A stretch of 64,000 nt of DNA. It comes from a virus. The position numbers and the translations under genes are program-made. The notes below the pieces were generated by a model. The model was not told where the DNA came from. It did no database searches and saw only the letters and a list, made by a program, of their open reading frames with translations. Positions 1 to 64,000 of this stretch are shown here, in pieces (the stretch's first letter is position 1; each line of letters starts with the position of its first letter). The stretch is taken from the IMG/VR virus record IMGVR_UViG_3300035698_030167, positions 1-64,000 of that record. One strand, written 5' to 3'.

Positions 1-200
1 AAGAGTTGTATAATCACCATCCGCTGGTCGTACTGTTACAGTTTTGTCCGCCAAGTTTCCTATCCTCCCGTCAAACCCTGTGGGGCTTTTGGGCACACAG
101 TAGACGTGTTGTCTATATTACCAGAGGCGTAACACGGAGGTTTAGAGCCGCCAAACCATTGTAAATGTACTTGAGAAAAATCTATTTTACGGCTTTCCAT
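1..200 (-). CDS. Partial gene with apparent -1 frameshift, unknown structural-type protein
   Basis: Reading from ATG at 200, the frame gives 46 residues (MESRKIDFSQVHLQWFGG...) and stops at TAG 60-62. The -1 frame continues open to the window edge as a natural-looking sequence ending ADKTVTVRPADGDYTTL. The frames meet at a perfect slippery heptamer C_CCA_AAA (87-93). Either a programmed -1 frameshift or a sequence error joins them. The product is not recognised. Codon and base use are more GC-rich than elsewhere in the window. Confidence 0.35.
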
Positions 201-529
201 TTTATGCAACATTTATCCTTACCATCAGGCCCCGCAGCATAAGCGGAGCAACTAAATGGTCTACCAAAACCAAGCCTACAAAGGAATTTCCCTGGTTCAT
301 CGGGTTTTGGTATTCGTTCTACACAATACCCATCTTCTCTTGCTTCAACTGTAGTATCCTTTCATCCGGGGCCTTTGGGCGTACAACATTCTCCGCAAAA
401 ATTACATCGAACAATTTTAATTTTCCAGGGCTTGTTCTTGAACTTCTTAGCGACAAGCTCGATACCTTTAAATATTCGTATTGCTGAGCCATCATCAACC
501 CAATCCGGCAAGTCAAGTTCTATTTTCAT
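182..529 (-). pseudogene. Cys-rich protein with in-frame TGA
   Basis: Frame from ATG 529 to TAG 182 would encode 115 residues but holds one TGA at codon 56 (362-364). Both sides belong to one protein: residues 42-49 contain CNFCGECC, and downstream come CVERIPKPDEPGKFLC, SCSAYA and CCIKW. The spacing suggests a YkgJ-like cysteine cluster binding Fe-S or zinc (inference). The reading frame is unbroken across the TGA, so this is a point nonsense change, readthrough or a sequencing error. UGA is a normal stop elsewhere. Overlaps the start of the next gene by 19 nt. Confidence 0.55.
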
Positions 530-556
530 AATAAATCCACAGACATTCTAGCAATA

Positions 557-859
557 TCATTTGCTCAATAAAAAAAAACTCCTAGGCATAGTATACCTAG
601 AAGTTTTAAAATTAGATTCATTTAGTAATTTTCTAGATAGTCCGCCAGCAGTTGACATTCCACTGGCTACAAATTTATATTTATTTATATAAATGTATTT
701 TATTTTTTCTAGAATTGGAATTATTTTAACAACAAATACTTTTTCAGCAACTCCAGAAGTTTTAACCGTTCCAGAACTTACAAACTCAAAGCCTAAGGCT
801 ATTTTTGTAATAATTTTAGTGAAAAAGATTGTTCCTTGTGCAATATAACTAAATTCCAT
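557..859 (-). CDS. Hypothetical protein, 100 aa
   Basis: Open frame of 100 residues with no recognised family; basic and beta-rich in appearance (ALGFEFVSSGTVKTSGVAEK). AAAGGA precedes the ATG at some distance, and TAAAGATA lies 5 nt upstream of the ATG, so either a late promoter with a very short leader or chance. Same strand and direction as the virion gene at 1384-3837, so probably late. Could be a small structural protein. Confidence 0.45.
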   Translation of the reverse strand: MEFSYIAQGTIFFTKIITKIALGFEFVSSGTVKTSGVAEKVFVVKIIPILEKIKYIYINKYKFVASGMSTAGGLSRKLLNESNFKTSRYTMPRSFFLLSK

Positions 860-864
860 ATTTA

Positions 865-872
865 TATCTTTA
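865..872 (-). promoter_or_regulatory. Possible late promoter octamer TAAAGATA
   Basis: TAAAGATA immediately upstream of the 557-859 gene. It matches octamers before other virion genes. No -35 element is visible. Confidence 0.25.
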
Positions 873-895
873 CGTTTTGCATCCTTTAGTGTATA

Positions 896-1294
896 CTACT
901 GTAATCTCAAATTCTTCACCATTTCCGGTACAACGAAGTACCGTACAACGAAAGGGTCTGGAGTCCACTCCCCATTTATGTCTGACCAGTTTATTTCTGA
1001 CAAATAGCGTTCGCCAATACTATCAACCGTTCGCACAGTTCTTACTCCTACAATCCACTCACCCTCTACAACAAGAGGAACATCATATTCTATCGCCGAT
1101 ATTTCATCTATGATTTCAAACAATTCGGGTTGATATCGAGGAGCCCTTATTATTTCATAAGTAATTGTGCTTCCTGCAATTAGAGCATGTGTATCCCAGG
1201 TTATTGGCAGAACATTATTATAAACAATTTGTTGTGCCATAAGCAAAGGCAACATTAATAAAATTAAAGCAATAACTTTTATAATTTTTTTCAT
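896..1294 (-). CDS. Exported protein with signal peptide, 132 aa
   Basis: Starts MKKIIKVIALILLMLPLLMA followed by QQ, a textbook Sec signal peptide with cleavage probably after residue 20. The mature part is beta-rich (TYEIIRAPRYQPELFEI, EGEWIVGVRTVRTVD) and resembles a single Ig or fibronectin-like domain, but no family is certain. Strong ribosome site CAAGGAGAAA and a TAAAGATA octamer at 1313-1320 lie upstream. It would act in the periplasm or cell envelope of the host, perhaps in lysis or superinfection exclusion (inference). Confidence 0.7.
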   Translation of the reverse strand: MKKIIKVIALILLMLPLLMAQQIVYNNVLPITWDTHALIAGSTITYEIIRAPRYQPELFEIIDEISAIEYDVPLVVEGEWIVGVRTVRTVDSIGERYLSEINWSDINGEWTPDPFVVRYFVVPEMVKNLRLQ

Positions 1295-1312
1295 TTTTTT
1301 TCTCCTTGCAGT

Positions 1313-1320
1313 TATCTTTA
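1313..1320 (-). promoter_or_regulatory. Possible late promoter octamer TAAAGATA
   Basis: TAAAGATA 19 nt upstream of the ATG at 1294 and separate from its Shine-Dalgarno CAAGGAG. No -35 box is visible. Confidence 0.4.
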
Positions 1321-1383
1321 CTAAGAAAAAGCTAGTGAAAATAAAACAATGCTAGATTGTTAATGATATATTGTTTAAAACTT

Positions 1384-3837
1384 TTAAAAAAACTCTAAAA
1401 ACAAAGGTTCTGATTGTTTTTTTATTTCTTCTAAAAGATCTGTTTTTTCTTTTTCGCCTTGCGCAAGAAGATCTTCGCCATTAAGTTGAATCATTTCAGT
1501 ACCACCAGGAATACCGCTTTTAAATGTACTTCTTATATTTCCAAGAACTAACTTTGATTCAGCTAAAGTATATCTACGTATCCAATAATTAGTGTTTATT
1601 TCCTCTAGTGAGAGAGAACTTCTGTATCTTATAGCTACAGCTATTCCAGTGCCAGGATCTGGATAAATATATAGTTTTCCATCGCGTATTTCAAACTTCG
1701 TCAATGTTCCAAGAATGTTATTTAGATCTTGCTCAGTTGACATCGTTATGTAATAATCAGTTATAAATGATGTATAACCTGCTTTAAATCTTTGAAATAA
1801 ATATTGCATATAAAGATTTGTTATTAAATCTTCCCTTCCTTGATAATACATAAAAGGAAATCTTGGCTTCAATATAACTTCCATTATTAAATCTGGATCT
1901 ACTGTGGCAGGTATATCATATCCAATAGTATTATTGCCAGAAAGATTAGTATATTGAATGCTTTCATCTGCATTGCGCCAATAGTTATACCAATGAACTC
2001 CCATTTCTAAACTGTCTTCGATTTGTTCATCTGTTAGTTCAACTGGTATTGTTGGCTCTCCTAGTTTTGATCTAACCCATCTATAAAGTTCAGAATAATC
2101 TATAATCAATCCGGTTGCTGCTGCTCCATAATCCGAAGCGGCAAATCCCCAAATCAAAGATATAGCATCGTTTGATTCAGCTCCGCTTATAGCAACGTAT
2201 GAACTTGTGCCTTTTGTTGAGCTTTGTAATGTTAAGTAGTTATCGCTATCGCCTACTATCAACCCTGAAATAGAAGCAGCATCTATAGCATCTTTTATTT
2301 CTGTTAATGTAACAGCGGCACTGTTGCCTGCTCCGACTTTACAGTTTACCGTAGCTGAACTTGAATCAGTTGTTATTAAAACATTGTATAATGTAGATAA
2401 ATCAACCGCACTAGATAAATCAATAGTTCCAACAATTATGGCGCCTTCTGAATCTCCAGTTGTTGTAACAATATCTATTTCGTCAATATAAACTTGCGTT
2501 GAACCATCTGAATGAAAAAATACTCTTGTTGTTAATTCTAAATTTTCAGCAAAAACAAGTTCAGTAAATTTATTTTCCATTTCTGCTGGAGCAGTACTTT
2601 GAGAATAAGTTGCATCTGATTGTCTCCATGCTCCATTGGTATAATAATACCATGTGTTTCCAAGTTTTACTACATATCTAGTTCCAGTAGAAGAACAAAT
2701 TAAGTTTAAATCTGTTATTTCATTTTCTTTAAATCCAGTTCCAAAATAAACATCCACATATGGATCGTCTGCAGCATATTGTCCAAGAGCTGAAGTTTCA
2801 ACTGTATAGTTTGCTAAATGTTGATATAAGTTGTAAATGATTAGTTCATCAAATCTATACCAGTCTGTTGTATCCCCCTGGAATATAAATTTATTGCTTG
2901 TGTAAGTTCTAGTAAATCCAGTTTGTCCTATAGCTAACATATTTCCATCAACAAATAGTTGATAAATGCTTTCATTCCAACTAAATTCAAATGCATACCA
3001 AGTATCATACTTTAGGTTCCATAAACCTAAATCAATGTTTACTTGAGTATCGCCACTGCTATCATACATTTCAAGCAATAGATTTCCAGCAGTTAAACTG
3101 TCTCCAGCACCTTTATGTTTCAATGTTATTCTATCAGAATCTCCGCTTCCATTATAGACATCAAAAAGTTCTGCTGTTAAAGTTGGAGGATTTGGAAACT
3201 CTTGACTTCCTATTCCGCTTAATAAAGTTATGAGACTATTTCCGTCTGTCGGAGCTGTGATTAAAATGCTGTCTCCTGATACTTCAACTATTATTCTAAT
3301 GTTATTGGCATCAAGAAGTTCCGCAGTCGCGCCTTTGCCATCGATTTCAGCATAAATGGCATTAAATATGTCCGTCATGCTATCGCCAACTTGAAGAAAT
3401 ACTACAGTATCATCGTCATTTATTAAAGTGCTATTTACATATACTCTAAATTCATAGTTAGTATCACCAGCGATTGTTGGGTCTGTTGTAGCTACAAAAT
3501 CTTGTCTTGAATATCCATTATAAAATCCTGACTTTGCTCTAAACTTTATTGAACCTTCACTTGTCATTGTTGTAAAATTTAAGTTATTATAATTTAATGT
3601 TCCACCATTAACAAAACTGACATGCTGGCTAAATACTCCAAAGTTATCATTTACGGGATTTCCAGTAGTATCTCCATCAGCATCATTTATAGCATAATCA
3701 GCATTTAAAGTGTTATCAAAAGAAGAATAAAGCATTAATTCATCAGGATAACCAGCAAGTTGTATTCTACCTTCCTCTGTTCTTTCAAACTTAGTTGAAT
3801 CGCTATAATCTATAAAATTGAAACTTTCTTTGCTCAT
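1384..3837 (-). CDS. Large virion protein with LamG-like domain and neck-type C-terminus
   Basis: 817 residues. Residues about 30-350 look like a concanavalin/LamG beta-sandwich (DELMLYSSFDNTLNADYA near the start, ending TDWYRFDELIIYNLYQ), a fold common in phage tail and neck decorations. A beta-rich middle follows. The last 230 residues (from YRWVRSKLGEPTIPVELTD) look helical and resemble head-tail adaptor or neck proteins of myoviruses (weak inference). The ATG follows the next gene by 1 nt. Probably a carbohydrate-contacting structural protein made late. Confidence 0.7.
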   Translation of the reverse strand: MSKESFNFIDYSDSTKFERTEEGRIQLAGYPDELMLYSSFDNTLNADYAINDADGDTTGNPVNDNFGVFSQHVSFVNGGTLNYNNLNFTTMTSEGSIKFRAKSGFYNGYSRQDFVATTDPTIAGDTNYEFRVYVNSTLINDDDTVVFLQVGDSMTDIFNAIYAEIDGKGATAELLDANNIRIIVEVSGDSILITAPTDGNSLITLLSGIGSQEFPNPPTLTAELFDVYNGSGDSDRITLKHKGAGDSLTAGNLLLEMYDSSGDTQVNIDLGLWNLKYDTWYAFEFSWNESIYQLFVDGNMLAIGQTGFTRTYTSNKFIFQGDTTDWYRFDELIIYNLYQHLANYTVETSALGQYAADDPYVDVYFGTGFKENEITDLNLICSSTGTRYVVKLGNTWYYYTNGAWRQSDATYSQSTAPAEMENKFTELVFAENLELTTRVFFHSDGSTQVYIDEIDIVTTTGDSEGAIIVGTIDLSSAVDLSTLYNVLITTDSSSATVNCKVGAGNSAAVTLTEIKDAIDAASISGLIVGDSDNYLTLQSSTKGTSSYVAISGAESNDAISLIWGFAASDYGAAATGLIIDYSELYRWVRSKLGEPTIPVELTDEQIEDSLEMGVHWYNYWRNADESIQYTNLSGNNTIGYDIPATVDPDLIMEVILKPRFPFMYYQGREDLITNLYMQYLFQRFKAGYTSFITDYYITMSTEQDLNNILGTLTKFEIRDGKLYIYPDPGTGIAVAIRYRSSLSLEEINTNYWIRRYTLAESKLVLGNIRSTFKSGIPGGTEMIQLNGEDLLAQGEKEKTDLLEEIKKQSEPLFLEFF

Positions 3838-3838
3838 T

Positions 3839-4003
3839 CTATTCCTCTTCTAAATCTATTTTATAAGTGCCATTTGAAGACATTTCTATTATTGTGCCTT
3901 TATATTTTTTACCATCTTTTGATTTTACATCGCAGATTGGACTTTCTTCGTCTTTGTGTAAGATTCTATAGTTTTTATCTTTTGGTTTGATTGTTACTAT
4001 CAT
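3839..4003 (-). CDS. Small acidic-tailed protein, 54 aa
   Basis: Starts at ATG 4003 (MIVTIKPKDKNYRILHKDEE), because a longer upstream extension would overlap divergent + strand genes and their promoter. TAAAGATA lies at 4009-4016. Ends 1 nt before the virion gene at 3837, so the two are co-transcribed. Looks like a small SH3-like barrel (KYKGTIIEMSSNGTYKIDLEEE). Function unknown. Confidence 0.6.
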   Translation of the reverse strand: MIVTIKPKDKNYRILHKDEESPICDVKSKDGKKYKGTIIEMSSNGTYKIDLEEE

Positions 4004-4008
4004 ATTTT

Positions 4009-4016
4009 TATCTTTA
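4009..4016 (-). promoter_or_regulatory. Possible late promoter octamer TAAAGATA
   Basis: TAAAGATA 5 nt upstream of ATG 4003, at the left edge of a divergent intergenic region whose other side carries a sigma70-type promoter at 4025. Confidence 0.35.
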
Positions 4017-4024
4017 CTGAAGCG

Positions 4025-4053
4025 TTGACAAAAAATAAAAAATAATATAAAAT
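4025..4053 (+). promoter_or_regulatory. Sigma70-type promoter
   Basis: TTGACA at 4025-4030, 17 nt, TAAAAT at 4048-4053 (or TATAAA at 4046). Six nt before the first tiny gene at 4059. Confidence 0.7.
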
Positions 4054-4058
4054 GAAGT

Positions 4059-4220
4059 ATGAATAAAATGAAAGCATTGGCATTGTTGTTTGGCAATAAA
4101 ATTATATTTGGCGATGGCTATAGATATGTTCACATAAAATTTTGTAAAAAGTCAATTTTTGAAGTTGTGAATGAAGCTATTATCATACAGGGCTTATTTA
4201 TTGATATCACAGAATATTGA
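4059..4220 (+). CDS. Tiny-protein family member, 53 aa
   Basis: MNKMKALALLFGNKIIFGD... ends TEY. Belongs to a dispersed family of 37-95 residue proteins that begin M-[NED]-x-K-I-x-x-L-x-x-LF. First gene of a + strand run with its own sigma70-type promoter. Its stop overlaps the -35 box of the next promoter. Function unknown; likely an early protein acting on host machinery (inference). Confidence 0.6.
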   Translation: MNKMKALALLFGNKIIFGDGYRYVHIKFCKKSIFEVVNEAIIIQGLFIDITEY

Positions 4221-4245
4221 CAAAAAATAAAAGAAGCTTTATAAT
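4217..4245 (+). promoter_or_regulatory. Sigma70 consensus promoter
   Basis: TTGACA 4217-4222, exactly 17 nt, TATAAT 4240-4245; a perfect consensus. Drives the four overlapping small genes from 4253. Confidence 0.9.
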
Positions 4246-4252
4246 AAGTTAA

Positions 4253-4387
4253 ATGAATGAAAAAATAATAAAATTGTCTCGCTTGTTTTATGTTTATAAA
4301 GGGGATAATTATTGTTTAGCAAAAATATTTGGGCAAACTATTGTTTGTGATAAAATAACAAATAGAATGTTATATGGAAAAGCGTAG
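4253..4387 (+). CDS. Tiny-protein family member, 44 aa
   Basis: MNEKIIKLSRLFYVYKGDNY..., 44 residues, 7 nt after a perfect -10 box. N-terminus almost identical to the genes at 4526 and 5333 (SRLFYVYNPK). A second ATG (4257) is out of frame. The last base of its stop is the first base of the next gene's GTG. Confidence 0.65.
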   Translation: MNEKIIKLSRLFYVYKGDNYCLAKIFGQTIVCDKITNRMLYGKA

Positions 4388-4533
4388 TGAATAAAAAAAT
4401 GTTAGAGTTGTCTAATTTATTTTACATTTATGATCCAAAGGAATATGTTTATACAAAATCATTATTTGGGAATGCTGTTATTTATGAAAAAATATTAAAA
4501 ACAATAATTTGGATAGTCGTTTTTCATGAATGA
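4387..4533 (+). CDS. Tiny-protein family member, 48 aa, GTG start
   Basis: MNKKMLELSNLFYIYDPKEY..., 48 residues, from GTG overlapping the previous stop (TAGTG). Aligns with the neighbours over LSxLFYxYxPK and the pattern V-I-Y-E near residue 31. Unknown function. Confidence 0.6.
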   Translation: MNKKMLELSNLFYIYDPKEYVYTKSLFGNAVIYEKILKTIIWIVVFHE

Positions 4534-4687
4534 AAAAATAGCAAATTTATCTCGCTTGTTTTATGTTTATAACCCAAAAAAACATTATTGTCAAAATGAC
4601 GCTAATGGTCAACATTGGGTTATTTATGAAAACAGCGCTTTTCCAAGAATAGTGTGGATGTGGATTTATCATTATTATAATGAATGA
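4526..4687 (+). CDS. Tiny-protein family member, 53 aa
   Basis: MNEKIANLSRLFYVYNPKKH..., 53 residues. Start overlaps the previous gene's end through ATGAATGA, an arrangement repeated at the next junction, as expected of tandem duplication. Contains HWVIYENSAFPRIVWMW, matching VIYEKILKTIIWIV of its neighbour. Confidence 0.65.
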   Translation: MNEKIANLSRLFYVYNPKKHYCQNDANGQHWVIYENSAFPRIVWMWIYHYYNE

Positions 4688-4967
4688 AAAAATAGAACTT
4701 TTAAGTGCTATGTTTAGTAAATATGGAAAGCTCACTTTTTATAAAGTTATACATGAAAAAAAACAATGCATTATATTTATATTAACTTCAAAAGAAAATT
4801 TTAACAATATAATCATTGAGAGAGGTTCACATATACATGAATCTTACCATAAAAAGGAAAGGATACTTAAAATATATGGACCAAAAACAACGAAAGTTTA
4901 TAGTTTTTCTGTGCTAAATTTATTAAGAAATAAGTTGAGATTGAATGGAGTTTCTTTAGATGTTTGA
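4680..4967 (+). CDS. Tiny-protein family member, 95 aa
   Basis: MNEKIELLSAMFSKYGKLTF..., the longest member at 95 residues, begins in the same ATGAATGA overlap. The family-like N-terminus is followed by a lysine-rich extension ending LRNKLRLNGVSLDV. No recognised domain. Confidence 0.6.
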   Translation: MNEKIELLSAMFSKYGKLTFYKVIHEKKQCIIFILTSKENFNNIIIERGSHIHESYHKKERILKIYGPKTTKVYSFSVLNLLRNKLRLNGVSLDV

Positions 4968-4997
4968 TGGAAAAAATCAAAGGATTAATATTGTTGC

Positions 4998-5345
4998 GTG
5001 AAAGTAATAATAGCAGGAACAAGAAATATAACAGATAAAAAAGCTGTAGAAGAAGCGATAAAAGAAAGTGGTTTTGAAATAACTGAACTTGTTTGTGGTA
5101 TGGCTCGTGGTGTTGACGAACTTGGTTTTGATTGGGCTGAAGCAAATGATATTTCAATAAGAAAATTTTATCCGAACTGGAAAAAGTTTTATAAAGCGGC
5201 CGGCAAAGTAAGAAATAGAGAAATGGCTTTTTATGCTGATGCTTTAATTGCCGTATGGGATGAAAACAGCAAAGGAACTAAACATATGATTGAGTCTATG
5301 AGCAAATTAATGAAGCCGTTTTATGTAAAAATATGGAAAAAATAA
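4998..5345 (+). CDS. SLOG-fold protein (YspA/DUF2493-like), 115 aa
   Basis: Starts at GTG 4998. Rossmann-like pattern: MKVIIAGTRNITDKKAVEEA at the N-terminus, then LVCGMARGVDELGFDWAE and VRNREMAFYADALIAVWDENSKGTKH. These are the GxR, GxARGxD and RNxxM...D signatures of SLOG/DprA-like nucleotide-binding proteins, common in phages and in NAD-linked signalling. Likely binds a nucleotide or nucleotide derivative. Sits within the tiny-gene operon and overlaps the next gene by 13 nt. Confidence 0.8.
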   Translation: MKVIIAGTRNITDKKAVEEAIKESGFEITELVCGMARGVDELGFDWAEANDISIRKFYPNWKKFYKAAGKVRNREMAFYADALIAVWDENSKGTKHMIESMSKLMKPFYVKIWKK

Positions 5346-5518
5346 ATCAACTAACTAAAGTATTTTATGCTTATAATCCAAAAGTACATTATATTAAACA
5401 AATTGTTGACCGCAATAGTATCCGAATAGGTTTATATTTTATAAGTCCGATTTTTCTGAGTTTATGTTCTACAGTTGATACTTTTGTAGTCAGTTTAATC
5501 CCTCCTTACACTTCATAA
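5333..5518 (+). CDS. Tiny-protein family member, 61 aa
   Basis: MEKINQLTKVFYAYNPKVHY... shares FYxYNPKxHY with the gene at 4526, so the family is interrupted by the SLOG gene. 61 residues; the C-terminal half is hydrophobic (IGLYFISPIFLSLCSTVDTF) and may be a membrane segment. Last gene before the late block. Confidence 0.6.
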   Translation: MEKINQLTKVFYAYNPKVHYIKQIVDRNSIRIGLYFISPIFLSLCSTVDTFVVSLIPPYTS

Positions 5519-5538
5519 TAATCACCTCATATATATAG

Positions 5539-5546
5539 TAAAGATA
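5539..5546 (+). promoter_or_regulatory. Possible late promoter octamer TAAAGATA
   Basis: TAAAGATA 39 nt before ATG 5586, within AT-rich ATATATAG; the gene has its own ribosome site (TAGGTGA) nearer the start. Opens the head/packaging block. Confidence 0.45.
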
Positions 5547-5585
5547 AAAAGCGGGTATGTCTGCTTATTACTTGGTAGGTGATTT

Positions 5586-5804
5586 ATGATAACATCAACA
5601 GAAACAGGATATACTTTTTCTACAAAAAGTAAAAAGTATGAAGTTTATGTTTGTCAAGATGGATTTATAGAACTTTATGAAACTGAAAATCCTAAAAATG
5701 GATTATTTTTTTCAAACAGAAAATTTCTTGCATTATTTACAAACGCTTTAGCAGATATAGTAGAAGAAGAAATAGCTAAAGAGGAGTTAAAGAATGAAGA
5801 TTAA
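5586..5804 (+). CDS. Hypothetical protein, 72 aa
   Basis: MITSTETGYTFSTKSKKYEV... with an acidic helical end (ADIVEEEIAKEELKNED). First gene of the late operon. Overlaps the next gene by 11 nt; that gene's Shine-Dalgarno (GAGGAG) lies inside it. No family recognised. Confidence 0.7.
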   Translation: MITSTETGYTFSTKSKKYEVYVCQDGFIELYETENPKNGLFFSNRKFLALFTNALADIVEEEIAKEELKNED

Positions 5805-6399
5805 AAGTATTATAAAAGAAATTCTTCTTGAACAAAAAGAAAAAACCACTACATTATTTTATAATGTAGATTTATTTGTTCAGGAATTTCAAGATGAAGA
5901 GCCTGAAAAAACCGAAGAGCCAAAGCCAGAAGAAGAAGAAAAAGAAAAGCCAGAAGAAGAAAAAAAAGAAGAAAGCACTAAAACTTTCAGTAAAGTATTA
6001 ACAGAAGCCATTCATAAAATGAAATCAACTGGAGAACTTGCTGTTCCTCAACAAGATGCAGAAAATATTCAATCTTTAGAAGATTTGATTGATTATATTT
6101 CTGATAAAAAAGATAAAGGTAGTCCGATTATAGATAAACTTGCTCAAGAAATCATTTTATCTCTATCTGATGTTGGGACAAAACCAATAGAGGATGTAAT
6201 AAATGAAGGTGATAAAATATTAATTGATGTTGATTATGGATTAAAAAAAGAAGATAGCGTTGGACTAAAAGTTGTGAAGAATGCTGGAACAAACTCTGCT
6301 TCTATATTAATGAAAAAAGACGGAAAAATTTTAGCTTCTCCGTTTGATGTTGCGGCATTCAATCGTCAGATGGTTTATATCAGGAATTCGCTTGTATAA
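5794..6399 (+). CDS. Putative structural protein with acidic linker, 201 aa
   Basis: N-terminal helix, then a Glu/Pro/Lys-rich linker at about residues 35-65 (EEPEKTEEPKPEEEEKEKP), then a compact C-terminal domain ending NRQMVYIRNSLV. Low-complexity acidic linkers recur in the prohead genes of this phage (portal, scaffold), so a virion or assembly role is plausible. Stop and the next ATG overlap (TAATG). Confidence 0.65.
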   Translation: MKIKSIIKEILLEQKEKTTTLFYNVDLFVQEFQDEEPEKTEEPKPEEEEKEKPEEEKKEESTKTFSKVLTEAIHKMKSTGELAVPQQDAENIQSLEDLIDYISDKKDKGSPIIDKLAQEIILSLSDVGTKPIEDVINEGDKILIDVDYGLKKEDSVGLKVVKNAGTNSASILMKKDGKILASPFDVAAFNRQMVYIRNSLV

Positions 6400-7049
6400 T
6401 GCTTAAAAACATTAGGAACTACTATAATGAAGAGTATGTTCAAGAACTGCTTGAAGAATATAAAAAAACTACAATCATAAGAAATAAAGTTCCTGTTTAT
6501 AAGAATTTAAAGTTAGAAGGCAAAATAGTAAAAGAAGTAGAAAAGATTGTAAATGCTATTATTATGGTTTATAGATATTATATATTTGAGCCTTATGAAG
6601 ATTTGAAACAACATGCTTTAATGTCGTGTTATACAAATTTTTTAAAATTTAATAAAAGTAAAGGAAGCAGTTTTAATTTTTTTAGTTTAATAAGCAAAAT
6701 AAGTTTATTGAACTATACGACAAGAAAGAAAAAACATAGAAATCATCAAAATATAGAAGATCAACTACAACTAGAAAGCAAAATAGAAATAGATTTTGAT
6801 TTTTTTCTAGATAATTTAGAAGAAAATTTATTTGGTATTGTGGATGAGAATTTTGTTGGAACAAAAAGAAAACGATATGAAAAAATAGCATCTTTAATGT
6901 TAGATTATTTATCTAAAACTAAAAAATTTGTTAGCAAATCAGATTTATATGCTTGGTGTAGAAGTTATGGAATAAAAACTTCAAACGTTAGAGAATTTAT
7001 TAATGATGTGTCAACCCATAGAGTAGATCTCTTTGATGGAGTAAAATAA
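6399..7049 (+). CDS. gp55-like late transcription sigma factor
   Basis: 216 residues. Residues 60-120 (VYRYYIFEPYEDLKQHALMS...NKSKGSSFNFFSLISKISLL) match the sigma region 2-like core of T4 gp55: aromatic -10 contacts, EDLKQ.A...C..N..KFN, then a basic stretch TTRKKKHRN. T4 gp55 is 185 aa. It would bind host core RNA polymerase and direct it to late promoters. Placed at the head of the packaging genes. Confidence 0.75.
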   Translation: MLKNIRNYYNEEYVQELLEEYKKTTIIRNKVPVYKNLKLEGKIVKEVEKIVNAIIMVYRYYIFEPYEDLKQHALMSCYTNFLKFNKSKGSSFNFFSLISKISLLNYTTRKKKHRNHQNIEDQLQLESKIEIDFDFFLDNLEENLFGIVDENFVGTKRKRYEKIASLMLDYLSKTKKFVSKSDLYAWCRSYGIKTSNVREFINDVSTHRVDLFDGVK

Positions 7050-7147
7050 TGTCTCCAGATATAGCAGCAAGAGGACTTTTGCTCATGAATAATATTCCAG
7101 AACTTGAGTATTCTGATTTAAGTAAAAATAAAATTTTTAGGACATAA
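7049..7147 (+). CDS. Small protein, 32 aa
   Basis: MSPDIAARGLLLMNNIPELE..., 32 residues, start overlapping the sigma factor stop (TAATG) and ending 2 nt before the next gene. Tight packing supports translation; function unknown. Confidence 0.5.
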   Translation: MSPDIAARGLLLMNNIPELEYSDLSKNKIFRT

Positions 7148-7149
7148 AA

Positions 7150-7551
7150 ATGGAAGTTGAAAATTCTATTGACAAAATTTTAAGCGAGCTTGACACTAGC
7201 GGCGATACTAAAGAAACAGAAATAGCCGTAAAACAAAAAACAGAAATAGTTGATGCATCAGATATAAATGAAGTTGAGCAAGAACTTATTAAACAAACTC
7301 TTGAAGATAGAAAAATGGCAGATAAAATATTTAACTTGTTTTTTTCTGACTTGGGTTTTAAAAAAGATAGAAGTCAGGCCTCAAAAGAAGCAATAAATAA
7401 AGCTTTGGAATTAAAAATTGCAGCAAGCAGAAATATTATAGAATTGTTAAAAATAAAAAAACAAGAATTTAATAATCTTGGTATTTTTGTTAATACTCAG
7501 TCTAGTAAAAAAGTTGGCATAGATATAGATAATATTGCTAAAGAACTTTAA
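7150..7551 (+). CDS. Putative small terminase subunit, 133 aa
   Basis: Acidic N-terminus then two long helices (EQELIKQTLEDRKMADKIFN; ASKEAINKALELKIAASRNI), the architecture of myovirus small terminases. Position directly before the large terminase matches T4 gene order 16-17. No sequence-level signature, so the call rests on fold and synteny. The 3' end overlaps a convergent tiny gene on the - strand by 14 nt. Confidence 0.55.
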   Translation: MEVENSIDKILSELDTSGDTKETEIAVKQKTEIVDASDINEVEQELIKQTLEDRKMADKIFNLFFSDLGFKKDRSQASKEAINKALELKIAASRNIIELLKIKKQEFNNLGIFVNTQSSKKVGIDIDNIAKEL

Positions 7552-7687
7552 TACAAAAATGTTTTAGTTTTATGAACTTTTTCTTACCATTCTCATAAAA
7601 AATTTTGCTTTCATCACTAAAAGGAACTTCAAAAATTACAATCCTTCTGCTACTAAATAATCCTGCTAGTTCTTTTATTTTATTCAT
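7538..7687 (-). CDS. Tiny-protein family member, 49 aa
   Basis: MNKIKELAGLFSSRRIVIFE..., 49 residues; N-terminus matches the M-N-x-K-I-x-x-L-x-x-LF pattern. Antisense to the late block, read with its partner at 7693 from a consensus sigma70-type promoter at 7879-7907. Confidence 0.55.
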   Translation of the reverse strand: MNKIKELAGLFSSRRIVIFEVPFSDESKIFYENGKKKFIKLKHFCIKVL

Positions 7688-7692
7688 GTGTG

Positions 7693-7872
7693 TTAATGAT
7701 TATGCGTTAAATAATCATTTGTATTTATTATATAATAATCATCATGAAAACTATAATGAATGCCCGACTCAACATAACAATAATCATTAAACAATATTAA
7801 AAAAGCATCATGCGCAGAAACACCCTTCGTATCATTAAATAATTTAATAATACCTAATATTTTTCCACTCAT
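7693..7872 (-). CDS. Tiny-protein family member, 59 aa
   Basis: MSGKILGIIKLFNDTKGVSA..., 59 residues, ATG 7 nt after the -10 box. Histidine and tyrosine rich at the C-terminus (HYSFHDDYYII). An island of early-type genes inserted antisense between two late packaging genes. Confidence 0.55.
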   Translation of the reverse strand: MSGKILGIIKLFNDTKGVSAHDAFLILFNDYCYVESGIHYSFHDDYYIINTNDYLTHNH

Positions 7873-7878
7873 ATATAA

Positions 7879-7907
7879 AGTATATAATATATTTATATTT
7901 TTGTCAA
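7879..7907 (-). promoter_or_regulatory. Sigma70-type promoter
   Basis: TTGACA (7907-7902), 17 nt, TATACT (7884-7879). Points left into the two tiny - strand genes and overlaps the upstream region of the terminase. Confidence 0.8.
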
Positions 7908-7927
7908 TATTTTGGAAAGTTAAACTT

Positions 7928-9805
7928 ATGAATGAAAAAGAAAAACTATTTATAGAATCATTAAAAAATAAAATAAAAAATTATTCAATACATACTACTC
8001 CAAAAGAAGCTTTATCAAAAGCGTCTAAACAATTTTACGATACTCAATATAATAATGGAAAAGTAGAAAAGATTGATACTGGCATAGAAAAATATCTTTG
8101 TTCTGCTTCTGCTTATTACTTTATTCATAGATATGCTTGGATAAATTTTCCTGGAATTGGCATTATACCATTTAATTTATATTATTTTCAAAAAGAAATA
8201 ATGAAAGAAATAATTAATTTTAATCGCGTAGTATTTTTAAAAACAAGACAATGCGGCATTTCAACTCTTTTTTCTCTTTATTGCTTATGGAGATGTTTAT
8301 TTAAAGAAGCTGAATATATTGATGTTGTTTCACTTAAACAAAAAAAATCAAGAGAATTTGTAGCAAAAATGGACGCAACAATAAAAAGACTTCCACCATT
8401 TTTACAAGTTCCTATAACAAACAGCAATCAAACTGAGGTTAAATGGGCCAACTCATCACAAATAGTTTCTGAAACCGCTTCTGAACGTTCAGGTAGAAGT
8501 GATTCTTTATCTCTTTTAATTTTAGATGAAGCAGCACATTATATTTCCGATAGATTAACAAGAGGAATAATTGGTGCTGCTAATCCAACTTTATCAAGAA
8601 CAGGTGGATCCATGTTTGTGATTTCTACGCCCGCTGGAGTATCTGGAGCAGGCAGCTGGTATTATGAACAAGTTAGACAACTTCAAATTGATGGGAATGC
8701 TAAAGAAAAAAAACTTATTGAAATAGATTGGTTTGAAGTGCCAGACATATTAGAGATTAAGCCTCATAAAGGATATAATAATTTATTAAACCAATACATA
8801 AAAAAAGATTACTATAATAATCCAAAAATCAAAAATGAAATGAAAAACTTTTTTCAGCCTGTTAGCGAAAATTGGAAGGGAAATCCATGGCTTAGACATC
8901 AACATAATGATCTTCAAGACATGCTTTACAAACAAGAAATTTTACACAGCTTTATTGTTTCTGGCAATCAGGTATTTGAAGAAGGAATTCTTAAAAATAT
9001 AGAAGATTCTATTGTAGAACCAATAAAAGCCAACAAGCTTGGTAAAATGGGGTTTAAGGGATTTTGGATGTGGAGAAAACCTATTCCTGGTCATCGCTAT
9101 ATTATTGGCGTAGATGTTGCAACAGGAACTGGTAGAGATACTTCTTCTATGGAAATTTTTGATGTTGGCAATTATGAGCAAGTAGCAGAATATAAAGGCT
9201 ATATTTCTACCCCAGCTTTTTCTAGAGCAATAAAAAAAGTTGCTCGTTACTATAATGAAGCATTCCTTATTATTGAATGTAATGGTATTGGCGAAGCTAT
9301 TTTTAATGGAGTATATTATGATGAACAAGACCCTTATATAAATCTTTTCAAACAAAAAAAGACAAAAAATAATATAACAAGAATGACTGGATGGATAACA
9401 GATGTAAAAACAAGGAAACTTGTTACTAATGAACTTATAGATTGGTTATCTGTTGAAGAGTTATGGAGCCAGATTAAAATTTATTCAAAAAGAGTATGGG
9501 AAGAAGCAATTACATGGATATGGGAAGGTAATAAACCTATTCACGCCTCTACTGCCGGTGATGATATTTTAATAGCTCTTGCTTTAGCTATTTATCATAG
9601 AGATTTAGCTACTAAAACTGGAGAAAGCTTTTTAATAAATGAAAAGGGAGAAATCGTAGAATATGATAGTAAAGATAAAGTGGATGAAGATGCAATAGAA
9701 GATGATTTTGATGTTGTTAAAGCAGGCGGTCAAGAAGATGATGAAGATTTTTTTAAGAAAAAATATAATGTATCGCAAGAAGAATATACATGGTTGATTG
9801 GATAA
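7928..9805 (+). CDS. Terminase large subunit (gp17-like)
   Basis: 625 residues (T4 gp17 is 610). ATPase: KTRQCGIST Walker A around residue 105, LLILDEAAH Walker B around residue 195. Nuclease: IGVDVATGTGRD carrying the first catalytic Asp, LIIECNG, and the final DD in STAGDDILIALALA. It powers DNA packaging through the portal and cuts genome ends. ATG 7928 is chosen over an upstream TTG because GGAAAG lies at the right distance. Ends in an acidic tail. Confidence 0.95.
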   Translation: MNEKEKLFIESLKNKIKNYSIHTTPKEALSKASKQFYDTQYNNGKVEKIDTGIEKYLCSASAYYFIHRYAWINFPGIGIIPFNLYYFQKEIMKEIINFNRVVFLKTRQCGISTLFSLYCLWRCLFKEAEYIDVVSLKQKKSREFVAKMDATIKRLPPFLQVPITNSNQTEVKWANSSQIVSETASERSGRSDSLSLLILDEAAHYISDRLTRGIIGAANPTLSRTGGSMFVISTPAGVSGAGSWYYEQVRQLQIDGNAKEKKLIEIDWFEVPDILEIKPHKGYNNLLNQYIKKDYYNNPKIKNEMKNFFQPVSENWKGNPWLRHQHNDLQDMLYKQEILHSFIVSGNQVFEEGILKNIEDSIVEPIKANKLGKMGFKGFWMWRKPIPGHRYIIGVDVATGTGRDTSSMEIFDVGNYEQVAEYKGYISTPAFSRAIKKVARYYNEAFLIIECNGIGEAIFNGVYYDEQDPYINLFKQKKTKNNITRMTGWITDVKTRKLVTNELIDWLSVEELWSQIKIYSKRVWEEAITWIWEGNKPIHASTAGDDILIALALAIYHRDLATKTGESFLINEKGEIVEYDSKDKVDEDAIEDDFDVVKAGGQEDDEDFFKKKYNVSQEEYTWLIG

Positions 9806-9806
9806 A

Positions 9807-10079
9807 ATGAAATACTTAAGTAAAAAAACTAGAAATTTGTTGAAAAAGATAAAGCAAAGATATCATGAAGGTGATGAAAATAGAAAGCCATATTCTACAG
9901 CAGATGACAGATTGGGGAAAAAATTAACTTCTTTATCAAGAGGAGGTTCAGTTGAACGTTCTCATAAATCGATAGTTGGAAGAAGAGTAAATAAAGATTT
10001 AGATAATAGATTTATTAAATATAACAAAGCTTTAGAAAAAATGATGAAAAGAATAGAAAATGTCCGTAGCGGGAGATAG
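9807..10079 (+). CDS. Basic helical protein between terminase and portal, 90 aa
   Basis: MKYLSKKTRNLLKKIKQRYH..., rich in Lys/Arg with a second helix (FIKYNKALEKMMKRIENVRS). ATG 9807 is 1 nt after the terminase stop; the upstream in-frame TTG is inside the terminase. Position suggests a DNA-packaging or portal accessory protein. No family recognised. Confidence 0.6.
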   Translation: MKYLSKKTRNLLKKIKQRYHEGDENRKPYSTADDRLGKKLTSLSRGGSVERSHKSIVGRRVNKDLDNRFIKYNKALEKMMKRIENVRSGR

Positions 10080-10081
10080 AA

Positions 10082-11977
10082 ATGCCTTTAGTTAATGGCC
10101 TAGAAATTGAATATACAGAAAAACAAATTGTTGACATACAAAGAAAAATAAATGCAACAGGTGATTTAAAATCAGATTTAAAATCAGAGGTTAAGCCTAA
10201 AGCCACCAGTGAAACTGATTCAGATTTTACATCAGGCGGATTTAGTTTATTTGAAGAACAATCGGCAGAAACAATAAATAGAAAAAGTCGTTATGGATTT
10301 TTTAGAGAAATGGATGAAATGGAGTTTATTCATAGGGCTTTAGAAGTTGTATCAGATGACGGTTCTCAAGAAAATGATGATGGCAACGTCATGAAACTTT
10401 TCTCAGATGATGAAGATATAAAAACTCGCATTGAAACATTATTTCTTGAAAAACTAGATATGAACAACGAGTTATGGTCTATTTTTTATGAAACCTGTAA
10501 AATGGGCGATAACTTTTATGAGGTTGTTGTTGATGATTATAAAAAGCCAAAAAATATCATTTTTTTGCGTTATTTAAATCCACTTAAAGTAGAACGAAAA
10601 GAAGAAAATGGCAGACTTTCTCATTTTGTATATAGAACAAAAAAAGAAGAAGACAAAACAAAATCAAGTCATCAATCAGAAGAAATAGAATATAAACTGC
10701 AACCTTGGCAAATAGTTCATTTTAAGATAGAAAATAAGCAGTTTTTGCCGTATGGTGGTTCATTATTGAATGCGGGCATTCAAACATATAGAAGATTGTC
10801 ATTACTAGAAGATGTAATGCTAGTTTATCGTATAAGCAGGGCGCCCGAAAAACGTGTTTTTTATATTGATGTAGGAAATTTAAATAAAGTTGATTCTAGA
10901 CGATTTCTGGAAAAAATAAAGAATACTTTTAAAACTCAATCTTTCCTTGATGAGAATGGAAAAATAAATAAAAAAGCTCACATACTTTCTATTACATCTG
11001 ACATATTTGTTCCAGTAAGAGAAGGATCGCAAGGAACAAAAATAGAGACACTGGCCGCTGGAGAAGCTCTTCACAACATCGATGACATGAAATATTTTAG
11101 AGATAAAATACTTAGAACAATGAATATTCCACCAGCTTATTTAGGGGAGCAAACAGATAGAAGTCGCGGAAGCCTCGCTCAGCTCGATATAAAATTTTCA
11201 CGTTTTATAGAAAGAATACAATCGCAAATTTTAAAAGGAATAAATAAGATCGCAGCACTTGAATTATTTTTCAACGGGTTTAAAAAAGAAGATTTAAATA
11301 ACTTTAAAATAGAGTTAACCCCTCCATCAAATATAAAAGAGATTACCGAAATTGATGTCGCTACGCAAAAAATGAATTTAGTTGCTACAATACAACAGCT
11401 TAATTTATTTTCAAGTGATTGGATTTTAAGAGAAATCTTAAAAATGTCAGAAAAAGAAATTGTTGATATACAGCTTCACAAACAAATCGAACTTAAAACC
11501 CAGGCTCCAGAAGAAGGCGGAGCGCCAATGCCAGGCGGAATGGAAGCTCCACCAGAAGGAGAAATTCCACCAGAGGGAGAAGCTCCACCAGAAGGAGGAG
11601 TTCCACCAGAAGGAGAAATTCCACCAGAAGAAATGGCCGCAAGCACAATAATCAAAAAACTTGGAAAAGAATTTATAGTTGAGAATTCAAAAGATTTCTT
11701 TAAGTTAATAAAGTATATTAAAGAAAAAATTAATTCTAAAAAAACGAAAATTCCATTGTTAGAAAGAGTTTCTGAAATAATTTTAGAAGATCCTGAAGAT
11801 AAATCGCCAAGAATAAAAAAAACAAAAGGCGTTAGCAGACAAATAATTATAAATGAGTTTGGCGGACTAGATTTCAAAAATAGAAAAATAAACTTATTTG
11901 AGGGCTATAAAGATAAATCAGGTAACAAAAAATATAAAATAAAAAGCCATAAATGCGCCATACAGCTAAAAGGCTAA
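10082..11977 (+). CDS. Portal protein (gp20-like)
   Basis: 631 residues; T4 gp20 is 524. Core features: SRYGFFREMDEMEFIHRALE, YEVVVDDYKKPKNIIFLRYL, QIVHFKI, APEKRVFYIDVGNL and IPPAYLGEQTDRSRGSLAQLD, the conserved portal stem and wing region. After residue 470 comes a Pro/Glu/Gly repeat of about 40 residues (PPEGE repeated, 18-nt units at about 11545-11632), then a basic C-terminal extension not present in T4. Forms the dodecameric vertex for packaging. Confidence 0.93.
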   Translation: MPLVNGLEIEYTEKQIVDIQRKINATGDLKSDLKSEVKPKATSETDSDFTSGGFSLFEEQSAETINRKSRYGFFREMDEMEFIHRALEVVSDDGSQENDDGNVMKLFSDDEDIKTRIETLFLEKLDMNNELWSIFYETCKMGDNFYEVVVDDYKKPKNIIFLRYLNPLKVERKEENGRLSHFVYRTKKEEDKTKSSHQSEEIEYKLQPWQIVHFKIENKQFLPYGGSLLNAGIQTYRRLSLLEDVMLVYRISRAPEKRVFYIDVGNLNKVDSRRFLEKIKNTFKTQSFLDENGKINKKAHILSITSDIFVPVREGSQGTKIETLAAGEALHNIDDMKYFRDKILRTMNIPPAYLGEQTDRSRGSLAQLDIKFSRFIERIQSQILKGINKIAALELFFNGFKKEDLNNFKIELTPPSNIKEITEIDVATQKMNLVATIQQLNLFSSDWILREILKMSEKEIVDIQLHKQIELKTQAPEEGGAPMPGGMEAPPEGEIPPEGEAPPEGGVPPEGEIPPEEMAASTIIKKLGKEFIVENSKDFFKLIKYIKEKINSKKTKIPLLERVSEIILEDPEDKSPRIKKTKGVSRQIIINEFGGLDFKNRKINLFEGYKDKSGNKKYKIKSHKCAIQLKG

Positions 11978-12010
11978 TTTTTTTAACTTGGAAAGATAAA
12001 GGCAGCGTGA

Positions 12011-12481
12011 ATGGAAAAACGATCTTCTTATACAATAACAACACTATTAGAAGAACTGAAACAAAAATTTCCAAAATTTGAAATAAACCAGATCTTTGAA
12101 ACATTAAAGTCAATCTATCCAGATTCAACTATAAGCAAAAAAAATAAAAATATTGTACTTAACGAAAATGCTTTTACAAAACCACTTGCATTAAATAGAA
12201 AAAGTAAATCTTTTCTTATAAAACAAGAAAATAAAATGATTTCTTTTTTTAAAAATTTGAGTAAAGGTGATTTTTTAAAAGTTATTAAAGTTGAAAAGAA
12301 TGGAAACGCTAAATGTATAAATTTATCCTTATATGAAAATATAAGAAAACAATATTATAATGATAATGAAACCAAATACATTAATCTAACATTTAATGAT
12401 ATAGCTAATGGAAATGTTAGATTAATGAAAAGAAAAATAGATAAATACCTAGGAGGAAAAAATGTTAACATTAACACTTAA
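12011..12481 (+). CDS. Hypothetical protein in head operon, 156 aa
   Basis: MEKRSSYTITTLLEELKQKF... The first 50 residues look like a winged-helix-like segment, followed by a basic domain. Overlaps the next gene by 20 nt. Between portal and protease, so an assembly role is possible; no family recognised. Confidence 0.6.
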   Translation: MEKRSSYTITTLLEELKQKFPKFEINQIFETLKSIYPDSTISKKNKNIVLNENAFTKPLALNRKSKSFLIKQENKMISFFKNLSKGDFLKVIKVEKNGNAKCINLSLYENIRKQYYNDNETKYINLTFNDIANGNVRLMKRKIDKYLGGKNVNINT

Positions 12482-13601
12482 GGAGTTTGAAGACCTTAAT
12501 ATATTTTCTCATAAAAATATGGAGGAAATAGCACGTTCACTAGTAAATAAATCTTCAAACGCTAGTTTTGTAAGCATGTATGATGATTCTGTAATCCTTT
12601 TCGATCATGAAGAGGGACAATTTTACGCTTCTGATTACAAATTTGATGATAAAAAATTAATTTTTGAATTTATTAATTTTGAATCAGTTGAACTAGTAAA
12701 AGAAACAGGAGAATTTAGAGAAAAACTATATGAATTTTTTGATGATGAAAACGGATCAGCTGTAGACCTATCGGAGTCTTATAAAAATGATGTCGTTTCT
12801 CAAGAGAGATATATCAATGAACTAATAAAAGATTCATTAGCCGCTAAAGACTTTACCGAAACTATAGATTATTCTGAACTAGAGGGAATTAATGAAAGTG
12901 TTTCAATTTCAAATGAACCATTTTTTAAAAGCTATAAAGAAAGACTAAAAACTCATCCATTGAATGAAATAAAATTTTTCAACTGGAAAGATGATGTTTA
13001 TGTTTCTCTTGTAGAAACCGAACAAAAGAAATTATTGAAAGGAAACGCAGCGGAAAAAGCTAAAGAACTTTGGAAAAGAGATAGTTTTAAAGAAAGTTTT
13101 GTTGAAGCTGCAAATATATTTACAGAAAATGTAGAAGAAGGCGCGGAAAAACTTAAAGAACTTCTTGAAGAATATCCACAAATCTTTTTTCTTGACGCCG
13201 CTGATAGAAAAACTATGTTTGGAAAAGCCATCATGAGTTCAGTTGAATTAATAGAAAACATGGATGATCTTTTAGAAGGATTAAGCTTAATGTTTGAAAA
13301 ATTTGATTTATCTGAAATGAGACAAGAGTATCTTCAAGATATAAACGAACAAGATGATGATGAAGAAGAAGTCGAAGAGCCCGAATCAAAAGAAGAAAAA
13401 GAAGAAAAAGAAGAGCCCGTTGAGCTATCTCCGGAAGATCTTAAAAAAATAGCAGATCAATTAAAAAGCATAGCTGAAAAAATTGAAGACGAACCCTTAA
13501 AGAAAAAACTAGATGGCATTATTTCTAAACTCGAAAAAGGAAAAGAAGAAGGAACAAAACCAGAAGAAGTAAAAGAAGCTGTTGCTCTTCTTTCAATGTA
13601 G
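12462..13601 (+). CDS. Putative prohead-associated protein, 379 aa
   Basis: Ribosome site CTAGGAGG. Globular N-terminal 150 residues, a helical centre, a Glu-rich stretch at about 290-315 (DDDEEEVEEPESKEEKEEKE), and a final coiled-coil region. Many L-x-E tripeptides that a gp21-type protease could cut. Probably an internal or core head protein (inference from context). Confidence 0.6.
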   Translation: MLTLTLKEFEDLNIFSHKNMEEIARSLVNKSSNASFVSMYDDSVILFDHEEGQFYASDYKFDDKKLIFEFINFESVELVKETGEFREKLYEFFDDENGSAVDLSESYKNDVVSQERYINELIKDSLAAKDFTETIDYSELEGINESVSISNEPFFKSYKERLKTHPLNEIKFFNWKDDVYVSLVETEQKKLLKGNAAEKAKELWKRDSFKESFVEAANIFTENVEEGAEKLKELLEEYPQIFFLDAADRKTMFGKAIMSSVELIENMDDLLEGLSLMFEKFDLSEMRQEYLQDINEQDDDEEEVEEPESKEEKEEKEEPVELSPEDLKKIADQLKSIAEKIEDEPLKKKLDGIISKLEKGKEEGTKPEEVKEAVALLSM

Positions 13602-13611
13602 GGAGAATTTT

Positions 13612-14280
13612 ATGGAAATTAAAGATTATGTAGTTCAAAAAGAAATAGAGCTAGAGGAAGGATTCATAGGAAATAAAGAACTAAAAATTTTGGCAAGACA
13701 AGGTGATAAATATGCAGCTCGATTACCAAAAAGAGATATGGGAAAAGATGTTGTTGGATTGCCTCAATCTGATAGGCAATTTATTTCTTCATTTTATTCC
13801 AGTTATGTAAATAACGTAGATCATCTTAATAGTTTGAAACCAAAAATTGATCCTGTGAAAGATTCTGACACAGCTGGAAGAAAAGCTTTAAAAACTGGAT
13901 TAACTGCTCTTAACGCAAAACTAAAGAAAAATTTTGAAGATATTCCAAAAGTTGAAGCAAAACTTAAAGCAGCTGAAAGCAAATCAGAAGTTTCAAAAAG
14001 TGTCACTAAAGAAAAATCTCGAATAAAGAAAACGCAAAAAGGCACTATGTTAGATATGAAAAAGCAAGGTGAATCCGAAAAAAGAAGCAAACAAGAATCT
14101 GATGTTAGAGTTGAAAAAGCTAAGATAAAAGCAGCTGAGAAAAAAGCTAAGAAACAAGAAGAAATAGCCGCTAAAAAAGCTGCTGATAAAGGTGAAAGAG
14201 AAAAAGAAAGACTAGCTAAAAAAGAAAAAAGACAAAAATGGGTAGCGGATGTAAAATCAAAGCTTAAAAGAGGTAAATAA
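13612..14280 (+). CDS. Lys/Ala-rich coiled-coil core protein, 222 aa
   Basis: Start at ATG 13612 with GGGAGAA ahead of it. Residues 90-222 are an almost continuous Lys/Glu/Ala coiled coil (KAKIKAAEKKAKKQEEIAAK). Very basic, between portal and protease, like T4 internal/core proteins gp67-68 in position. Stop overlaps the protease ATG (TAATG). Confidence 0.6.
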   Translation: MEIKDYVVQKEIELEEGFIGNKELKILARQGDKYAARLPKRDMGKDVVGLPQSDRQFISSFYSSYVNNVDHLNSLKPKIDPVKDSDTAGRKALKTGLTALNAKLKKNFEDIPKVEAKLKAAESKSEVSKSVTKEKSRIKKTQKGTMLDMKKQGESEKRSKQESDVRVEKAKIKAAEKKAKKQEEIAAKKAADKGEREKERLAKKEKRQKWVADVKSKLKRGK

Positions 14281-14861
14281 TGTATTTAGAAGATTTTAAT
14301 TTTATAGAGCAATATACATTAGTTGAATCAAGTGAAAACAAACATCTTCTTAGAGGTATTTTTGGTAGATCTGATTTTGCCAATAAAAATAAAAGAGTTT
14401 ACCCTAGGCCAGTAATGGAAGAATGTATAAATAGCCTACAAGAATCAATCTCTCAAAGAGGACTTGTAGGAGAGTTAGATCATCCACCTAGTCCAAAAAT
14501 AAACGTTAAGGGAATTTCTCACATAATAACTAAACTAGCACTAGCTCCAGATGGAGCTTATATTGGTGAAATGGAAGCTCTTGACACTGATCCTGGCAAA
14601 CACTTAAAAGAACTAATGAATTCTAGATTAAAACTTGGTGTATCTACTAGAGGTCTTGGAAATATAAAGCCTTATCATGGACCACTTGGAGAAGGATTAG
14701 TTGAAGTAATGCCAGGATATAGAATGAAAGCTATTGATATAGTATTTGATCCATCAGCGGATGCTTATCCAAAAGCAGTTATGGAAGATACTAATGTTAT
14801 TTTAGGCTCAACAAATGAGTTTAGAAAAGTGTGGACAGAAGTATTTGGAGGATATTTTTAA
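14280..14861 (+). CDS. Prohead core protease (gp21-like, peptidase S80)
   Basis: 193 residues; T4 gp21 is 212. GLVGELDHPPSP carries the catalytic His, KLGVSTRGLG the Ser, and MKAIDIVFDPSADAYPKAV the conserved end. LLRGIFGRSDFANKNKRVYP is the usual start. It matures scaffold and capsid proteins by cutting after L/I-x-E, then degrades itself. Confidence 0.93.
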   Translation: MYLEDFNFIEQYTLVESSENKHLLRGIFGRSDFANKNKRVYPRPVMEECINSLQESISQRGLVGELDHPPSPKINVKGISHIITKLALAPDGAYIGEMEALDTDPGKHLKELMNSRLKLGVSTRGLGNIKPYHGPLGEGLVEVMPGYRMKAIDIVFDPSADAYPKAVMEDTNVILGSTNEFRKVWTEVFGGYF

Positions 14862-15337
14862 TGAAACTTAGTTCAAGAATAAAAAGATCGGCAAGTTTAA
14901 ATGAAGGTACTTTTGATGCGCCAATAAAATTTGCTAGGGCAGATATAATCGGAGCAGAAGCTCCAATAAAAGAAAAAGATTGGAGCGAAGCCGCTAAAAT
15001 TTATGCAAAAAATGCATTAAAAAGGCTTGGAGAGAAAAATCCAGACTTAGATGAAGAAAAGCTAAAAAAGAGAGTTTTTCTTGGACTTAGCTCTACATTT
15101 TTAAAAGGTGGGCATGCTAAGGAAATAAAAGTTGGAGAAATAACACTTACTCCAATGGATGCTCAAGAATTTAGTGCGGCAGTAAAAAAAGAACTTGGAA
15201 TAAAAACAAAAGCAAATAAAAAAGATGAAAGAGCAAAAGAAAAAACTGAAAAAGATAGTAAAGACTTTACCAAAGCGATGAAGCCAGTTGAAGAATCAAT
15301 TTTTGCGCAATATATTTATAAAAATGCAGGGCTTTAA
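14861..15337 (+). CDS. Hypothetical head-operon protein, 158 aa
   Basis: ATG 14861 overlaps the protease stop. MKLSSRIKRSASLNEGTFDA..., helical, Lys-rich C-terminal part, ends just before a terminator. Possibly an internal head protein. No recognised domain. Confidence 0.6.
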   Translation: MKLSSRIKRSASLNEGTFDAPIKFARADIIGAEAPIKEKDWSEAAKIYAKNALKRLGEKNPDLDEEKLKKRVFLGLSSTFLKGGHAKEIKVGEITLTPMDAQEFSAAVKKELGIKTKANKKDERAKEKTEKDSKDFTKAMKPVEESIFAQYIYKNAGL

Positions 15338-15353
15338 AAACCCTGTTTTTTTT
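15327..15353 (+). terminator. Rho-independent terminator
   Basis: CAGGG, 9-nt loop, CCCTG, then eight T. Overlaps the end of the preceding gene. Confidence 0.85.
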
Positions 15354-15360
15354 GCTAATG

Positions 15361-15368
15361 AAAAGATA
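15361..15368 (+). promoter_or_regulatory. Possible late promoter element (AAAAGATA)
   Basis: One-base variant of the TAAAGATA octamer between terminator and scaffold gene; a transcription start is needed here. Confidence 0.25.
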
Positions 15369-15436
15369 AAAGTATATAAAACTCTTGTTAAGAGAAATTT
15401 ATGAAACAACCCCAAAAAATATAATCGGAGGATATA

Positions 15437-16219
15437 ATGGCTGATAATACAATCCTAGAAATGGATTTAAGTCCAAATGATGAAGAATTACTTAGAAGTT
15501 CTCTATCTGAATGGAAAGAAGAAGTAACTGCTAATCTTTTGGAAGAAGCTGAAGAAATCAAAGAACAAAAACTTGAAGAACTAGAAGAAGCTAATATAGA
15601 ATATCGTGAAAAAATGAAAGAAGAATTTGCGACAAAAATGTTAGAGGCTTTAAAAGAAATGAGAGAAGAGCTAAGGGCGGAAGTCATATCAGAAATGTAT
15701 GACAACAATCCAGAACTAACCGTTTTAGAAAAAGTTAAAGAGCTTATAGCTCCTACATTGAATGAAGATTATTTAGGTAATATGTATACTGAACAAATTG
15801 AAACTCTTGGCGAAAAGGTTAAAGAGCTTGAAGAAGAAAAAAAACTTGAAGAAGGCGCAAAAAAACTTGCTGAACTAATAGCACCATATTCTGAAAAAAC
15901 TCAGAATATTCTTTTGTCTTTAATAAATGAAGGCGGACCAGACGAAATAACAGAACAATTTTACGCTCTTATTGAAAATCTTGAAGAAGCTGATGATGAA
16001 GACGTTGACGACGAAGATGATGAAGATGATGAAGATGATGAAGATGATGAAGAAGATGAGGAAGATGAGGAAGACGTTGACGATGACGATGACGAAGATG
16101 ATGAAGATGTTGATGAAGATGAAGATGTTGATCTTGAAACTTACATCAAAGAAGATGATGATGACGAAACATCAAAAAAAGCAAACTCTTTTATCGATCA
16201 AATAAGAAGCAGAATATAA
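15437..16219 (+). CDS. Prohead scaffold protein (gp22-like)
   Basis: 260 residues, strongly acidic and helical. Residues 20-80 form a coiled coil; residues 185-240 are almost pure Asp/Glu, encoded by GAT/GAA repeats at about 15990-16135. Ends NSFIDQIRSRI. Strong ribosome site CGGAGGATATA. Position directly before the capsid gene and composition match the T4 gp22 core scaffold (269 aa). Confidence 0.85.
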   Translation: MADNTILEMDLSPNDEELLRSSLSEWKEEVTANLLEEAEEIKEQKLEELEEANIEYREKMKEEFATKMLEALKEMREELRAEVISEMYDNNPELTVLEKVKELIAPTLNEDYLGNMYTEQIETLGEKVKELEEEKKLEEGAKKLAELIAPYSEKTQNILLSLINEGGPDEITEQFYALIENLEEADDEDVDDEDDEDDEDDEDDEEDEEDEEDVDDDDDEDDEDVDEDEDVDLETYIKEDDDDETSKKANSFIDQIRSRI

Positions 16220-16253
16220 AACAATACAGTTTTTTACATTTTTCTCCATAGTG

Positions 16254-16261
16254 TAAAGATA
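16254..16261 (+). promoter_or_regulatory. Possible late promoter octamer TAAAGATA
   Basis: TAAAGATA 34 nt before the capsid ATG, distinct from the Shine-Dalgarno CGGAGGA. Best-placed example of the candidate late motif. Confidence 0.5.
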
Positions 16262-16295
16262 TTTATGATGAAAAATATAATTACGGAGGATATAA

Positions 16296-17825
16296 ATGTA
16301 TTTATCTAAAGAAGATCAAATAGCCGAAGAAAAACGCCTTCTTGAAAGATGGGCGTGGCTAACTGATGGCATTGAAGAACAAGACACAGTTTTAAACACC
16401 TCTTTACTTCTTGAAAACTCTTATGATAGAATGATCCAGGAAGATCAAGTATCAGAGGGCTTTCTTGAGACCATGCTTAATGAAGAAGAGCTAAACGAAG
16501 CTCCTGTACAATCAAGCGCGGTTGGAAGTAACTTAATTCCAAGAGTTATGTTTCCTATGATTAGACGTGTTTTCCCGACACTTATAGCAAATAAGCTTGT
16601 ATCTATTCAACCACTATCAGCCCCTACTGGTGTAATTTACTACATCAAATATACTTACACTAACACTAAAGGAAGCATTACCGCAGCTGATGAATATTCA
16701 GCTTTAGCACAAGTGGATGATCCAGCTTATGCTACTCACTATACAAGTGAAAAAATTGGACCTTTTGAACAAACAATGGGAGATACTGATACCACAGTTG
16801 ATTGTGGAGCAAAAATCAGCACTCTTTTAGGCGATTCTGCAGCTCCAACTCTTAAAAGAATTGAAGTTTACAACGCAGTTGCTGGAACAGCTTTTAGCAC
16901 AACAATGATGACATCTGGAAGCGGTGCTCCAAGTTGGACCACTTCTACTAACACTTATTATGATTGGCTAGCTGGCGATATTTATCTAAGAGATCCTGGC
17001 GATTCAGATTCAAGTTTAAACTTATATTCTACTTGGTCATCTGGCGACAAGTTAATAGTATTCTTGGTTTATAATCAAGAAGGCTCAAGTGACATTCCTG
17101 AAATGGAATTTAGTATTCAATCTGATACTGTTAGCACTGGCGAAAGAAAACTAAAAGTTAGATGGACAAAAGAGTCTGAGCAAGACATGAAAGCTTACCA
17201 TAAAATCGATGTGGAAAGCGAACTAGTAAAAATGGCGTCTATGGAAATGAACTATGAAGTAGACCGTGAAATTATCACCTTTATTAGCGACAGAGTTATT
17301 ACAGCTCTATCATTTATCCATGACTGGACAGCTGATGCACCTAATACTGGGAATAACACTAGCGGAAACTTTTTAGACAGACATCGTTCACTAGCTCAAA
17401 GAATTCATATTGTAGCAGCTAAAATTGCTCAATACAACAGACAAGGCGCGGCTTCCTGGGCAGTAGTTTCACCGGCCGTTGCTGCGATTTTACAAATGCT
17501 ACCAGATTTTAAAGGCGAGATTTCTGCCAATAACTTCAATGTTACTGAAGCTGGAAAACTTGGCGGAAATATGAGCGTATTTACCGATCCTAACAGAACA
17601 GGAACACTAGCTGACGAAATTCTTCTAGGCTATAAGAGCAATGTTACCGCTTATGGTTCAGGAGTTGTTTATGCTCCTTATACCAACTGGATGAGTAATG
17701 TTGTAACCGACCCTGACAACTTCAACTCTATTCGTGGATTTTTTACACGTTATGCACTAAAAATGGTGCCTCGTGGACAATACTTCTACGGAAAACTAAG
17801 TGTTCTAAACTTTGTGAATGCTTAA
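16296..17825 (+). CDS. Major capsid protein (gp23-like)
   Basis: 509 residues; T4 gp23 is 521. LIPRVMFPMIRRVFPTLIANKL, a segment around residues 85-105, and TGVIYYIKY, VEDRE-type region SMEMNYEVDREIITFISDRV, and WAVVSPAVAAILQ are HK97-fold gp23 hallmarks. L-N-E|A at residues 66-69 is a good gp21 cleavage site; T4 is cut after residue 65. More GC-rich codons than its neighbours, as expected of a highly expressed gene. Confidence 0.95.
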   Translation: MYLSKEDQIAEEKRLLERWAWLTDGIEEQDTVLNTSLLLENSYDRMIQEDQVSEGFLETMLNEEELNEAPVQSSAVGSNLIPRVMFPMIRRVFPTLIANKLVSIQPLSAPTGVIYYIKYTYTNTKGSITAADEYSALAQVDDPAYATHYTSEKIGPFEQTMGDTDTTVDCGAKISTLLGDSAAPTLKRIEVYNAVAGTAFSTTMMTSGSGAPSWTTSTNTYYDWLAGDIYLRDPGDSDSSLNLYSTWSSGDKLIVFLVYNQEGSSDIPEMEFSIQSDTVSTGERKLKVRWTKESEQDMKAYHKIDVESELVKMASMEMNYEVDREIITFISDRVITALSFIHDWTADAPNTGNNTSGNFLDRHRSLAQRIHIVAAKIAQYNRQGAASWAVVSPAVAAILQMLPDFKGEISANNFNVTEAGKLGGNMSVFTDPNRTGTLADEILLGYKSNVTAYGSGVVYAPYTNWMSNVVTDPDNFNSIRGFFTRYALKMVPRGQYFYGKLSVLNFVNA

Positions 17826-18082
17826 AATAAACAAATAAAATAAGCCCTCTTTTGAGGGCTTTTTTTTATGTTTTTATATAGCCAATCATTACAGGTAAAA
17901 TATTTTGGTAATTCAATCTGTTGCCATCCAACAGCTTCGCCAAGCCAATTGACACACGTATCACCTTGTTTATTATAGCAAGTTGAGCATGTTTTGTTTT
18001 GAGAAATGTTTTTAGCAAATTTGAATAAACTAACAAGATTTTTTATTTTTTTTAAGCCATTCATATCTAAAAGATTTGGCAT
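17822..18082 (-). CDS. Cys-rich small protein, 86 aa
   Basis: Contains CSTCYNKQGDTCVNWLGE and later FTCNDW, a four-cysteine cluster probably binding zinc or Fe-S. Converges on the capsid gene, overlapping its stop by 4 nt, with the terminator inside its last codons. Function unknown. Confidence 0.6.
   Translation of the reverse strand: MPNLLDMNGLKKIKNLVSLFKFAKNISQNKTCSTCYNKQGDTCVNWLGEAVGWQQIELPKYFTCNDWLYKNIKKSPQKRAYFICLF
17844..17867 (+). terminator. Rho-independent terminator
   Basis: GCCCTC-TTTT-GAGGGC followed by eight T, 19 nt after the capsid stop. Ends the late + strand block; the same bases code the C-terminus of the convergent gene. Confidence 0.92.
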
Positions 18083-18221
18083 TTTTTACAATCCATTCAT
18101 CATAGATAATATTTTTATCTCTTTTATCTCCAATATTTCTTTTTTGTCGAAGATAGATTTTCATTTCAGATATTTCGTCAAACAAATATTTTTTTATTTG
18201 CTTCGTTGTTAGGGTTTTCAT
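18030..18221 (-). CDS. Hypothetical protein, 63 aa
   Basis: MKTLTTKQIKKYLFDEISEM..., ATG 18221 preferred to an upstream TTG because AAAGG lies just before it. Basic, helical. Overlaps the next gene by 53 nt. Confidence 0.55.
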   Translation of the reverse strand: MKTLTTKQIKKYLFDEISEMKIYLRQKRNIGDKRDKNIIYDEWIVKNAKSFRYEWLKKNKKSC

Positions 18222-18271
18222 ACCTTTAACTTGGCAAATATTTGAATAGAGCAATCAATACTTCTATTTTT

Positions 18272-18562
18272 TCAAAAGATTGTTTTCGAGATAAGTGAGA
18301 AGCTTTTGATCTTTGTTTGCGATAATCTAGCTTTGTCAACAATTTTGTCTTCTGTAATGACGATTTCTTTTTCATTTTTCTTATACCATAATTTTATAGC
18401 ATTTGCCATAACAACAGTTGCCTTTAATTTATGTGATGAAGAAATCTTTTTCATTAAGTCAGTAAAATTAGCATTTATAGAATGCTCTATAAATTTGTCA
18501 TAAATAACAACTCTGCCATCATAACAAGAACCTTCAACTTTATCTTTATACTTTACTTTCAT
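18272..18562 (-). CDS. Hypothetical protein, 96 aa
   Basis: MKVKYKDKVEGSCYDGRVVI... with an alpha/beta pattern. Overlaps the upstream gene end by 17 nt, so translationally coupled. No family recognised. Confidence 0.65.
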   Translation of the reverse strand: MKVKYKDKVEGSCYDGRVVIYDKFIEHSINANFTDLMKKISSSHKLKATVVMANAIKLWYKKNEKEIVITEDKIVDKARLSQTKIKSFSLISKTIF

Positions 18563-18920
18563 TTTCCTCTCTATATTTTTTTATTACATCAACAGAAATA
18601 TTAATAATATTTTCATAGTTTCCATCTATAACTTTAAAAATTTCGTATTCTCTTTCAGCACTTTCATTAAATTGTTCTATATTGTCAAGTGTTATAGTTC
18701 CATTTAGTTTTCTAGCTTGCTTGAAAAATACTGTTTTCCAAACGTCATTTCTCGAATCTTTTTTATCATCCTTTATTAGTAAGAAAGCAATATTATATTT
18801 TTCTGGAACATAACCTATTTCAAAATCAAATGTATTTTTAATTTTAGCTTCTAGCAATTTATCTGGAACTTCCATAATATCTTCACTATTAGCTTTTGTG
18901 AATACAAGTTTTCTTCTCAT
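18546..18920 (-). CDS. Hypothetical protein, 124 aa
   Basis: MRRKLVFTKANSEDIMEVPD... mixed alpha/beta. Starts inside the stop of a 29-residue membrane peptide gene (ATGA). No family recognised. Confidence 0.65.
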   Translation of the reverse strand: MRRKLVFTKANSEDIMEVPDKLLEAKIKNTFDFEIGYVPEKYNIAFLLIKDDKKDSRNDVWKTVFFKQARKLNGTITLDNIEQFNESAEREYEIFKVIDGNYENIINISVDVIKKYREENESKV

Positions 18921-19006
18921 TTTTTTCTCCCTTTATTTTGGCTCCAAATACAATAAATATGAAAAATAACATAAAGTAATAATATTATTAATAACCATTT
19001 AATCAT
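18917..19006 (-). CDS. Single-span membrane peptide, 29 aa
   Basis: MIKWLLIILLLYVIFHIYCI... then a basic tail NKGRKK: one transmembrane helix. ATGA overlap with the following gene and 12 nt after the VWA gene support it being translated. Confidence 0.5.
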   Translation of the reverse strand: MIKWLLIILLLYVIFHIYCIWSQNKGRKK

Positions 19007-19018
19007 TTTTTTATTCTC

Positions 19019-20578
19019 TTAATTTTGATATAAAATATAGTTTTCTTTTGGATAAATCATATTTGTATTTCTTGTAAAATATAAAACATTTTTTTTATTT
19101 GTTTTATACGATAATAAACTTCTTTCAGAAAGATTGCTAAAAAAATAACCATCAGTTAAAAATATAAGTAATGGCAATTTTTTTTTGTTGTCAATAATAA
19201 ATTTAACTCCATTTTCATTTATAACATACCATCCATTTTGTTTTTTGTAAATCTTTTGAAGGTATCTAAATACACATTTAGGATCAGTTCCACCTCCGCC
19301 GCGAAGTTTATATTTTTTCCAATCATCTTTTTGATATATTTTTAACCCTTCTTTTATTTGGGTGTCCCATTGTATTGTAAGTATTTTTCCTTTTTTAGTA
19401 TAAGAAAATTCTTTAGCCACAGATTCAACTTCTGTAAAAAACTTTTCCATTTCATATTTATCATAAAAACAAGAACCACTTGTATCAACTGCAAAAATTA
19501 TATATATTTGTTTTTTTATTAACTTTTCAATATGATGTTTACATAAAATGCCATATCTACTTTTTGGGTTCCACATATAATTAATAATGCTTTTCTTTTT
19601 TCCCATTTCGCCGCAATTATCAGAATGAAACATATTTAGCTTTCTTCTTAGTTCCTTCTTCCAATTTATTTTTGATTTTAAAATATTCTCTATTTTTGAT
19701 AAAAAACTTTCACTTGAATTGCCGGCCATTCTAGAAAATTTGGAATGCTTTTCAATTTCTTGAGCTTGTTTTACTATTTTTTTAGTAAAAACTTCTGCAT
19801 CTTCTTTATCTTCTTCTGACATATTAAAATGTTCATCCATTTGTCCTAAGCTTTCTACATCAAAATCACAAGGAACACCATCTCCACTATTAGAGCTAAA
19901 AACAACTGGTATTAGTTCATCTTCGGTATATTTTCCCACATTGCCTTTATTTTTATTACCATTATTTATTTCATCAATCATTTCCTCTTTTGACATTTCA
20001 TTTACTTTATATTTATCATTCACAATACTTTCTATACGTCCATACTTATCAGTTCCTTTTACATGAACATATGAGCCAACTTGTAGTAAATCTTTTTTAG
20101 TTATTTTTTGTTTCATTAACCAATGATAAATACGTTCTGTAACATAAGCATCTTTTCCAATATTCCTATGTTCTTGTTTAAATTTTTCTGGAATGAGCGC
20201 TGCGGCAATCGGGCATTTTGGATGCAATCCATAACTAAAATTAGTAGATTTAATTTCTTCATTAATAATCATATCTTCAGCTATATTAGCTAATAAATGA
20301 TTTTTAAAATTACCGTGCCTTTGTAAATGTTTTTTAAATATATGATAAGCTTCATGAAGAACAAGAAAGTAAAGTCCTTCAGCTGTCATATCAGAAAGCA
20401 TTTCACTATTATAGTAAAACGAAACTCTTCTATCACTATAAGAAACACCAGCTGCAGAACCATAAGGAAGATTATTGTCTTTAATAAAATCAGAGTTAAT
20501 TATAAATAAATATATTAATGGCTCTTTATCCATCAAATATATAGCTAATTTACTAATGTTTTCTGGTCTTTGTTGCAT
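19019..20578 (-). CDS. VWA-domain protein with metallopeptidase-like N-terminus (DUF2201-like)
   Basis: 519 residues. LVLHEAYHIFKKHLQRHGN near residue 76 is an HExxH-type zinc site; NIAEDMIINEEI follows, as in the putative metallopeptidase part of DUF2201 proteins. From about 360 is a VWA domain with MIDAS-like IIFAVDTSGSC and LIFLTDGYF. Such proteins pair with MoxR AAA+ ATPases, and one lies two genes upstream. Likely a chaperone or remodelling complex in the cytoplasm; substrate unknown. Confidence 0.8.
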   Translation of the reverse strand: MQQRPENISKLAIYLMDKEPLIYLFIINSDFIKDNNLPYGSAAGVSYSDRRVSFYYNSEMLSDMTAEGLYFLVLHEAYHIFKKHLQRHGNFKNHLLANIAEDMIINEEIKSTNFSYGLHPKCPIAAALIPEKFKQEHRNIGKDAYVTERIYHWLMKQKITKKDLLQVGSYVHVKGTDKYGRIESIVNDKYKVNEMSKEEMIDEINNGNKNKGNVGKYTEDELIPVVFSSNSGDGVPCDFDVESLGQMDEHFNMSEEDKEDAEVFTKKIVKQAQEIEKHSKFSRMAGNSSESFLSKIENILKSKINWKKELRRKLNMFHSDNCGEMGKKKSIINYMWNPKSRYGILCKHHIEKLIKKQIYIIFAVDTSGSCFYDKYEMEKFFTEVESVAKEFSYTKKGKILTIQWDTQIKEGLKIYQKDDWKKYKLRGGGGTDPKCVFRYLQKIYKKQNGWYVINENGVKFIIDNKKKLPLLIFLTDGYFFSNLSERSLLSYKTNKKNVLYFTRNTNMIYPKENYILYQN

Positions 20579-20581
20579 TGA

Positions 20582-20782
20582 TTATTTTTTTTCCTGAAAT
20601 TTTAATTCTAGAAGTTTTTGCATTTGACCTTTAAACTTTATTGAGGAACAAGCAATAGCAATAATATTTTCTTCCATAACTTTTATTCTTGGAATGTTTT
20701 TTATCTTTATTTGTCCAGCAAATCTAGTAGTAATGTGTTCTCTATTAAATAACATTACAAGAAATTTTACTTTACTTTCCAT
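20582..20782 (-). CDS. Small protein between ATPase and VWA genes, 66 aa
   Basis: MESKVKFLVMLFNREHITTR..., N-terminus faintly like the tiny-protein family (KFLxxLF). Overlaps the ATPase end by 11 nt and ends 3 nt before the VWA gene, so it is translated with both and may be a third subunit. Confidence 0.6.
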   Translation of the reverse strand: MESKVKFLVMLFNREHITTRFAGQIKIKNIPRIKVMEENIIAIACSSIKFKGQMQKLLELKFQEKK

Positions 20783-22214
20783 TTTTCAATTCAATTTCAC
20801 TAGTATAAAAATAACCGGAATAAGCATTTTTATATCTTTCGGAAATATCATAAAGAACCTCATGTAATTGCTTACAAATTTCGTTTTTAGAAGTATCAAG
20901 TATTTGAATAAAAGCAACTAAATCTTCAGCTGGAATATCCGTATCTTGAATAAAAGTAGAAATGTTTATAGCAGACAAATTCATATCAGCTATTTCATCT
21001 AATACTTCAACATAGTATCCAATACCCAATAATAAATAAAGTATAACCCCTTTTCTTTTTTTTATTTCGTTTACTTTATTTCTAAATAATTTGTAGTTTA
21101 AAAGAATGTTCTCCGGAAGTATTCTATTTTCAGCAAAATAAATATAACGAGAAATAATTTCACGAACAATTTTTTTCCCATCAAGCCCAAACTCAGGAGT
21201 TTGACTAGAAAGAAGTTGTATTTGTCGGCTTGGTTTATTCAAAAAAGTATCAAAATCTTCATATCTTTTTTGTTCTTCTTTTGATAGTTTACTCCATTCT
21301 TCTAGTCCGTCAAGTATCATATTGTCTGAAACTAAAGTCCAGCTTCTTGGAGACATTGTTCTTTCACTTCCTCCTTCATCTGGGCGAACAGAAACAGGAA
21401 TAAGAAATGGATTTTTGTTTCCTTCTTCTAACATTTTATCCATTATAAAATACATTATAATCGGCATTATTCTTGAAGAAAGATTTATTGCAGTCCCATT
21501 GAATTGAAAATTATATGGAAGCGAAGCATAACAACGAAGCCAACTTTCAGCATTATAATCAAGAAAAAGAGTTCTATGAAATCTTTCAGAAGTTGCTGTA
21601 TCCATTTGGTTTACAAGATTTAGATTTTCTACATTTTCTTGAACTTTGAAGTTCCCAGAACCAACAATAATAGTTTTTTTAGGAAGATGGTATTTTTCAG
21701 ATTTGCCAGTTTTTTTATTATAGTCAGCTGCTCCACCTATTTCTCCAGTAAGAACTAAATTCATTACAGCTGCCATTTTATCACTTTCAGCTTTATTGAA
21801 TTCATCTAAGTGAAGAAGCCAAACTTTTTTACTATCTGGATCTGGAAGCACGGTAGGATGTGCTAATCTTACAACTTTTCTTCCTTCCCTATCTTCTAGA
21901 TAAGGAAATCCCTCAAATTCTTCAATTGGAACTTTTTGTATTTCAAGCTTATGATAAATACAACCATATTTTTCTGCCATTTGTTCTACAATTTGACTTT
22001 TGGCATTCCCAGTAGGTCCATAAATAAAAACAGAATGATAATTCTCAAACTTCCATTCTTTTTCTGTCAATCTTACAAGACGAGCTATTTCTTTTTGAAG
22101 TTCTTCATAATTTACCTCTGATGGAGCAATTTTATATTTCTCCTCTTTGCTGAGTCCAAACTTATCAAAGCCGGCATTTACCCTGTTTTGAATTTTGTAA
22201 AGATTTCTGTCCAA
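20772..22214 (-). CDS. MoxR-type AAA+ ATPase, 480 aa
   Basis: Starts at TTG 22214 with GAGGGAAAA before it. Walker A FIYGPTGNAKSQIVEQMA near residue 63, Walker B VWLLHLDEFNKAESDKMAAV near 130, sensor 1 IIVGSGNFKV, and ATSERFHRTLF as arginine-finger region. The order and the downstream VWA gene match MoxR/VWA modules, which remodel or insert cofactors into partner proteins. First gene of a three-gene operon under a consensus promoter. Confidence 0.85.
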   Translation of the reverse strand: MDRNLYKIQNRVNAGFDKFGLSKEEKYKIAPSEVNYEELQKEIARLVRLTEKEWKFENYHSVFIYGPTGNAKSQIVEQMAEKYGCIYHKLEIQKVPIEEFEGFPYLEDREGRKVVRLAHPTVLPDPDSKKVWLLHLDEFNKAESDKMAAVMNLVLTGEIGGAADYNKKTGKSEKYHLPKKTIIVGSGNFKVQENVENLNLVNQMDTATSERFHRTLFLDYNAESWLRCYASLPYNFQFNGTAINLSSRIMPIIMYFIMDKMLEEGNKNPFLIPVSVRPDEGGSERTMSPRSWTLVSDNMILDGLEEWSKLSKEEQKRYEDFDTFLNKPSRQIQLLSSQTPEFGLDGKKIVREIISRYIYFAENRILPENILLNYKLFRNKVNEIKKRKGVILYLLLGIGYYVEVLDEIADMNLSAINISTFIQDTDIPAEDLVAFIQILDTSKNEICKQLHEVLYDISERYKNAYSGYFYTSEIELKNGK

Positions 22215-22233
22215 TTTTCCCTCTTTTTATTTT

Positions 22234-22262
22234 ATTATACTATTAATTTTGTTTTTTGTCAA
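22234..22262 (-). promoter_or_regulatory. Sigma70 consensus promoter
   Basis: TTGACA, 17 nt, TATAAT; 20 nt before the MoxR start codon. Confidence 0.92.
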
Positions 22263-22276
22263 GAAATTTTTCTATT

Positions 22277-22804
22277 TCATTCATCATCACAAACAGTTTT
22301 TTCTAGTTCATCCATTATTTTATTAGGAATTTTGTCTAGTGAAAATTTTACAAATAGCGATACTCCCCAATAGCCTTGACTATCCGCATTTTCTGGCTGA
22401 TACCTATTATTGGATTTGACTTTACTAAATCCTCTATAAACTTCAAGCTTGCTTGTATCAAGATTTATAATATAAGCCCATTCGCAAAATAAACTATCTT
22501 TCATAAAAGGAGAAGCATCTATCATATTTGTAATTTTATTTTTATAAGCAGATAAATCGCCTTGATAATTTTTTAGAGATTCGTAAATTTTTTTATTATC
22601 ATCAACCAAAATTATTTTATCAAAAATTTCATTCATTTCTTCAACAGTAGTTGACTTTATAAAATTGACTATTTTATTACCAAGCTCGGATGGATAACTA
22701 TCCCAATGATTGTAAGCGATTTTATTCACTCCATTTTTATAAAAACCAATTGCTCCATTTGTTGACATTTTTTTTATCTCTTTCATCATGTTTTTTAGTG
22801 TCAT
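22277..22804 (-). CDS. Conserved-looking phage protein of unknown function, 175 aa
   Basis: Contains GAIGFYKNGVNKIAYNHWDS, YPSELGNKIV and CEWAYIINLDTSKLEVYRGF. This combination reminds me of hypothetical proteins in many phages, with the W/Y-rich segment coming from a stand-alone domain. ATGA overlap with the tiny gene upstream. Confidence 0.7.
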   Translation of the reverse strand: MTLKNMMKEIKKMSTNGAIGFYKNGVNKIAYNHWDSYPSELGNKIVNFIKSTTVEEMNEIFDKIILVDDNKKIYESLKNYQGDLSAYKNKITNMIDASPFMKDSLFCEWAYIINLDTSKLEVYRGFSKVKSNNRYQPENADSQGYWGVSLFVKFSLDKIPNKIMDELEKTVCDDE

Positions 22805-22944
22805 TTTTTTTCTAAGTAGTTTAGTATATAATATAAACTTGTTTTTCTTGAACCCATTAAAAAAATAAAATTATCGGTTATCATCAATCTATCAATTTCT
22901 TTAGCTTTGCCAAAAGCATTTATTAAAAACTTTATTTTATCCAT
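22801..22944 (-). CDS. Tiny-protein family member, 47 aa
   Basis: MDKIKFLINAFGKAKEIDRL..., 47 residues; MDKI..L...F start as in the 4-5 kb cluster. Stop overlaps the next ATG (ATGA); 4 nt after the 37-residue gene upstream. Confidence 0.55.
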   Translation of the reverse strand: MDKIKFLINAFGKAKEIDRLMITDNFIFLMGSRKTSLYYILNYLEKK

Positions 22945-22948
22945 AGTG

Positions 22949-23062
22949 TTATAATAAAACACCTTTTATAAAAAATTTTCTATATTTATAACTAGAACTT
23001 TTTAACCACATTACACAATTTTTGTTATTAAATAGTTTTATAAGTTGTTCTATTTTTTCCAT
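22949..23062 (-). CDS. Tiny-protein family member, 37 aa
   Basis: MEKIEQLIKLFNNKNCVMWL..., 37 residues, start overlapping the end of the DUF5662-like gene. Same M-E-K-I-x-x-L-x-x-LF pattern. Confidence 0.5.
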   Translation of the reverse strand: MEKIEQLIKLFNNKNCVMWLKSSSYKYRKFFIKGVLL

Positions 23063-23544
23063 TCTTCTAAAATTTCCTCAATTTTTTTTCTAGTGTTTGG
23101 ATGAAGCTGAAGTTTATTTTTATTACTAGCATACCATTGATCTATTGTTCCACTTTCAAATCCTTGTGCTCTTCCAGCGCCAAGCCAATCGCAAAACATT
23201 TCAAGAATATATTTATCTGGCATTGGAAGAATAACTACTCCTTCACAATCATCTGGCTGAACCCACCATTGCCAATGATGTTTATTTCTTTTTTGGTGAA
23301 GAAGCCATGCAAAGTCAAATGCAGGATCGCCCGTATCCGTGGGCTTACAATATCCAGTTTTGTCCCTTGCAGGCTTTTTGCCTTTTGTAAAAAAATGATT
23401 AGCGTAAGGAAAAAATTCATCTGGAAAAAACTTGCTTAAATCATGCATAAGTCCTTGCCAAATAAGCCCTCTTTTAAAGCATTCAGTCATTACAAAAGTT
23501 TTATGTCTAATGAGATATTTTAGATATGTTATGTATTTCCCCAA
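23050..23544 (-). CDS. DUF5662-like protein
   Basis: 164 residues from TTG 23544, set by an in-frame TAA just upstream and GGAAG before the TTG. KYLIRHKTFVMTECFKRGLI, WQGLMHDLSKFFPDEFFPY, HQKRNKHHWQWW and AMIDCDWL-type EMFCDWLGAGRAQG are typical of the DUF5662 phage family. The His/Asp pattern (H..H-D, HHWQ) suggests a metal-dependent HD-like hydrolase, but the activity is unknown. Confidence 0.8.
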   Translation of the reverse strand: MGKYITYLKYLIRHKTFVMTECFKRGLIWQGLMHDLSKFFPDEFFPYANHFFTKGKKPARDKTGYCKPTDTGDPAFDFAWLLHQKRNKHHWQWWVQPDDCEGVVILPMPDKYILEMFCDWLGAGRAQGFESGTIDQWYASNKNKLQLHPNTRKKIEEILEEWKK

Positions 23545-23677
23545 TTGTTAATCTTCCTTCTTTATGATGTTGTTCAACACTATTTGCTCCACCAAAAACA
23601 AAAATAGGAAAAAAACATTCTTCAAAATTAGAATTAAATATTAATGTAAGTGCATGTATTTTTTGTGATTTGTTCAT
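23507..23677 (-). CDS. Tiny-protein family-like, 56 aa
   Basis: MNKSQKIHALTLIFNSNFEE..., 56 residues; its end overlaps the DUF5662-like gene start by 38 nt. Weak match to the tiny-protein N-terminus. Confidence 0.45.
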   Translation of the reverse strand: MNKSQKIHALTLIFNSNFEECFFPIFVFGGANSVEQHHKEGRLTIGEIHNISKISH

Positions 23678-23697
23678 AAATCTAAAAAACTCTTATT

Positions 23698-23979
23698 TTA
23701 ATCCAACTGATCTGAAAAATCTATCCAATCATTAGCCTCGCAATATAAAATAAGATAACCGATTAAATCAAATGTATCATTTTTTCTATGTTCTGTGGAA
23801 CTTTTCACACGTTTTAATTTATCATCTAAACGCTGTCTTATTCCTTCTTTTGCGTCCAATTTGCTAAATATATTTATTGGTTCTAGTGCACTATTTCCAT
23901 ATCTTTTATTTTTTTCAATAACAGTTTTTTTTGCACTATCGCATATTTGCACTAATCTTTGTTGTGTTTCATTAATCAT
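23698..23979 (-). CDS. Nmad1/DUF1599-like protein, 93 aa
   Basis: KNKRYGNSALEPINIFSK, DAKEGIRQRLDDKLKRVK and NDTFDLIGYLILY resemble the N(K)xxYG..LDP..F, G-x-x-x-R-x-x-DK-x-x-R and D-x-x-DLxGYxxL pattern of Nmad1 (nucleotide modification associated) proteins, related to MazG folds. Substrate unknown. Overlaps the membrane gene upstream by 8 nt. Confidence 0.6.
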   Translation of the reverse strand: MINETQQRLVQICDSAKKTVIEKNKRYGNSALEPINIFSKLDAKEGIRQRLDDKLKRVKSSTEHRKNDTFDLIGYLILYCEANDWIDFSDQLD

Positions 23980-24235
23980 CTAAATTTAAAAGTCCTTTAT
24001 CTACGCCTGTAATAATCCAATGACACAATCTATAGAAATTATTAACAAATATAAGTGTGATAATTGGCCAAAATATTCCTATTATTATTCCTACTGCTAT
24101 AACATCATCCCCGCCTTTTGGCTCAATTAGAAATGTTAACCATCTTGTGATATAAAACCATGTTACAGCGCCACTAACAGTATATCCAATTATTTTGAGT
24201 ACTTTATTTAATCGATAGCCTTGATCATTATTCAT
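23972..24235 (-). CDS. Two-span membrane protein, paralog set of three, 87 aa
   Basis: MNNDQGYRLNKVLKIIGYTV... with membrane spans at about 12-35 and 45-68, then a tail WIITGVDKGLLNLDD. Clear paralog of genes at 49919 and 50204 (same N-terminus, GGDD loop, GIFWPII, K-G-L-L-D-L end). Function unknown. Confidence 0.7.
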   Translation of the reverse strand: MNNDQGYRLNKVLKIIGYTVSGAVTWFYITRWLTFLIEPKGGDDVIAVGIIIGIFWPIITLIFVNNFYRLCHWIITGVDKGLLNLDD

Positions 24236-24377
24236 TTTTTTCTTCTGTTTTTTCTATTGTTATCCATTCACTACAACAAGGACAAAGCAACATAATATAT
24301 TTTCCTATTCTTATTCCTTCTCTTAAATCTTTTTCTTCTAAGTCCATTCCACACTTATCACAAAAATAATGGCTCAA
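24228..24377 (-). CDS. Zinc-ribbon protein, 49 aa, TTG start
   Basis: MSHYFCDKCGMDLEEKDLRE... with C-x2-C near the start and CPCC near residue 35. TTG start supported by AGGAG at the right distance. Stop overlaps the next gene's region by 8 nt. Confidence 0.55.
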   Translation of the reverse strand: MSHYFCDKCGMDLEEKDLREGIRIGKYIMLLCPCCSEWITIEKTEEKNE

Positions 24378-24387
24378 AATAAATCTC

Positions 24388-24633
24388 CTATAAATCTAAA
24401 AGATATTGTTTGTTTTTTATTTTCGACCTGGAGTTAAGCTTTTTCATAATCTTAAAAGTTTCATATATTGTTTTTGTAAAATCTAGTGGTAAATATTTGG
24501 GAACAAAATATTCGTTAAAACATTCAAGATCCTGTGATAGCAGTTTTTCATCCATTTTTTTTTCATAATCAATTGGCAACAATTTATGATCAGGAAGACT
24601 ATCAACAAATGCTTTAAAATCTATATTATTCAT
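24388..24633 (-). CDS. Hypothetical protein, 81 aa
   Basis: MNNIDFKAFVDSLPDHKLLP... The C-terminus KIKNKQYLLDL is shared with three tandem paralogs at 51766-52543, whose ends read KNKQYLLEF or KNKQYFLDFE. Lies just downstream of the tRNA-Arg. Confidence 0.6.
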   Translation of the reverse strand: MNNIDFKAFVDSLPDHKLLPIDYEKKMDEKLLSQDLECFNEYFVPKYLPLDFTKTIYETFKIMKKLNSRSKIKNKQYLLDL

Positions 24634-24644
24634 TTTTACTCCTT

Positions 24645-24716
24645 TACTCCTGCCCAGAATCGAACTGAGATTATGGCTTTAGAAGAACCATATTCTATCC
24701 ATTGAATTACAGGAGC
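24645..24716 (-). tRNA. tRNA-Arg(UCU)
   Basis: Acceptor GCTCCTG/CAGGAGT, anticodon loop CTTCTAA on stem TGGTT/AGCCA, T-arm CTCAG-TTCGATT-CTGGG. Reads AGA, a common Arg codon in this AT-rich genome. No encoded CCA. Confidence 0.88.
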
Positions 24717-24719
24717 GTT

Positions 24720-24790
24720 TAGCCCAGAAAAGATTTGAACTTTTTCTCTCTGATTCAAGGTCAGATGTGCAGCCATTACACCACCGGGCT
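24720..24790 (-). tRNA. tRNA-Gln(UUG) with C33
   Basis: Acceptor AGCCCGG/CTGGGCT, anticodon stem TCTGA/TCAGA with loop CCTTGAA: anticodon TTG but C instead of the near-universal U at position 33. T-arm AAAAG-TTCAAAT-CTTTT. Confidence 0.82.
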
Positions 24791-24940
24791 ATTTTTTGAA
24801 AACATGTAACAGAAAGAAACTATAATCAAAGAACTACAATATACCATAACAGTATTATGAAATGATAAAAATCCTAAATCAAATGAAAAAGCTGGAATAA
24901 AATAACACGCTAAAAATGATAAACTATATTTAGCTATCAT
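24776..24940 (-). CDS. Small membrane protein, 54 aa
   Basis: MIAKYSLSFLACYFIPAFSF... with two hydrophobic segments. Start overlaps the end of the last MKIRNGFVSNSS gene by 11 nt and the end runs 15 nt into tRNA-Gln. Plausible but not certain. Confidence 0.4.
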   Translation of the reverse strand: MIAKYSLSFLACYFIPAFSFDLGFLSFHNTVMVYCSSLIIVSFCYMFSKNSPVV

Positions 24941-25418
24941 GTTTTACCTCACATTCAACTTTATGATTTGTTTCAAATAAAAAATATAATACAATTTCTT
25001 TTAATAAATTAGTTATTCCGGTATTATAATCATTATGCATAATAGTAAAAGTTTCCATTATAATATTATTTTTCTTTCTTGTTATCTTTATATTATTTTC
25101 GCATAAAACAATTTCCGCAAGTTCTTCGTTACTTATAATATTATTTACCTTTTCTAAAAGATTTTTATCTTCCATTACTGTTCTTTCTAGTGCTCCAAAC
25201 CAAGAATCTTTAAATTCGCTTTCTATTATTTTTTTTACATATCCGGCATTATTAGTTAATCTTTTAGTTATTTCTTTTTGTAAATTTTTCTTATCAAACC
25301 ACGTCCAATTATATTTACTAATGAGAGTGTGAATAAAATCATCATAATCTATATCATGTATTTTTATAATATAAGAAGCGCTTGAACTATTACTAACAAA
25401 ACCATTTCTTATTTTCAT
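24930..25418 (-). CDS. Ser-rich-leader paralog 7 (divergent), 162 aa
   Basis: Begins MKIRNGFVSNSSSASYIIKI: the leader shared by seven tandem genes, here with S-to-A and F-to-Y changes. The body is unrelated to the other copies at sight, helical, acidic. Last of the array downstream of a radical SAM gene. Function unknown. Confidence 0.8.
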   Translation of the reverse strand: MKIRNGFVSNSSSASYIIKIHDIDYDDFIHTLISKYNWTWFDKKNLQKEITKRLTNNAGYVKKIIESEFKDSWFGALERTVMEDKNLLEKVNNIISNEELAEIVLCENNIKITRKKNNIIMETFTIMHNDYNTGITNLLKEIVLYFLFETNHKVECEVKHDS

Positions 25419-25838
25419 TTAACAGTTTCTTGTTCCTGTGAATATTTTTATTGGCTTGTTAATTCCAATCTTTTTTTGAAACACTTTAAGTTTTTCTATT
25501 TTTTGTGATAAATCCATTTCTTTGCTTTCAAGATAATCGCCATCACCGTTAACATCTGCTAGTATTATTCCCATTATATTTTTAAAATCAAAGCCTTCCC
25601 AGTCAAAATAAGTGATTTCATAATTGCTATTGCCATTAGCGTAATCATGAAATAAATCATTTATAACATCTTTTTTTATGGCATATTCATTTACACTTCT
25701 TCTAAACTCATCTTCTAAATCAAGTCCAATCATATTTATTAAGTATTTTTCTTTATTTATTGGCTTATCTAAATGAAATCCTAAAATTACAAAACTACTA
25801 GAAGAACTATTGCTAACAAATCCGTTTCTTATTTTCAC
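25419..25838 (-). CDS. Ser-rich-leader paralog 6, 139 aa, GTG start
   Basis: MKIRNGFVSNSSSSSFVILG, GTG start overlapping the previous stop (GTGA). The body contains YFDWEGFDFKNIMGIILADV and DGDYLESKEMDL, an acidic alpha/beta domain. Stop abuts the next ATG directly. Confidence 0.82.
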   Translation of the reverse strand: MKIRNGFVSNSSSSSFVILGFHLDKPINKEKYLINMIGLDLEDEFRRSVNEYAIKKDVINDLFHDYANGNSNYEITYFDWEGFDFKNIMGIILADVNGDGDYLESKEMDLSQKIEKLKVFQKKIGINKPIKIFTGTRNC

Positions 25839-26176
25839 CCCATACTCCAGCTAAAAACTTCTTTTTTGTTTTCATTCACAAGATTTTTATATTTATCGAA
25901 TGCTTCACGTTCGCCATCTTCTTCTGCTTCATCAGAGCCTTTTTTATATTCTTTTAAATCAATGCTCTCAAAAGTGTATGAGTAATCCATAGGGCATAAA
26001 TCGCCAATATAAGCCACTTTTTTTTCTAGGAAACTGCCATAACAAACAATAGCTTTTATTACTGCTTTCTCATAAGGACTTAGTTGCTCAAATGCTTTTT
26101 CATGATTTTCTTTTGTAGTCATAAGCAAAAAGCTTGAACTACTTGAATTACTAACAAATCCATTTCTTATTTTCAT
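25835..26176 (-). CDS. Ser-rich-leader paralog 5, 113 aa
   Basis: MKIRNGFVSNSSSSSFLLMT followed by a helical body with EKAVIKAIVCYGSFLEKKVA and an acidic stretch. Same leader, unrelated body. Unknown function. Confidence 0.82.
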   Translation of the reverse strand: MKIRNGFVSNSSSSSFLLMTTKENHEKAFEQLSPYEKAVIKAIVCYGSFLEKKVAYIGDLCPMDYSYTFESIDLKEYKKGSDEAEEDGEREAFDKYKNLVNENKKEVFSWSMG

Positions 26177-26177
26177 T

Positions 26178-26453
26178 TTATTCTCCCCAAGTTATATTTT
26201 TATCATTGATTCCTATCTTTGCTAAAAACCCATCCATATCAAAATTATTCATAAAAGTGTTTCCTTTTATTACTTTTCTAGTTTCACTAATACTCCATTT
26301 ATCTTCACTATCATTAAAAACTTCAAACTCTATTCTTTTAGATTCTTCTATATGATTTTTAATTTGATATATTTGTTCAGGAGATAGATAAAATTTATCT
26401 ATTATAAAACTGCTACTGCTGCTATTACTAACAAATCCATTTCTTATTTTCAT
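26178..26453 (-). CDS. Ser-rich-leader paralog 4, 91 aa
   Basis: MKIRNGFVSNSSSSSFIIDK; the body FYLSPEQIYQIKNHIEE...FLAKIGINDKNITWGE is homologous to the two genes upstream (F-L-[ST]-x-x-Q-I-x-x-I and a final KIGI-N...V/I..E). Confidence 0.83.
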   Translation of the reverse strand: MKIRNGFVSNSSSSSFIIDKFYLSPEQIYQIKNHIEESKRIEFEVFNDSEDKWSISETRKVIKGNTFMNNFDMDGFLAKIGINDKNITWGE

Positions 26454-26714
26454 TTATTCCTCTGTATAATATACGTGATTTTCACTTACTCCTATTTTTT
26501 TTAATAAATTACTAAACTCTTCGCTATGGTTGCGAACATTATAGCCAGCAATGTAATGTTTTTCATCGTAAAAATACATTCCTCCTTCGTAATCATCTTC
26601 AATAGAAACAGTCCAGTTTCCTATTTCTTTTATTTGACTTTCCGTTAAAAAACTTTTAGCTATAATAAAACTACTGCTACTGCTATTACTAACAAATCCA
26701 TTTCTTATTTTCAT
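26454..26714 (-). CDS. Ser-rich-leader paralog 3, 86 aa
   Basis: MKIRNGFVSNSSSSSFIIAK, body SFLTESQIKEIGNWTVSIED... ending KKIGVSENHVYYTEE. Member of the three-gene subgroup with conserved bodies. Confidence 0.83.
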   Translation of the reverse strand: MKIRNGFVSNSSSSSFIIAKSFLTESQIKEIGNWTVSIEDDYEGGMYFYDEKHYIAGYNVRNHSEEFSNLLKKIGVSENHVYYTEE

Positions 26715-26717
26715 AAT

Positions 26718-26972
26718 CTATTCCCCCAAGTAAACAAATCTTCTGTTTATGCCAAGTTTCTCTAAAAAATTCATAGCGCTTGGATCACAATAGTAAATAT
26801 TACTACAAGAAACATAATTTTCTTCAATGCTTAATTTTAAGCAATCATCTTCATCTGATTGAGTTTTTAGCCAGTTTTGAAGTTTTATTATTTGTTCTGG
26901 GTTTATAAAAGATTTTGCAATAACAAATGAAGATGAACTGCTATTGCTAACAAATCCATTTCTTATTTTCAT
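26718..26972 (-). CDS. Ser-rich-leader paralog 2, 84 aa
   Basis: MKIRNGFVSNSSSSSFVIAK, body SFINPEQIIKLQNWLKTQSD... ending EKLGINRRFVYLGE. Same subgroup. ATG coincides with the stop region of paralog 1. Confidence 0.83.
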   Translation of the reverse strand: MKIRNGFVSNSSSSSFVIAKSFINPEQIIKLQNWLKTQSDEDDCLKLSIEENYVSCSNIYYCDPSAMNFLEKLGINRRFVYLGE

Positions 26973-27361
26973 TAATATCCTCCACCATGTTCCATTATTA
27001 AATCATCAGATTCGTAATTTATATTTTCATTGCAAAGCAATGGCTCTACTCCTTCGCCTTCACTACTAAAACTTCCATGATAAAGAATCATATCGTTTTT
27101 AATAATTTTTTTTATAACTTTTGTTACTCTATCTTCTCCATAACAATACTCTTTCATGTATTCTTCAACTGAAATTTTTTCTGCATTGTTGTAAATGCAA
27201 TTAATAAGTGAATTAAATATTGATTTAAATGGAGAATTTTTTAAGGCTTCTAACTCAATCTTAAAAAGATCAATTAGTTTTTCTTTTGTTAGTTCATCTT
27301 TTACGCCAATAATAAAAGATGAACTCGAACTATTACTTACAAAACCATTTCTTATTTTCAT
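26972..27361 (-). CDS. Ser-rich-leader paralog 1, 129 aa
   Basis: MKIRNGFVSNSSSSSFIIGV, helical body (KEKLIDLFKIELEALKNSPF), ends MEHGGGY, a Gly-rich tail. First of the array, 9 nt after the radical SAM gene, with AGGAGAATG at its start. Confidence 0.83.
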   Translation of the reverse strand: MKIRNGFVSNSSSSSFIIGVKDELTKEKLIDLFKIELEALKNSPFKSIFNSLINCIYNNAEKISVEEYMKEYCYGEDRVTKVIKKIIKNDMILYHGSFSSEGEGVEPLLCNENINYESDDLIMEHGGGY

Positions 27362-27370
27362 AACATTCTC

Positions 27371-28414
27371 CTAATATAAATCAAAATACGGACACATTCT
27401 ACTTTCAAGCTCATTTTTTTTCATACTTTTTCTAAACTTTTTTGCTTCTTCGCTCATCCACACATCTTCAACAAAATCATTAGCTTCTATTATATTTATG
27501 GGTTCATATCCTTTTTCGCCTTCAAGAAAACTACATGCATATACTTTTGCTTTAGCATTTATGTAAATACTAAAATGGAAGCTTTCGCAAGGTTCAACAA
27601 AAAGATTGAAATTTTTATAATCTCCCATAGCTTTAGCTGCTTTTAATACTGTTGGTGCAGAACAACTGTCAAATCCAATTGATACATCTTTTCTTTTTGC
27701 GTATTCTATTAATAATTGCATTTTGTCGATAGATTTCATTGGTGTCAAAGTATTTCTTTTTCCTTTTGGTTTCAATAAAAGAAAAACAATAGCATTTAAA
27801 TCTTTTAATCTATAATCTTCTTTTGCTTTATCTATTAGTTCCAAACAACTATCAAAAGTTTCTACTGATAAAAGTTTATGAATGTTTACTTGTTTTAGCC
27901 CATATTTTCCTAATTTTTTTATTGCTTCAAAACATATTTTATCATCATAATGAGAAACAGCTACAGCTCCACAATATTTTACTAAAATTTTTGCCAAGCC
28001 GTTAGTTAAATTATAACCATTTATAGTTATGTTAGGAACAACATAGTTATAATCATTATTTTTACAATAATGCATCATTTTAAAAAGATCTGGATTAGCC
28101 TCTAAATCACCTATACCAAATGCAATTTGCGTTAAACTTTTAGGAAGTTTATGAAAAACTTTTTTAAAAGTTTCGAGATTCATGTTTTCACCTCTTGGTG
28201 TATTTGATTTATAACACCAAGTGCACGGAGTTCCAATTCCATGGCAAATAGTAGAAACTTCAATATCTGCTATTTCTGGACCGAATGGAGAAAAATCTGG
28301 ATCTTTTTGCATATTGCTTCCCCATCTCATAAAAAATCCAGTATTTTTATTAAATACGTAGTTATATTTTGTGGATTTTAAAATTTTTGTATTTTTTGTT
28401 TCTATCATTTTCAT
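27371..28414 (-). CDS. Radical SAM enzyme heading the Ser-leader array
   Basis: 347 residues. N-terminal CHGIGTPCTWCYKS gives a C-x6-C-x2-C cluster motif, a spacing variant of CxxxCxxC. Barrel segments: AFGIGDLEANPDLF, VPNITINGYN, AVSHYDD. The C-terminus carries further Cys (FDSCSAP, FVEPCESFHFSIYINAKAKV, YACSFLEGE, MCPYFDLY) in a SPASM-like auxiliary cluster region. Such enzymes commonly modify peptides; the seven downstream proteins are natural candidate substrates (inference). ATG 28414 has no clear ribosome site; MIETKNTK at 28408 is an alternative. Confidence 0.82.
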   Translation of the reverse strand: MKMIETKNTKILKSTKYNYVFNKNTGFFMRWGSNMQKDPDFSPFGPEIADIEVSTICHGIGTPCTWCYKSNTPRGENMNLETFKKVFHKLPKSLTQIAFGIGDLEANPDLFKMMHYCKNNDYNYVVPNITINGYNLTNGLAKILVKYCGAVAVSHYDDKICFEAIKKLGKYGLKQVNIHKLLSVETFDSCLELIDKAKEDYRLKDLNAIVFLLLKPKGKRNTLTPMKSIDKMQLLIEYAKRKDVSIGFDSCSAPTVLKAAKAMGDYKNFNLFVEPCESFHFSIYINAKAKVYACSFLEGEKGYEPINIIEANDFVEDVWMSEEAKKFRKSMKKNELESRMCPYFDLY

Positions 28415-28462
28415 AATATATTAAGTATTTACTGTCGTAACATTTATGTTATTTGTCCAGGT

Positions 28463-29986
28463 TCAATTAGTATCGTTTGTTGTGCTTCTCGCAACATAAG
28501 ATTCACTCCAACAATTAGTAACAACATCAAGAGACTTTAAGTTAAACGTAAATTTTGAATCATATTTTTTCTTACATTCTGCGCAAAGCCATTTATCATA
28601 TATAGATGTTAATGGATGTTCTCTTGAATTCCATTTTTCGCAATCGCTACATTTAACAATATTTTCTATTTTATTTTGTTCTATACATTTATAACAATAT
28701 TTTTTATTATTTTTTTTTATTGCCTTTTTTTCCAAAACAAAATTATTACAATAATCACATTTCACTAAAATTTTAGCACAATCTTGACAAAAAAAGTTGC
28801 CATCTACATCTTTTTGCATTTGACTTTTCAACTTTATTGAGGAACAATTCACACATTGTCGAACTTCTTCTCTATAACAGTTTGCACAAATAATCTTTTT
28901 ATCATCAATATAACAAATATTCGTTTCTTTTATTATTTTCTTGCCGCAAAGAGAACATATTCCATAATAAATATTACATAAAGATATATTGCTTTTTATA
29001 AGATTGCTAAGTCCTTTTCTATATTCAAAAACTTTACTATTTACAATTTGTTTGTTTTCAAAAACTTGAACTCCGCCACCGCCATTGCGAGAAACAAGGT
29101 GCAAAGAAGGCAAAGAAAAGCTAACTTTATCATTATAAATAAAAGAACTTTTGTTATTTTTAAAGTGTAATAAATCTATCGTGTATTTTGAAACAAAGTT
29201 ATCATTTATTTCTACAACTTTTTTATTCATTATTTTTTGAATAGATTTGGTATTTAAAAGTTCTAGTGGAAAAAATTTAACAACATTTATATTATTTTTT
29301 GCATCTAGTAATGCCCAGCTCCTAGATATAAATTTATCTATTTCTATTCCGCTGTATTCCTTTTTTACTCCATCTGTAATATATATCATTGCTCTATTTT
29401 TGTCGCTAATAATACCAGGCAATCCTGTCCATATAGCTTGAGAACTTTCAAGATTTAAGCAAGAAGACCAACTTTCAGCAGTAGAGCATAAAAACCAGTC
29501 TGCAAAGTTTAAAGAAAGAACTATTTCCATTTTTCTTTTTGGTAATTTTTTTACTCCTACAATTTCAGTTCTTTCCTTTATAACTTGCTCAATAACATTA
29601 ATTGACAAAGTTTCTAAACCATCAATATAACGTGCTTCTTCATTTCCAGATTTAGTATAATAATCTATCAAAGCTTTTTTAATTTTTATTTTTTGTTTAT
29701 CAACACTAATTTTATTTTCTCCAAAATTTTCATAAGAAACATTATAATACAAGACAAAACTTTTAAAAAAATATTGAAATAATTTCCATCCTTCATCAAA
29801 ATATTCCAAATTTTTTTCAGGTATTTCGAGTCTTTTCCTTAAATCTTTAGAATTTCCAAGTATTTCCTTGTAATAATTATCTACAAATGGATTGTATATT
29901 AAATACTTGAATTTTTTTAAGCTTTCTTCATCTAAATCAAAATGTTTTTCAACAATGTTAAAAATTTTGTTTAAATTAGAAATCAT
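28463..29986 (-). CDS. SWSSC-family paralog with zinc knuckles (1), about 507 aa
   Basis: Start set at ATG 29986 (MISNLNKIFNIVEKHFDLDE), aligning with the other paralogs; the upstream MKMKMK extension only reads the acidic repeat of the previous gene out of frame. Core motif at about 165-215: LSLNFADWFLCSTAESWSSC, then G-L-P-G...DKNRAMIYITDG. C-terminal half has at least eight CxxC pairs (CSLCGKK, CANCYRE, CVNCSS, CQDCAK, CDYCNN, CYKC, CSDCEKW, CAECKKK), probably a zinc-ribbon array. Function unknown. Confidence 0.8.
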   Translation of the reverse strand: MISNLNKIFNIVEKHFDLDEESLKKFKYLIYNPFVDNYYKEILGNSKDLRKRLEIPEKNLEYFDEGWKLFQYFFKSFVLYYNVSYENFGENKISVDKQKIKIKKALIDYYTKSGNEEARYIDGLETLSINVIEQVIKERTEIVGVKKLPKRKMEIVLSLNFADWFLCSTAESWSSCLNLESSQAIWTGLPGIISDKNRAMIYITDGVKKEYSGIEIDKFISRSWALLDAKNNINVVKFFPLELLNTKSIQKIMNKKVVEINDNFVSKYTIDLLHFKNNKSSFIYNDKVSFSLPSLHLVSRNGGGGVQVFENKQIVNSKVFEYRKGLSNLIKSNISLCNIYYGICSLCGKKIIKETNICYIDDKKIICANCYREEVRQCVNCSSIKLKSQMQKDVDGNFFCQDCAKILVKCDYCNNFVLEKKAIKKNNKKYCYKCIEQNKIENIVKCSDCEKWNSREHPLTSIYDKWLCAECKKKYDSKFTFNLKSLDVVTNCWSESYVARSTTNDTN

Positions 29987-31268
29987 CTTCATCCTCATCT
30001 TCATCTTCATCTTCAAGATTACAAAAACAATATTTAAGCGAATCTTTTTCTAACTTAAGCAACCCTTTATAATATCTAAATCCAAAATCATCTTTACAAT
30101 AATGCTCTTTTGTTTTTTTATTAACTACAATGCTTTGATGACCGTAATTACCTGATTTTAAGTATCCGCGTTTATTTGGAAAATATTTTGCCTTATTTTT
30201 TTTAGCTATAATAATGTTAGTCGTATCTTGATAAAGAAATGCTAAATATTCTTCAAATTCATTAATATCGTGATAAAGAAGTTCCATATAATATCGTCCA
30301 ACAAAACTAGAACTATCACTAAAACGCATATTAAAATATTTACTTGCTAAATTTTCTAAATTACAAAACAAAGGATATTCTCTTACAAAATGAAAACATT
30401 CTTTATTTGTTTCTTTTTCTCTAACAGTCAATATCCAACTTCTAGTTAATATTCTATCTACTTTTATTTTTCCATACTCCTTCTTTGTTCCATCTGTAAT
30501 ATATATCATTGCTCTGTTTTTGTCGCCAACAAGCCCAGGCAGTCCTGTCCAAAACGCTTCTTCGTATTGACTTTCAAGACTTAAACAAGAACTCCAATTT
30601 TCAGCAGTAGAACATAAAAACCAGTCTGCAAAGTTTAAAGATAATACTAAATATAGTTCTTTATTTGGAAACTTTTGAGTTCCTATAATTTCAAGATTTC
30701 TTATTATTTTAGATTCAAGGATTTTTACCAATTCCTTATCTTTAAGAAGATCTTTATAAAAAACTTCAATAATTTTTTTACCATTTTTTTCATGAAAAAC
30801 TATTCTATCTTCTTTCGTAAAGTTTCTAGTCCCAAAATTAATTTTCTGCCCTTTTGAATGTAAAAATTGTTGAATGTTATTATCAAAACTGAAATCAAAA
30901 ATAGAATTAAACAAGTTATTTTTATAATAATCAACTAAAGCTTTTTTAATTTTAAATTCCTGATTCTTGTATATTACTTTATTTTCATTAAAGTGTTTAT
31001 ATGTTATTCCTGTCGAACGGTAAAATGAATCAAAAAAATGTCGAAATGTTTTCCACCCTTCATCAAAATTGATAAGCAAATTACCAGATAGCGGGATTTT
31101 TTTGCGCAAATTTTTTGTATCGCCAAGTATTTTTTTATACATTGGGTTTACATTTGGTTCATAAAATAATCTATATTTAAATATACTCAAGCTTTTTTTT
31201 GTTAAACAAAAAAAATCTTTAACTAATCGATAAATTTCCAACTTATTGATGAGATTTTGATTAGCCAC
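29976..31268 (-). CDS. SWSSC-family paralog without zinc tail (2), 430 aa
   Basis: GTG start with GGGAG before it. Core LSLNFADWFLCSTAENWSSC and FWTGLPGLVGDKNRAMIYIT as in the paralogs. Instead of zinc knuckles it ends CFCNLEDEDEDEDEDDF, encoded by GATGAA repeats (about 29978-30012). Probably truncated by repeat slippage; its repeat overlaps the next gene's start. Own consensus promoter. Confidence 0.78.
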   Translation of the reverse strand: MANQNLINKLEIYRLVKDFFCLTKKSLSIFKYRLFYEPNVNPMYKKILGDTKNLRKKIPLSGNLLINFDEGWKTFRHFFDSFYRSTGITYKHFNENKVIYKNQEFKIKKALVDYYKNNLFNSIFDFSFDNNIQQFLHSKGQKINFGTRNFTKEDRIVFHEKNGKKIIEVFYKDLLKDKELVKILESKIIRNLEIIGTQKFPNKELYLVLSLNFADWFLCSTAENWSSCLSLESQYEEAFWTGLPGLVGDKNRAMIYITDGTKKEYGKIKVDRILTRSWILTVREKETNKECFHFVREYPLFCNLENLASKYFNMRFSDSSSFVGRYYMELLYHDINEFEEYLAFLYQDTTNIIIAKKNKAKYFPNKRGYLKSGNYGHQSIVVNKKTKEHYCKDDFGFRYYKGLLKLEKDSLKYCFCNLEDEDEDEDEDDF

Positions 31269-31296
31269 AAGTCTCCCTTTTTTTACTTTATAATAT

Positions 31297-31325
31297 ATTA
31301 TAATATTTATTTACATTTTTGTCAA
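31297..31325 (-). promoter_or_regulatory. Sigma70 consensus promoter
   Basis: TTGACA, 17 nt, TATAAT, 29 nt before the GTG at 31268. Just downstream of a terminator. Confidence 0.92.
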
Positions 31326-31336
31326 TTATTTGGGCA

Positions 31337-31387
31337 TAAAAAAACGGATCAAGTAAAATATTGCTTTATAGCAATAATCAGACCCGT
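31337..31387 (-). terminator. Two-tier hairpin terminator
   Basis: ACGGGTC...GATCCGT closes an inner hairpin ATTGCT/AGCAAT, followed by seven T. A second hairpin GAGGC-GCAAA-GCCTC lies at about 31399-31414, just after the stop at 31423. Confidence 0.85.
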
Positions 31388-31422
31388 CAAAAAGAAGGGG
31401 TGAGGCTTTGCGCCTCGTGGGT

Positions 31423-31605
31423 TTATTTTTTAGCGTTTCCTTGAATTGCTTCAAGGCTTATTACAAGTCCATTAATTTTTGCTGGCTTAACTGTTTCTAG
31501 CGTTATTTCTTTACTATTTTTCACGCTAGCTGCTAATGCAACATTTTTTATTAATATAGACTGTTTATTTATTACTGCTGGTTCTAATTCAATATTTATT
31601 GGCAT
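31423..31605 (-). CDS. Hypothetical protein, 60 aa
   Basis: MPINIELEPAVINKQSILIK..., ATG 31605 preferred (GAGGTGG before it) to the TTG at 31620. Beta-rich, ends GNAKK, then a terminator. Late-type TAAAGATA upstream suggests virion association. Confidence 0.65.
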   Translation of the reverse strand: MPINIELEPAVINKQSILIKNVALAASVKNSKEITLETVKPAKINGLVISLEAIQGNAKK

Positions 31606-31620
31606 AATCCACCTCAGCAA

Positions 31621-31628
31621 TATCTTTA
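31621..31628 (-). promoter_or_regulatory. Possible late promoter octamer TAAAGATA
   Basis: TAAAGATA 16 nt upstream of ATG 31605, overlapping the stop of the preceding gene. Confidence 0.3.
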
Positions 31629-31931
31629 CAATTCTTCTTCAATGCCCATTTCTATTTCATCAATTATTTCTGTTTCGTTTTCATCAAGTATTTTATCATA
31701 AACTTCAGCTAAATCATCGTTATCATAAGATGAAATTTCATCTATGACAATCATTATCAGCTCATCACTGAGCATTTCAACCTCTTTACTTGTTTTCTCT
31801 TTAAATGTTTTTTTAGAGATCTTTTCTTCATGTGGAAATATATCATTCCATAACCCTATTAATTCATTTAAAGAAAATTCATTAATGCTATCTATAACAT
31901 CAACAATTGCTTTTTCTCTTTGTAGTTTCAT
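31626..31931 (-). CDS. Acidic helical protein, 101 aa
   Basis: MKLQREKAIVDVIDSINEFS... ending EIEMGIEEEL; strongly acidic. Overlaps nothing of note; 4 nt from the small membrane gene upstream. Could be a DNA mimic or structural protein; no family recognised. Confidence 0.6.
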   Translation of the reverse strand: MKLQREKAIVDVIDSINEFSLNELIGLWNDIFPHEEKISKKTFKEKTSKEVEMLSDELIMIVIDEISSYDNDDLAEVYDKILDENETEIIDEIEMGIEEEL

Positions 31932-31934
31932 ACT

Positions 31935-32066
31935 TTACTCCCTAAACAATAAAAATAATCCAGTTAAAACTATGCTAGAAATAGCCACAGCTACAGCTGG
32001 AAATATTCCCATAATATATAAGACGCCAAGTAAAGTTATACAAAAAACTAAAATTTTCCAGAACAT
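31935..32066 (-). CDS. Two-span membrane peptide, 43 aa
   Basis: MFWKILVFCITLLGVLYIMG..., two hydrophobic helices separated by a short turn. Start overlaps the peptidase stop (TAATG); ribosome sites and packing support it. Confidence 0.5.
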   Translation of the reverse strand: MFWKILVFCITLLGVLYIMGIFPAVAVAISSIVLTGLFLLFRE

Positions 32067-33043
32067 TAAATAGTTCCATCAGGTTCATTAAAAATTTCTA
32101 ATTCTTTATCAATATTATTTTCAGCAATCAAAATATTTTTATTTTTTTCTGATATTTCAGCGTATAATTCAATAAAACAATTTTTACATAAATATTTTTT
32201 TATTGTTTGTAAATAAATATTTTCCCATGAAAAAGATCCACAACTACTACATTTAAAATCTTCTCTATAATCTTCATCTTCATAGACACTACCATAGTCA
32301 CCACCATAATAACCATATTTTTTATACGATTGAGGAATTTTAAACTTTGTTTTTACATTTTTAACTATTTGCCAAGTGAAGTCCATAGCATTCTTTAACT
32401 CATTTAATTTAACAAATTCAGACTTCATGTGAGGGTTATAATAACCGACACTTAAATTAGCGACACTCATTTGTTCATTTAAATAATCAGCATCAGAAAA
32501 AGTGCCAACAGCAGATTTATACCCATATAATTTGCCAATCTCGGTTAAAGTATCTTCAAACTCTTTAACTCCATAATCATTTTTTTCACAAAGTATATCA
32601 TTTCCGCCACGCCTATCAAGAACTATCCCATATGGAATATTTAACAAATCGTTGTTAGCGACAAATGTCATCATTCCGTTTCCACCACTTTCTTCTTCTA
32701 CGCTAAATACAAAATTCAAATCTTTTTTTACTTTTAACAATTCTAAAATTATAAGAATCCCGCATTTATCATCTCCGCCTATCACTCCATAACCAGATAG
32801 ATAATTTCCATGAATATTGATAAAACTAGTTAATCTTGCATCGATTGCATCTTGAACTGTATCCATATGAGCTGATAGCAATGGTGAATTTGAATTGCTT
32901 ACATTATAAAGATTTCCTTTTGCATCAACAGAAAACGGAATGCGAAGTTTATTTAAAAACTTTTTTATAAAATCACGCATTTTACTTTCTTGTTTTGTTC
33001 TTGCCGGAATCTTAAAAATCTCTAGTAAAAGTTTCTTGTCCAT
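32066..33043 (-). CDS. M20/M42-type metallopeptidase with C-terminal zinc ribbon
   Basis: 325 residues. LLSAHMDTVQDA (H-x-D metal site), YGVIGGDDKCGILIILELL, FVFSVEEESGGNGMM (the E-E pair) and GTFSDADYL are the dinuclear zinc aminopeptidase motifs. The C-terminal 90 residues add CSSCGSFSWEN...LCKNCF, a zinc ribbon like those in the SWSSC paralogs either side. Probably trims peptides in the cytoplasm. Consensus promoter upstream. Confidence 0.85.
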   Translation of the reverse strand: MDKKLLLEIFKIPARTKQESKMRDFIKKFLNKLRIPFSVDAKGNLYNVSNSNSPLLSAHMDTVQDAIDARLTSFINIHGNYLSGYGVIGGDDKCGILIILELLKVKKDLNFVFSVEEESGGNGMMTFVANNDLLNIPYGIVLDRRGGNDILCEKNDYGVKEFEDTLTEIGKLYGYKSAVGTFSDADYLNEQMSVANLSVGYYNPHMKSEFVKLNELKNAMDFTWQIVKNVKTKFKIPQSYKKYGYYGGDYGSVYEDEDYREDFKCSSCGSFSWENIYLQTIKKYLCKNCFIELYAEISEKNKNILIAENNIDKELEIFNEPDGTI

Positions 33044-33067
33044 TTTTAATTTATTATCCTTTATTAT

Positions 33068-33096
33068 ATTATCTCATAATTTTACTTTTTTGTCAA
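33068..33096 (-). promoter_or_regulatory. Sigma70-type promoter
   Basis: TTGACA, 17 nt, GATAAT; 25 nt before the peptidase ATG. Confidence 0.85.
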
Positions 33097-33108
33097 TTTT
33101 TTATATCA

Positions 33109-34509
33109 CTAAGATGTATTTTCTTCTTCTTCTTTATATTTTTTATAACACTTGCTACATAATAAATCTCCATCTGGAGTTTCATTTATTTCTTCATTTG
33201 GAAAAGCTTTGCCACAGTCATTACATAACGAATATACATATGAAAAACATTCTTCACATAAATCATTGTCATGCCATTCATCTTTATCTTTTATTTCTTC
33301 GCAACTACTACACACAAAAAAGAACTTATCAAAGCAGTAATGACAAAAACAACCATTATTGGTAGGTATAACATTTTCTTTATAAAAAGATTCGCCGCAT
33401 TGATCGCAAATTTCAAAATATTTAAAAAAACAATCTGAGCAATAATCATGACCATCGCATCCAGTAAAATAATCATCTTCGCGTATTGTTTCATAACAGC
33501 GATAGCACATTTTTCTATTAGTGGTATAATCATTTATTTCTTTTTCAGCTTTAACTAATCTAGATAATCCATCATAGTATGAAATTGAAGTACTTTCAAA
33601 ATAATCGCCTTGTTTATTACAAACATGCATTCCATTATCGCTAGAATATATTATTTTTAGCCCTTCTTCAAGATAACTACGATCTTGAAATATAAAACAA
33701 CTTTCGCCGTGCTTATGAAATAATAAATTAACAGGATATTTAGAAATAAATTTAGAATTGATTTGTTGAATGCTTAGCTTAGTATTTTCTTTTATTTCAC
33801 GTGGTTTAATATATTTTACCGGATAAAATTTAATATAATTCATATTATTTTTTACATCTAATAATACCCAACTTCTTGTTAAAATAGTTTCAACTTCAAT
33901 TTCTTTATATTTTTTTTTTGTTCCATCTGTAATATATATCATTGCTCTATTTTTGTCTACGATAAGTCCAGGTAGTCCAGACCAATAACAACCACCAAAA
34001 TTACTATCAACATTCAAGCAAGAAGTCCATTGTTCAGCAGTAGAACATAAAAACCAATCTGCAAAGTTTAAGGAAAGCACAAAATATAGTTCTTTATTTG
34101 GAATTTTATAACTTCCTATTTTTTCCACACAAGCATTTAAATGAGTTTCACAGCATCCATTACAATGACAATCTATTGGAAGCAACTTTTTGTGCTCCAT
34201 ATAATAAGACTTTAGTAATTTAAATAATTTGTGTTCGTTTTTGCCAACTAAAATTTTATTTTTTTTAAAATCTTTATATTGTATTTTATATTCTAAAATA
34301 AAATTAAAAAAATATTTCTTAAAATAAAGCCAACCTTTATCTACATTGCTAGATAATGGTATTTTAACTTTATATCTAAGGTCTTTACCTATAATGTTTT
34401 TATATGCTTCATCTATATCTGGTTCAAATAAAAGTTTTTCAAATTTGTTTAAACTTGGACCATCAAGAGAAAAATAATTTTTAACAAGTTTAAATATTTT
34501 TTTTTGCAT
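33109..34509 (-). CDS. SWSSC-family paralog with zinc knuckles (3), 466 aa
   Basis: MQKKIFKLVKNYFSLDGPSL... aligns with the other copies. Core LSLNFADWFLCSTAEQWTSC and GLPGLIVDKNRAMIYITDG. An extra Cys/His cluster at 115-128 (CHCNGCCETHLNAC). C-terminus has repeated knuckles (CYRCYETIR, CSDCFFK, CDQCGES, CHYCFDK, CSSCEE, CEECFS, CNDCGKA, CSKCYKK). Unknown function; nucleic acid or protein binding by the tail is likely. Confidence 0.8.
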   Translation of the reverse strand: MQKKIFKLVKNYFSLDGPSLNKFEKLLFEPDIDEAYKNIIGKDLRYKVKIPLSSNVDKGWLYFKKYFFNFILEYKIQYKDFKKNKILVGKNEHKLFKLLKSYYMEHKKLLPIDCHCNGCCETHLNACVEKIGSYKIPNKELYFVLSLNFADWFLCSTAEQWTSCLNVDSNFGGCYWSGLPGLIVDKNRAMIYITDGTKKKYKEIEVETILTRSWVLLDVKNNMNYIKFYPVKYIKPREIKENTKLSIQQINSKFISKYPVNLLFHKHGESCFIFQDRSYLEEGLKIIYSSDNGMHVCNKQGDYFESTSISYYDGLSRLVKAEKEINDYTTNRKMCYRCYETIREDDYFTGCDGHDYCSDCFFKYFEICDQCGESFYKENVIPTNNGCFCHYCFDKFFFVCSSCEEIKDKDEWHDNDLCEECFSYVYSLCNDCGKAFPNEEINETPDGDLLCSKCYKKYKEEEENTS

Positions 34510-34520
34510 TTATCTTTCTT

Positions 34521-35540
34521 TTATAGATCAAGTTTTAAGATATTTCTAATCTTCCAAGGAATCTGTTTTTCAATACAATCTACAATAATTTTTTCTCTAA
34601 TACCACTATTAATCGACCTTAATGTTATTTCTTCAAATAACATTTCTAAAGTATCTTTAGTGATTATTTTTATTATTTTATCAAGATTAGGTTTTATTGG
34701 CAATATATTTTCTTTGATTAAAATAGACTTCCAATACGGTTCTGTTTGATCATCATTAGTATAATCAAGTATAAGTTTATAAGCTACATTAGCAGGACTT
34801 TGTTTATTAAAGACAGATGGCAATAATTTTATTTTTTTAATAAACTTTTTTGCCGTAATTTTTGCTATTAATCGACTATCTATTAAATTATCACCTTTAT
34901 ATTCATCTTCAAGAATAGGACGAACTATTATACCAGCTATTAACTGATTCGCAAACGAAGAAAATTCTGAAAAACCATTTGCATAAGATTTTATCTTTTG
35001 TAAATTGAATTTACCAATATATAACTCTGGAGTAAAAGATAATTCTGATTTAATTAAAACACTTTTTGCATCTTCCCAATTCATCCAATTATCATTTAAA
35101 AAAATGTCATAAAATACTATTTTTTCTGTTTTTCCTGAACTCAAATAGCAAACTTCATTTTCTGTTTTTTTGCTAACAATTTCCCCGAATAAAGTAAAAG
35201 GAACATGAAACAATTCTTTTGCAAGATTTATAAAGCAACTTTTATTTTTATTAAAAATTTTATTAATTTCATAATATTTTTCATCAAATTTTAATAAACC
35301 ACATTCAGAACCAATCCTAAAATCTAATCCGTTGTAATAAATTTTAAAAAATCTTCCACTGACTTTTTCAAGAACTACAATATTTCTATTAAGAAAAGTT
35401 TTTTCTAAAATATCGTTTATTTCTTTTATTGCAGGATATATTTTTTCTTCATTTTGGCGATAAGAAAATGTTGTGCTTTCTTTTATAGAATTCATTTCTT
35501 GGTATTTGCCATTTGTATAAGTGTAAGTTTTTTTTAACAT
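34521..35540 (-). CDS. Rnl2-type RNA ligase homolog (A), 339 aa
   Basis: Start set at ATG 35540 by AAGGGA. VLEKVSGRFFKIYYN is motif I with the adenylated Lys (K-x-x-G), GEIVSKK matches motif III, NQLIAGIIVRPI motif IV, and DSRLIAKITAKKF motif V. More diverged than the copy at 37688. Would seal nicked RNA, typically broken tRNA anticodon loops. Overlapping small gene upstream suggests one operon. Confidence 0.75.
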   Translation of the reverse strand: MLKKTYTYTNGKYQEMNSIKESTTFSYRQNEEKIYPAIKEINDILEKTFLNRNIVVLEKVSGRFFKIYYNGLDFRIGSECGLLKFDEKYYEINKIFNKNKSCFINLAKELFHVPFTLFGEIVSKKTENEVCYLSSGKTEKIVFYDIFLNDNWMNWEDAKSVLIKSELSFTPELYIGKFNLQKIKSYANGFSEFSSFANQLIAGIIVRPILEDEYKGDNLIDSRLIAKITAKKFIKKIKLLPSVFNKQSPANVAYKLILDYTNDDQTEPYWKSILIKENILPIKPNLDKIIKIITKDTLEMLFEEITLRSINSGIREKIIVDCIEKQIPWKIRNILKLDL

Positions 35541-35550
35541 TTTTTTCCCT

Positions 35551-35718
35551 TTATTCGCCCAAAAATTTAAGAAGCTCCATATTAACGGTAATCCCATTAT
35601 CAAGATGACCAACAATAATTCGCCCTTCATTAGCGGTTCCCACTTTTATTAGTTTGCCTTTAAACCCTCGATATTCTGCAGTTTTTCCCATAAGAGAAAT
35701 GGCTTCTTCTTTATTCAT
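35551..35718 (-). CDS. Hypothetical protein, 55 aa
   Basis: MNKEEAISLMGKTAEYRGFK... looks like a small SH3-like barrel (GKLIKVGTANEGRIIVGHLD). 6 nt after a TTTACA-17-TATAAT promoter, first gene of the ligase operon. Confidence 0.6.
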   Translation of the reverse strand: MNKEEAISLMGKTAEYRGFKGKLIKVGTANEGRIIVGHLDNGITVNMELLKFLGE

Positions 35719-35723
35719 AAGTA

Positions 35724-35752
35724 ATTATAACATTTTTTTTATTTTTTGTAAA
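35724..35752 (-). promoter_or_regulatory. Sigma70-type promoter
   Basis: TTTACA, 17 nt, TATAAT, between tRNA-Ala and the 55-residue gene. Confidence 0.82.
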
Positions 35753-35760
35753 GGTTTTGA

Positions 35761-35832
35761 TGGACAGACTCGGAATCGAACCGAGATCAATGCGGTGCAA
35801 GCGCACTATAATGGCCGTTATACTATCCGCCC
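35761..35832 (-). tRNA. tRNA-Ala(UGC)
   Basis: Acceptor GGGCGGA/TCTGTCC with a G3:U70 wobble, the alanine identity element; anticodon loop CTTGCAC on GTGCG/CGCAT; T-arm CTCGG-TTCGATT-CCGAG. Confidence 0.88.
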
Positions 35833-35834
35833 AA

Positions 35835-35905
35835 TGGCCCCTAAAAGAATTGAACTTTTACTTTCTGCTTGTAAAACAAATGTGCTTCCATTACACCAAA
35901 GGGCT
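35835..35905 (-). tRNA. tRNA-Val(UAC)
   Basis: Anticodon loop TTTACAA on TTTGT/GCAGA, T-arm AAAAG-TTCAATT-CTTTT, acceptor AGCCCTT/AGGGGCC with an unpaired A1:C72. Confidence 0.8.
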
Positions 35906-35910
35906 ATTTT

Positions 35911-35985
35911 TAGGAGCCTTGGGACTTGAACCCAAACATCACTGAGATATAAGCTCAGCAGCTTCACCAATTTGCTTAGACTCCA
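35911..35985 (-). tRNA. tRNA-Ile(UAU)
   Basis: Anticodon loop CTTATAT on CTGAG/CTCAG, T-arm TTGGG-TTCAAGT-CCCAA, acceptor GGAGTC/GGCTCC with a 1:72 mismatch. Reads AUA, a rare host codon but common in AT-rich phage genes. Partner of tRNA-Ile(GAU) at 50462. Confidence 0.82.
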
Positions 35986-35991
35986 ACGATT

Positions 35992-36065
35992 TGAGCCCAA
36001 TAGGATTTGAACCTATGACTAACGCCTTAAAAGGGCGTTGCTCTACCAAGCTGAGCTATGAGCCC
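35992..36065 (-). tRNA. tRNA-Lys(UUU)
   Basis: Acceptor GGGCTCA/TGGGCTC, anticodon loop CTTTTAA on CGCC/GGCG, T-arm ATAGG-TTCAAAT-CCTAT. Confidence 0.9.
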
Positions 36066-36095
36066 ATAAAACAAATGCCGCTATGTTGCGGCATT
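36066..36095 (-). terminator. Hairpin between Hsp20 gene and tRNA-Lys
   Basis: AATGCCGC-6 nt-GCGGCATT followed by TTGTTTTAT. Weak U-tract, so attenuation or tRNA processing is possible. Confidence 0.55.
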
Positions 36096-36123
36096 TTTAC
36101 TTTTTCTACGCCAGGCAGATAAG

Positions 36124-36468
36124 CTATTCTTCTGCTGGTGCTTCAGGAAGTTTTGTAGAAACATCAATTTCTTTACCAAGACTTTCAGCAGTTCTTGGAA
36201 TATCAATTGACAAAATTCCTTTTCTTAAAGAGGCAGAAAGCTCCTCAACGTCAAAATCAGCCGGTACTATTACCTTTTCAGTAAAAGAATTTTTGACAAG
36301 ACCAAGAACTTTATTCTTGTCTTTTGGTCTTCCTTTAATGACAATAACATTGTCGTCATCTACCACTTTGGCTCTAACCTTGATTTCGCTGAGTTTAAAG
36401 CCGGGAACTACAACATTCACTCTCATTCGAGTATCAGTTTTAGTAGTCTTTAAAACATTTTCATTCAT
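36124..36468 (-). CDS. Hsp20 / alpha-crystallin small heat-shock protein
   Basis: 114 residues. RVNVVVPGFKLSEIKVRAK, VIVIKGRPKD, NSFTEKVIVPADFDVEELSA and GILSIDIPR are the alpha-crystallin strands, including the G-x-L-x-I-x-I-P signature. Strong AAGGAGTG ribosome site. Small heat-shock proteins also occur in T4-like cyanophages, where they are thought to aid virion assembly or protect scaffolds. Confidence 0.9.
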   Translation of the reverse strand: MNENVLKTTKTDTRMRVNVVVPGFKLSEIKVRAKVVDDDNVIVIKGRPKDKNKVLGLVKNSFTEKVIVPADFDVEELSASLRKGILSIDIPRTAESLGKEIDVSTKLPEAPAEE

Positions 36469-36561
36469 AATACATCACTCCTTTTTGTTTATTATATGAA
36501 TTTTTTTTATATATTTATATTCTTTAAAAGTTTTTATAATTCTATACATAATATATCAAAG

Positions 36562-36825
36562 CTATGAATCTTCCACGAACTCTAAAAATTTTTCTAATCG
36601 AAATTTTAAATATCGAGATTCTTTAAATTCATCGCAATAGCCATATCTATTAATTGACAACCTTCTTAGATTTTCTGTATGTTTTAGATGATTATATTTA
36701 AATTTAATACAAATTCCCCAATCTGAATTTTTATTTTTTATAAAATCACTATGCGCACATATACCGCAACATTTCTTTATTGTGTATTTTATTGTACGAA
36801 GTTGCTTAAGTTTATTTTCATCCAT
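36562..36825 (-). CDS. Cys-cluster protein, 87 aa
   Basis: KKCCGICAHSDFIKNKNSDW, GICIKF, LRRLSINRYGYCDEF: a C-x2-C...C...C pattern with conserved G-x-C, seen in many small phage proteins likely to bind zinc or Fe-S. Abuts the upstream gene stop. Confidence 0.65.
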   Translation of the reverse strand: MDENKLKQLRTIKYTIKKCCGICAHSDFIKNKNSDWGICIKFKYNHLKHTENLRRLSINRYGYCDEFKESRYLKFRLEKFLEFVEDS

Positions 36826-37008
36826 TTATACAAAATAATCTTTACAGAACTTATCAAGTTCAATAGCTTTTGCTTTTACAAACTCTATATCATCACTACG
36901 AACTTTTATTGTCCAGTTATATCCTCTTGAATTTTTTACTGCTTCAAAAGAAAATACTGGATCCTTTGAGATTATTGTTCCTTCTATTACTTTCTTTGCT
37001 TCTTCCAT
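36826..37008 (-). CDS. Hypothetical protein, 60 aa
   Basis: MEEAKKVIEGTIISKDPVFS..., ATG 37008 with AAAGGAGC rather than upstream Met codons. Contains RGYNWTIKVRSDD. Looks like a small beta-alpha domain. Unknown function. Confidence 0.6.
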   Translation of the reverse strand: MEEAKKVIEGTIISKDPVFSFEAVKNSRGYNWTIKVRSDDIEFVKAKAIELDKFCKDYFV

Positions 37009-37018
37009 TTTTGCTCCT

Positions 37019-37417
37019 TTATTTAATAATATATCCTTTTTTTTCAGCTCTTTTTCTTCCATCCTGTATAGAGCAATCATTCAAGCTCCAAACATAATCC
37101 ATATAATAATAATCAAATTTTTTCAGTTTCTTTTTTATTGGAATAAACCCTCCACAACAAGAATATAAAGAAACTTTATTTCCAATTCCCTGAATTCTTG
37201 TATCTATAATATAGTAATAATCATCATCGTACTGATCTTTTGTCCAACCAAGAAGTCTTACTAATCTAAAATGATCTAACATAATTTCATTTCTATGCTT
37301 ATTTACAAATTTTTGAATTAAATAGGCATTATCTCTTTTTAAGAGATTATCAATAAATCCTTCTATTTTTCTTTTTGGTTGCTCAAAAAGTTTCCAATAA
37401 AATTCATGTTTTTTCAT
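37019..37417 (-). CDS. Hypothetical protein, 132 aa
   Basis: MKKHEFYWKLFEQPKRKIEG..., contains VRLLGWTKDQYDDDYYYIID and SLYSCCGGF. ATGA overlap with the membrane gene upstream. Not recognised. Confidence 0.65.
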   Translation of the reverse strand: MKKHEFYWKLFEQPKRKIEGFIDNLLKRDNAYLIQKFVNKHRNEIMLDHFRLVRLLGWTKDQYDDDYYYIIDTRIQGIGNKVSLYSCCGGFIPIKKKLKKFDYYYMDYVWSLNDCSIQDGRKRAEKKGYIIK

Positions 37418-37599
37418 TTATTTACCCACGGTATACCATAAAAATACAAACCTAATCCTATAAAAAGGCTGGTTATTAGATGCATAATAAAACCAAGGAC
37501 ATTGTTCTCAAGACATCCCCACACGCATTTACTAAATGTTATCAATATACCAAAAATTATTGCACCAATAATTGCTCTAATTATTTTCTTTTTTATCAT
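37414..37599 (-). CDS. Two-span membrane protein, 61 aa
   Basis: MIKKKIIRAIIGAIIFGILI... ATG 37599 chosen because the longer frame runs into tRNA-Trp. Two hydrophobic helices. 7 nt after the tRNA. Confidence 0.6.
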   Translation of the reverse strand: MIKKKIIRAIIGAIIFGILITFSKCVWGCLENNVLGFIMHLITSLFIGLGLYFYGIPWVNK

Positions 37600-37606
37600 T
37601 TTAATA

Positions 37607-37678
37607 CAGGTCCGCAAGGACTTGAACCCTGATCTTGCAGTTTTGGAAACTGTTATGCTACCATTACACCACAGACCC
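37607..37678 (-). tRNA. tRNA-Trp(CCA)
   Basis: Acceptor GGGTCTG/CGGACCT, anticodon loop TTCCAAA, T-arm CAGGG-TTCAAGT-CCTTG, discriminator G73 as usual for bacterial Trp. Its first base directly follows a TATAAT box. Confidence 0.87.
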
Positions 37679-37707
37679 ATTATATTATTATTTTCTTTTT
37701 TTGTCAA
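37679..37707 (-). promoter_or_regulatory. Sigma70 consensus promoter abutting tRNA-Trp
   Basis: TTGACA, 17 nt, TATAAT. The -35 lies in the last codons of the ligase gene; the -10 ends at the tRNA 5' base, so normal initiation would start inside the tRNA. Confidence 0.75.
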
Positions 37708-38695
37708 GTTTTTTAAAACTATTTATCAACTCTTCTTTTATATCTCTCATTATGGCTTTACTAAATACATGTTTATCCTTTTTTTCTAGTTTGGAAAATT
37801 CATGCCCATTATCTTTTACAAAATCTTCCATTACATCTTTTATATAGTATTTCATATAATTACCAAATAGATGCATATTATCAAGTCGTCCATATTTAGA
37901 AAATAAATCATGAGTTCTATTGTTATTTACGTAAGCAATGCCTAAATTAATCATATCCTGAACTTCTTTCTTTATTTTTATCGGTATTTTTTTCTTTTTA
38001 GGCTCATTATCTTTAAATTCAGGATTTTTCTTTTTTAAAAGAAAAAAGCTTTCTCCCATTTTGTAGTTGTTCATAGGGCGAACAACAATACCCTCAATAA
38101 GATTTTTTTTAATCCCATAAGGAGTAAAAACGCTATTTTTGCGAATGTCTATACTATCTAACATTTCCTCAAATGAAGAAAAATCTTTAATGTTTATAAC
38201 GCCTAACACAGGAACTTTCAAATTCCATATATCAAAATTAGTTTCTTTAAAGGCGTAGTCTATAAATTCTTTTTGTTCGCCTATGGTATAGAAAAAAGTT
38301 TTTTCTTTAATAATTTCATAAATAGCAAACCAACGCCAGTGAACAGAATTGCCATAATTTATTCTTTTTTGAATGCTTTGCCCAAAAAGCTCTCCAATAA
38401 ATTGAACATTTATTTTATTTTTCTTGCAAAAAGAACTCATAATAGAAATAAAATCTTTTGTCTTTTCTTCTTTCATTGCTTCTTTATAGTTATAAAAACT
38501 ATCTTCTGCAATACCACTTCTTTTTGAAAATTGTAAATGCCCGTCTTTGTGAAAAGTTATGCTAAAATTACTTCCATCAATTTTTTCTGTTATTTCGTAT
38601 TTTTCATCAATAAGAAGATTTGGATATTGAGCAGTAAACTTTTCAATAAAATCAAATCTATAAGAATTTTCTATTTCTTTCCATTTTTTAAACAT
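37688..38695 (-). CDS. Rnl2-type RNA ligase homolog (B), 335 aa
   Basis: ATG 38695 with GGAG 10 nt before it. ITEKIDGSNFSITFHKDG is motif I (K-x-D-G), QFSKRSG motif Ia, FIGELFG motif III, LIEGIVVRPM motif IV and FFLLKKKNPEFKD motif V. The same family as T4 Rnl2 (334 aa), which seals breaks in duplex-held RNA. Second such gene in the window. Confidence 0.88.
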   Translation of the reverse strand: MFKKWKEIENSYRFDFIEKFTAQYPNLLIDEKYEITEKIDGSNFSITFHKDGHLQFSKRSGIAEDSFYNYKEAMKEEKTKDFISIMSSFCKKNKINVQFIGELFGQSIQKRINYGNSVHWRWFAIYEIIKEKTFFYTIGEQKEFIDYAFKETNFDIWNLKVPVLGVINIKDFSSFEEMLDSIDIRKNSVFTPYGIKKNLIEGIVVRPMNNYKMGESFFLLKKKNPEFKDNEPKKKKIPIKIKKEVQDMINLGIAYVNNNRTHDLFSKYGRLDNMHLFGNYMKYYIKDVMEDFVKDNGHEFSKLEKKDKHVFSKAIMRDIKEELINSFKKLDKKRK

Positions 38696-38927
38696 CGAAA
38701 TCAAACTCCATTTGCGAATTTATAAAAAATCTTGAGGTAAAAAATCCACTAGCTTCTGTAAACATATTAGTAAATCTTCTGTCTATAATTCTAAAATTAC
38801 CATTTTCTTTATAAAGAACTTGAACTGTACCGCCTTTTAATTTTTCATTTAATTCTAATAAACTTGGATACTCTGCATTTTTCTCATTAACATAAACATA
38901 ATATGCTTTGCCTTTTTTTAGTTTCAT
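38688..38927 (-). CDS. Small paralog of the next upstream gene, 79 aa
   Basis: MKLKKGKAYYVYVNEKNAEY... ATG 38927 matches the paralog start MKLKQGKNYYVYANEK. Shared RIIDRRF/KIIDQRL and FTSRFFI/YTFRFII segments. Unknown function, likely tandem duplicates. Confidence 0.65.
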   Translation of the reverse strand: MKLKKGKAYYVYVNEKNAEYPSLLELNEKLKGGTVQVLYKENGNFRIIDRRFTNMFTEASGFFTSRFFINSQMEFDFDV

Positions 38928-38928
38928 T

Positions 38929-39168
38929 TTAAAACTCAAACTCTAGTTGTATTGTTTGCCCTTTTATAATAAATCTAAATGTATAAAAACTTCCTTCAAA
39001 ACATTCATAAATAGATAACCTTTGATCTATGATTTTTAAATAATGTCCATCATAATAAACCAATATTGGCTTATTTTTAAATTTTATAGCAACTTTCTTT
39101 AAAGAACGATTTATTATTTTTTTTTCATTAGCATAAACATAATAATTCTTTCCTTGTTTTAGTTTCAT
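38929..39168 (-). CDS. Small paralog, 79 aa
   Basis: MKLKQGKNYYVYANEKKIIN..., 6 nt after a -10 box; its stop precedes the next ATG by 1 nt. Beta-rich. See paralog at 38688. Confidence 0.65.
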   Translation of the reverse strand: MKLKQGKNYYVYANEKKIINRSLKKVAIKFKNKPILVYYDGHYLKIIDQRLSIYECFEGSFYTFRFIIKGQTIQLEFEF

Positions 39169-39173
39169 ATTTT

Positions 39174-39202
39174 ATTATACTCTTTTTTTTATTTTTAGTC
39201 AA
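39174..39202 (-). promoter_or_regulatory. Sigma70-type promoter
   Basis: TTGACT, 17 nt, TATAAT, directly after a terminator. Confidence 0.88.
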
Positions 39203-39203
39203 T

Positions 39204-39230
39204 AAAAAAACCCCCAGAAAGCTCTAGGGG
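39204..39230 (-). terminator. Rho-independent terminator
   Basis: CCCC-TAGAGCTTTCT-GGGG followed by G and seven T. Ends the candidate small RNA. Confidence 0.85.
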
Positions 39231-39333
39231 CTATAACTAGTTTTGTGCTTTGGGTAAGATCTAGCAACTTGTTATCCCAAAGTCGTAGCGACTTAAGCCG
39301 CCATTAAAAAGTTGTCAGTTATTTTTATCTTTA
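39204..39333 (-). ncRNA. Candidate small structured RNA, about 125 nt
   Basis: Between the gene ending at 39331 and the terminator lie about 100 non-coding nt with hairpins GTCG-CTA-CGAC and CTTTGGG...CCCAAAG. TAAAGATA sits at its 5' end. Could instead be a 3' UTR of the upstream gene. Confidence 0.4.
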
Positions 39334-39516
39334 CTCTACTTCAACATATTCCATTATTATTTGCAGTGCCTCGTCATATCCACCAGCATTAAAGACTTTA
39401 TTTTTCATTTCTTCTGCTTCTTTTTTTAGCCCGATACTTACCAATGCTTTTTTTGCAATGCCTAAAATATTAAATATATTTCCATTTTTACCAATAATTT
39501 TTGCTGTTGGTTTCAT
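39331..39516 (-). CDS. Conserved-looking small phage protein, 61 aa
   Basis: MKPTAKIIGKNGNIFNILGI... with AKKALVSIGLKKEAEEMKNK, GGYDEALQIIMEYVEV. The pattern K-P-T-x-K-I-I-G-x-x-G-N-x-F-x-I-L-G is familiar from many phage and bacterial hypothetical proteins. Start overlaps the previous stop by 1 nt. Confidence 0.75.
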   Translation of the reverse strand: MKPTAKIIGKNGNIFNILGIAKKALVSIGLKKEAEEMKNKVFNAGGYDEALQIIMEYVEVE

Positions 39517-39743
39517 TATTTCTTCTTTTTTGTATTTTCTAACATGTTTTCTAACTCTGCCTCAAACATCATAAGTTCAACACTAGAAGCAGGCCGTATA
39601 TGAACTTCTTTTCCCTCTTCAAGAGCAACCTCAACGAATCCCCAATCAAATCTTTCGCCATGTTCAGTATAGATTGAAGACATTACAGAACCAGACTTAT
39701 TATAAAATTTATTACCAATAAAAATAAGTTTTACTTCTTCCAT
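39516..39743 (-). CDS. Hypothetical protein, 75 aa
   Basis: MEEVKLIFIGNKFYNKSGSV... ATG 39743 with AAGGGGG. GERFDWGFVEVALEEGKEV is beta-rich. Operon partner of the 61-residue gene downstream; begins 14 nt after tRNA-Gly. Confidence 0.7.
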   Translation of the reverse strand: MEEVKLIFIGNKFYNKSGSVMSSIYTEHGERFDWGFVEVALEEGKEVHIRPASSVELMMFEAELENMLENTKKKK

Positions 39744-39756
39744 TTTTTCCCCCTTA

Positions 39757-39828
39757 AGCATCTAGCCGGAGTTGAACCGGCATCTACTGATTGGCAACCA
39801 GCTATAATAACCATTATAATATAGATGC
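39757..39828 (-). tRNA. tRNA-Gly(GCC)
   Basis: Acceptor GCATCTA/TAGATGC, anticodon loop TTGCCAA, T-arm GCCGG-TTCAACT-CCGGC, discriminator U73. Confidence 0.88.
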
Positions 39829-39835
39829 AATAAAA

Positions 39836-39907
39836 AGCCAGCACCAGGAATCGAACCCGAATCAGAAGTATACAACGCTCCCGCTCTGCCAATTGAGCTA
39901 TGCTGGC
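39836..39907 (-). tRNA. tRNA-Thr(UGU)
   Basis: Acceptor GCCAGCA/TGCTGGC, anticodon loop GTTGTAT (stem closed by a C:A mismatch at 31:39), T-arm TCGGG-TTCGATT-CCTGG. Confidence 0.78.
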
Positions 39908-40101
39908 ATTACATACTTTATATTACATTTACGAGAACACTTACCAGTTTTTTTATATTCATCGCTTTCCAAAAAATACTTTCCGCAAGTAGAGCATTGA
40001 ATATACTTTTCTCTGCATAAACTTGAGCAATATCCATCAATGGTTTCTCTTCGCCATGCAATATATTTTCCACAATTTCTACAACGAATATATTTTATCA
40101 T
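39898..40101 (-). CDS. Zinc-finger protein, 67 aa
   Basis: MIKYIRCRNCGKYIAWRRET, GYCSSLCREKYIQCSTCGKY and GKCSRKC give four Cys pairs, two treble-clef-like zinc sites. Ends inside the tRNA-Thr gene (10-nt overlap). Confidence 0.7.
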   Translation of the reverse strand: MIKYIRCRNCGKYIAWRRETIDGYCSSLCREKYIQCSTCGKYFLESDEYKKTGKCSRKCNIKYVMPA

Positions 40102-40103
40102 AT

Positions 40104-40188
40104 TACCAGTGAGAGGGGTCGAACCTCCATGGAATTTAATCCACTAGATCCTAAATCTAGCGCGTCTCGCCAATTTCGCCACACTGGC
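40104..40188 (-). tRNA. tRNA-Leu(UAG)
   Basis: Acceptor GCCAGTG/CACTGGT, anticodon loop TTTAGGA on CTAGA/TCTAG, long variable arm, T-arm GGAGG-TTCGACC-CCTCT. Confidence 0.9.
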
Positions 40189-40196
40189 ATGTAATT

Positions 40197-40526
40197 TTAT
40201 TCTTCTATTCTAAGTATTTCATATTCCCTCCTGTCTTCGTAAAAAACAGAATATCCTGGATAATCATAAAAAGTTTCACGAACAATCATTGCTTTTTCGC
40301 AACTTACATTTACTTTCTCAAGTTCAAATCTTTTATATTCTAAGACAGAAACAACACAACTATTTTTTGCTTTATTCTCCATCATTCCTGAAAAAATGGC
40401 TATTATAATAAAAAGTATAGAAACAACAAAAGCTGATACACTAAACTTATCAGAAACCCAAAGTGATACAAATAAAATAATACAAGCAAGAGCAATAACT
40501 CCACTAATTACTAACAAAAATCCCAT
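40197..40526 (-). CDS. Membrane protein, 109 aa
   Basis: MGFLLVISGVIALACIILFV..., two N-terminal membrane helices then a soluble domain of about 60 residues (FELEKVNVSCEKAMIVRETF). Ribosome site AGGAGG. Unknown function. Confidence 0.65.
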   Translation of the reverse strand: MGFLLVISGVIALACIILFVSLWVSDKFSVSAFVVSILFIIIAIFSGMMENKAKNSCVVSVLEYKRFELEKVNVSCEKAMIVRETFYDYPGYSVFYEDRREYEILRIEE

Positions 40527-40549
40527 ACAAATCCTCCTTTTTTTAATAG

Positions 40550-40623
40550 GGGTGTTTGGGGGAATCGAACCCTCGCCTTGACAGTCACAGTGTCATATGC
40601 TCACCAACTACACCACAAACACC
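40550..40623 (-). tRNA. tRNA-His(GUG)
   Basis: Acceptor GGTGTTT/AAACACC, anticodon loop CTGTGAC on TGACA/TGTCA, discriminator C73 typical of His. Confidence 0.86.
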
Positions 40624-40629
40624 ATATTT

Positions 40630-40703
40630 TGGCGGGAAAGGGAATTGAACCCTTACGTATTTGCTTATGAGGCAAACCTTCTGCCAATTGAAAGTATCCC
40701 GCG
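40630..40703 (-). tRNA. tRNA-Met(CAU), or Ile2
   Basis: Anticodon loop CTCATAA on TTTGC/GCAAA, T-arm AAGGG-TTCAATT-CCCTT, acceptor CGCGGGA/TCCCGCC with C1:C72 unpaired. Could be elongator Met or lysidine-type Ile(AUA); lacks the three G:C pairs of initiators. Confidence 0.8.
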
Positions 40704-40709
40704 AAGTTT

Positions 40710-40782
40710 TAGGGAAGGCGAGACTCGAACTCGCGCCTACGTACTCCCAAAGTACGCCGTCTAGCCACTGACTCACTTCCCT
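40710..40782 (-). tRNA. tRNA-Pro(UGG)
   Basis: Acceptor AGGGAAG/CTTCCCT, anticodon loop TTTGGGA on CGTAC/GTACG, T-arm GCGAG-TTCGAGT-CTCGC. First of the tRNA run read from the promoter at 40797. Confidence 0.9.
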
Positions 40783-40796
40783 ATATTCTTATCTTT

Positions 40797-40825
40797 ATTA
40801 TATTATTTTATTTCATTTTTGTCAA
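40797..40825 (-). promoter_or_regulatory. Sigma70 consensus promoter of a tRNA cluster
   Basis: TTGACA, 17 nt, TATAAT, 14 nt before the 5' end of tRNA-Pro. Confidence 0.93.
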
Positions 40826-42054
40826 ACATTATATAGTTTTTTTAAATAGCTTATAAGTTCTTCATAGTGTTCTCCTAACTCTTCCCTTGAAGCTACATTT
40901 GTTTTCATAACTGATTTTGTAGGATAAGACTGAACAAAGTTAGTAAAATGTTTATCTACAATCTCAGTATTGTAAGCGGCAGGATTATTATAAATGGGGC
41001 ATCCTGGAAATGGAGTAAAAAGGGTAGCAATCCATTTATCAGGTTTTGCTTCTTCAATAAATTGCTTTGTTTTTTCTATTGATTCCCATGTTTCGCCTGG
41101 CAATCCAGTCATAAGAAAAGCTTTTGCTCTAAGTCCAAAACTTTTGGCTAGTTTGATAGCTCTTTTATGAACTTCAATCGTTTCTCTTTTATCTATTAAC
41201 TTCAATACATTATTATCTCCACTTTCAACACCAAATCCTATTTCTTTACATCCGCTTGATACTAACAATCTACAAATCTCAGAGTCAAGTAAATCAGAGC
41301 GCGTTGAGCATCTATATTGAATATCTAAATTTTTTAGTTGTTCCGCCATTTTCCTAAATCTTGGCTTATTGTTGATAAAGTTATCGTCAAGAAAGCGAAA
41401 ATGTCTACAATTATATTTATCTATTATTTCCTTTATTTCTTTTATTACGTTTTCTACACTTCTAAATCTTACTGGCTGGGGTAAATTTGCGCAAAATGCG
41501 CATCTCCAAGGACATCCTCTACTAGTAATAATCGTAGTAGCAATAGGGCTATCATCTTTTCTAAAAATATATCCATCCCATAAATTTTTTGAAACTATTG
41601 CTTCATCATTCATTAAGTGTCTGGCGGGAAATGGTATTTTATCAACGTCCTTGTCATTCTTTTTTACTAGATTAGAATTGACTATCCCGCGAACGCCATT
41701 ATTTACAATATCTAAAATAACATCTTCGCCTTCACCAATAACAACTACATCAAAATGATTTTTGACGCTTTCCGGAAGCCATGAAGCATGAGCACCTCCT
41801 ATAATAGTTATTCCATCAACATTTTTAGAAACTTTTATTTCATTTTCAATTTGAGGAGTAGTAGCAGAAAAGCAATAAAAATCTGCTGATGGTATATTTT
41901 TGATAGTATTTTCATTTTTCCTCATGTCAAAAACACTAACTTCATGGCCGTTTTTTTCTAATACGGCGGCTATATAAAGCAAACCTAATGGAGGATACAC
42001 CATAGGGTCAAAATCAAGTGCGTCTTTAGGAACTACTATAAGTATTTTTTTCAT
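40822..42054 (-). CDS. B12-binding-domain radical SAM protein, 410 aa
   Basis: N-terminal cobalamin-like Rossmann domain (KILIVVPKDALDF, VYPPLGLLYIAAVLEKNGHE, ITIIGGAHASWLPE), then radical SAM cluster SRGCPWRCAFCAN at about 180 and barrel (RFLDDNFINNKP, EIGFGVESGDN, GLPGET). Family members methylate or rearrange diverse small molecules, lipids or peptides; the substrate cannot be told. No obvious partner gene apart from the small one overlapping its start (ATGA). Confidence 0.85.
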   Translation of the reverse strand: MKKILIVVPKDALDFDPMVYPPLGLLYIAAVLEKNGHEVSVFDMRKNENTIKNIPSADFYCFSATTPQIENEIKVSKNVDGITIIGGAHASWLPESVKNHFDVVVIGEGEDVILDIVNNGVRGIVNSNLVKKNDKDVDKIPFPARHLMNDEAIVSKNLWDGYIFRKDDSPIATTIITSRGCPWRCAFCANLPQPVRFRSVENVIKEIKEIIDKYNCRHFRFLDDNFINNKPRFRKMAEQLKNLDIQYRCSTRSDLLDSEICRLLVSSGCKEIGFGVESGDNNVLKLIDKRETIEVHKRAIKLAKSFGLRAKAFLMTGLPGETWESIEKTKQFIEEAKPDKWIATLFTPFPGCPIYNNPAAYNTEIVDKHFTNFVQSYPTKSVMKTNVASREELGEHYEELISYLKKLYNV

Positions 42055-42269
42055 AGCAGTTTTTCATAAAGTCTGTTCATGTCAAAATTTAGTCCAGTTA
42101 TTTTTATATTGTCTCCTTTATAGTCTTTCAATAATAATGCACTAAAATTTCCCATCATTTTTTGCGGTTTACCAATAGGGTTAAATCCACTAAAAAAAGG
42201 CACTTCTTTTTTCATTTTTTTTATTAGAGCATCAATGTCTTTTTCTACGCGAAAAACATATAGTTTCAT
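42051..42269 (-). CDS. Hypothetical protein, 72 aa
   Basis: MKLYVFRVEKDIDALIKKMK... with GFNPIGKPQKMMGN. Overlaps the radical SAM start by 4 nt, so co-translated; 3 nt after tRNA-Asp. Possible partner protein. Confidence 0.65.
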   Translation of the reverse strand: MKLYVFRVEKDIDALIKKMKKEVPFFSGFNPIGKPQKMMGNFSALLLKDYKGDNIKITGLNFDMNRLYEKLL

Positions 42270-42272
42270 ATC

Positions 42273-42344
42273 CGGCCTATAAGAGAATCGAACTCTTAGC
42301 CTTGGAGAGACAATCCAAAATGTTAGCCATTACACCAATAGACC
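42273..42344 (-). tRNA. tRNA-Asp(GUC)
   Basis: Acceptor GGTCTAT/ATAGGCC, anticodon loop TTGTCTC on TTGGA/TCCAA, T-arm AAGAG-TTCGATT-CTCTT, discriminator G73 as for Asp. Purine 37 is replaced by T. Confidence 0.8.
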
Positions 42345-42452
42345 ATTTTGCCAGGCTCAAACTGGCTCCGCGATATTTCCCACTCGCTTGATTGTTATTA
42401 CTTATATTCCGCCTCGCATTAGATTTCATCTCTCGCTTAAGCGGTATAATTA
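42345..42452 (-). other. Structured spacer between tRNA-Ser and tRNA-Asp
   Basis: 108 nt, GC-richer than the surroundings. Contains CCGC...GCGG, GCGA...TCGC and a perfect GCCAG-TTTGAGC-CTGGC arm resembling a tRNA T-arm, but no acceptor stem. A 50-codon frame (MKSNARRNISNNNQ...) also crosses it. Either an RNA element or a decayed tRNA. Confidence 0.35.
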
Positions 42453-42537
42453 CGGAAGCGGTAGGATTTGAACCCACGAAGCTTTCACCTTCTAGTTTTC
42501 AAAACTAGCGCCTTAAGCCAGACTCGGCCACGCTTCC
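42453..42537 (-). tRNA. tRNA-Ser(UGA)
   Basis: Acceptor GGAAGCG/CGCTTCC, anticodon loop TTTGAAA on CTAGT/ACTAG, long variable arm, G73. Confidence 0.92.
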
Positions 42538-42675
42538 ATTTTTCTCTTTCTCAACATATTCTTCTATAGTTTTTGCTATATATTGTTCTGCTGTAAGATT
42601 TATTTTCTTACCCTCTTTCTCAGCCATATCATATAGATCATGTTCTATTTTTACTTCTACTTCTACTTTTTTCAT
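42505..42675 (-). CDS. Ribbon-helix-helix-like small protein, 56 aa
   Basis: MKKVEVEVKIEHDLYDMAEK...LTAEQYIAKTIEEYVEKEKN: a beta strand and two helices as in Arc/MetJ repressors. The last 11 codons read into the tRNA-Ser gene. Possible small DNA-binding regulator. Confidence 0.5.
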   Translation of the reverse strand: MKKVEVEVKIEHDLYDMAEKEGKKINLTAEQYIAKTIEEYVEKEKNGSVAESGLRR

Positions 42676-42689
42676 TATTCTATTTCCTT

Positions 42690-42760
42690 TACTCCTGCTC
42701 GGAATTGAACCGAGGTCTCCTGATAGAAAGTCAGATGTGCTACCTCTGCACCACAGGAGC
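42690..42760 (-). tRNA. tRNA-Glu(UUC)
   Basis: Acceptor GCTCCTG/CAGGAGT, anticodon loop CTTTCTA on TCTGA/TCAGG, T-arm CTCGG-TTCAATT-CCGAG. Confidence 0.87.
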
Positions 42761-42765
42761 TAATT

Positions 42766-42993
42766 TTATAAATGTTTTCTTTCTTGAATAGTTAGCTTTT
42801 TTTTATTGCTAAGCCAATTAGAATGTCTTGGATTTCCGCATCCCTCGCAGCTACAAATTTGCATATTTTCAGCTATTCTGTGAGCGTTTTGTTCTATATT
42901 TTTATAAGTATATCCCCAACTCTTTATTATCTTGACTGCTCTATTTATTTTTGCAAAATGCTTTTTTCTTCTATAATTTCTTGTTCTATTCAT
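42766..42993 (-). CDS. Conserved-looking basic Cys protein, 75 aa
   Basis: MNRTRNYRRKKHFAKINRAV, then CSCEGCGNPRHSNWL. The MNRxRNYRR..H..K start and C-x-C-x2-C-GNPRH motif recall a small zinc protein frequent in bacteria and phages. Very basic; probably binds RNA. ATGA overlap with the upstream zinc-ribbon gene. Confidence 0.75.
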   Translation of the reverse strand: MNRTRNYRRKKHFAKINRAVKIIKSWGYTYKNIEQNAHRIAENMQICSCEGCGNPRHSNWLSNKKKLTIQERKHL

Positions 42994-43145
42994 GCTACAA
43001 AAATAGGATCATTACTTTTTATAGCTATTTTATGGCAAAAAGGGCATCTAAATCCTTCTAGTGGCATAACATAATACATTAGTGTCTCTTCGTAAATAAT
43101 AAATTTGCCGCAATGCGGACAATAAATAGGAGTTTTATTTACCAT
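42990..43145 (-). CDS. Zinc-ribbon protein, 51 aa
   Basis: MVNKTPIYCPHCGKFIIYEE...GFRCPFCHKIA: two C-x2-C pairs forming a zinc ribbon. CAAGGAG ribosome site. Preceded by a long structured leader. Confidence 0.65.
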   Translation of the reverse strand: MVNKTPIYCPHCGKFIIYEETLMYYVMPLEGFRCPFCHKIAIKSNDPIFVA

Positions 43146-43293
43146 ATTTTCTCCTTGTAAAAAGTTAGGGCTTTACGTTATTACTAACACGGCAACTTTT
43201 TATTTATTGGTTTTGAAATAAAAGTATATTACTTTTTATCCCCTTTGATTTATCTTTAGTGCCTGCGAATAACCAAAACCCTAACTATTATTT
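43146..43293 (-). promoter_or_regulatory. Structured 5' leader of the zinc-ribbon gene
   Basis: About 148 nt from the -10 box to the ATG with no gene. GTTAGGG near its 5' end can pair with CCCTAAC just before the Shine-Dalgarno, enclosing a nested TTGGTT/AACCAA pairing. A ligand-sensing or protein-binding leader is possible. Confidence 0.45.
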
Positions 43294-43322
43294 ATCTTAT
43301 CATTTCTTTTGTTTTTTGTCAA
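43294..43322 (-). promoter_or_regulatory. Sigma70-type promoter
   Basis: TTGACA, 17 nt, TAAGAT; -35 overlaps the end of the 43319-43807 gene. Confidence 0.82.
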
Positions 43323-43807
43323 TCCCAAAGATTGCTAAAATACTTAGAGAAAAGTTTCATCCCTTTTTGATACCTTTCATCAAGTTCATTTGCTTTTTCT
43401 TTATTGTATTTTGGAATAAATGCTTTTTCTACGCCAAAAACATAACCACTAGCCGCATAGTTAAAAGTCCAAATCATTTCATCAAGTGTTTTTTCCCAGT
43501 CTTTTAAGCCTTTTTCAAAATCTTCATCGCTAGCATTTTTGGAAAAATCGCATGGCATGCTATGTCTTTCCATTTTGCGAAAAGCCTTCAATCTTTTTAC
43601 AATAATCTCAGCTAAATGAGAATCTAATCCCCACAAATCACAATCACTATATCCTCTAAATAGTTTTTGAATATTCCATTTAGTATGTTTAGGAAAAAGT
43701 GGAATTTCTCTAACTAAAAACCAAAAAGCTGATTTGTACCAAGTTAATTTATAGCCATTATCTATTTCATCCATAAGGTCTGAAACAGGGCGAAGTTCTT
43801 TATCCAT
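43319..43807 (-). CDS. Conserved-looking phage protein, 162 aa
   Basis: GYSDCDLWGLDSHLAEIIVK, RLKAFRKMERHSMPCDF, KTLDEMIWTFNYAASG. The R-G-Y-S-D-x-D-x-W-x-L-D-x-x-L motif and WTF segment are familiar from hypothetical proteins of many large phages. Acidic, helical; no known activity. Confidence 0.75.
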   Translation of the reverse strand: MDKELRPVSDLMDEIDNGYKLTWYKSAFWFLVREIPLFPKHTKWNIQKLFRGYSDCDLWGLDSHLAEIIVKRLKAFRKMERHSMPCDFSKNASDEDFEKGLKDWEKTLDEMIWTFNYAASGYVFGVEKAFIPKYNKEKANELDERYQKGMKLFSKYFSNLWD

Positions 43808-43819
43808 ATTTTATCCTTT

Positions 43820-44119
43820 TTAATAACCATCTAAAATCCAAACCCAACCAGAAACTAAAAAAGCTATAGTACTTAAAGTAGCCAAAATAATAAATATAAT
43901 AACCCACCCAATGCTTTTTAGAACAATAAGAAAAAGTAATGGACTAAGTCCCAAAACTATTAAAAATAAAGTATATAAAACACTAATAGCTACTTTATCT
44001 TCCATATTTTCAGCATTTTCCCATTTATTTCCAAATGCTAAAAAAGCTTTCTTAATAGTTAAAATTAAACTAAAAATAGGCAATAAAATTATTTTTACTA
44101 TATTAATCAATGTATCCAT
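43820..44119 (-). CDS. Membrane protein, 99 aa, one of two paralogs
   Basis: MDTLINIVKIILLPIFSLIL..., three or four hydrophobic helices. Shares the order of helices and the motif EDKVAIxxLxTLFLI with the gene at 59597. Unknown function. Confidence 0.7.
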   Translation of the reverse strand: MDTLINIVKIILLPIFSLILTIKKAFLAFGNKWENAENMEDKVAISVLYTLFLIVLGLSPLLFLIVLKSIGWVIIFIILATLSTIAFLVSGWVWILDGY

Positions 44120-44130
44120 ATTTCCTCCTA

Positions 44131-44218
44131 CGGAAAACCTGGGAGTCGAACCCAGTCGCCGGATATAAACCGACGCACAGTTTAGCGAACTGCTGCATTA
44201 CCGTCCTGCCCGTTTTCC
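44131..44218 (-). tRNA. tRNA-Ser(GCU), aberrant
   Basis: Acceptor GGAAAAC/GTTTTCC, loop TCGCTAA on GCAGT/ACTGT, long variable arm, T-arm CTGGG-TTCGACT-CCCAG, G73. Positions 8 and 33, normally U, are G and C, so it may be impaired. Confidence 0.72.
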
Positions 44219-44227
44219 ATAATATAT

Positions 44228-44386
44228 TTACGAAATCTTAGCTTTTTTAAGCTGTTCAGCGGAACATTCTGACAAAAACTTTTTGCCAAGTTTTCTTAAA
44301 GAACGCGGGGCTAATTCTTTTCCACCTAATATTCTCCTAATTCCATAGGGATTACTAGAACTTTTTGATTTACCTGACGTTGCCAT
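44228..44386 (-). CDS. Small basic protein, 52 aa
   Basis: MATSGKSKSSSNPYGIRRIL... ending QLKKAKIS. AAAGGAG ribosome site. Gly/Ser-rich start and basic core suggest RNA or DNA binding. 17-nt overlap with the next upstream gene. Confidence 0.55.
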   Translation of the reverse strand: MATSGKSKSSSNPYGIRRILGGKELAPRSLRKLGKKFLSECSAEQLKKAKIS

Positions 44387-44600
44387 TTTTTATCTCCTTT
44401 AATATATCTTCTTCATTTTGCCAAATATAGTTTTTCAAATAAGAAACATGCCTACTTATATAAGTTTCAATAACATTATTTTTTATATATTTTGACGCAC
44501 AACTAGCTAAATAATCCTTTAGCCTGGCATCAACATTTAGTTCAACAATATTATTTTTACGAAACAATCCTTTTCTTTTTATTACAACTTTTATTTTCAT
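44370..44600 (-). CDS. Hypothetical protein, 76 aa
   Basis: MKIKVVIKRKGLFRKNNIVE..., start at ATG 44600, just after tRNA-Leu; the longer frame would read through the tRNA. Helical C-terminal half. Confidence 0.55.
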   Translation of the reverse strand: MKIKVVIKRKGLFRKNNIVELNVDARLKDYLASCASKYIKNNVIETYISRHVSYLKNYIWQNEEDILKEIKNGNVR

Positions 44601-44602
44601 AT

Positions 44603-44685
44603 TACCCCCACCCGGAATCGAACCGGGACGCATTTTTCAGCACAGATTTTAAGTCTGCCGACTAGGCCAATTCGTCTATAGGGGC
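44603..44685 (-). tRNA. tRNA-Leu(UAA)
   Basis: Acceptor GCCCCTA/TGGGGGT, anticodon loop CTTAAAA on GCAGA/TCTGT, long variable arm, T-arm CCCGG-TTCGATT-CCGGG. Confidence 0.9.
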
Positions 44686-45002
44686 TCTTTATATTTTGAG
44701 TTTTTATAAACATTGAAATACTTATCTTTAAACGCCTCTATCCCCATAGCAAAGGCGGTAAATTTACGCTTACGCATTTTTTTTATTTCTTCAACAGATT
44801 TATTAAGCGACCCTTTTTTCAATCTTCCAATATATTCTTCATATTCTTTTTTAGGCATCTCATAATTAGCCTTATATGAATAAAGAGTATTGTCCATATA
44901 GTTTTTCATAGTTAGTTTCATTAAGCGTCTCTTTTTATTATAATAAATATAAACTATAAAGCATAAAGCCATTATTAATAAATAAATAAATCCTTTTATC
45001 AC
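44676..45002 (-). CDS. Single-span membrane protein, 108 aa
   Basis: MIKGFIYLLIMALCFIVYIY then a basic cytosolic part with RKRKFTAFAMGIEAFKDKYF. Its stop lies within the tRNA-Leu gene; start overlaps the exported protein's stop by 4 nt. Confidence 0.65.
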   Translation of the reverse strand: MIKGFIYLLIMALCFIVYIYYNKKRRLMKLTMKNYMDNTLYSYKANYEMPKKEYEEYIGRLKKGSLNKSVEEIKKMRKRKFTAFAMGIEAFKDKYFNVYKNSKYKEPL

Positions 45003-45454
45003 TTTATCTTTGCCTCAAATCGAATATAAAGCTCTTCGTAGTTTCCTTCATAATCTAGATCAGCATAATAAAAAATCAAATAAGGCATAATAGGATGCAT
45101 ACAATAATGTCTAAACCCAAGCGTCCAGCTTTTAAACTCAAACCCAGCATCAACTCTAAACAAAGCAGTATTTGGAAAAAATGTATAATCTCCTTCACTA
45201 CTTAGCATACTAATCTTAGAACTTCCACCAACAAAAACATAATTAAATAAAACAAGGTGAACATCAAAATCAATATAAATAGAATGCTTAAAAGCCATAT
45301 CTTCTACTATTATGTCTTCATTAATATTATAAATAAGAAATGTTGATTTTGGTAAATAACCAATCTCAAACCCAATCGTTCCGGACAACCAGTCAAAAGC
45401 AAATGCCCCTGTTGCTATCAATAATAATAACATTATTAAAAATAATTTTTTCAT
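44999..45454 (-). CDS. Exported beta-barrel-like protein, 151 aa
   Basis: MKKLFLIMLLLLIATGAFAF is a Sec signal peptide. The mature part alternates aromatic beta strands (DWLSGTIGFEIGYL, HSIYIDFDVHLVLF, AGFEFKSWTLGFRHYCM, YEELYIRFEAKIK), as in an 8-strand outer-membrane barrel. Early promoter and membrane neighbours suggest cell-surface remodelling, for example blocking superinfection (inference). Confidence 0.72.
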   Translation of the reverse strand: MKKLFLIMLLLLIATGAFAFDWLSGTIGFEIGYLPKSTFLIYNINEDIIVEDMAFKHSIYIDFDVHLVLFNYVFVGGSSKISMLSSEGDYTFFPNTALFRVDAGFEFKSWTLGFRHYCMHPIMPYLIFYYADLDYEGNYEELYIRFEAKIK

Positions 45455-45474
45455 TTTTTCCCTTTTTTCTTTTT

Positions 45475-45503
45475 ATTATAAATCTTTTTTTATTTTTAGT
45501 CAA
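45475..45503 (-). promoter_or_regulatory. Sigma70-type promoter
   Basis: TTGACT, 17 nt, TATAAT; 21 nt before the ATG of the exported protein. Confidence 0.9.
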
Positions 45504-45516
45504 TTTGATTGGGCAT

Positions 45517-45572
45517 AAAAAATGCAAGTGCTATTTCAGGATGATTGATGATACAATCATAGCACTTGCATT
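45517..45572 (-). terminator. Long terminator hairpin
   Basis: ATGCAAGTGCTAT pairs with ATAGCACTTGCAT around an inner GATTG/CAATC hairpin, then six T. Confidence 0.9.
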
Positions 45573-45850
45573 AAAATAAGGCTGAACTGATGCAATCCCA
45601 CCGTTATATAGGAAAACATTCCTTGCCTTAGATAACTATTTCAATAAAAAATAAGCTAGGCGACTTCCAACGGAGTAGTCCTTCACAAAATACTAAATTA
45701 TAATAATAGCGCTCTGGTCTTGTGCCTTATAAGATTTAGCGTCAATATTAATAATATTTCGCTGCAACTTGACACGCCACCGCCTATGTCTGTCCATAAG
45801 TTAAGCGTCTTTCCGCTTTGTCATTTGCTATCATCTTTGACCTAGCTCTA

Positions 45851-45923
45851 TATCCCTTGCCAGATTTGAACTGAGCGTCTCCAAATTGAGAGTCTGGTAT
45901 CCTATCCACTAGACGAAAGGAAC
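45851..45923 (-). tRNA. tRNA-Glu(CUC) inside ncRNA 1
   Basis: Acceptor GTTCCTT/AAGGGAT, D-stem GTCT/GGAT, anticodon loop CTCTCAA on CCAGA/TTTGG, T-arm CTCAG-TTCAAAT-CTGGC (first pair C:C). Lies in the middle of the long RNA, so it must be processed out or is a structural module. Confidence 0.8.
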
Positions 45924-46270
45924 ATAAATATAGGTTGATTTCGCTCAGCCTATGAAAGCGCTTCCATTACGTCGGAAAAAACGCTTAGATTTTATATCAT
46001 CAAAACCATAAGAAAAAATGGATAATTGACGTTATCAACACGGCTGTTACTTACCAGCAGTAGCTATTTTGAAGACTGTCAAAATAACAAACAGGAACTT
46101 TATGACCGTTTCAGGCAACGTCTCTTGCGTTTGGTTAAAAACGTTTGAAAACCTCTGGCACTTTCGCCAGTAGTCAACTTATTCTCCACTAGTAGAAAAT
46201 AAGATTTACAGGAGGGTTTTACGACCTCACCCCAAACGGCAAACTCTGCTCAACTTTTTCTCATTAATTA

Positions 46271-46299
46271 ATTATAAATCTTTTTTTATTTTTTGTCAA
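46271..46299 (-). promoter_or_regulatory. Sigma70 consensus promoter of ncRNA 1
   Basis: TTGACA, 17 nt, TATAAT, identical over the promoter region to the one at 47531. Confidence 0.93.
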
Positions 46300-46304
46300 A
46301 TAAA

Positions 46305-47507
46305 TTATCTTCTATAATTTATCGTTCCTTTTGTTTTAAGTCTAATTACTCTTTCATTTTCTTCAACTAAAACTGGACTCTTTATAAAAATATTTCTACC
46401 AAGAGCAATATGATAACCATCTCTTTTTTCTGGATTTGTAATATCTTTTTCAATGATAAATTTTTCTTGTTCTTCTTTTGTAATATGAACGATACAACAC
46501 CACAACGCTGATTTCTTTAATATAACAGTGTCAAACTCACATCTACTTCTATAATCTTTTTGATTACCTTCAATTCCATTTATTATCCATAGTTTCTTTA
46601 TATGACCATTATAATGATTCATTATAGTATCACCATTTACAAGAAAATAAGCGTCACCCCTTAATTCAAATGATTTCTCTACAAAATCTTTAGTAATAGA
46701 AAACGGAATATTTCCAACAATGTGTTTTATATTATCTGGTAATGCATCTAATTCTAAAAAATTTTGTTTTGAAACGAAATTACTCATTGGTAATATATCA
46801 CTTGATAAACCTTCTTCTCCAAGCCACCTTCCATCAAAAGCACAAGGATCGAAACATTGTTTTCTATCAAGGTTTGAAGTTTCAAAAAATTGATCTATTA
46901 TATGCTGTGGTGTAAGCCAAATATCTTTAAGTTGTGTTTTTGGACTACATACAGCATCTCTTTCTTCTTTTGTTCCAAGAGAATTGAATCCAACAGCTTT
47001 TAATTTTTGATTTTCTTCTATTGTTATAAAATCAATTGATTGCTTATTTAAGATAGTTATAATATCTTCTGTCGTAATTTCCTTAGTATTATTATCTTTC
47101 TTTTTTTTCGCTAACTCATAAACTGTTGTTAATAATGATTTATTGGAAATGTTATGATCTAATGTAATATAATGACCTACATTATGACATTTCTCAACTG
47201 TTTTAAAATTAGACGAGAAAAACTTCCCATATCTATTCTTTAATATTGCGCTATCTCTTCCAAGTAGAAAGAAATCAACAATTTTTACATTATGTTCTTG
47301 GCATAGTTTAAAAGCATCGTTTGAAATTCTTATATCTTCGATTGGCCTTGGCATTAAAATTTTTGTTAAAATTCCACCGTTGCTTCCGCCACCTCTCAAA
47401 ATCTCTTTTGTTGCTTCTTTTGTAGTTTCTTTATCAAGAGCAATAGACATTACCACTCTAATATGCTCGGCACAAGCTCTTGTTAATCTCTTAGCGTTAT
47501 TATTCAA
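46305..47507 (-). CDS. Methyltransferase-like protein, 400 aa
   Basis: TTG start with AAGGGAAAGGG. The C-terminal half has CFDPCAFDGRWLGEEGL (SAM-binding motif I) and IKHIVGNIPFSITKDFV, motif IV in the N-I-P-F form used by KsgA/Erm-type and some N6-adenine methylases. The N-terminal half has CHNVGHYITLDHNIS, a His-rich segment that could be a second domain. DNA or RNA substrate unclear. Own consensus promoter. Confidence 0.65.
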   Translation of the reverse strand: MNNNAKRLTRACAEHIRVVMSIALDKETTKEATKEILRGGGSNGGILTKILMPRPIEDIRISNDAFKLCQEHNVKIVDFFLLGRDSAILKNRYGKFFSSNFKTVEKCHNVGHYITLDHNISNKSLLTTVYELAKKKKDNNTKEITTEDIITILNKQSIDFITIEENQKLKAVGFNSLGTKEERDAVCSPKTQLKDIWLTPQHIIDQFFETSNLDRKQCFDPCAFDGRWLGEEGLSSDILPMSNFVSKQNFLELDALPDNIKHIVGNIPFSITKDFVEKSFELRGDAYFLVNGDTIMNHYNGHIKKLWIINGIEGNQKDYRSRCEFDTVILKKSALWCCIVHITKEEQEKFIIEKDITNPEKRDGYHIALGRNIFIKSPVLVEENERVIRLKTKGTINYRR

Positions 47508-47530
47508 ATATTTGCCCTTTCCCTTAATTA

Positions 47531-47559
47531 ATTATAAATCTTTTTTTATTTTTTGTCAA
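47531..47559 (-). promoter_or_regulatory. Sigma70 consensus promoter
   Basis: TTGACA, 17 nt, TATAAT; -35 overlaps the last codons of the 47546-47707 gene. Confidence 0.93.
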
Positions 47560-47707
47560 TCGTTTTCGACATAAAATCGCCAAGATATATATTAACAATA
47601 CATAAAACCGCGTTTATAAAAAAAACCGCAAAATTGCCACCAATTGCACCAACAATAGATGCAAGAAAACTTATTCCAGCAACAAAATAACAAAACTTAC
47701 CTTTCAT
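47546..47707 (-). CDS. Two-span membrane protein, 53 aa
   Basis: MKGKFCYFVAGISFLASIVG..., ATG 47707 with AGGAAAA. Paralog of the 58-residue gene immediately upstream (same helix order, I-x-x-V-G-G-N and LCI/LLACFLNVWMG). Confidence 0.6.
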   Translation of the reverse strand: MKGKFCYFVAGISFLASIVGAIGGNFAVFFINAVLCIVNIYLGDFMSKTIDKK

Positions 47708-47880
47708 TTTAATTTTTCCTGTTCTTTTTTTGTTATAAAATAACCCATCCATACATTAAGAAAACACGCAAGTAAATTAAGCATACAAATCCAAGTATTA
47801 CCGCCTACTATTATGAATGCTATAATTGCCATAAAACAAACACCAGCACAAAAAAAATTAATTTGCCCATATTTATTCAT
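47704..47880 (-). CDS. Two-span membrane protein, 58 aa
   Basis: MNKYGQINFFCAGVCFMAII..., two hydrophobic helices. ATGA overlap with its paralog downstream. Starts right after the stop of the 47881 gene. Confidence 0.6.
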   Translation of the reverse strand: MNKYGQINFFCAGVCFMAIIAFIIVGGNTWICMLNLLACFLNVWMGYFITKKEQEKLK

Positions 47881-48114
47881 TTAGTTCCATCCTATATCTT
47901 TCATTACATCTTCTATATTTATTTCTTTTATTTCTAAATTTGGAAAAGATGTTTCCAATATTGATATAGATTTCATAAATATGTTAGCTTGAATAGCCAT
48001 TCCTTGGAAAAATATTTTTTCTTCTGCATTATCAGCAGCTTCAGATTTAATCATTGCCATTTTTTCAGCAAAGTCAAACATTTCTTTTAATTTTTTTATA
48101 TCAACTTCTTTCAT
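47881..48114 (-). CDS. Hypothetical helical protein, 77 aa
   Basis: MKEVDIKKLKEMFDFAEKMA... mostly helical, acidic end. Lies 1 nt after tRNA-Cys. No family recognised. Confidence 0.6.
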   Translation of the reverse strand: MKEVDIKKLKEMFDFAEKMAMIKSEAADNAEEKIFFQGMAIQANIFMKSISILETSFPNLEIKEINIEDVMKDIGWN

Positions 48115-48115
48115 A

Positions 48116-48187
48116 AGCGCTGAGCAGGATTTGAACCTGCGATTGAAGATTTGCAGTCTTCCGCCTTACCAACTTGGCCATCAACGC
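48116..48187 (-). tRNA. tRNA-Cys(GCA)
   Basis: Acceptor GCGTTGA/TCAGCGC, anticodon loop CTGCAAA on GAAGA/TCTTC, T-arm GCAGG-TTCAAAT-CCTGC, U73. Confidence 0.92.
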
Positions 48188-48194
48188 AAAAGTG

Positions 48195-48223
48195 CCCCCA
48201 AGTAATAAAACTTGGGGGTTTTT
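48195..48223. terminator. Strong hairpin
   Basis: CCCCCAAGT...ACTTGGGGG, 9 bp. The T-run lies on the + strand side; on the - strand only CTTTT follows, so for the - strand gene it may be a processing signal ahead of tRNA-Cys. Confidence 0.6.
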
Positions 48224-48227
48224 ATAT

Positions 48228-48557
48228 TTATGCGGGCACCTCTTCGGCTTCGGCTCCAGGAATAGCTTTTCCCACAAACCGATGGAATTGGATAGCACGC
48301 TTGATGGTATCACCGTTATAGCCAAACTCAACGGTAAAAGTTTTGTCGTTAATTTTCGTAACGTCTCCAACTTCTTCACCATCTTTAAACTGAAAGGCGA
48401 TGCGATCACCAACCGCTACCGTAGATTTAAAAGTATCTACAATAACGTTTTTTTCACTTGCGAGCTTTTCTTTCTTATACTCTTTTACTTCGCTAACGAA
48501 AGTATCAAGCTCAGAAATACTCATCTCGTCAAGATTTTCCTTCATAAAATCGTTCAA
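48228..48557 (-). CDS. SH3/KOW-like protein, 109 aa
   Basis: TTG start with AAGGGGGAAA. N-terminal helix then STVAVGDRIAFQFKDGEEVG, VTKINDKTFTVEFG: a small beta-barrel with an acidic helix. GC-richer codons than its neighbours, suggesting high expression or recent arrival. Consensus promoter upstream. Function unknown. Confidence 0.7.
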   Translation of the reverse strand: MNDFMKENLDEMSISELDTFVSEVKEYKKEKLASEKNVIVDTFKSTVAVGDRIAFQFKDGEEVGDVTKINDKTFTVEFGYNGDTIKRAIQFHRFVGKAIPGAEAEEVPA

Positions 48558-48586
48558 TATTTCCCCCTTATTTTTCCCATTAATTA

Positions 48587-48615
48587 ATTATATTATTTTT
48601 TTCTTTTTTTGTCAA
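48587..48615 (-). promoter_or_regulatory. Sigma70 consensus promoter
   Basis: TTGACA, 17 nt, TATAAT within the end of the disrupted gene at 48593. Confidence 0.92.
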
Positions 48616-48768
48616 TTTTGTATTCTTGTAAATCATAAACACAAGTAAATTTTCGTTCTGTTCTAGGAATTAATTCATTTGCCATTTTAGGTGAAGAGAA
48701 TACACCTATTACCTTACCTTATCTTGTTTTCCACTAACGCTACTTTCTATAAGAACATAAACTTTCAT
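48593..48768 (-). pseudogene. Small gene disrupted by a 5-bp tandem duplication
   Basis: MKVYVLIESSVSGKQDKV runs into stop codons after the duplicated 5-mer (GGTAAGGTAA on the coding strand, about 48711-48720). Removing one copy restores a continuous 55-residue frame through GVFSSPKMANELIPRTERKF to KIDKKRKK. Recent inactivation, slippage-based switching or sequencing error. Confidence 0.65.
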
Positions 48769-48920
48769 TTCATGAGTTCTCTTGGCTTACGAGCAGTTTT
48801 TTTACACTTTTCACATTCAGCAAAATGCTTTATTGCTCCGTTTGGAGCAACAGTTCTCATGTGAATAATTCCACCGCACAGACAAGTAAGAACCTCTCTT
48901 TCTGTTCTAGCTTTAGCCAT
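48765..48920 (-). CDS. Zinc-finger protein, 51 aa
   Basis: MAKARTEREVLTCLCGGIIH...FAECEKCKKTARKPREL: C-x-C and C-x2-C pairs. Ends in ATGA overlap with the disrupted gene. Confidence 0.6.
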   Translation of the reverse strand: MAKARTEREVLTCLCGGIIHMRTVAPNGAIKHFAECEKCKKTARKPRELMK

Positions 48921-48935
48921 TTTTTTCTCCTTTAT

Positions 48936-49094
48936 TTATACTGAAAATAAATTACCAAATAAACTACCACCCAAAAAAATTAAAAAAAATATAAAAAACA
49001 TTTTCCATTCTGGACGACCTTGCATTTCCGCATCAAGCCACATATATCCAGTTAGGCCTAAAAGTACTCCCATTATTGCTTTAAATATTACCAT
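48936..49094 (-). CDS. Membrane protein, 52 aa
   Basis: MVIFKAIMGVLLGLTGYMWL...FFIFFLIFLGGSLFG, two helices. Start overlaps the preceding stop (TAATG). Confidence 0.55.
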   Translation of the reverse strand: MVIFKAIMGVLLGLTGYMWLDAEMQGRPEWKMFFIFFLIFLGGSLFGNLFSV

Positions 49095-49282
49095 TATTTT
49101 TTAAAACCTGCTACCATCGCAATAATAATCAAAACTATAAGAAATAACCCCCAGGGTATCCACATAGGAGCAAAAATCCACCACCAACTCCAGTCAATAA
49201 CTTTCGTTAGTTTCAACACTAAAAATATTATAACTAATATTCCACCTAAATTTGGATTAATGGTAATTTTTTTATCGCTCAT
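49094..49282 (-). CDS. Small Trp-rich membrane protein ('transmembrane Fragile-X-F' type), 62 aa
   Basis: INPNLGGILVIIFLVLKLTK, VIDWSWWWIFAPMWIPWGLF: the L-K-L-x-x-V-I-x-W-S-W-W-W-x-x-x-P-x-W-I-P signature is typical of small phage membrane proteins annotated under that name. Two helices; role unknown. Confidence 0.75.
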   Translation of the reverse strand: MSDKKITINPNLGGILVIIFLVLKLTKVIDWSWWWIFAPMWIPWGLFLIVLIIIAMVAGFKK

Positions 49283-49283
49283 T

Positions 49284-49691
49284 TTATTTATCCCTTACTT
49301 TCATTAAAATTTTTCCTAAATGATTTTGCCCAATACCATTGCATACACCCCAAAAAGTATCATTCCAATTATTACCTTCTACCAGCTCTTCATTTCCAGT
49401 AGCAAGAAGTTTTTGCATAAGTTTAGGGTTTTTAAATTTTTCTTTAACTAATCTTGTCATTATCCATTCTTTTACATCTTCCCAATCTTTTCTAAGATGA
49501 AGCGTTCTTCCTTTGCGCTTTGCCTGCCCAGGAGTTTTACATAATTGAATAGCTCGTTTTTCCAGCGGAAAAATTGTTTTTGCTGCTTGATAAGCATGTT
49601 CAACAGTAGAGTATTTCATTCCTTCCCATTCAATTTCACTTGAGTAAAAATTGCTGAGAAATCTATATTGTCCTATAAATTTATTTATCAT
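49284..49691 (-). CDS. NADAR family protein (YbiA-like), 135 aa
   Basis: YRFLSNFYSSEIEWEGMKYS, TVEHAYQAAKTIF, KTPGQAKRKGRTL, DWEDVKEWIMTRLVKEKF, LVEGNNWNDTFWGVCNGIGQNHLGKIL. Complete NADAR fold with the E-H-A-Y-Q, G-R and D-x-F-W-G active-site motifs. Family enzymes cleave N-glycosidic bonds and some remove ADP-ribose from guanine, so this may reverse a toxin modification of DNA or RNA. Confidence 0.92.
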   Translation of the reverse strand: MINKFIGQYRFLSNFYSSEIEWEGMKYSTVEHAYQAAKTIFPLEKRAIQLCKTPGQAKRKGRTLHLRKDWEDVKEWIMTRLVKEKFKNPKLMQKLLATGNEELVEGNNWNDTFWGVCNGIGQNHLGKILMKVRDK

Positions 49692-49692
49692 T

Positions 49693-49764
49693 TGAGCTGT
49701 GCAAGGATCGAACTCGCGTCGCTTGGTTCGTAGCCAAACATTCTATCCATTGAACTAACAGCCC
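49693..49764 (-). tRNA. tRNA-Arg(ACG)
   Basis: Acceptor GGGCTGT/ACAGCTC, anticodon loop CTACGAA on TTTGG/CCAAG, T-arm GCGAG-TTCGATC-CTTGC. A34 would need deamination to inosine by host TadA. Confidence 0.88.
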
Positions 49765-49766
49765 TT

Positions 49767-49922
49767 TTATTTATAACCGCCAACAAACCAACCAATCAAT
49801 CCGCAAGTTATTACTTGCATAATAAACCGCAAATCCAGATTTTCAATAGTATGTTGCCATATAAATAAACTTATAAATGCTAAGCAAAACACCACTGCCA
49901 TTTTTATGATTATTCTTTTCAT
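49767..49922 (-). CDS. Membrane protein, 51 aa
   Basis: MKRIIIKMAVVFCLAFISLF...QVITCGLIGWFVGGYK, two helices. ATGA overlap with the upstream paralog gene; ends next to tRNA-Arg. Confidence 0.55.
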   Translation of the reverse strand: MKRIIIKMAVVFCLAFISLFIWQHTIENLDLRFIMQVITCGLIGWFVGGYK

Positions 49923-50182
49923 AAATCTAATAACCCCTTACTTTTTCCTGTGGCAATCCATGTGTATACATGGTAAAATCCATTAGTTATTCCAAAAAAA
50001 ATAAAAAATCCAATCAATCCTACCACTACTCCTATCATTATAATTTGTTCAATTTTGTCTAAATATGGCATAATCAAAGACATTATACTTTTTATAAAAT
50101 ATAGCCATGCAATAATTCCACAAATAATAATTCCGGTGACTATTGATGCTTTTTTTAGCCTTGCTTTTTGTTCTTTATTCAT
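49919..50182 (-). CDS. Two-span membrane protein (paralog), 87 aa
   Basis: MNKEQKARLKKASIVTGIII..., tail YTWIATGKSKGLLDL. Paralog of the genes at 23972 and 50204; the most diverged of the three in its first loop. Confidence 0.7.
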   Translation of the reverse strand: MNKEQKARLKKASIVTGIIICGIIAWLYFIKSIMSLIMPYLDKIEQIIMIGVVVGLIGFFIFFGITNGFYHVYTWIATGKSKGLLDL

Positions 50183-50203
50183 TTTTTTTAGCCTTGCTTC
50201 TTT

Positions 50204-50461
50204 TCATAAATCTAAAAATCCTTTACTTTTTCCTGTGGCAATCCAGGTATATGAACGATAGCATACGTTAGCTATTATAAGAGCAATAATCGGCCAAAAT
50301 ATCCCTATTGGTATCGATACAAGTATAGCATCATCGCCGCCGCCTGGCACAACCAAAAGTGCCAATTTTTTAGTAATATAAAACCATACAATAACGCTAC
50401 TAATAATATACCCAATAATTTTTAAAAATTTGTTCAGTCTAGCACCTTGTTCATTATTCAT
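50204..50461 (-). CDS. Two-span membrane protein (paralog), 85 aa
   Basis: MNNEQGARLNKFLKIIGYII..., GGDD loop, GIFWPIIALI, tail YTWIATGKSKGFLDL. Closest to the 23972 gene, 26 kb away; 1 nt after tRNA-Ile. Confidence 0.7.
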   Translation of the reverse strand: MNNEQGARLNKFLKIIGYIISSVIVWFYITKKLALLVVPGGGDDAILVSIPIGIFWPIIALIIANVCYRSYTWIATGKSKGFLDL

Positions 50462-50536
50462 TAGGGCAATTGAGACTTGAACTCAAACATCACTCGGATA
50501 TCAGCCGAGCGGCTTCACCAATTTGCCTATCGCCCT
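50462..50536 (-). tRNA. tRNA-Ile(GAU)
   Basis: Acceptor AGGGCGA/TTGCCCT, anticodon loop CTGATAT on CTCGG/CCGAG, T-arm TTGAG-TTCAAGT-CTCAA, A73. Confidence 0.9.
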
Positions 50537-50539
50537 ATT

Positions 50540-50632
50540 TATATATAGCTGCTACCAGTCGCCCTCGCTCGTTTTTATATAAAAACTTGTACTGATACCT
50601 ATATATCCATAATAATCGTCCCACAACAGCTA
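50540..50632 (-). other. Structured spacer upstream of tRNA-Ile
   Basis: About 90 nt without a gene. ATATAGCTG at one end pairs with CAGCTATAT at the other, enclosing a TTTTTATATAAAAA palindrome. Could be a small RNA or processing hairpin. Confidence 0.35.
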
Positions 50633-50788
50633 TATTATTTTATTTATTGTCGTTGCGCAATAATCTGAAAACTTTACTGCTTCTATTGTCAATACTTTTA
50701 CTGGCAAAACTTTCTCTTCTATTCTTTCATCCCTGGTAAAAAAAAGCATTGCTTCTTTATATTTTCTTATTTTACTTATTTTATCCAT
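50630..50788 (-). CDS. Hypothetical protein, 52 aa
   Basis: MDKISKIRKYKEAMLFFTRD..., basic N-terminus with MDKI start as in the tiny-protein family, but otherwise unlike it. Overlaps the upstream gene end by 8 nt. Confidence 0.45.
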   Translation of the reverse strand: MDKISKIRKYKEAMLFFTRDERIEEKVLPVKVLTIEAVKFSDYCATTINKII

Positions 50789-51074
50789 TTTTTTCTTTTT
50801 TGTCAACAACTTCCTTGGATACTTTTTTTACTTTATCATCAACAACAGGTATTGCATCATACTCAACCGAGCTTTCGCGATCGTCTTCGTAATCTTCATC
50901 GTCCATTTCTGGAACTCCATGCAATCCTTCATAACTATCATAATATTGACAAGCGTTTTCCCAAGCATAAATAATAGCCGCATCCCTATTTTTGAAATCT
51001 TCTATTTCTTGCGGTTCATCCATATCAATATTATCGCCACCAACGCCACTTGCATAATAAATTTTGAACTTCAT
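50781..51074 (-). CDS. Conserved-looking phage protein, 97 aa
   Basis: MKFKIYYASGVGGDNIDMDE, DAAIIYAWENACQYYDSYEG, LHGVPEMDDED. The A-x-x-x-A-x-E-x-A-C-x-x-Y-x-S-Y-x-G-x-H-G segment recurs in hypothetical phage proteins. Acidic middle, basic tail. ATGA overlap with the phosphoesterase gene. Confidence 0.7.
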   Translation of the reverse strand: MKFKIYYASGVGGDNIDMDEPQEIEDFKNRDAAIIYAWENACQYYDSYEGLHGVPEMDDEDYEDDRESSVEYDAIPVVDDKVKKVSKEVVDKKEKNG

Positions 51075-51766
51075 TTTATTTCTCCTATATTTTTGTAATT
51101 AGCATAAAAATTATCTATTTGTCCTACCATATGATAGTGCCCAAAATGCCATTCTTTAAACTCTAACTTATCTTTCAGCATTTCAAAATAATCAGTAAGT
51201 TGATTTCTTGTTTTCTCCATTTGCGATATTTCGCATAATATATAAAATATAGAAGTAGGGCAAGCATGAGTTAAAACATAATCAACTTTCCAGTTATATT
51301 TTTCAAGAGTTTTTATTCCTTTTTTATATTCTGCTTCTGATGGCATTTCTTCTTTCCACCAAGAAATATATTCTGTTCTCCACTCTTTATCCATACTATT
51401 TCCACCACCAAAAGTAAAAAACTTTTTACCATCAATAATATAAACTTCGCCCCTTTTTAAATGAAAAGTACTTTCATTTAATACGCCAACTTTTGAACCA
51501 AACATATTTGTTTGTGGCAGTTTATTTATTCTGTCAAAATTTTCATGGTTTCCATCTATAAAAAGCGTAGTCCATGGCCTATTTTTTAGCCAAAGCTGCC
51601 AATGTTGTTCGCTTTTTTTACTTTCATTTACGTCCCACACTAAACCAAAATCACCAAGAACTATAACATAATCATTTTTAGTTAAAGTTTCTCCCTTTAA
51701 AAAATTTTTTGAATTAAGACGCAGTATCTCTAATGGACCGTGTAAATCGCCCGTATAATAAATCAT
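51071..51766 (-). CDS. Calcineurin-like metallophosphoesterase, 231 aa
   Basis: TGDLHGPLEIL (D-x-H), VIVLGDFGLVWD (GD), LFIDGNHENFDRI (GNHE), YVLTHACPTS (H) and WHFGHYHMVGQI (GHxH): all five metal-binding blocks in order. Hydrolyses a phosphoester, possibly a nucleotide second messenger or protein phosphate; substrate unknown. Confidence 0.9.
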   Translation of the reverse strand: MIYYTGDLHGPLEILRLNSKNFLKGETLTKNDYVIVLGDFGLVWDVNESKKSEQHWQLWLKNRPWTTLFIDGNHENFDRINKLPQTNMFGSKVGVLNESTFHLKRGEVYIIDGKKFFTFGGGNSMDKEWRTEYISWWKEEMPSEAEYKKGIKTLEKYNWKVDYVLTHACPTSIFYILCEISQMEKTRNQLTDYFEMLKDKLEFKEWHFGHYHMVGQIDNFYANYKNIGEIK

Positions 51767-52029
51767 TATTCAAAATCCAAGAAATATTGTTTATTTTTCA
51801 AAACTGGGTTTAGCCAACTTTTATGCCAAGTCCAACCAAGTCCAGTATACCATTCTCCATTATGGTAATTTGTAAGTAGACTAAATTCAAAAGACCCTCT
51901 TCCGCAAAATTGTATCATGCCAGTATTGAAACAAGCTGCGCTTGCTCTAAATTTTTTTATATAAAGAATATCATTAATGTATACTAAGTCTTTTCTTATT
52001 TCTTTATAGCTTTTTATGTAAGTTTTCAT
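51766..52029 (-). CDS. KNKQYLL-family paralog, 87 aa
   Basis: MKTYIKSYKEIRKDLVYIND...GSFEFSLL...GWTWHKSWLNPVLKNKQYFL. One of three tandem paralogs sharing start, GxFEF, W-x-W-H-x-S-W-L and end KNKQYLL. Unknown. Confidence 0.7.
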   Translation of the reverse strand: MKTYIKSYKEIRKDLVYINDILYIKKFRASAACFNTGMIQFCGRGSFEFSLLTNYHNGEWYTGLGWTWHKSWLNPVLKNKQYFLDFE

Positions 52030-52289
52030 TAAAATTCCAATAAATATTGTTTATTTTTTAAAGCTATAATTAGCCAACTTTTATGCCAAAGATAGCCCAT
52101 ACTACCTCTAAAATAATCCTTTGCTCCACATGCATTATGCGACACGAAATCAAAAGGACCTTTTTCACAAAATTCTTTCATAGACGGAATAAAAGCGATA
52201 CCAGACTCTTTATTGGCGTAAATACGACCACCACAATGCAACACGCTAACTTTTCTTATTTCTTTATATTTTTTTACAAAAGCTTTCAT
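52029..52289 (-). CDS. KNKQYLL-family paralog, 86 aa
   Basis: MKAFVKKYKEIRKVSVLHCG..., GPFDF, LWHKSWLIIALKNKQYLLEF. Joined to its neighbours by TAATG and ATGA overlaps. Confidence 0.7.
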   Translation of the reverse strand: MKAFVKKYKEIRKVSVLHCGGRIYANKESGIAFIPSMKEFCEKGPFDFVSHNACGAKDYFRGSMGYLWHKSWLIIALKNKQYLLEF

Positions 52290-52543
52290 TCAAATCTCAA
52301 TAAGTATTGCTTATTTTTTGTGATTGGCTTTAGCCAACTTATATGCCAGTTCCATCCTTGTCCTTCATACCAACCTTTTTTTTCATTCCTCAAAGGTTTA
52401 AACTCAAAAGGACCTGACCCACATTGATAAGTCATTGCTGTAACAAAAGCTGGTCCTGCTTTATCTTCTTTAGCGTGAAAATAACCATAATGCATTATGC
52501 TAACTTTCTTTATATCTTCATATCTTTTTATAAAAGCTTTCAT
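52286..52543 (-). CDS. KNKQYLL-family paralog, 85 aa
   Basis: MKAFIKRYEDIKKVSIMHYG..., GPFEF, WNWHISWLKPITKNKQYLLR. First of the tandem trio; ATGA overlaps at both ends. Confidence 0.7.
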   Translation of the reverse strand: MKAFIKRYEDIKKVSIMHYGYFHAKEDKAGPAFVTAMTYQCGSGPFEFKPLRNEKKGWYEGQGWNWHISWLKPITKNKQYLLRFE

Positions 52544-52932
52544 GCGCCTTCACCATAAAACCATTTCTTCTCTTCTTTAAAATTGAAATCAATTTTGTGT
52601 GTTTCTTGCGAAAAATTTTCCGCAAAAGTTTCTTTTATAAAATTTTCTGCATCATCATAGTCAATAAAACTATTATTAAATCTTTTGCCACAAGTTTCTT
52701 CACTATCATCATCCCAACATTTTCTCCAGCAATTTTCTTTTTTATCCCAAATGAGATTATCTTCTTCTATAAGAGAAACATGAAAATGAACGCCAACACC
52801 ATAATATTTATTTACTGAAACAGAAACTCTGCGTTTTTCATCGCAAGGAAACTTTCTTTTATGTGGCTTTGGCAAATCTTTTAAGTATCCGCCAAAACTT
52901 TCATTAACTTCCATTAATTTATTTGAACTCAT
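52540..52932 (-). CDS. Hypothetical protein, 130 aa
   Basis: MSSNKLMEVNESFGGYLKDL..., ATG 52932 with TTGGAGA. VSVSVNKYYGVGVHFHVSLI and a Cys/Trp pair region (CWRKCWDDDSEETCGKR). Ends EKKWFYGEGA, echoing the WYEGQGW of the following paralogs, so it may be a distant relative. Confidence 0.65.
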   Translation of the reverse strand: MSSNKLMEVNESFGGYLKDLPKPHKRKFPCDEKRRVSVSVNKYYGVGVHFHVSLIEEDNLIWDKKENCWRKCWDDDSEETCGKRFNNSFIDYDDAENFIKETFAENFSQETHKIDFNFKEEKKWFYGEGA

Positions 52933-53467
52933 ATCTAATCTCCAAAAAATCAAGAACAGCTTGAACACGATGTATTATTGCCAGCTGAACTTTATTTATT
53001 AAACTATTTTCTCTTTTCAGATGTTCTAAAATATATTTAGTTTCTTTCCAATACCATCTAATAAAATTTTTATCCGCTTCATCACCTTCAAGAAAAAGAA
53101 CATTATGTAATCTATCAACAAGTTTTACCGTAAAAGCATCGCTACTCATTTTATTGATAGAATAAGACATATAGGCTTTTTTGCCCATTTGTACTTTCAA
53201 TATATTATCATTCGTTAGCTCATAAACTAAATCTGCTATCTTCTTACCAAAAACTTTATTTATTTCTTCATAAGAAGTATCCGTATCTTCTATTACATCA
53301 TGTAATAGAGCTACGATAACTAAATCTTCATCTTTGGTTAGCTCTTCTACTTTACGAGCAACCCATTTGGGATGAACAAAATAATCTAAATTGCTAAACT
53401 TACGTTTTTGCCCATCGTGTTTTTGCTTAGAAAAATTATATGCTTTTATTACTCTTTTCTTTATCAT
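52919..53467 (-). CDS. HD-domain hydrolase, SpoT/MESH1-like, 182 aa
   Basis: YNFSKQKHDGQKRKFSNLDYFVHPK-type start: H...G..R.......HP, then VIVALLHDVIEDTDTSYEEI (HD), VYELTND, and AFTVKLVDRLHNVLFLEGDE. These are the metal-binding H, HD, D motifs of small (p)ppGpp hydrolases. It could remove the alarmone during infection; other nucleotide substrates remain possible. Consensus promoter 5 nt upstream. Confidence 0.85.
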   Translation of the reverse strand: MIKKRVIKAYNFSKQKHDGQKRKFSNLDYFVHPKWVARKVEELTKDEDLVIVALLHDVIEDTDTSYEEINKVFGKKIADLVYELTNDNILKVQMGKKAYMSYSINKMSSDAFTVKLVDRLHNVLFLEGDEADKNFIRWYWKETKYILEHLKRENSLINKVQLAIIHRVQAVLDFLEIRYEFK

Positions 53468-53472
53468 AATTT

Positions 53473-53501
53473 ATTATAAAATAAATTTGTGTTTTTGTCA
53501 A
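53473..53501 (-). promoter_or_regulatory. Sigma70 consensus promoter
   Basis: TTGACA, 17 nt, TATAAT between methyltransferase and HD genes. Confidence 0.92.
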
Positions 53502-53505
53502 ATGA

Positions 53506-54345
53506 TTAGTAGTTAGTTATTACTAGCTCATTTTTCAGGCGGGTGTGTTTATTTCCTTCTTCATCTGTTTTGAAGGACATGCAGTATCTATATTCTTCTA
53601 TGTTTATATTGAAGTTTTTATACCAATCTCTTAACGCTTTATTATCATTATAAGTTAGCATCCATTTAGCATTACATCTCAATATAACTTCAAAAAATCT
53701 TCTATGATTGAAGCCTTTATGAAGCTCTCCATTTTTGCCATATAAAGTATTTTTTATATCATAAGGCGGGTCTAAAAATATAAAATCGTTTTTAGTTGCT
53801 GACTTTATTTGTTCTTCATAATCAAGATTGGTTATTTCAAAATCTTGTATTAGCTTAGAAACAATATGAAGTTTTTCTATATTTTTTAAATTAAAGGTTT
53901 TTCTATAAGCATCTTTTGATAATGAGCCGTGCTCTGTCAATCCTGAAAAACTTATTTTATTCAAAACATAAAAAGCAATAGCTCTAGATATTTCATTATC
54001 CTCATTTATTACTTGTTGCATTTGCGCAAGTAATCTTTTTCCATGCTTTATATCATTAGGATCATTTGTTCTTCTAATAATATTGATAGCAGTAATCATT
54101 GAAATTTGAATATCTCGTAAAGATTTCCAAAAGCAATATAGATTATAGTTCAAATCATTTATATAAAACTTTCTATCAGGATGCTTTTGCTTTTCCCAAA
54201 GCGCAACACTTCCTCCACCTATAAATGGCTCGTAATAGTTTTCATATTCTTCTGGAATATATTTGTTGAGTATTCTTTTTATTACTTTGGATTTGCCCCC
54301 TGGCGTTCTAAGCGGAGTTATTATTTTATATTGAAAATCTTTCAT
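53506..54345 (-). CDS. Dam-type adenine-N6 DNA methyltransferase (1)
   Basis: 279 residues, D12 class: TPLRTPGGKSKVIKRILNKY (motif X), YYEPFIGGGSVALW (motif I, SAM binding), DFIFLDPPYDIKNTLYG (motif IV DPPY), FSGLTEHG. Last of two tandem methylases (stop and start share one base). Probably methylates the phage genome, protecting it from host or its own nuclease. Confidence 0.92.
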   Translation of the reverse strand: MKDFQYKIITPLRTPGGKSKVIKRILNKYIPEEYENYYEPFIGGGSVALWEKQKHPDRKFYINDLNYNLYCFWKSLRDIQISMITAINIIRRTNDPNDIKHGKRLLAQMQQVINEDNEISRAIAFYVLNKISFSGLTEHGSLSKDAYRKTFNLKNIEKLHIVSKLIQDFEITNLDYEEQIKSATKNDFIFLDPPYDIKNTLYGKNGELHKGFNHRRFFEVILRCNAKWMLTYNDNKALRDWYKNFNINIEEYRYCMSFKTDEEGNKHTRLKNELVITNY

Positions 54346-55259
54346 TAATTATATCTATATATTATTATTTCATGAGATTTTTTAATATGGCTATCTTTAT
54401 TTTCTTTTCTATTTTTTCCTATTCTCGTTTCGCCTTGACCCATTGTATATTGCCAGCTTGGAAAATGCTGTTTATAATCTTTATACCATTCCCTTATTAC
54501 TGGACAGTCATTATAGGATAAAATAAAGCCAGCTTTATGTTGTTTTAATAAATCTCTTAATAATTTGTGTTTAAATCCATTGTGATGTATAGGAATATTC
54601 CTCATTGGATATATTCCTTTAAACATTTTTGAGCCTTCGCCTATATAGTAAGGTGGGTCGCAATAAAAAAAATCATTCGGATATTTTTTAAATATTTCTT
54701 CAAAACTTGAACATCCAACTTTTAGATTTTTTGGTTTAAAATCTTTTACTCTTTCTATTGCTCTATTATATTTATTTTTATTTAGATATATTTTTGAAGA
54801 CCAACCTAAAAAACCAGGCCCATAAGATAAATTAAAATTAAAAAAGTAATAAGCAGCAAGCGTAAGAGCATCTAGTTCAATATCTTTATTCCAATGTTGC
54901 TTTAAAATTAATTTGATTTTATCAAAAGTTTCTTTATTGGGATTTAATTTTTTCAGCTCTTTATATAACAGCAATGGTTGTTCTATTTGTTGTTTCCAAT
55001 AATTTGCTAAAATATCAAAAATATCATATCCAATAACCTCTAAATTTAAAAACTTGCTCATTGTTATTTCAATAGAGCCTCCACCAAAAAAAGGCGAAAC
55101 AATTTTTTTTACGTCATCTGGCAATACTTCAATAATATTTCCAACCGCTAGACTTTTTCCACCTGCATACCGTATAGTAGAAGCAATTACTCTTTTGTAT
55201 TTATTCATGCTATTTTTATTGGTACTTATTATTGAATCTAAAAAAATTTGTTTATCCAT
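54345..55259 (-). CDS. Dam-type adenine-N6 DNA methyltransferase (2)
   Basis: 304 residues, D12 class: STIRYAGGKSLAVGNIIEVL (motif X), IVSPFFGGGSIEITM (motif I), FFYCDPPYYIGEGSKMF (motif IV). Only moderately similar to its partner, so the two probably differ in specificity or strand preference. AAAGGA ribosome site and consensus promoter upstream. Confidence 0.92.
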   Translation of the reverse strand: MDKQIFLDSIISTNKNSMNKYKRVIASTIRYAGGKSLAVGNIIEVLPDDVKKIVSPFFGGGSIEITMSKFLNLEVIGYDIFDILANYWKQQIEQPLLLYKELKKLNPNKETFDKIKLILKQHWNKDIELDALTLAAYYFFNFNLSYGPGFLGWSSKIYLNKNKYNRAIERVKDFKPKNLKVGCSSFEEIFKKYPNDFFYCDPPYYIGEGSKMFKGIYPMRNIPIHHNGFKHKLLRDLLKQHKAGFILSYNDCPVIREWYKDYKQHFPSWQYTMGQGETRIGKNRKENKDSHIKKSHEIIIYRYN

Positions 55260-55274
55260 TATTTTCCTTTATTT

Positions 55275-55303
55275 ATTATATATTAATTTTATTATCTTGT
55301 CAA
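55275..55303 (-). promoter_or_regulatory. Sigma70 consensus promoter
   Basis: TTGACA, 17 nt, TATAAT, driving the methyltransferase pair. Confidence 0.92.
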
Positions 55304-55319
55304 GTAAAGTAAAATAAAA

Positions 55320-56060
55320 TTAAATCAAAAAATCATTTTGAGCGTTTCCATAAAAAATAAGTTTATTCACTTCATAGCAAGGAGAAAGATTTTCCAACAA
55401 TAAATTTAACATTTTTTCTTTGCTCATCCAGAATTTAACTTTTCTATAATGAACATCGCTATCATTCCTCATTTCTATTTCACCTACTGTTGTTCCATAT
55501 TTAAAAATTACTTTTTGATTATCCCTTTGCAGCCTTGTTCTTGCTTTAGAGTTTCTTACTTCTATATTAGAAAAAAGAGTTTTTATCACATCTTTGGCAT
55601 TAAAAACATGAAAGAAGTTATTACAAAAAACAGTAAAATAATCTACTTCTTCATCATTAAAAAAAGCTTTAAATAAAAAATTTTTTTTGTTTTTATCGTT
55701 TAACAAATAGTTTTTCAAATCCAACATATTATTAGCTAATTGGATTTTATAAACATCTTTATTGCTCAAATAGTCTTCTCTTTTTACTGGAAAACTATTT
55801 ATACAATTAATAAAAATTTTTCCAATTTCTCCAAAATCTTCTTTAAATCTATTTTTACCATAAAGAAAAATTTGCCATTTTTTTTGAGCTGCTTTAACCG
55901 AATGATTCTTTCCTGTTTTATCTATAACATCCGCTTTTCCTGTTCCTTTAACAACTTTTCCCTCAATTAAAAAAGCATACTTTTTTTCAACTCTATGTCC
56001 TTCTTTTTTAACATAGCTTGCTTTTTCAGAAGTCATAGCTCTTCTTCTATAAGTTCCCAC
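55320..56060 (-). CDS. Putative type II restriction endonuclease, 246 aa
   Basis: Start probably GTG 56060 (GGAGG 5 nt before it); an ATG four codons upstream is possible. GKVVKGTGKADVIDKTGKNH then SVKAAQKKWQIFLYG looks like a PD-(D/E)xK centre (D..., [S]-V-K) followed by a Q-I-F-L motif, in the style of restriction enzymes. Adjacent to two Dam-type methylases, as in DpnII-type systems with two methylases and one nuclease. Activity is inferred only. Confidence 0.6.
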   Translation of the reverse strand: MGTYRRRAMTSEKASYVKKEGHRVEKKYAFLIEGKVVKGTGKADVIDKTGKNHSVKAAQKKWQIFLYGKNRFKEDFGEIGKIFINCINSFPVKREDYLSNKDVYKIQLANNMLDLKNYLLNDKNKKNFLFKAFFNDEEVDYFTVFCNNFFHVFNAKDVIKTLFSNIEVRNSKARTRLQRDNQKVIFKYGTTVGEIEMRNDSDVHYRKVKFWMSKEKMLNLLLENLSPCYEVNKLIFYGNAQNDFLI

Positions 56061-56102
56061 ACCTTCCTCCATTATATCATTATTATTTAAAATCGTTAAG
56101 CC

Positions 56103-56294
56103 CTATCCTATAAAATCAAGCTCTAGTTGACAGCTTGTTTTTGGATATTTTCTATGAGTAAGATGCCACATCGTTGAAGTTATAGGGAGAACAAAAGTTT
56201 CATCTATAAATCCATTTTTTACAAATTTCCATAAACGGCTTCTGGCTTCTTCCAACCTATCTAAATCGCTTTGTGGAACAACAACATATTTCAT
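56103..56294 (-). CDS. Hypothetical protein, 63 aa
   Basis: MKYVVVPQSDLDRLEEARSR..., helix then DETFVLPITSTMWHLTHRKY. 8 nt after the zinc-knuckle gene. Not recognised. Confidence 0.6.
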   Translation of the reverse strand: MKYVVVPQSDLDRLEEARSRLWKFVKNGFIDETFVLPITSTMWHLTHRKYPKTSCQLELDFIG

Positions 56295-56302
56295 TTTATC
56301 TC

Positions 56303-57715
56303 CTACGCAGCGAAATCAAACTTCAACTGGTATTTATCCATCAGTTTTCTATAACAAGGCTTACAAGTTTTTTTGTCATAGTTTTGTACAAACCCATTTT
56401 CTATATAACACCATAATTCACACTCACTACATTCATAAACTTTTTCATTATCTCGTGCATTTTCAAAACAACCTTCACATAAAGCACCGCCGGAAACAAA
56501 AACTACATTATCTTTATGCACGCTATCATTACATTTTTCACACTGAATATAAAATTTTTCAAAACAATTTTCACATACTTGACCGCTATCAACTGAGTTC
56601 CAGCTATATGCATTGAGGTGAACTTCGCCACATTCAATACATTCCATTGTGTAATCATTCATGCAATTTTCACAGAAAAACGCTTCATCTACTTCAACTC
56701 TATCATAATCACGACGCCCACATTGCGGGCAAACTTCTTTGTTTGTGTTTTCAAATATGTTTATATTTTCACTAGCCAACTCAGACAATCCGCCACCGCA
56801 ATAAAATACATCATTAGAACTACGATGCATACTATTTTTGTCATAAAAATATATTCCACAATCGCCATATTTTAACCATCCGCCCTTAAAAAATTCTGTT
56901 TTATCTTGATAAATAAAAGATGAATATCCATTAGTATGAAACAAAAAATCTACTTTATGCTTAGAAGTATAATTACTACCTAAATCTTTAAATTTTTCAA
57001 CATTAAAAATTTCATTTATTGTACTTTCATAAAGAAGATCGGCTGGATAAAATTTTACTATATTTATCATGTCTTCTTTATTTAGTAAAAGCCAACTTCT
57101 TGTCAAAACTTTATCAACAACTATATTCTTATAGTTTTTTTCTTGTCCATTAGTCAAATACATCATTGCTCTATTTTTATCGCCAACAAGTCCAGGAAGT
57201 CCAGCCCAATAAGCACCTTCATAATCACTATCAACATTTAGACAAGAACTCCAGCTTTCAGCAGCAGCACATAAAAACCAATCTTCAAAATTTAAAGATA
57301 ACACCAAACTTGTTTGTTTTTTAGGATATTTTTTTGTTCCAATCACTTCTAACAATCGTTCAATGCGACACTTTTCCATTGAGTCCTTATAATAATCACA
57401 CAAAGCTTTAAAAATTTTTACTTCTTGCTTGTTGATTTTTATTTTATTTTTTCTAAAATTTTCATATCTTACACTATAGTTATTAACAAATGAATTAAAT
57501 TGATATTTAAAATCTCTCCACCCCTGGTCTGCATCGCTCAATACTTCATCAGGAACAGGAAGTTTTATTCTGTAATCTTTACTATCTTTCAATAATTCTT
57601 TATATACTTCATCTATATTAGGTTCATAAAGATTTTTTTCAAATTTTTTCAAGCCATCTTTTTCAAGAGAAAAGTACTTTGAAACTAAATTGAAAATAAT
57701 TTCTTTGTTTGACAT
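56303..57715 (-). CDS. SWSSC-family paralog with zinc knuckles (4), 470 aa
   Basis: MSNKEIIFNLVSKYFSLEKD..., core LSLNFEDWFLCAAAESWSSC, then GLPGLVGDKNRAMMYLTNGQ and TRSWLLL. C-terminal knuckles: CPQCGRR, CENCMND, CIECGEV, CENCFEK, CEKCNDS, CEGCFEN, CSECELW, CKPCYRK. The DKNRAM segment is invariant across four paralogs spread over 29 kb. Own promoter. Confidence 0.8.
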   Translation of the reverse strand: MSNKEIIFNLVSKYFSLEKDGLKKFEKNLYEPNIDEVYKELLKDSKDYRIKLPVPDEVLSDADQGWRDFKYQFNSFVNNYSVRYENFRKNKIKINKQEVKIFKALCDYYKDSMEKCRIERLLEVIGTKKYPKKQTSLVLSLNFEDWFLCAAAESWSSCLNVDSDYEGAYWAGLPGLVGDKNRAMMYLTNGQEKNYKNIVVDKVLTRSWLLLNKEDMINIVKFYPADLLYESTINEIFNVEKFKDLGSNYTSKHKVDFLFHTNGYSSFIYQDKTEFFKGGWLKYGDCGIYFYDKNSMHRSSNDVFYCGGGLSELASENINIFENTNKEVCPQCGRRDYDRVEVDEAFFCENCMNDYTMECIECGEVHLNAYSWNSVDSGQVCENCFEKFYIQCEKCNDSVHKDNVVFVSGGALCEGCFENARDNEKVYECSECELWCYIENGFVQNYDKKTCKPCYRKLMDKYQLKFDFAA

Positions 57716-57765
57716 TTTTTTCCTTTATAAATATCTTTTATCATTTATTCTTTCATTCATACTAT

Positions 57766-57794
57766 ATTATAATATAGTTTTATGTTTTTGTCAA
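57766..57794 (-). promoter_or_regulatory. Sigma70 consensus promoter
   Basis: TTGACA, 17 nt, TATAAT, immediately after the ncRNA 2 terminator. Confidence 0.92.
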
Positions 57795-57806
57795 TTTTTT
57801 TAGCAT

Positions 57807-57835
57807 AAAAAAAGGGAATGTTCACGCACGTTCCC
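57807..57835 (-). terminator. Rho-independent terminator of ncRNA 2
   Basis: GGGAACGTG/…/AACATTCCC hairpin followed by seven T. Confidence 0.88.
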
Positions 57836-58550
57836 AAAAGCGGGTGCTCTATCGATAATCACCTATACGCCATTTTACTATCGTTGAAAATGGAAAAGTC
57901 TACGGCTTACAGCAAGGAAGCTACTCGTTACATCTTATGGTGATATAAAACCAGACGCCCAAAAATGAAAGTTTTACGCCCTCACCTTCAACGGCAAATT
58001 CTGCTCTTTTAATTTTCAGAGAGGATGCGAGTTTCAAACCTCTTACACCATTATATTTGTTGGCATATTCAAACTGCCTAACAAATATAAAAGTCGCCAA
58101 AACTTATCTCTGGATTTTCACCAGTATGTTTAGGATAGCAGTCCCTGGCTTGTTCAAACTCACGGCATTTTAGTCTGCCAACTAAAATATATAACACCCT
58201 CTCAAAAAACTAAAAAAATGCGGTAGGTTATTTCGCAAAGCCACCCTAAACCATTTTACATTCCGAACGCTAAACTCTAATGTGAGCGCTGAATATTGGG
58301 TGGTTCCCGCCATTGCATCTTTAAAAATTGATAATCGGTTTCATCTCAGCTTCCATAGATAGCCGACAACCCACAAGTTTCAAAGTCCTGATGAATAAAG
58401 GTTTACCCTCTATGTATCAATTTTTCAAACAAAAAGATTAGTTTATGTCCATCGTTATGACAAAATCGAATGCGCTAGTCAACTCGCCTGGGCCGTCCTT
58501 TCTAGAATAGGAGTGAACATTGAACCATCAACTCAAAACTAATCTTTTCA
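57807..58550 (-). ncRNA. Candidate giant structured RNA 2 (about 740 nt)
   Basis: Gene-free, between its own promoter (58558-58586) and terminator (57807-57835). Long-range helices: AAAAGATTAGTTT (58548-58536) with AAACTAATCTTTT (58444-58432), and AAAAATTGATA with TATCAATTTTT (58425-58415, 58333-58323). Local hairpins such as ATTTTAGT/ACTAAAAT and ATATTTGTT/AACAAATAT. Shares two motifs with ncRNA 1. Resembles the GOLLD/ROOL class by size and setting; unverified. Confidence 0.65.
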
Positions 58551-58557
58551 TTATCTT

Positions 58558-58586
58558 ATCATAATCTTTTTTTTCTTTTTTGTCAA
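58558..58586 (-). promoter_or_regulatory. Sigma70-type promoter of ncRNA 2
   Basis: TTGACA, 17 nt, TATGAT. The -10 variant and flank TATGATAAGATAATG recur before genes at 61009 and 62658. Confidence 0.85.
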
Positions 58587-58593
58587 TAATTTA

Positions 58594-58665
58594 TGGAAGC
58601 ACCAGGAGTCGAACCTGGACTCACAGATTTTCAGTCTGCTCTGCGACCGCTTACAGCATACTTCC
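58594..58665 (-). tRNA. tRNA-Phe(GAA)
   Basis: Acceptor GGAAGTA/TGCTTCC, anticodon loop CTGAAAA on GCAGA/TCTGT, T-arm CCAGG-TTCGACT-CCTGG. Confidence 0.9.
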
Positions 58666-58669
58666 GTTT

Positions 58670-58750
58670 TTGCAGGCACCGGAGTCGAACCGATTATTTC
58701 TGGCTTATGAGGCCAGCGTGATTTATACTTATCCATTTCACTCGCCTACG
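58670..58750 (-). tRNA. tRNA-Met(CAU), initiator-like
   Basis: Anticodon loop CTCATAA on CTGGC/GCCAG, T-arm ATCGG-TTCGACT-CCGGT, acceptor CGTAGGC/GCCTGCA with a C1:A72 mismatch, the bacterial initiator hallmark, and G:C pairs next to the loop. D-loop is unusually long (about 16 nt). An initiator assignment is likely but not proven. Confidence 0.72.
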
Positions 58751-58751
58751 A

Positions 58752-58828
58752 TGGAAGCGAAGGGAATCGAACCCTTGTCCTTGCTGAGCAACTATGCTTT
58801 TCAACAAGTCGAAACCATTTGCGCCCCC
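58752..58828 (-). ncRNA. Mini tmRNA-like RNA, 77 nt
   Basis: Acceptor GGGGGCG/CGCTTCC with G3:U70 (alanine identity), T-arm AAGGG-TTCGATT-CCCTT, A73. Instead of a D-arm it has ATGGTTTCGAC, the conserved tmRNA D-loop sequence, and instead of an anticodon arm a 7-bp helix CTTGTTG/CAGCAAG with a 15-nt loop, like tmRNA helix P2. There is no tag reading frame or pseudoknots. A stripped tmRNA tRNA-like domain; decayed remnant or functional decoy. Confidence 0.68.
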
Positions 58829-58829
58829 G

Positions 58830-59057
58830 TTATCTTTCGCAATTTTCCCAATGCTTTTCAAGTTCGCTGGATACTATTACATTAACTTGATCATTCAATT
58901 TGATTCTTTTTATAAAACGGTCAAGATTATAAAAATCTATTCTATCGCCATCAAATAAATTGCATTCTTCATAAACTTCTGTAATGCCATTAATAGTAAC
59001 TGAACACCACGGAGGTTCGCCTTTTACTCTTTCTAAATCTAAATTAATGTTAGTCAT
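58830..59057 (-). CDS. Hypothetical protein, 75 aa
   Basis: MTNINLDLERVKGEPPWCSV..., beta-rich with FDGDRIDFYNLDRFIKRIKL. Stop ends 1 nt before the tmRNA-like RNA. Unknown. Confidence 0.6.
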   Translation of the reverse strand: MTNINLDLERVKGEPPWCSVTINGITEVYEECNLFDGDRIDFYNLDRFIKRIKLNDQVNVIVSSELEKHWENCER

Positions 59058-59069
59058 TTTTTTTCCCTT

Positions 59070-59151
59070 TGGGTCAGGTAGGACTCGAACCTACGATGTT
59101 TCTTTGTGGGGCGTTTACAGCGCCTTGCCCTCGCCACTGGACTACTGACCC
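59070..59151 (-). tRNA. tRNA-Tyr(GUA)
   Basis: Acceptor GGGTCAG/CTGACCC, anticodon loop CTGTAAA, long variable arm normal for bacterial Tyr, T-arm GTAGG-TTCGAGT-CCTAC. Confidence 0.9.
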
Positions 59152-59160
59152 TTATTTTTT

Positions 59161-59246
59161 CGCAGGAAGTAGGATTTGAACCTACGTAAACTTTTCAGCC
59201 CTCACGTTAACAGCGTGTCGCTCTGGCCAGACTGAGCTATTCCTGC
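59161..59246 (-). tRNA. tRNA-Asn(GUU) with long variable arm
   Basis: Acceptor GCAGGAA/TTCCTGC, anticodon loop CTGTTAA on CACG/CGTG, G73, T-arm GTAGG-TTCAAAT-CCTAC. The variable region is 16 nt instead of about 5, a class II shape not expected for Asn. Confidence 0.8.
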
Positions 59247-59252
59247 ATATTT

Positions 59253-59492
59253 TTAACACTCTTCTGTTTTTAACGTCCTTCTGCGTGGATTACTTTTTAT
59301 TATAAAAGTAATCAAGTTATCTTTTCCCGAAGCTATTATATTAACAATATCAACAGTATGACAATCACAATATTCATTTACTCTTTTTTCTAAATCTTCT
59401 ATGTTTTCAGGCTTATCAGGATAAAGTCCTTCATGTTCACTTGCAGTTCCCATGATTTTTTTTTCCAGTTTTTGCTGAATAATCTTTATCAT
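59253..59492 (-). CDS. Hypothetical protein, 79 aa
   Basis: MIKIIQQKLEKKIMGTASEH... with NEYCDCHTVDIVNIIASGKD. AGAGGG ribosome site. An alpha/beta fold; not recognised. Confidence 0.6.
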   Translation of the reverse strand: MIKIIQQKLEKKIMGTASEHEGLYPDKPENIEDLEKRVNEYCDCHTVDIVNIIASGKDNLITFIIKSNPRRRTLKTEEC

Positions 59493-59505
59493 TTTTTACC
59501 CTCTA

Positions 59506-59578
59506 TGACCGTGATAGGAATTGAACCCACGTTAACGAGATTAGGAATCTCGCGCATTATCCGCTATGCTACACGGCC
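59506..59578 (-). tRNA. tRNA-Arg(CCU)
   Basis: Acceptor GGCCGTG/CACGGTC, anticodon loop TTCCTAA on CGAGA/TCTCG, T-arm GTGGG-TTCAATT-CCTAT. Third Arg isoacceptor. Confidence 0.88.
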
Positions 59579-59596
59579 AAATATTTGTTTTGAATT

Positions 59597-59890
59597 TTAC
59601 CGTAATGTAATATATGTCCATTCAGATATTAATAAACAAACTTCTGCAAAAATATATATTGCAAAACAAATATCAGTTAAAATCCAATTATGTATAAAAA
59701 TACATGGAATTAATACGACAACTGGAATAGTTATTAAAAATAAAGTAAATAAAAATCCAATAGCTACTTTATCTTCTATTTTATTAGATTTTTTCCATTT
59801 TTTAAAAAGCCATCTACGCCCTTCTTTTATTAAAGTAGCATAAAAAATAACTGGAAATAATATTTTTTTTGTTATATTTAAAGTATTCAT
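59597..59890 (-). CDS. Membrane protein (paralog of 43820 gene), 97 aa
   Basis: MNTLNITKKILFPVIFYATL..., EDKVAIGFLFTLFLITIPVV, final helix CLLISEWTYITLR. Same layout as the 99-residue protein at 43820. Unknown function. Confidence 0.68.
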   Translation of the reverse strand: MNTLNITKKILFPVIFYATLIKEGRRWLFKKWKKSNKIEDKVAIGFLFTLFLITIPVVVLIPCIFIHNWILTDICFAIYIFAEVCLLISEWTYITLR

Positions 59891-59902
59891 TTTTTTCCTT
59901 TT

Positions 59903-59977
59903 TAGCCCAGATAGAAGTCAAACCTATAATCACAAAGTTTTGAACTTTATAGCGATGCCAGTTTGCGTTACTGAGCT
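59903..59977 (-). tRNA. tRNA with CAA anticodon (Leu?), short variable arm
   Basis: Acceptor AGCTCAG/CTGGGCT, anticodon loop TTCAAAA on TAAAG/CTTTG, T-arm ATAGG-TTTGACT-TCTAT. CAA reads UUG (Leu), but the variable region is short, unlike normal Leu tRNAs, and the D-arm is weak. Confidence 0.62.
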
Positions 59978-59981
59978 ATTG

Positions 59982-60054
59982 AGCGCCATTCGGGACTCGA
60001 ACCCGAACTGTAAGTTTGGAAAACTCACGTGCTACCATTAAACACTAATAGCGC
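59982..60054 (-). tRNA. tRNA-Gly(UCC)
   Basis: Acceptor GCGCTAT/ATGGCGC, anticodon loop TTTCCAA on TGAGT/ACTTA, T-arm TCGGG-TTCGAGT-CCCGA, U73. Confidence 0.9.
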
Positions 60055-60422
60055 ATTTTAACAATCATTGCAATTTTCAATGGAGGCTAATCATACCGTC
60101 TTCGTGGTTTGCCTTTTCCCTCTATACTTTTACGGCTGCAGACCGTAACCACTTCGCAAAAAATCGCAACAACTGCTTTTAGCAAAAGCGGGATTTGCAC
60201 CAGCACGCATTTCTGCATCCTGTTCGGCTGGCATTTGCCAGCCTACTGAGGACGTGTCTACTATTTCCACCATTTCGCTACCAATTATTTATACGTCATA
60301 ATCAAAGCCACTTATTAACCCATTAAGCTTGGGCGACTTTACGTGTGCGGAGCATAGTCATAAACTCCCGTTCCTTCATGTAGGAAAACACATTGTTTCA
60401 CTTTTCTAGAGAGTGATAACTC
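60055..60422 (-). ncRNA. Candidate structured RNA 3 (about 370 nt) with tRNA-Leu-like core
   Basis: No gene between the 59-residue protein stop and tRNA-Gly. Hairpins include CCCA...TGGG, TTACGG-7-CCGTAA and the tRNA-like domain at 60180-60279. No separate promoter or terminator is visible, so it may be part of a longer tRNA transcript. Confidence 0.5.
60180..60279 (-). other. tRNA-Leu-like element with a hairpin in its anticodon loop
   Basis: Acceptor AGCGAAA/TTTTGCT, the class II Leu D-arm pattern TGGTGGAAATAGTAGACAC, a GCAGAAATGC variable arm and T-loop TGCAAAT. The anticodon stem TCCT/AGGA encloses a 25-27 nt loop carrying the perfect hairpin GGCTGGC-AAAT-GCCAGCC (60226-60243). Deleting these 18 nt leaves a normal-size tRNA. 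Intron-like insert, decayed tRNA or structural mimic. Confidence 0.5.
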
Positions 60423-60602
60423 TTATTTCTCTCTCCTTATCTTACTTCTTATATCACGAGCCATAACATCATCAATTATTCTATCTTCAAGAACGCTAAT
60501 GTCGCGCGCCCTAGCAAAAGTTTTAGTTTTTGTTTTCAAAAGATTTGCTAATGCTATTTTTCGTCTTTGATTTTTACTAGTTGGAAAATTTTTAGTTTTC
60601 AT
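60423..60602 (-). CDS. Basic protein, 59 aa
   Basis: MKTKNFPTSKNQRRKIALAN... very Lys/Arg-rich, helical; probably binds RNA. Start shares a base with the previous stop (TAATG). Sits directly upstream of ncRNA 3. Confidence 0.6.
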   Translation of the reverse strand: MKTKNFPTSKNQRRKIALANLLKTKTKTFARARDISVLEDRIIDDVMARDIRSKIRREK

Positions 60603-60850
60603 TAATCATCCTCTTCTAACTCAATAGTTCCATTTTTAATAAATTCAACAAACTCTTTCAAAGTAAACTCAATCTCATTAGGTAGCAACCCAGGTCTTAT
60701 TCCGTGTCCGTGTGAGTTATATTGAAGTATCACAGAACCTTTAAATTCAGCACCAGGATTAAGAATGCCATTATGCTTTTCAGGTTGTTCATACACCCAT
60801 CCTGAATTTTTTTTATCCCACGATAAATAAATCTTTTTTGTTATAATCAT
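60602..60850 (-). CDS. Hypothetical protein, 82 aa
   Basis: MIITKKIYLSWDKKNSGWVY..., FKGSVILQYNSHGHGIRPGL, EFTLKEFVEFIKNGTIELEE. Beta-rich front, one helix at the end. Not recognised. Confidence 0.62.
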   Translation of the reverse strand: MIITKKIYLSWDKKNSGWVYEQPEKHNGILNPGAEFKGSVILQYNSHGHGIRPGLLPNEIEFTLKEFVEFIKNGTIELEEDD

Positions 60851-60853
60851 CTT

Positions 60854-61009
60854 TTATTCTCCAGCCATTGCCCAATACATATAACTTACTGCACCAGCAG
60901 CAGAAATAATCGATAAAAGTCCACTCCATCCGTTTATGCTAACATTTAATCCTATTGCAAAAGCACATACAAAACAAGATATAATCGCAAAAATTTGTTC
61001 TTTACTCAT
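60854..61009 (-). CDS. Membrane protein, 51 aa
   Basis: MSKEQIFAIISCFVCAFAIG...WSGLLSIISAAGAVSYMYWA, two helices. GAGGGAAAAG ribosome site, 19 nt after the promoter. Confidence 0.6.
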   Translation of the reverse strand: MSKEQIFAIISCFVCAFAIGLNVSINGWSGLLSIISAAGAVSYMYWAMAGE

Positions 61010-61027
61010 CTTTTCCCTCATTATCTT

Positions 61028-61056
61028 ATCATAACATTTTTTTTATTTTATGTCAA
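61028..61056 (-). promoter_or_regulatory. Sigma70-type promoter
   Basis: TTGACA, 17 nt, TATGAT. The 45-nt block through GATAATGAGGGAAA is nearly identical to that at 62716, a recent duplication. Confidence 0.88.
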
Positions 61057-62044
61057 GAATTTTCAATATATGTCCCACTAAGCTATAAGCTGTATTGAAT
61101 GAAATTCTTTTTCTAGCTAAATGTTTTGTAGAATTTCGATAATTAGTTAAAAATAAGCTATGATATTTTTTTCTGTATTTATTTAATATATTATTAAAAC
61201 TTTTACAAATTAAAGCTTGATTTTTAATGCTTATTTTTTTAGAAAATTTTATAGTAGCAAATGCTCTATCAGTTTGCTTGCCATAATAATAATTTTTATT
61301 TATTTCAAGCTTAATAATTCCATTTTTACTGCCTGTATCTATTGCTTTTAAAAAAATATTACTATTGGAAGTTTCATTTAATAAAAGCCTTGAAACTTTT
61401 ATATTTGATTTATTTTCAATTAAATTATAGAAATCGCTACCTATTTTATATCCATTTTTATAATCTATAAAAAAGCGTTCTTTTTGACCGCTAGGATAAA
61501 AAACAACATTTATAAATTGGCTCGTATTTTCTTTTTTAATAAAAGAAAAGCTACACACTGTATAAGCAGTATCATCAAAAACTTGTTCCTCAAAAATATT
61601 TATTCTTTTTATTTCGTTTTGAGATAAAAACCATTTTCTAAAATCATTGTCTTTATTGCATAAAAAATTTAAAGGAACAATTACTATTCCACCATTACAC
61701 CCATTTATGGCTTTCATTGAAGCTTTATATAAATCATTTACTTGATATTTATCATAAATAATTTTATCTTTATTTTTATTTCTGGCTAAATATGGCGGAT
61801 TTGTTATTATCCATTTATTATTATAAGATATTGGATTTAGTAAGCTATCATTTTTAATAATATTATATTTTTTAGGTTGAATATCATAACCAATAATTTT
61901 ATGTTTATTAGATACTAGATTTAATAAATCATTTTCGCCAGCAAAAGGATCTATTATGATACTACCGATAGGATATATTTTAAGCAAATTTTCTACTATA
62001 TATTCAGCTCGCTTAGTATAAAATTGTCCTAGCTGTTTTTTCAT
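61043..62044 (-). CDS. Adenine-N6 DNA methyltransferase (gamma-type), 333 aa
   Basis: QLGQFYTKRAEYIVENLLKI (the F-Y-T-x-x-x-x-A motif X), IIDPFAGENDLLNLV (motif I), KWIITNPPYLARNKNK (motif IV NPPY). This N-terminal catalytic, C-terminal recognition layout is usual for type II gamma-class enzymes. ATGA-type overlap with the nuclease-like gene just upstream makes a probable restriction-modification pair. Confidence 0.88.
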   Translation of the reverse strand: MKKQLGQFYTKRAEYIVENLLKIYPIGSIIIDPFAGENDLLNLVSNKHKIIGYDIQPKKYNIIKNDSLLNPISYNNKWIITNPPYLARNKNKDKIIYDKYQVNDLYKASMKAINGCNGGIVIVPLNFLCNKDNDFRKWFLSQNEIKRINIFEEQVFDDTAYTVCSFSFIKKENTSQFINVVFYPSGQKERFFIDYKNGYKIGSDFYNLIENKSNIKVSRLLLNETSNSNIFLKAIDTGSKNGIIKLEINKNYYYGKQTDRAFATIKFSKKISIKNQALICKSFNNILNKYRKKYHSLFLTNYRNSTKHLARKRISFNTAYSLVGHILKILDIK

Positions 62045-62658
62045 AATTTTTTAATTATATCTTTAGCCTCTTCTATATTAGTTATAAATATATTATTATC
62101 TTTAAATTCATTTAAAGTAGAAAGTCTTTGTTCAGTAAAATATTCGCCATCACAAATAGCCATAAAATTATATTCTTTATTTTCTTTTATGTTTTCTAAA
62201 AAATTTCTTACATCTTCAAATTGATTATCTTGAGCACCGCCCCCTATTTTGCTTTCTATATATTTATGTGTTATAAGTAATTTTTTATTTTTTATTTCAA
62301 AATCAATAGATTTATGTCCTCCTGCTGGTTTTGTTTTTAGTTGTGAAATTATTTTTCCATTAACAATATACTTAGCATTTTTTTTAGAAGCTGGTAATTT
62401 TTCTATTGAGGAAAAAAATTTTTTAAGATATTTTAAAGCTTCGTTTTCATATATGTTTTGTTTTTTAGGATCTTTTATAAAAAAGGACGCAAACATATCA
62501 TTATTTAATATTTCGTTTTTAATATCTTCAACACTAAAACTCGATTTTTCGCTAAAATTATTAATTTTTAACTTCATTTTATCTGTATTTATATCTTTTC
62601 TAACAACAGATTGATTATATTTATATCTTTCTTTTAATTTTTGCTTGTAATCAAGCAT
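62041..62658 (-). CDS. Putative type II restriction endonuclease, 205 aa
   Basis: ATG 62658 with AGAGGAAAAA. GHKSIDFEIKNKKLLITHKY then IESKIGGGAQDNQFEDVRNF looks like a PD-(D/E)xK centre (D-F-E, ...E-x-K) followed by the G-G-A-Q-D-N-Q-F segment seen in some restriction enzymes. Linked to a methyltransferase by a 4-nt overlap. Catalysis inferred. Confidence 0.65.
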   Translation of the reverse strand: MLDYKQKLKERYKYNQSVVRKDINTDKMKLKINNFSEKSSFSVEDIKNEILNNDMFASFFIKDPKKQNIYENEALKYLKKFFSSIEKLPASKKNAKYIVNGKIISQLKTKPAGGHKSIDFEIKNKKLLITHKYIESKIGGGAQDNQFEDVRNFLENIKENKEYNFMAICDGEYFTEQRLSTLNEFKDNNIFITNIEEAKDIIKKL

Positions 62659-62715
62659 ATTTTTTCCTCTAAAAAAAAGCAAGAATAGATTCGTTCATCT
62701 TTCCCTCATTATCTT

Positions 62716-62744
62716 ATCATAACATTTTTTTTATTTTATGTCAA
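62716..62744 (-). promoter_or_regulatory. Sigma70-type promoter
   Basis: TTGACA, 17 nt, TATGAT; drives the nuclease/methyltransferase pair. Confidence 0.88.
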
Positions 62745-62855
62745 TTTTTCAAGTATCTTAGCATTTTCTATTATTCTTGTTACATTATTATCTATTTCTG
62801 ACAATTTACATCTAGCACTAAATAGCCATATAATAGAACTCATTTTATATTCCAT
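62736..62855 (-). CDS. Small protein, 39 aa
   Basis: MEYKMSSIIWLFSARCKLSE..., 39 residues; starts at the RtcB stop and ends within the next promoter. Possibly another tiny-family member (IxxLFSAR). Confidence 0.4.
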   Translation of the reverse strand: MEYKMSSIIWLFSARCKLSEIDNNVTRIIENAKILEKLT

Positions 62856-64000
62856 TTAGTTAGCTTTAAAATTATACACTGATTTCATGTGGCATTCTAT
62901 ATCAATAACTGGTTCAAGGTATTTTATTATATCTTTTGCTTTTTTATAAGCAAAAGGGCTTTCATCCAGGGTTCCTTTCGATACGCAAGAAGTCCACACG
63001 CCTTTCATTATATTTTCAAAATGTTCCAAAGGTATAAGTTCTTTAGCCTTTGTTCTACTCATAACTCTTCCCGCACCATGCGGAGCGGAATAGTTCCAAT
63101 CTTCAATGCCTTTTCCGGTTCCAATAATAGTTCCATCTTTCATGTTTAATGGTATCAAAACTTTTTCATCTTTATGAGCAGAAATGGCGCCTTTTCTAAC
63201 TATCTTATCTTCAAAGTTTATATAGTTATGCACGCTTTCAACAGGCTCGAAATATTTAGTTTTGAAAAATCCTTCAACTATTATACGCCCCATAACTCTA
63301 CGATTTATTTTAGCATATTTTTGTGCAACTTTCATATCATCAAAATAGTTGAGAGCGTTATTTCCTTCAAGGTAGGCCAACCCGCCTCTTTTACCCATTA
63401 TATCATTAGCCTTTTTTTGATGCCAGTTAGCTACTTTCAATCCAAAGTTTCTACTTCCGCTATGAATAACCAACCACTTATTCCCTTCATCATCTTCATC
63501 TATTTCGATGAAATGATTTCCGCCACCAAGCGAACCAAGCGAACGCATAACTCTATTCAAATCCTGCTTTTGTCTTTTACATATTTCAGCTATTTTTTCA
63601 ACAAAATCTTTGTGTTCCATATTTATGCTTTTACGATAGTTTGCTAAAGTAGAAAATATGGTAAGCTCTTTCAAATCTTCGTGAACGCCTCTTCCATTTG
63701 GAATAAGTTCGCGAATATGTCTATCAAGAGCTTCAAAATCTATGTCTATTTTTCCTAGATTCCATCCACAAACGCTACATCCAATATCCACACCAATAAT
63801 ATTTGGAACTGTTTTGTTAGTCAAAGTCGAAGTAAGGCCAATAACACATCCAGCGCCTGCATGCACATCTGGCATTATTCTTATTTTAGCGTGCTTGGAC
63901 ATTTCATTATTTACAAGCTGGTATATTTGGGACATAGCAGTTTCTTCAACATAATCATTAAAAATTTTAGCAGAGCTATATTCACCTTTTATTTCAAACA
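62856..64000 (-). CDS. rtcB: RtcB-type RNA ligase (partial, 5' end outside window)
   Basis: Open from the window edge; the first visible codons read FEIKGEYSSAKIF, and the start probably lies just outside. IMPDVHAGAGCVIG, NIIGVDIGCSVCGW (catalytic Cys/Asp), SLGGGNHFIEI, VIHSGSRNFG and WNYSAPHGAGRVMSRTKA (guanylylated His) are the complete Mn/GTP-dependent RtcB active site. It joins 2',3'-cyclic phosphate to 5'-OH RNA ends, such as cut tRNAs. Somewhat shorter than E. coli RtcB (408 aa). Confidence 0.95.
   Translation of the reverse strand, partial: FEIKGEYSSAKIFNDYVEETAMSQIYQLVNNEMSKHAKIRIMPDVHAGAGCVIGLTSTLTNKTVPNIIGVDIGCSVCGWNLGKIDIDFEALDRHIRELIPNGRGVHEDLKELTIFSTLANYRKSINMEHKDFVEKIAEICKRQKQDLNRVMRSLGSLGGGNHFIEIDEDDEGNKWLVIHSGSRNFGLKVANWHQKKANDIMGKRGGLAYLEGNNALNYFDDMKVAQKYAKINRRVMGRIIVEGFFKTKYFEPVESVHNYINFEDKIVRKGAISAHKDEKVLIPLNMKDGTIIGTGKGIEDWNYSAPHGAGRVMSRTKAKELIPLEHFENIMKGVWTSCVSKGTLDESPFAYKKAKDIIKYLEPVIDIECHMKSVYNFKAN

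Follow-up and report, generated by a model that had tools for sequence, protein, structure and literature searches.

What does a virus gain from a radical SAM enzyme whose gene heads a row of seven small genes, the products of which resemble one another mainly at their N-termini? The locus raising this question lies in the window, a 64,000-nucleotide stretch (positions 1 to 64,000) of the virus record IMGVR_UViG_3300035698_030167. This record is a viral contig of 78 kb that carries genes for terminase, portal and major head protein along with many tRNA genes. The earlier note on this DNA had described seven closely spaced genes with a common leader, downstream of a gene for a 347-aa radical SAM protein, and the minus-strand open reading frames (ORFs) confirm this arrangement, the seven products starting MKIRNGFVSNSSSSSF (hereafter, the tag). 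The features are as follows:

27371..28414, minus strand: radical SAM enzyme, 347 aa, with a SPASM/Twitch-like C-terminal part; PHROG family phrog_7293 (E 2.3e-78); Cys residues C57, C64 and C67, and extra invariant C251, C276, C294 and C341 in a 78-row alignment
26972..27361, minus strand: tagged protein 1, 129 aa, body family F4; C-terminal EHGGGY
26718..26972, minus strand: tagged protein 2, 84 aa, body family F0
26454..26714, minus strand: tagged protein 3, 86 aa, body family F0; structure modelled
26178..26453, minus strand: tagged protein 4, 91 aa, body family F0
25835..26176, minus strand: tagged protein 5, 113 aa, body family F7
25419..25838, minus strand: tagged protein 6, 139 aa, GTG start, body family F10; C-terminal GTRNC
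24930..25418, minus strand: tagged protein 7, 162 aa, body family F15; conserved tag form ending SSSASY

Because neighbouring genes abut, overlap or leave gaps of a few bases, and the AGGAG of the first tagged gene falls on the stop codon of the enzyme gene (TAGGAG), the locus reads as one operon. The 78,027-base record holds no further tag copies beyond these seven, whose proteins represent five body families, each with relatives in other phages. The subgroup of three genes at 26178-26972 that had been singled out previously is real, forming one body family with 43% identity to the middle copy. The last tag had been called degenerate, a description that we correct: its SSSASY ending is a conserved variant, as body-family homologs in three other loci (L008, L059 and L077) read the same.

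Just upstream of the enzyme gene, at 28463-31268 on the minus strand, two adjacent and related ORFs of 517 and 430 aa have a common core, LVLSLNFADWFLCSTAE..SSCL, and the first ends with repeated CxxC zinc-ribbon-like motifs; searches of Pfam and PHROG gave no convincing match to either. The region 24645-60054 of the window also contains 28 tRNA genes among small ORFs, all on the minus strand and covering most amino acids.

The tag and the proteins that carry it

Tags were identified with a scorer requiring at least 11 of 14 tag positions, which found 314 in 80 loci selected by the enzyme and none in the same sequences reversed, so the matches are not due to chance. A tblastn search with the bare tag returned no matches, probably because its Ser run was masked as low complexity. 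Among 482 distinct tags, the 16 residues are close to fixed at K2 (99%), R4 (99%), G6 (95%), F7 (98%), V8 (96%, otherwise Ile), S9 (98%), N10, S11 and S12 (each >99%) and S15 (95%), and only Phe and Tyr occur at position 16; positions 3 and 5 vary freely, and conservation is absent from residue 19 on. Rare replacements of F7 are mainly Tyr, His and Trp, and S9 is not essential, being Ala in ∼2% of tags. At every Ser position both AGY and TCN codons are used, and this switching at fixed residues indicates that selection acts on the tag as protein; together with freely varying third positions, it rules out an element acting at the DNA or RNA level. A recent DNA repeat or duplication, or gene conversion, is ruled out for the window set as a whole, as its 48-nt tag regions differ pairwise by 3–14 nt with the peptide nearly invariant, and the bodies fall into five families.

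The tagged proteins have a median length of 131 aa and mostly span 80–300 aa; 471 of them comprise ∼26 body families of at least two members and 61 singletons. Profile comparison revealed almost no kinship between the families, and members without the tag are almost never encountered. In the one tagged protein modelled (the product of 26454-26714), the tag is predicted to be disordered (pLDDT <50 for residues 1–11) ahead of a folded beta-alpha-beta-beta-alpha-beta body (mean pLDDT 76.5), a common ferredoxin-like arrangement for which structure matches are middling (best Z 8.6). Among the tagged proteins of loci L008 to L202, some families have their own conserved C-terminal tails (GAGRNG, HISHH, WYDG, GTRxC and EGGY), and a final Tyr is enriched over other ORFs.

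Linkage of enzyme and tag across viral genomes

Scanning viral contigs with the tag gave 76 loci, and a scan in the opposite direction, using only the enzyme, yielded 80. Starting from the enzyme, tags were found within 10 kb in 76 of 80 loci, all 314 of them on the enzyme's strand. The four tagless loci are mostly explained: the record of one (L197) carries three tags at other positions; in a second (L134), a gene just upstream of the enzyme belongs to a body family but its tag has decayed; in a third (L163), a gene of a body family is truncated where the contig ends; and the last (L174) is a 14.7-kb fragment. When enzymes more than 80% identical were collapsed, tags were present in 84 of 90 loci, with 32 loci having a tag within 200 bp and 63 having the nearest tag downstream. 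No third family was conserved within 8 kb on the enzyme's strand, the best reaching 9 of 90 loci as compared to 84 of 90 for the tags. Starting from the tag, the enzyme lay within ∼10 kb in 44 of 75 loci, always on the same strand, and phrog_7293 was present in 38 of 50 whole records (35 of 47 when three records chosen by the enzyme are left aside); pseudotevenviruses have their tag genes ∼20 kb away from the enzyme. The enzyme family is missing from the other 12 of the 50 records. One 261-kb record, IMGVR_UViG_3300010049_000010 (loci L029 and L290), has six tag genes and five other radical SAM genes without phrog_7293; it may be incomplete, or a different enzyme may serve the tag. The earlier note had made its reading depend on leader genes and radical SAM genes being neighbors elsewhere, and they are so in both search directions. 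We thus conclude that the enzyme and the tag are tightly and specifically linked.

As an explanation for this co-occurrence, shared ancestry alone is weakened by two comparisons. In a panel of 17 T4-like phages, which was fully concordant, six have both enzyme and tag (RB16, RB43, KP27, Miro, GAP161 and Vibrio phage D479), although these represent only about two independent lineages, and 11 have neither (T4, RB69, RB49, CC31, 133, 44RR2.8t, Aeh1, KVP40, nt-1, phiW-14 and S-PM2). Among contigs of at least 100 kb chosen via an unrelated gene, nicotinate phosphoribosyltransferase, three had both, one had the tag only, none clearly had the enzyme only and 27 had neither (Fisher's exact p∼0.0009, or 0.0035 if a distant enzyme relative, E 5e-34, found without a tag in contig G080 is counted). 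A raw pattern match containing a stop (contig G060) was discounted in this set, and control sets obtained via portal, RNR and ATPase queries had too few long contigs.

A bacterial origin was considered and rejected. The enzyme was not found in 14 named cellular genomes, and a scan of 85,000 genomes yielded only six confirmed tag loci, five of which have a whole or partial enzyme in the same locus. These six are in metagenome-assembled genomes (MAGs) named Treponema, Spirochaetia, Pseudomonadota, Lokiarchaeota and Heimdallarchaeota, and may be viral contigs. The loci from MAGs named Lokiarchaeota or Heimdallarchaeota (L122, L123 and L124), possibly archaeal virus contigs, all have tag genes, and the latter two have the enzyme as well, preceded by five tandem tagged genes in L123 and on the opposite strand in L124. 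In locus L008, from a related phage, the DNA polymerase and ribonucleotide reductase ORFs (1624-5007 and 6142-8988) appear to contain intein-like insertions.

The enzyme and its nearest known relatives

The three radical SAM Cys and C251, C276, C294 and C341 are invariant in 78 of 78 aligned sequences, many of which have an insertion between the first two radical SAM Cys. PF04055 matches 16 of 20 members of the enzyme family and PF13186 matches 17 of 20, the window protein scoring 19.2 bits for the latter, below the cut-off of 21.5; curated models match the enzyme only weakly, and most are of radical SAM/SPASM types. Its structure model (pLDDT 95.7) matches radical SAM structures with Z of 13–25, the best being SuiB with bound precursor peptide (Z 24.6, rmsd 3.2, 308 residues), followed by SkfB (22.3), CteB (20.1), anSMEcpe (19.8) and ChlB with leader (18.8). 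The CxxxCxxC-type motif and the predicted fold place the enzyme in the radical SAM superfamily, and the C-terminal extension with its invariant extra Cys is that expected of a SPASM/Twitch enzyme, in which the four extra Cys suggest a single auxiliary cluster. The closest structural neighbors of the model are peptide and protein maturases. A canonical fused RRE is not seen, since the model has strands and no helix before residue 80, although its alignment to SuiB already starts at residue 4.

By analogy, the phage system appears to operate in the manner of a radical SAM maturase whose partners bear a leader. The SuiB/SuiA, SkfB, CteB and ChlB systems are alike in fold, in the Cys of the extra cluster, in the conserved N-terminal stretch of the partners and in the adjacency of partner genes, whereas the phage partners are many, are longer proteins with conserved bodies of their own, and are encoded without a conserved protease, exporter or RRE gene nearby. 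Because of its precursor type and gene content, the system falls outside the RiPP definition: the tagged proteins are not short precursors, with a median of 131 aa and a folded body predicted in the one modelled, and the lack of any third conserved family near the enzyme leaves no sign of a RiPP protease, exporter or separate RRE. A second comparison is with anSME, in which one SPASM enzyme likewise serves many substrate proteins via a short motif, and some of which act on Ser. The tagged bodies, however, are neither sulfatases nor of one fold, the phage motif is at the extreme N-terminus, and the anSME motif [CS]xPxR occurs in none of 481 tagged proteins within residues 1–22 and in one anywhere. 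Finally, triceptide enzymes form three-residue cyclophanes, as when MscB joins Phe C4 to Ser C-beta (PMC11002830), and F7-V8-S9 of the tag has the same i,i+2 Phe-x-Ser pattern. A cyclophane at F7-S9 would fit the aromatic replacements at position 7, but it is a guess from the residue pattern against which tags with Ala at S9 speak; a change at N10, S11 or S12 would be at least as likely.

A proposed modification system and its alternatives

The earlier note had proposed a modification or leader-recognition system with small proteins as substrates. The part of this proposal that is well supported, by the linkage and by the maturase-like structure, is that the phage enzyme is dedicated to small tagged proteins; as for modification, we favor, with a probability of roughly 0.58, a SPASM/Twitch-type maturase that acts on many small phage proteins by modifying their common N-terminal tag. 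The locus would then be a dedicated protein-modification unit, whose enzyme would recognize the flexible, nearly invariant tag (K2, R4, then G-F-V-S-N-S-S) of otherwise unrelated small proteins and install a radical-dependent change inside it. The likeliest sites would be within F7-S12, because substitutions of N10, S11 and S12 are extremely rare, position 7 nearly always holds an aromatic residue, and this stretch is fixed while the bodies differ. The modified tag might confer a property common to all carriers, such as attachment, targeting or protection. We infer the tag as substrate, as well as the site, chemistry and purpose of the change, from these patterns. More broadly, and with somewhat less than an even chance, large phages may practice a general radical-based tagging in which one enzyme marks an expandable set of unrelated proteins with a common chemical handle, akin to a sorting or conjugation tag.

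The conserved tag could, however, be a docking site only. The main rival explanation, which we consider unlikely, is that the tag docks the enzyme as RiPP leaders do and that the body is modified, for example at tails such as GAGRNG, HISHH, WYDG or GTRxC. Docking via a leader is what the nearest structures display (SuiB with SuiA, ChlB with leader), several body families have conserved tails, and certain final residues are enriched in tagged proteins relative to other ORFs (Gly, 18 vs. 6%; His, 10 vs. 1.2%; Cys, 4.9 vs. 0.9%), in counts where same-family members are not independent. Yet the bodies, with almost no kinship between families, offer no common residue or motif for one enzyme to act on, and the strongest constraint is in the tag, including Ser, Asn and Phe residues that plain docking need not fully fix.

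That the tag is a targeting or packaging signal, by a logic comparable to T4 capsid-targeting sequences, and that the enzyme is only a co-regulated neighbor or acts elsewhere, strikes us as improbable. One short N-terminal tag on unrelated bodies does fit sorting, as do tag-bearing records without the enzyme, but enzyme and tag co-occur and go missing together, and no third family is conserved with both. A third alternative, in which the enzyme would produce or change a small molecule, as viperin does, for the tagged proteins to bind, sense or deliver, is very improbable. In its favor, viperin structures match the model too (Z 18–19), but peptide and protein maturases match it better (Z 20–25), and the enzyme carries the additional Cys characteristic of SPASM/Twitch enzymes.

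Neither Pfam nor NCBIfam contains a family for the tag, the NSSSSSF motif had no match in open-access papers, and the databases and open-access papers searched contain no description of a phage radical SAM enzyme tied to such a tag. In PHROGs, the enzyme family phrog_7293 and phrog_7397, which matches the tag weakly, are both annotated as of unknown function without a stated link. These results point to a previously undescribed phage system, present in many large phages, that modifies, or works through, the tag, and they bring an orphan radical SAM family and ∼480 so far uncharacterised phage proteins together in a single system that makes a clear, testable prediction. Modification of the tag, if it occurs as we favor, would give unrelated phage proteins a post-translational modification in common, for which we know of no precedent. 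The system is carried by cultured phages of E. coli and Klebsiella (RB16, an E. coli phage, KP27 and Miro) and is therefore testable at once; in RB16 the enzyme is RB16p156, and the tagged proteins include RB16p106 and RB16p111. The enzyme gene itself is split or interrupted in several phages and loci (RB43, IME-CF2 and vB_CsaM_leB; L058, L084 and L055): in RB43 it has in-frame stops and lies in two pieces, in leB and IME-CF2 it is annotated as two genes, and the copy in Vibrio phage D479 is overlapped at its 3′ end by a homing endonuclease.
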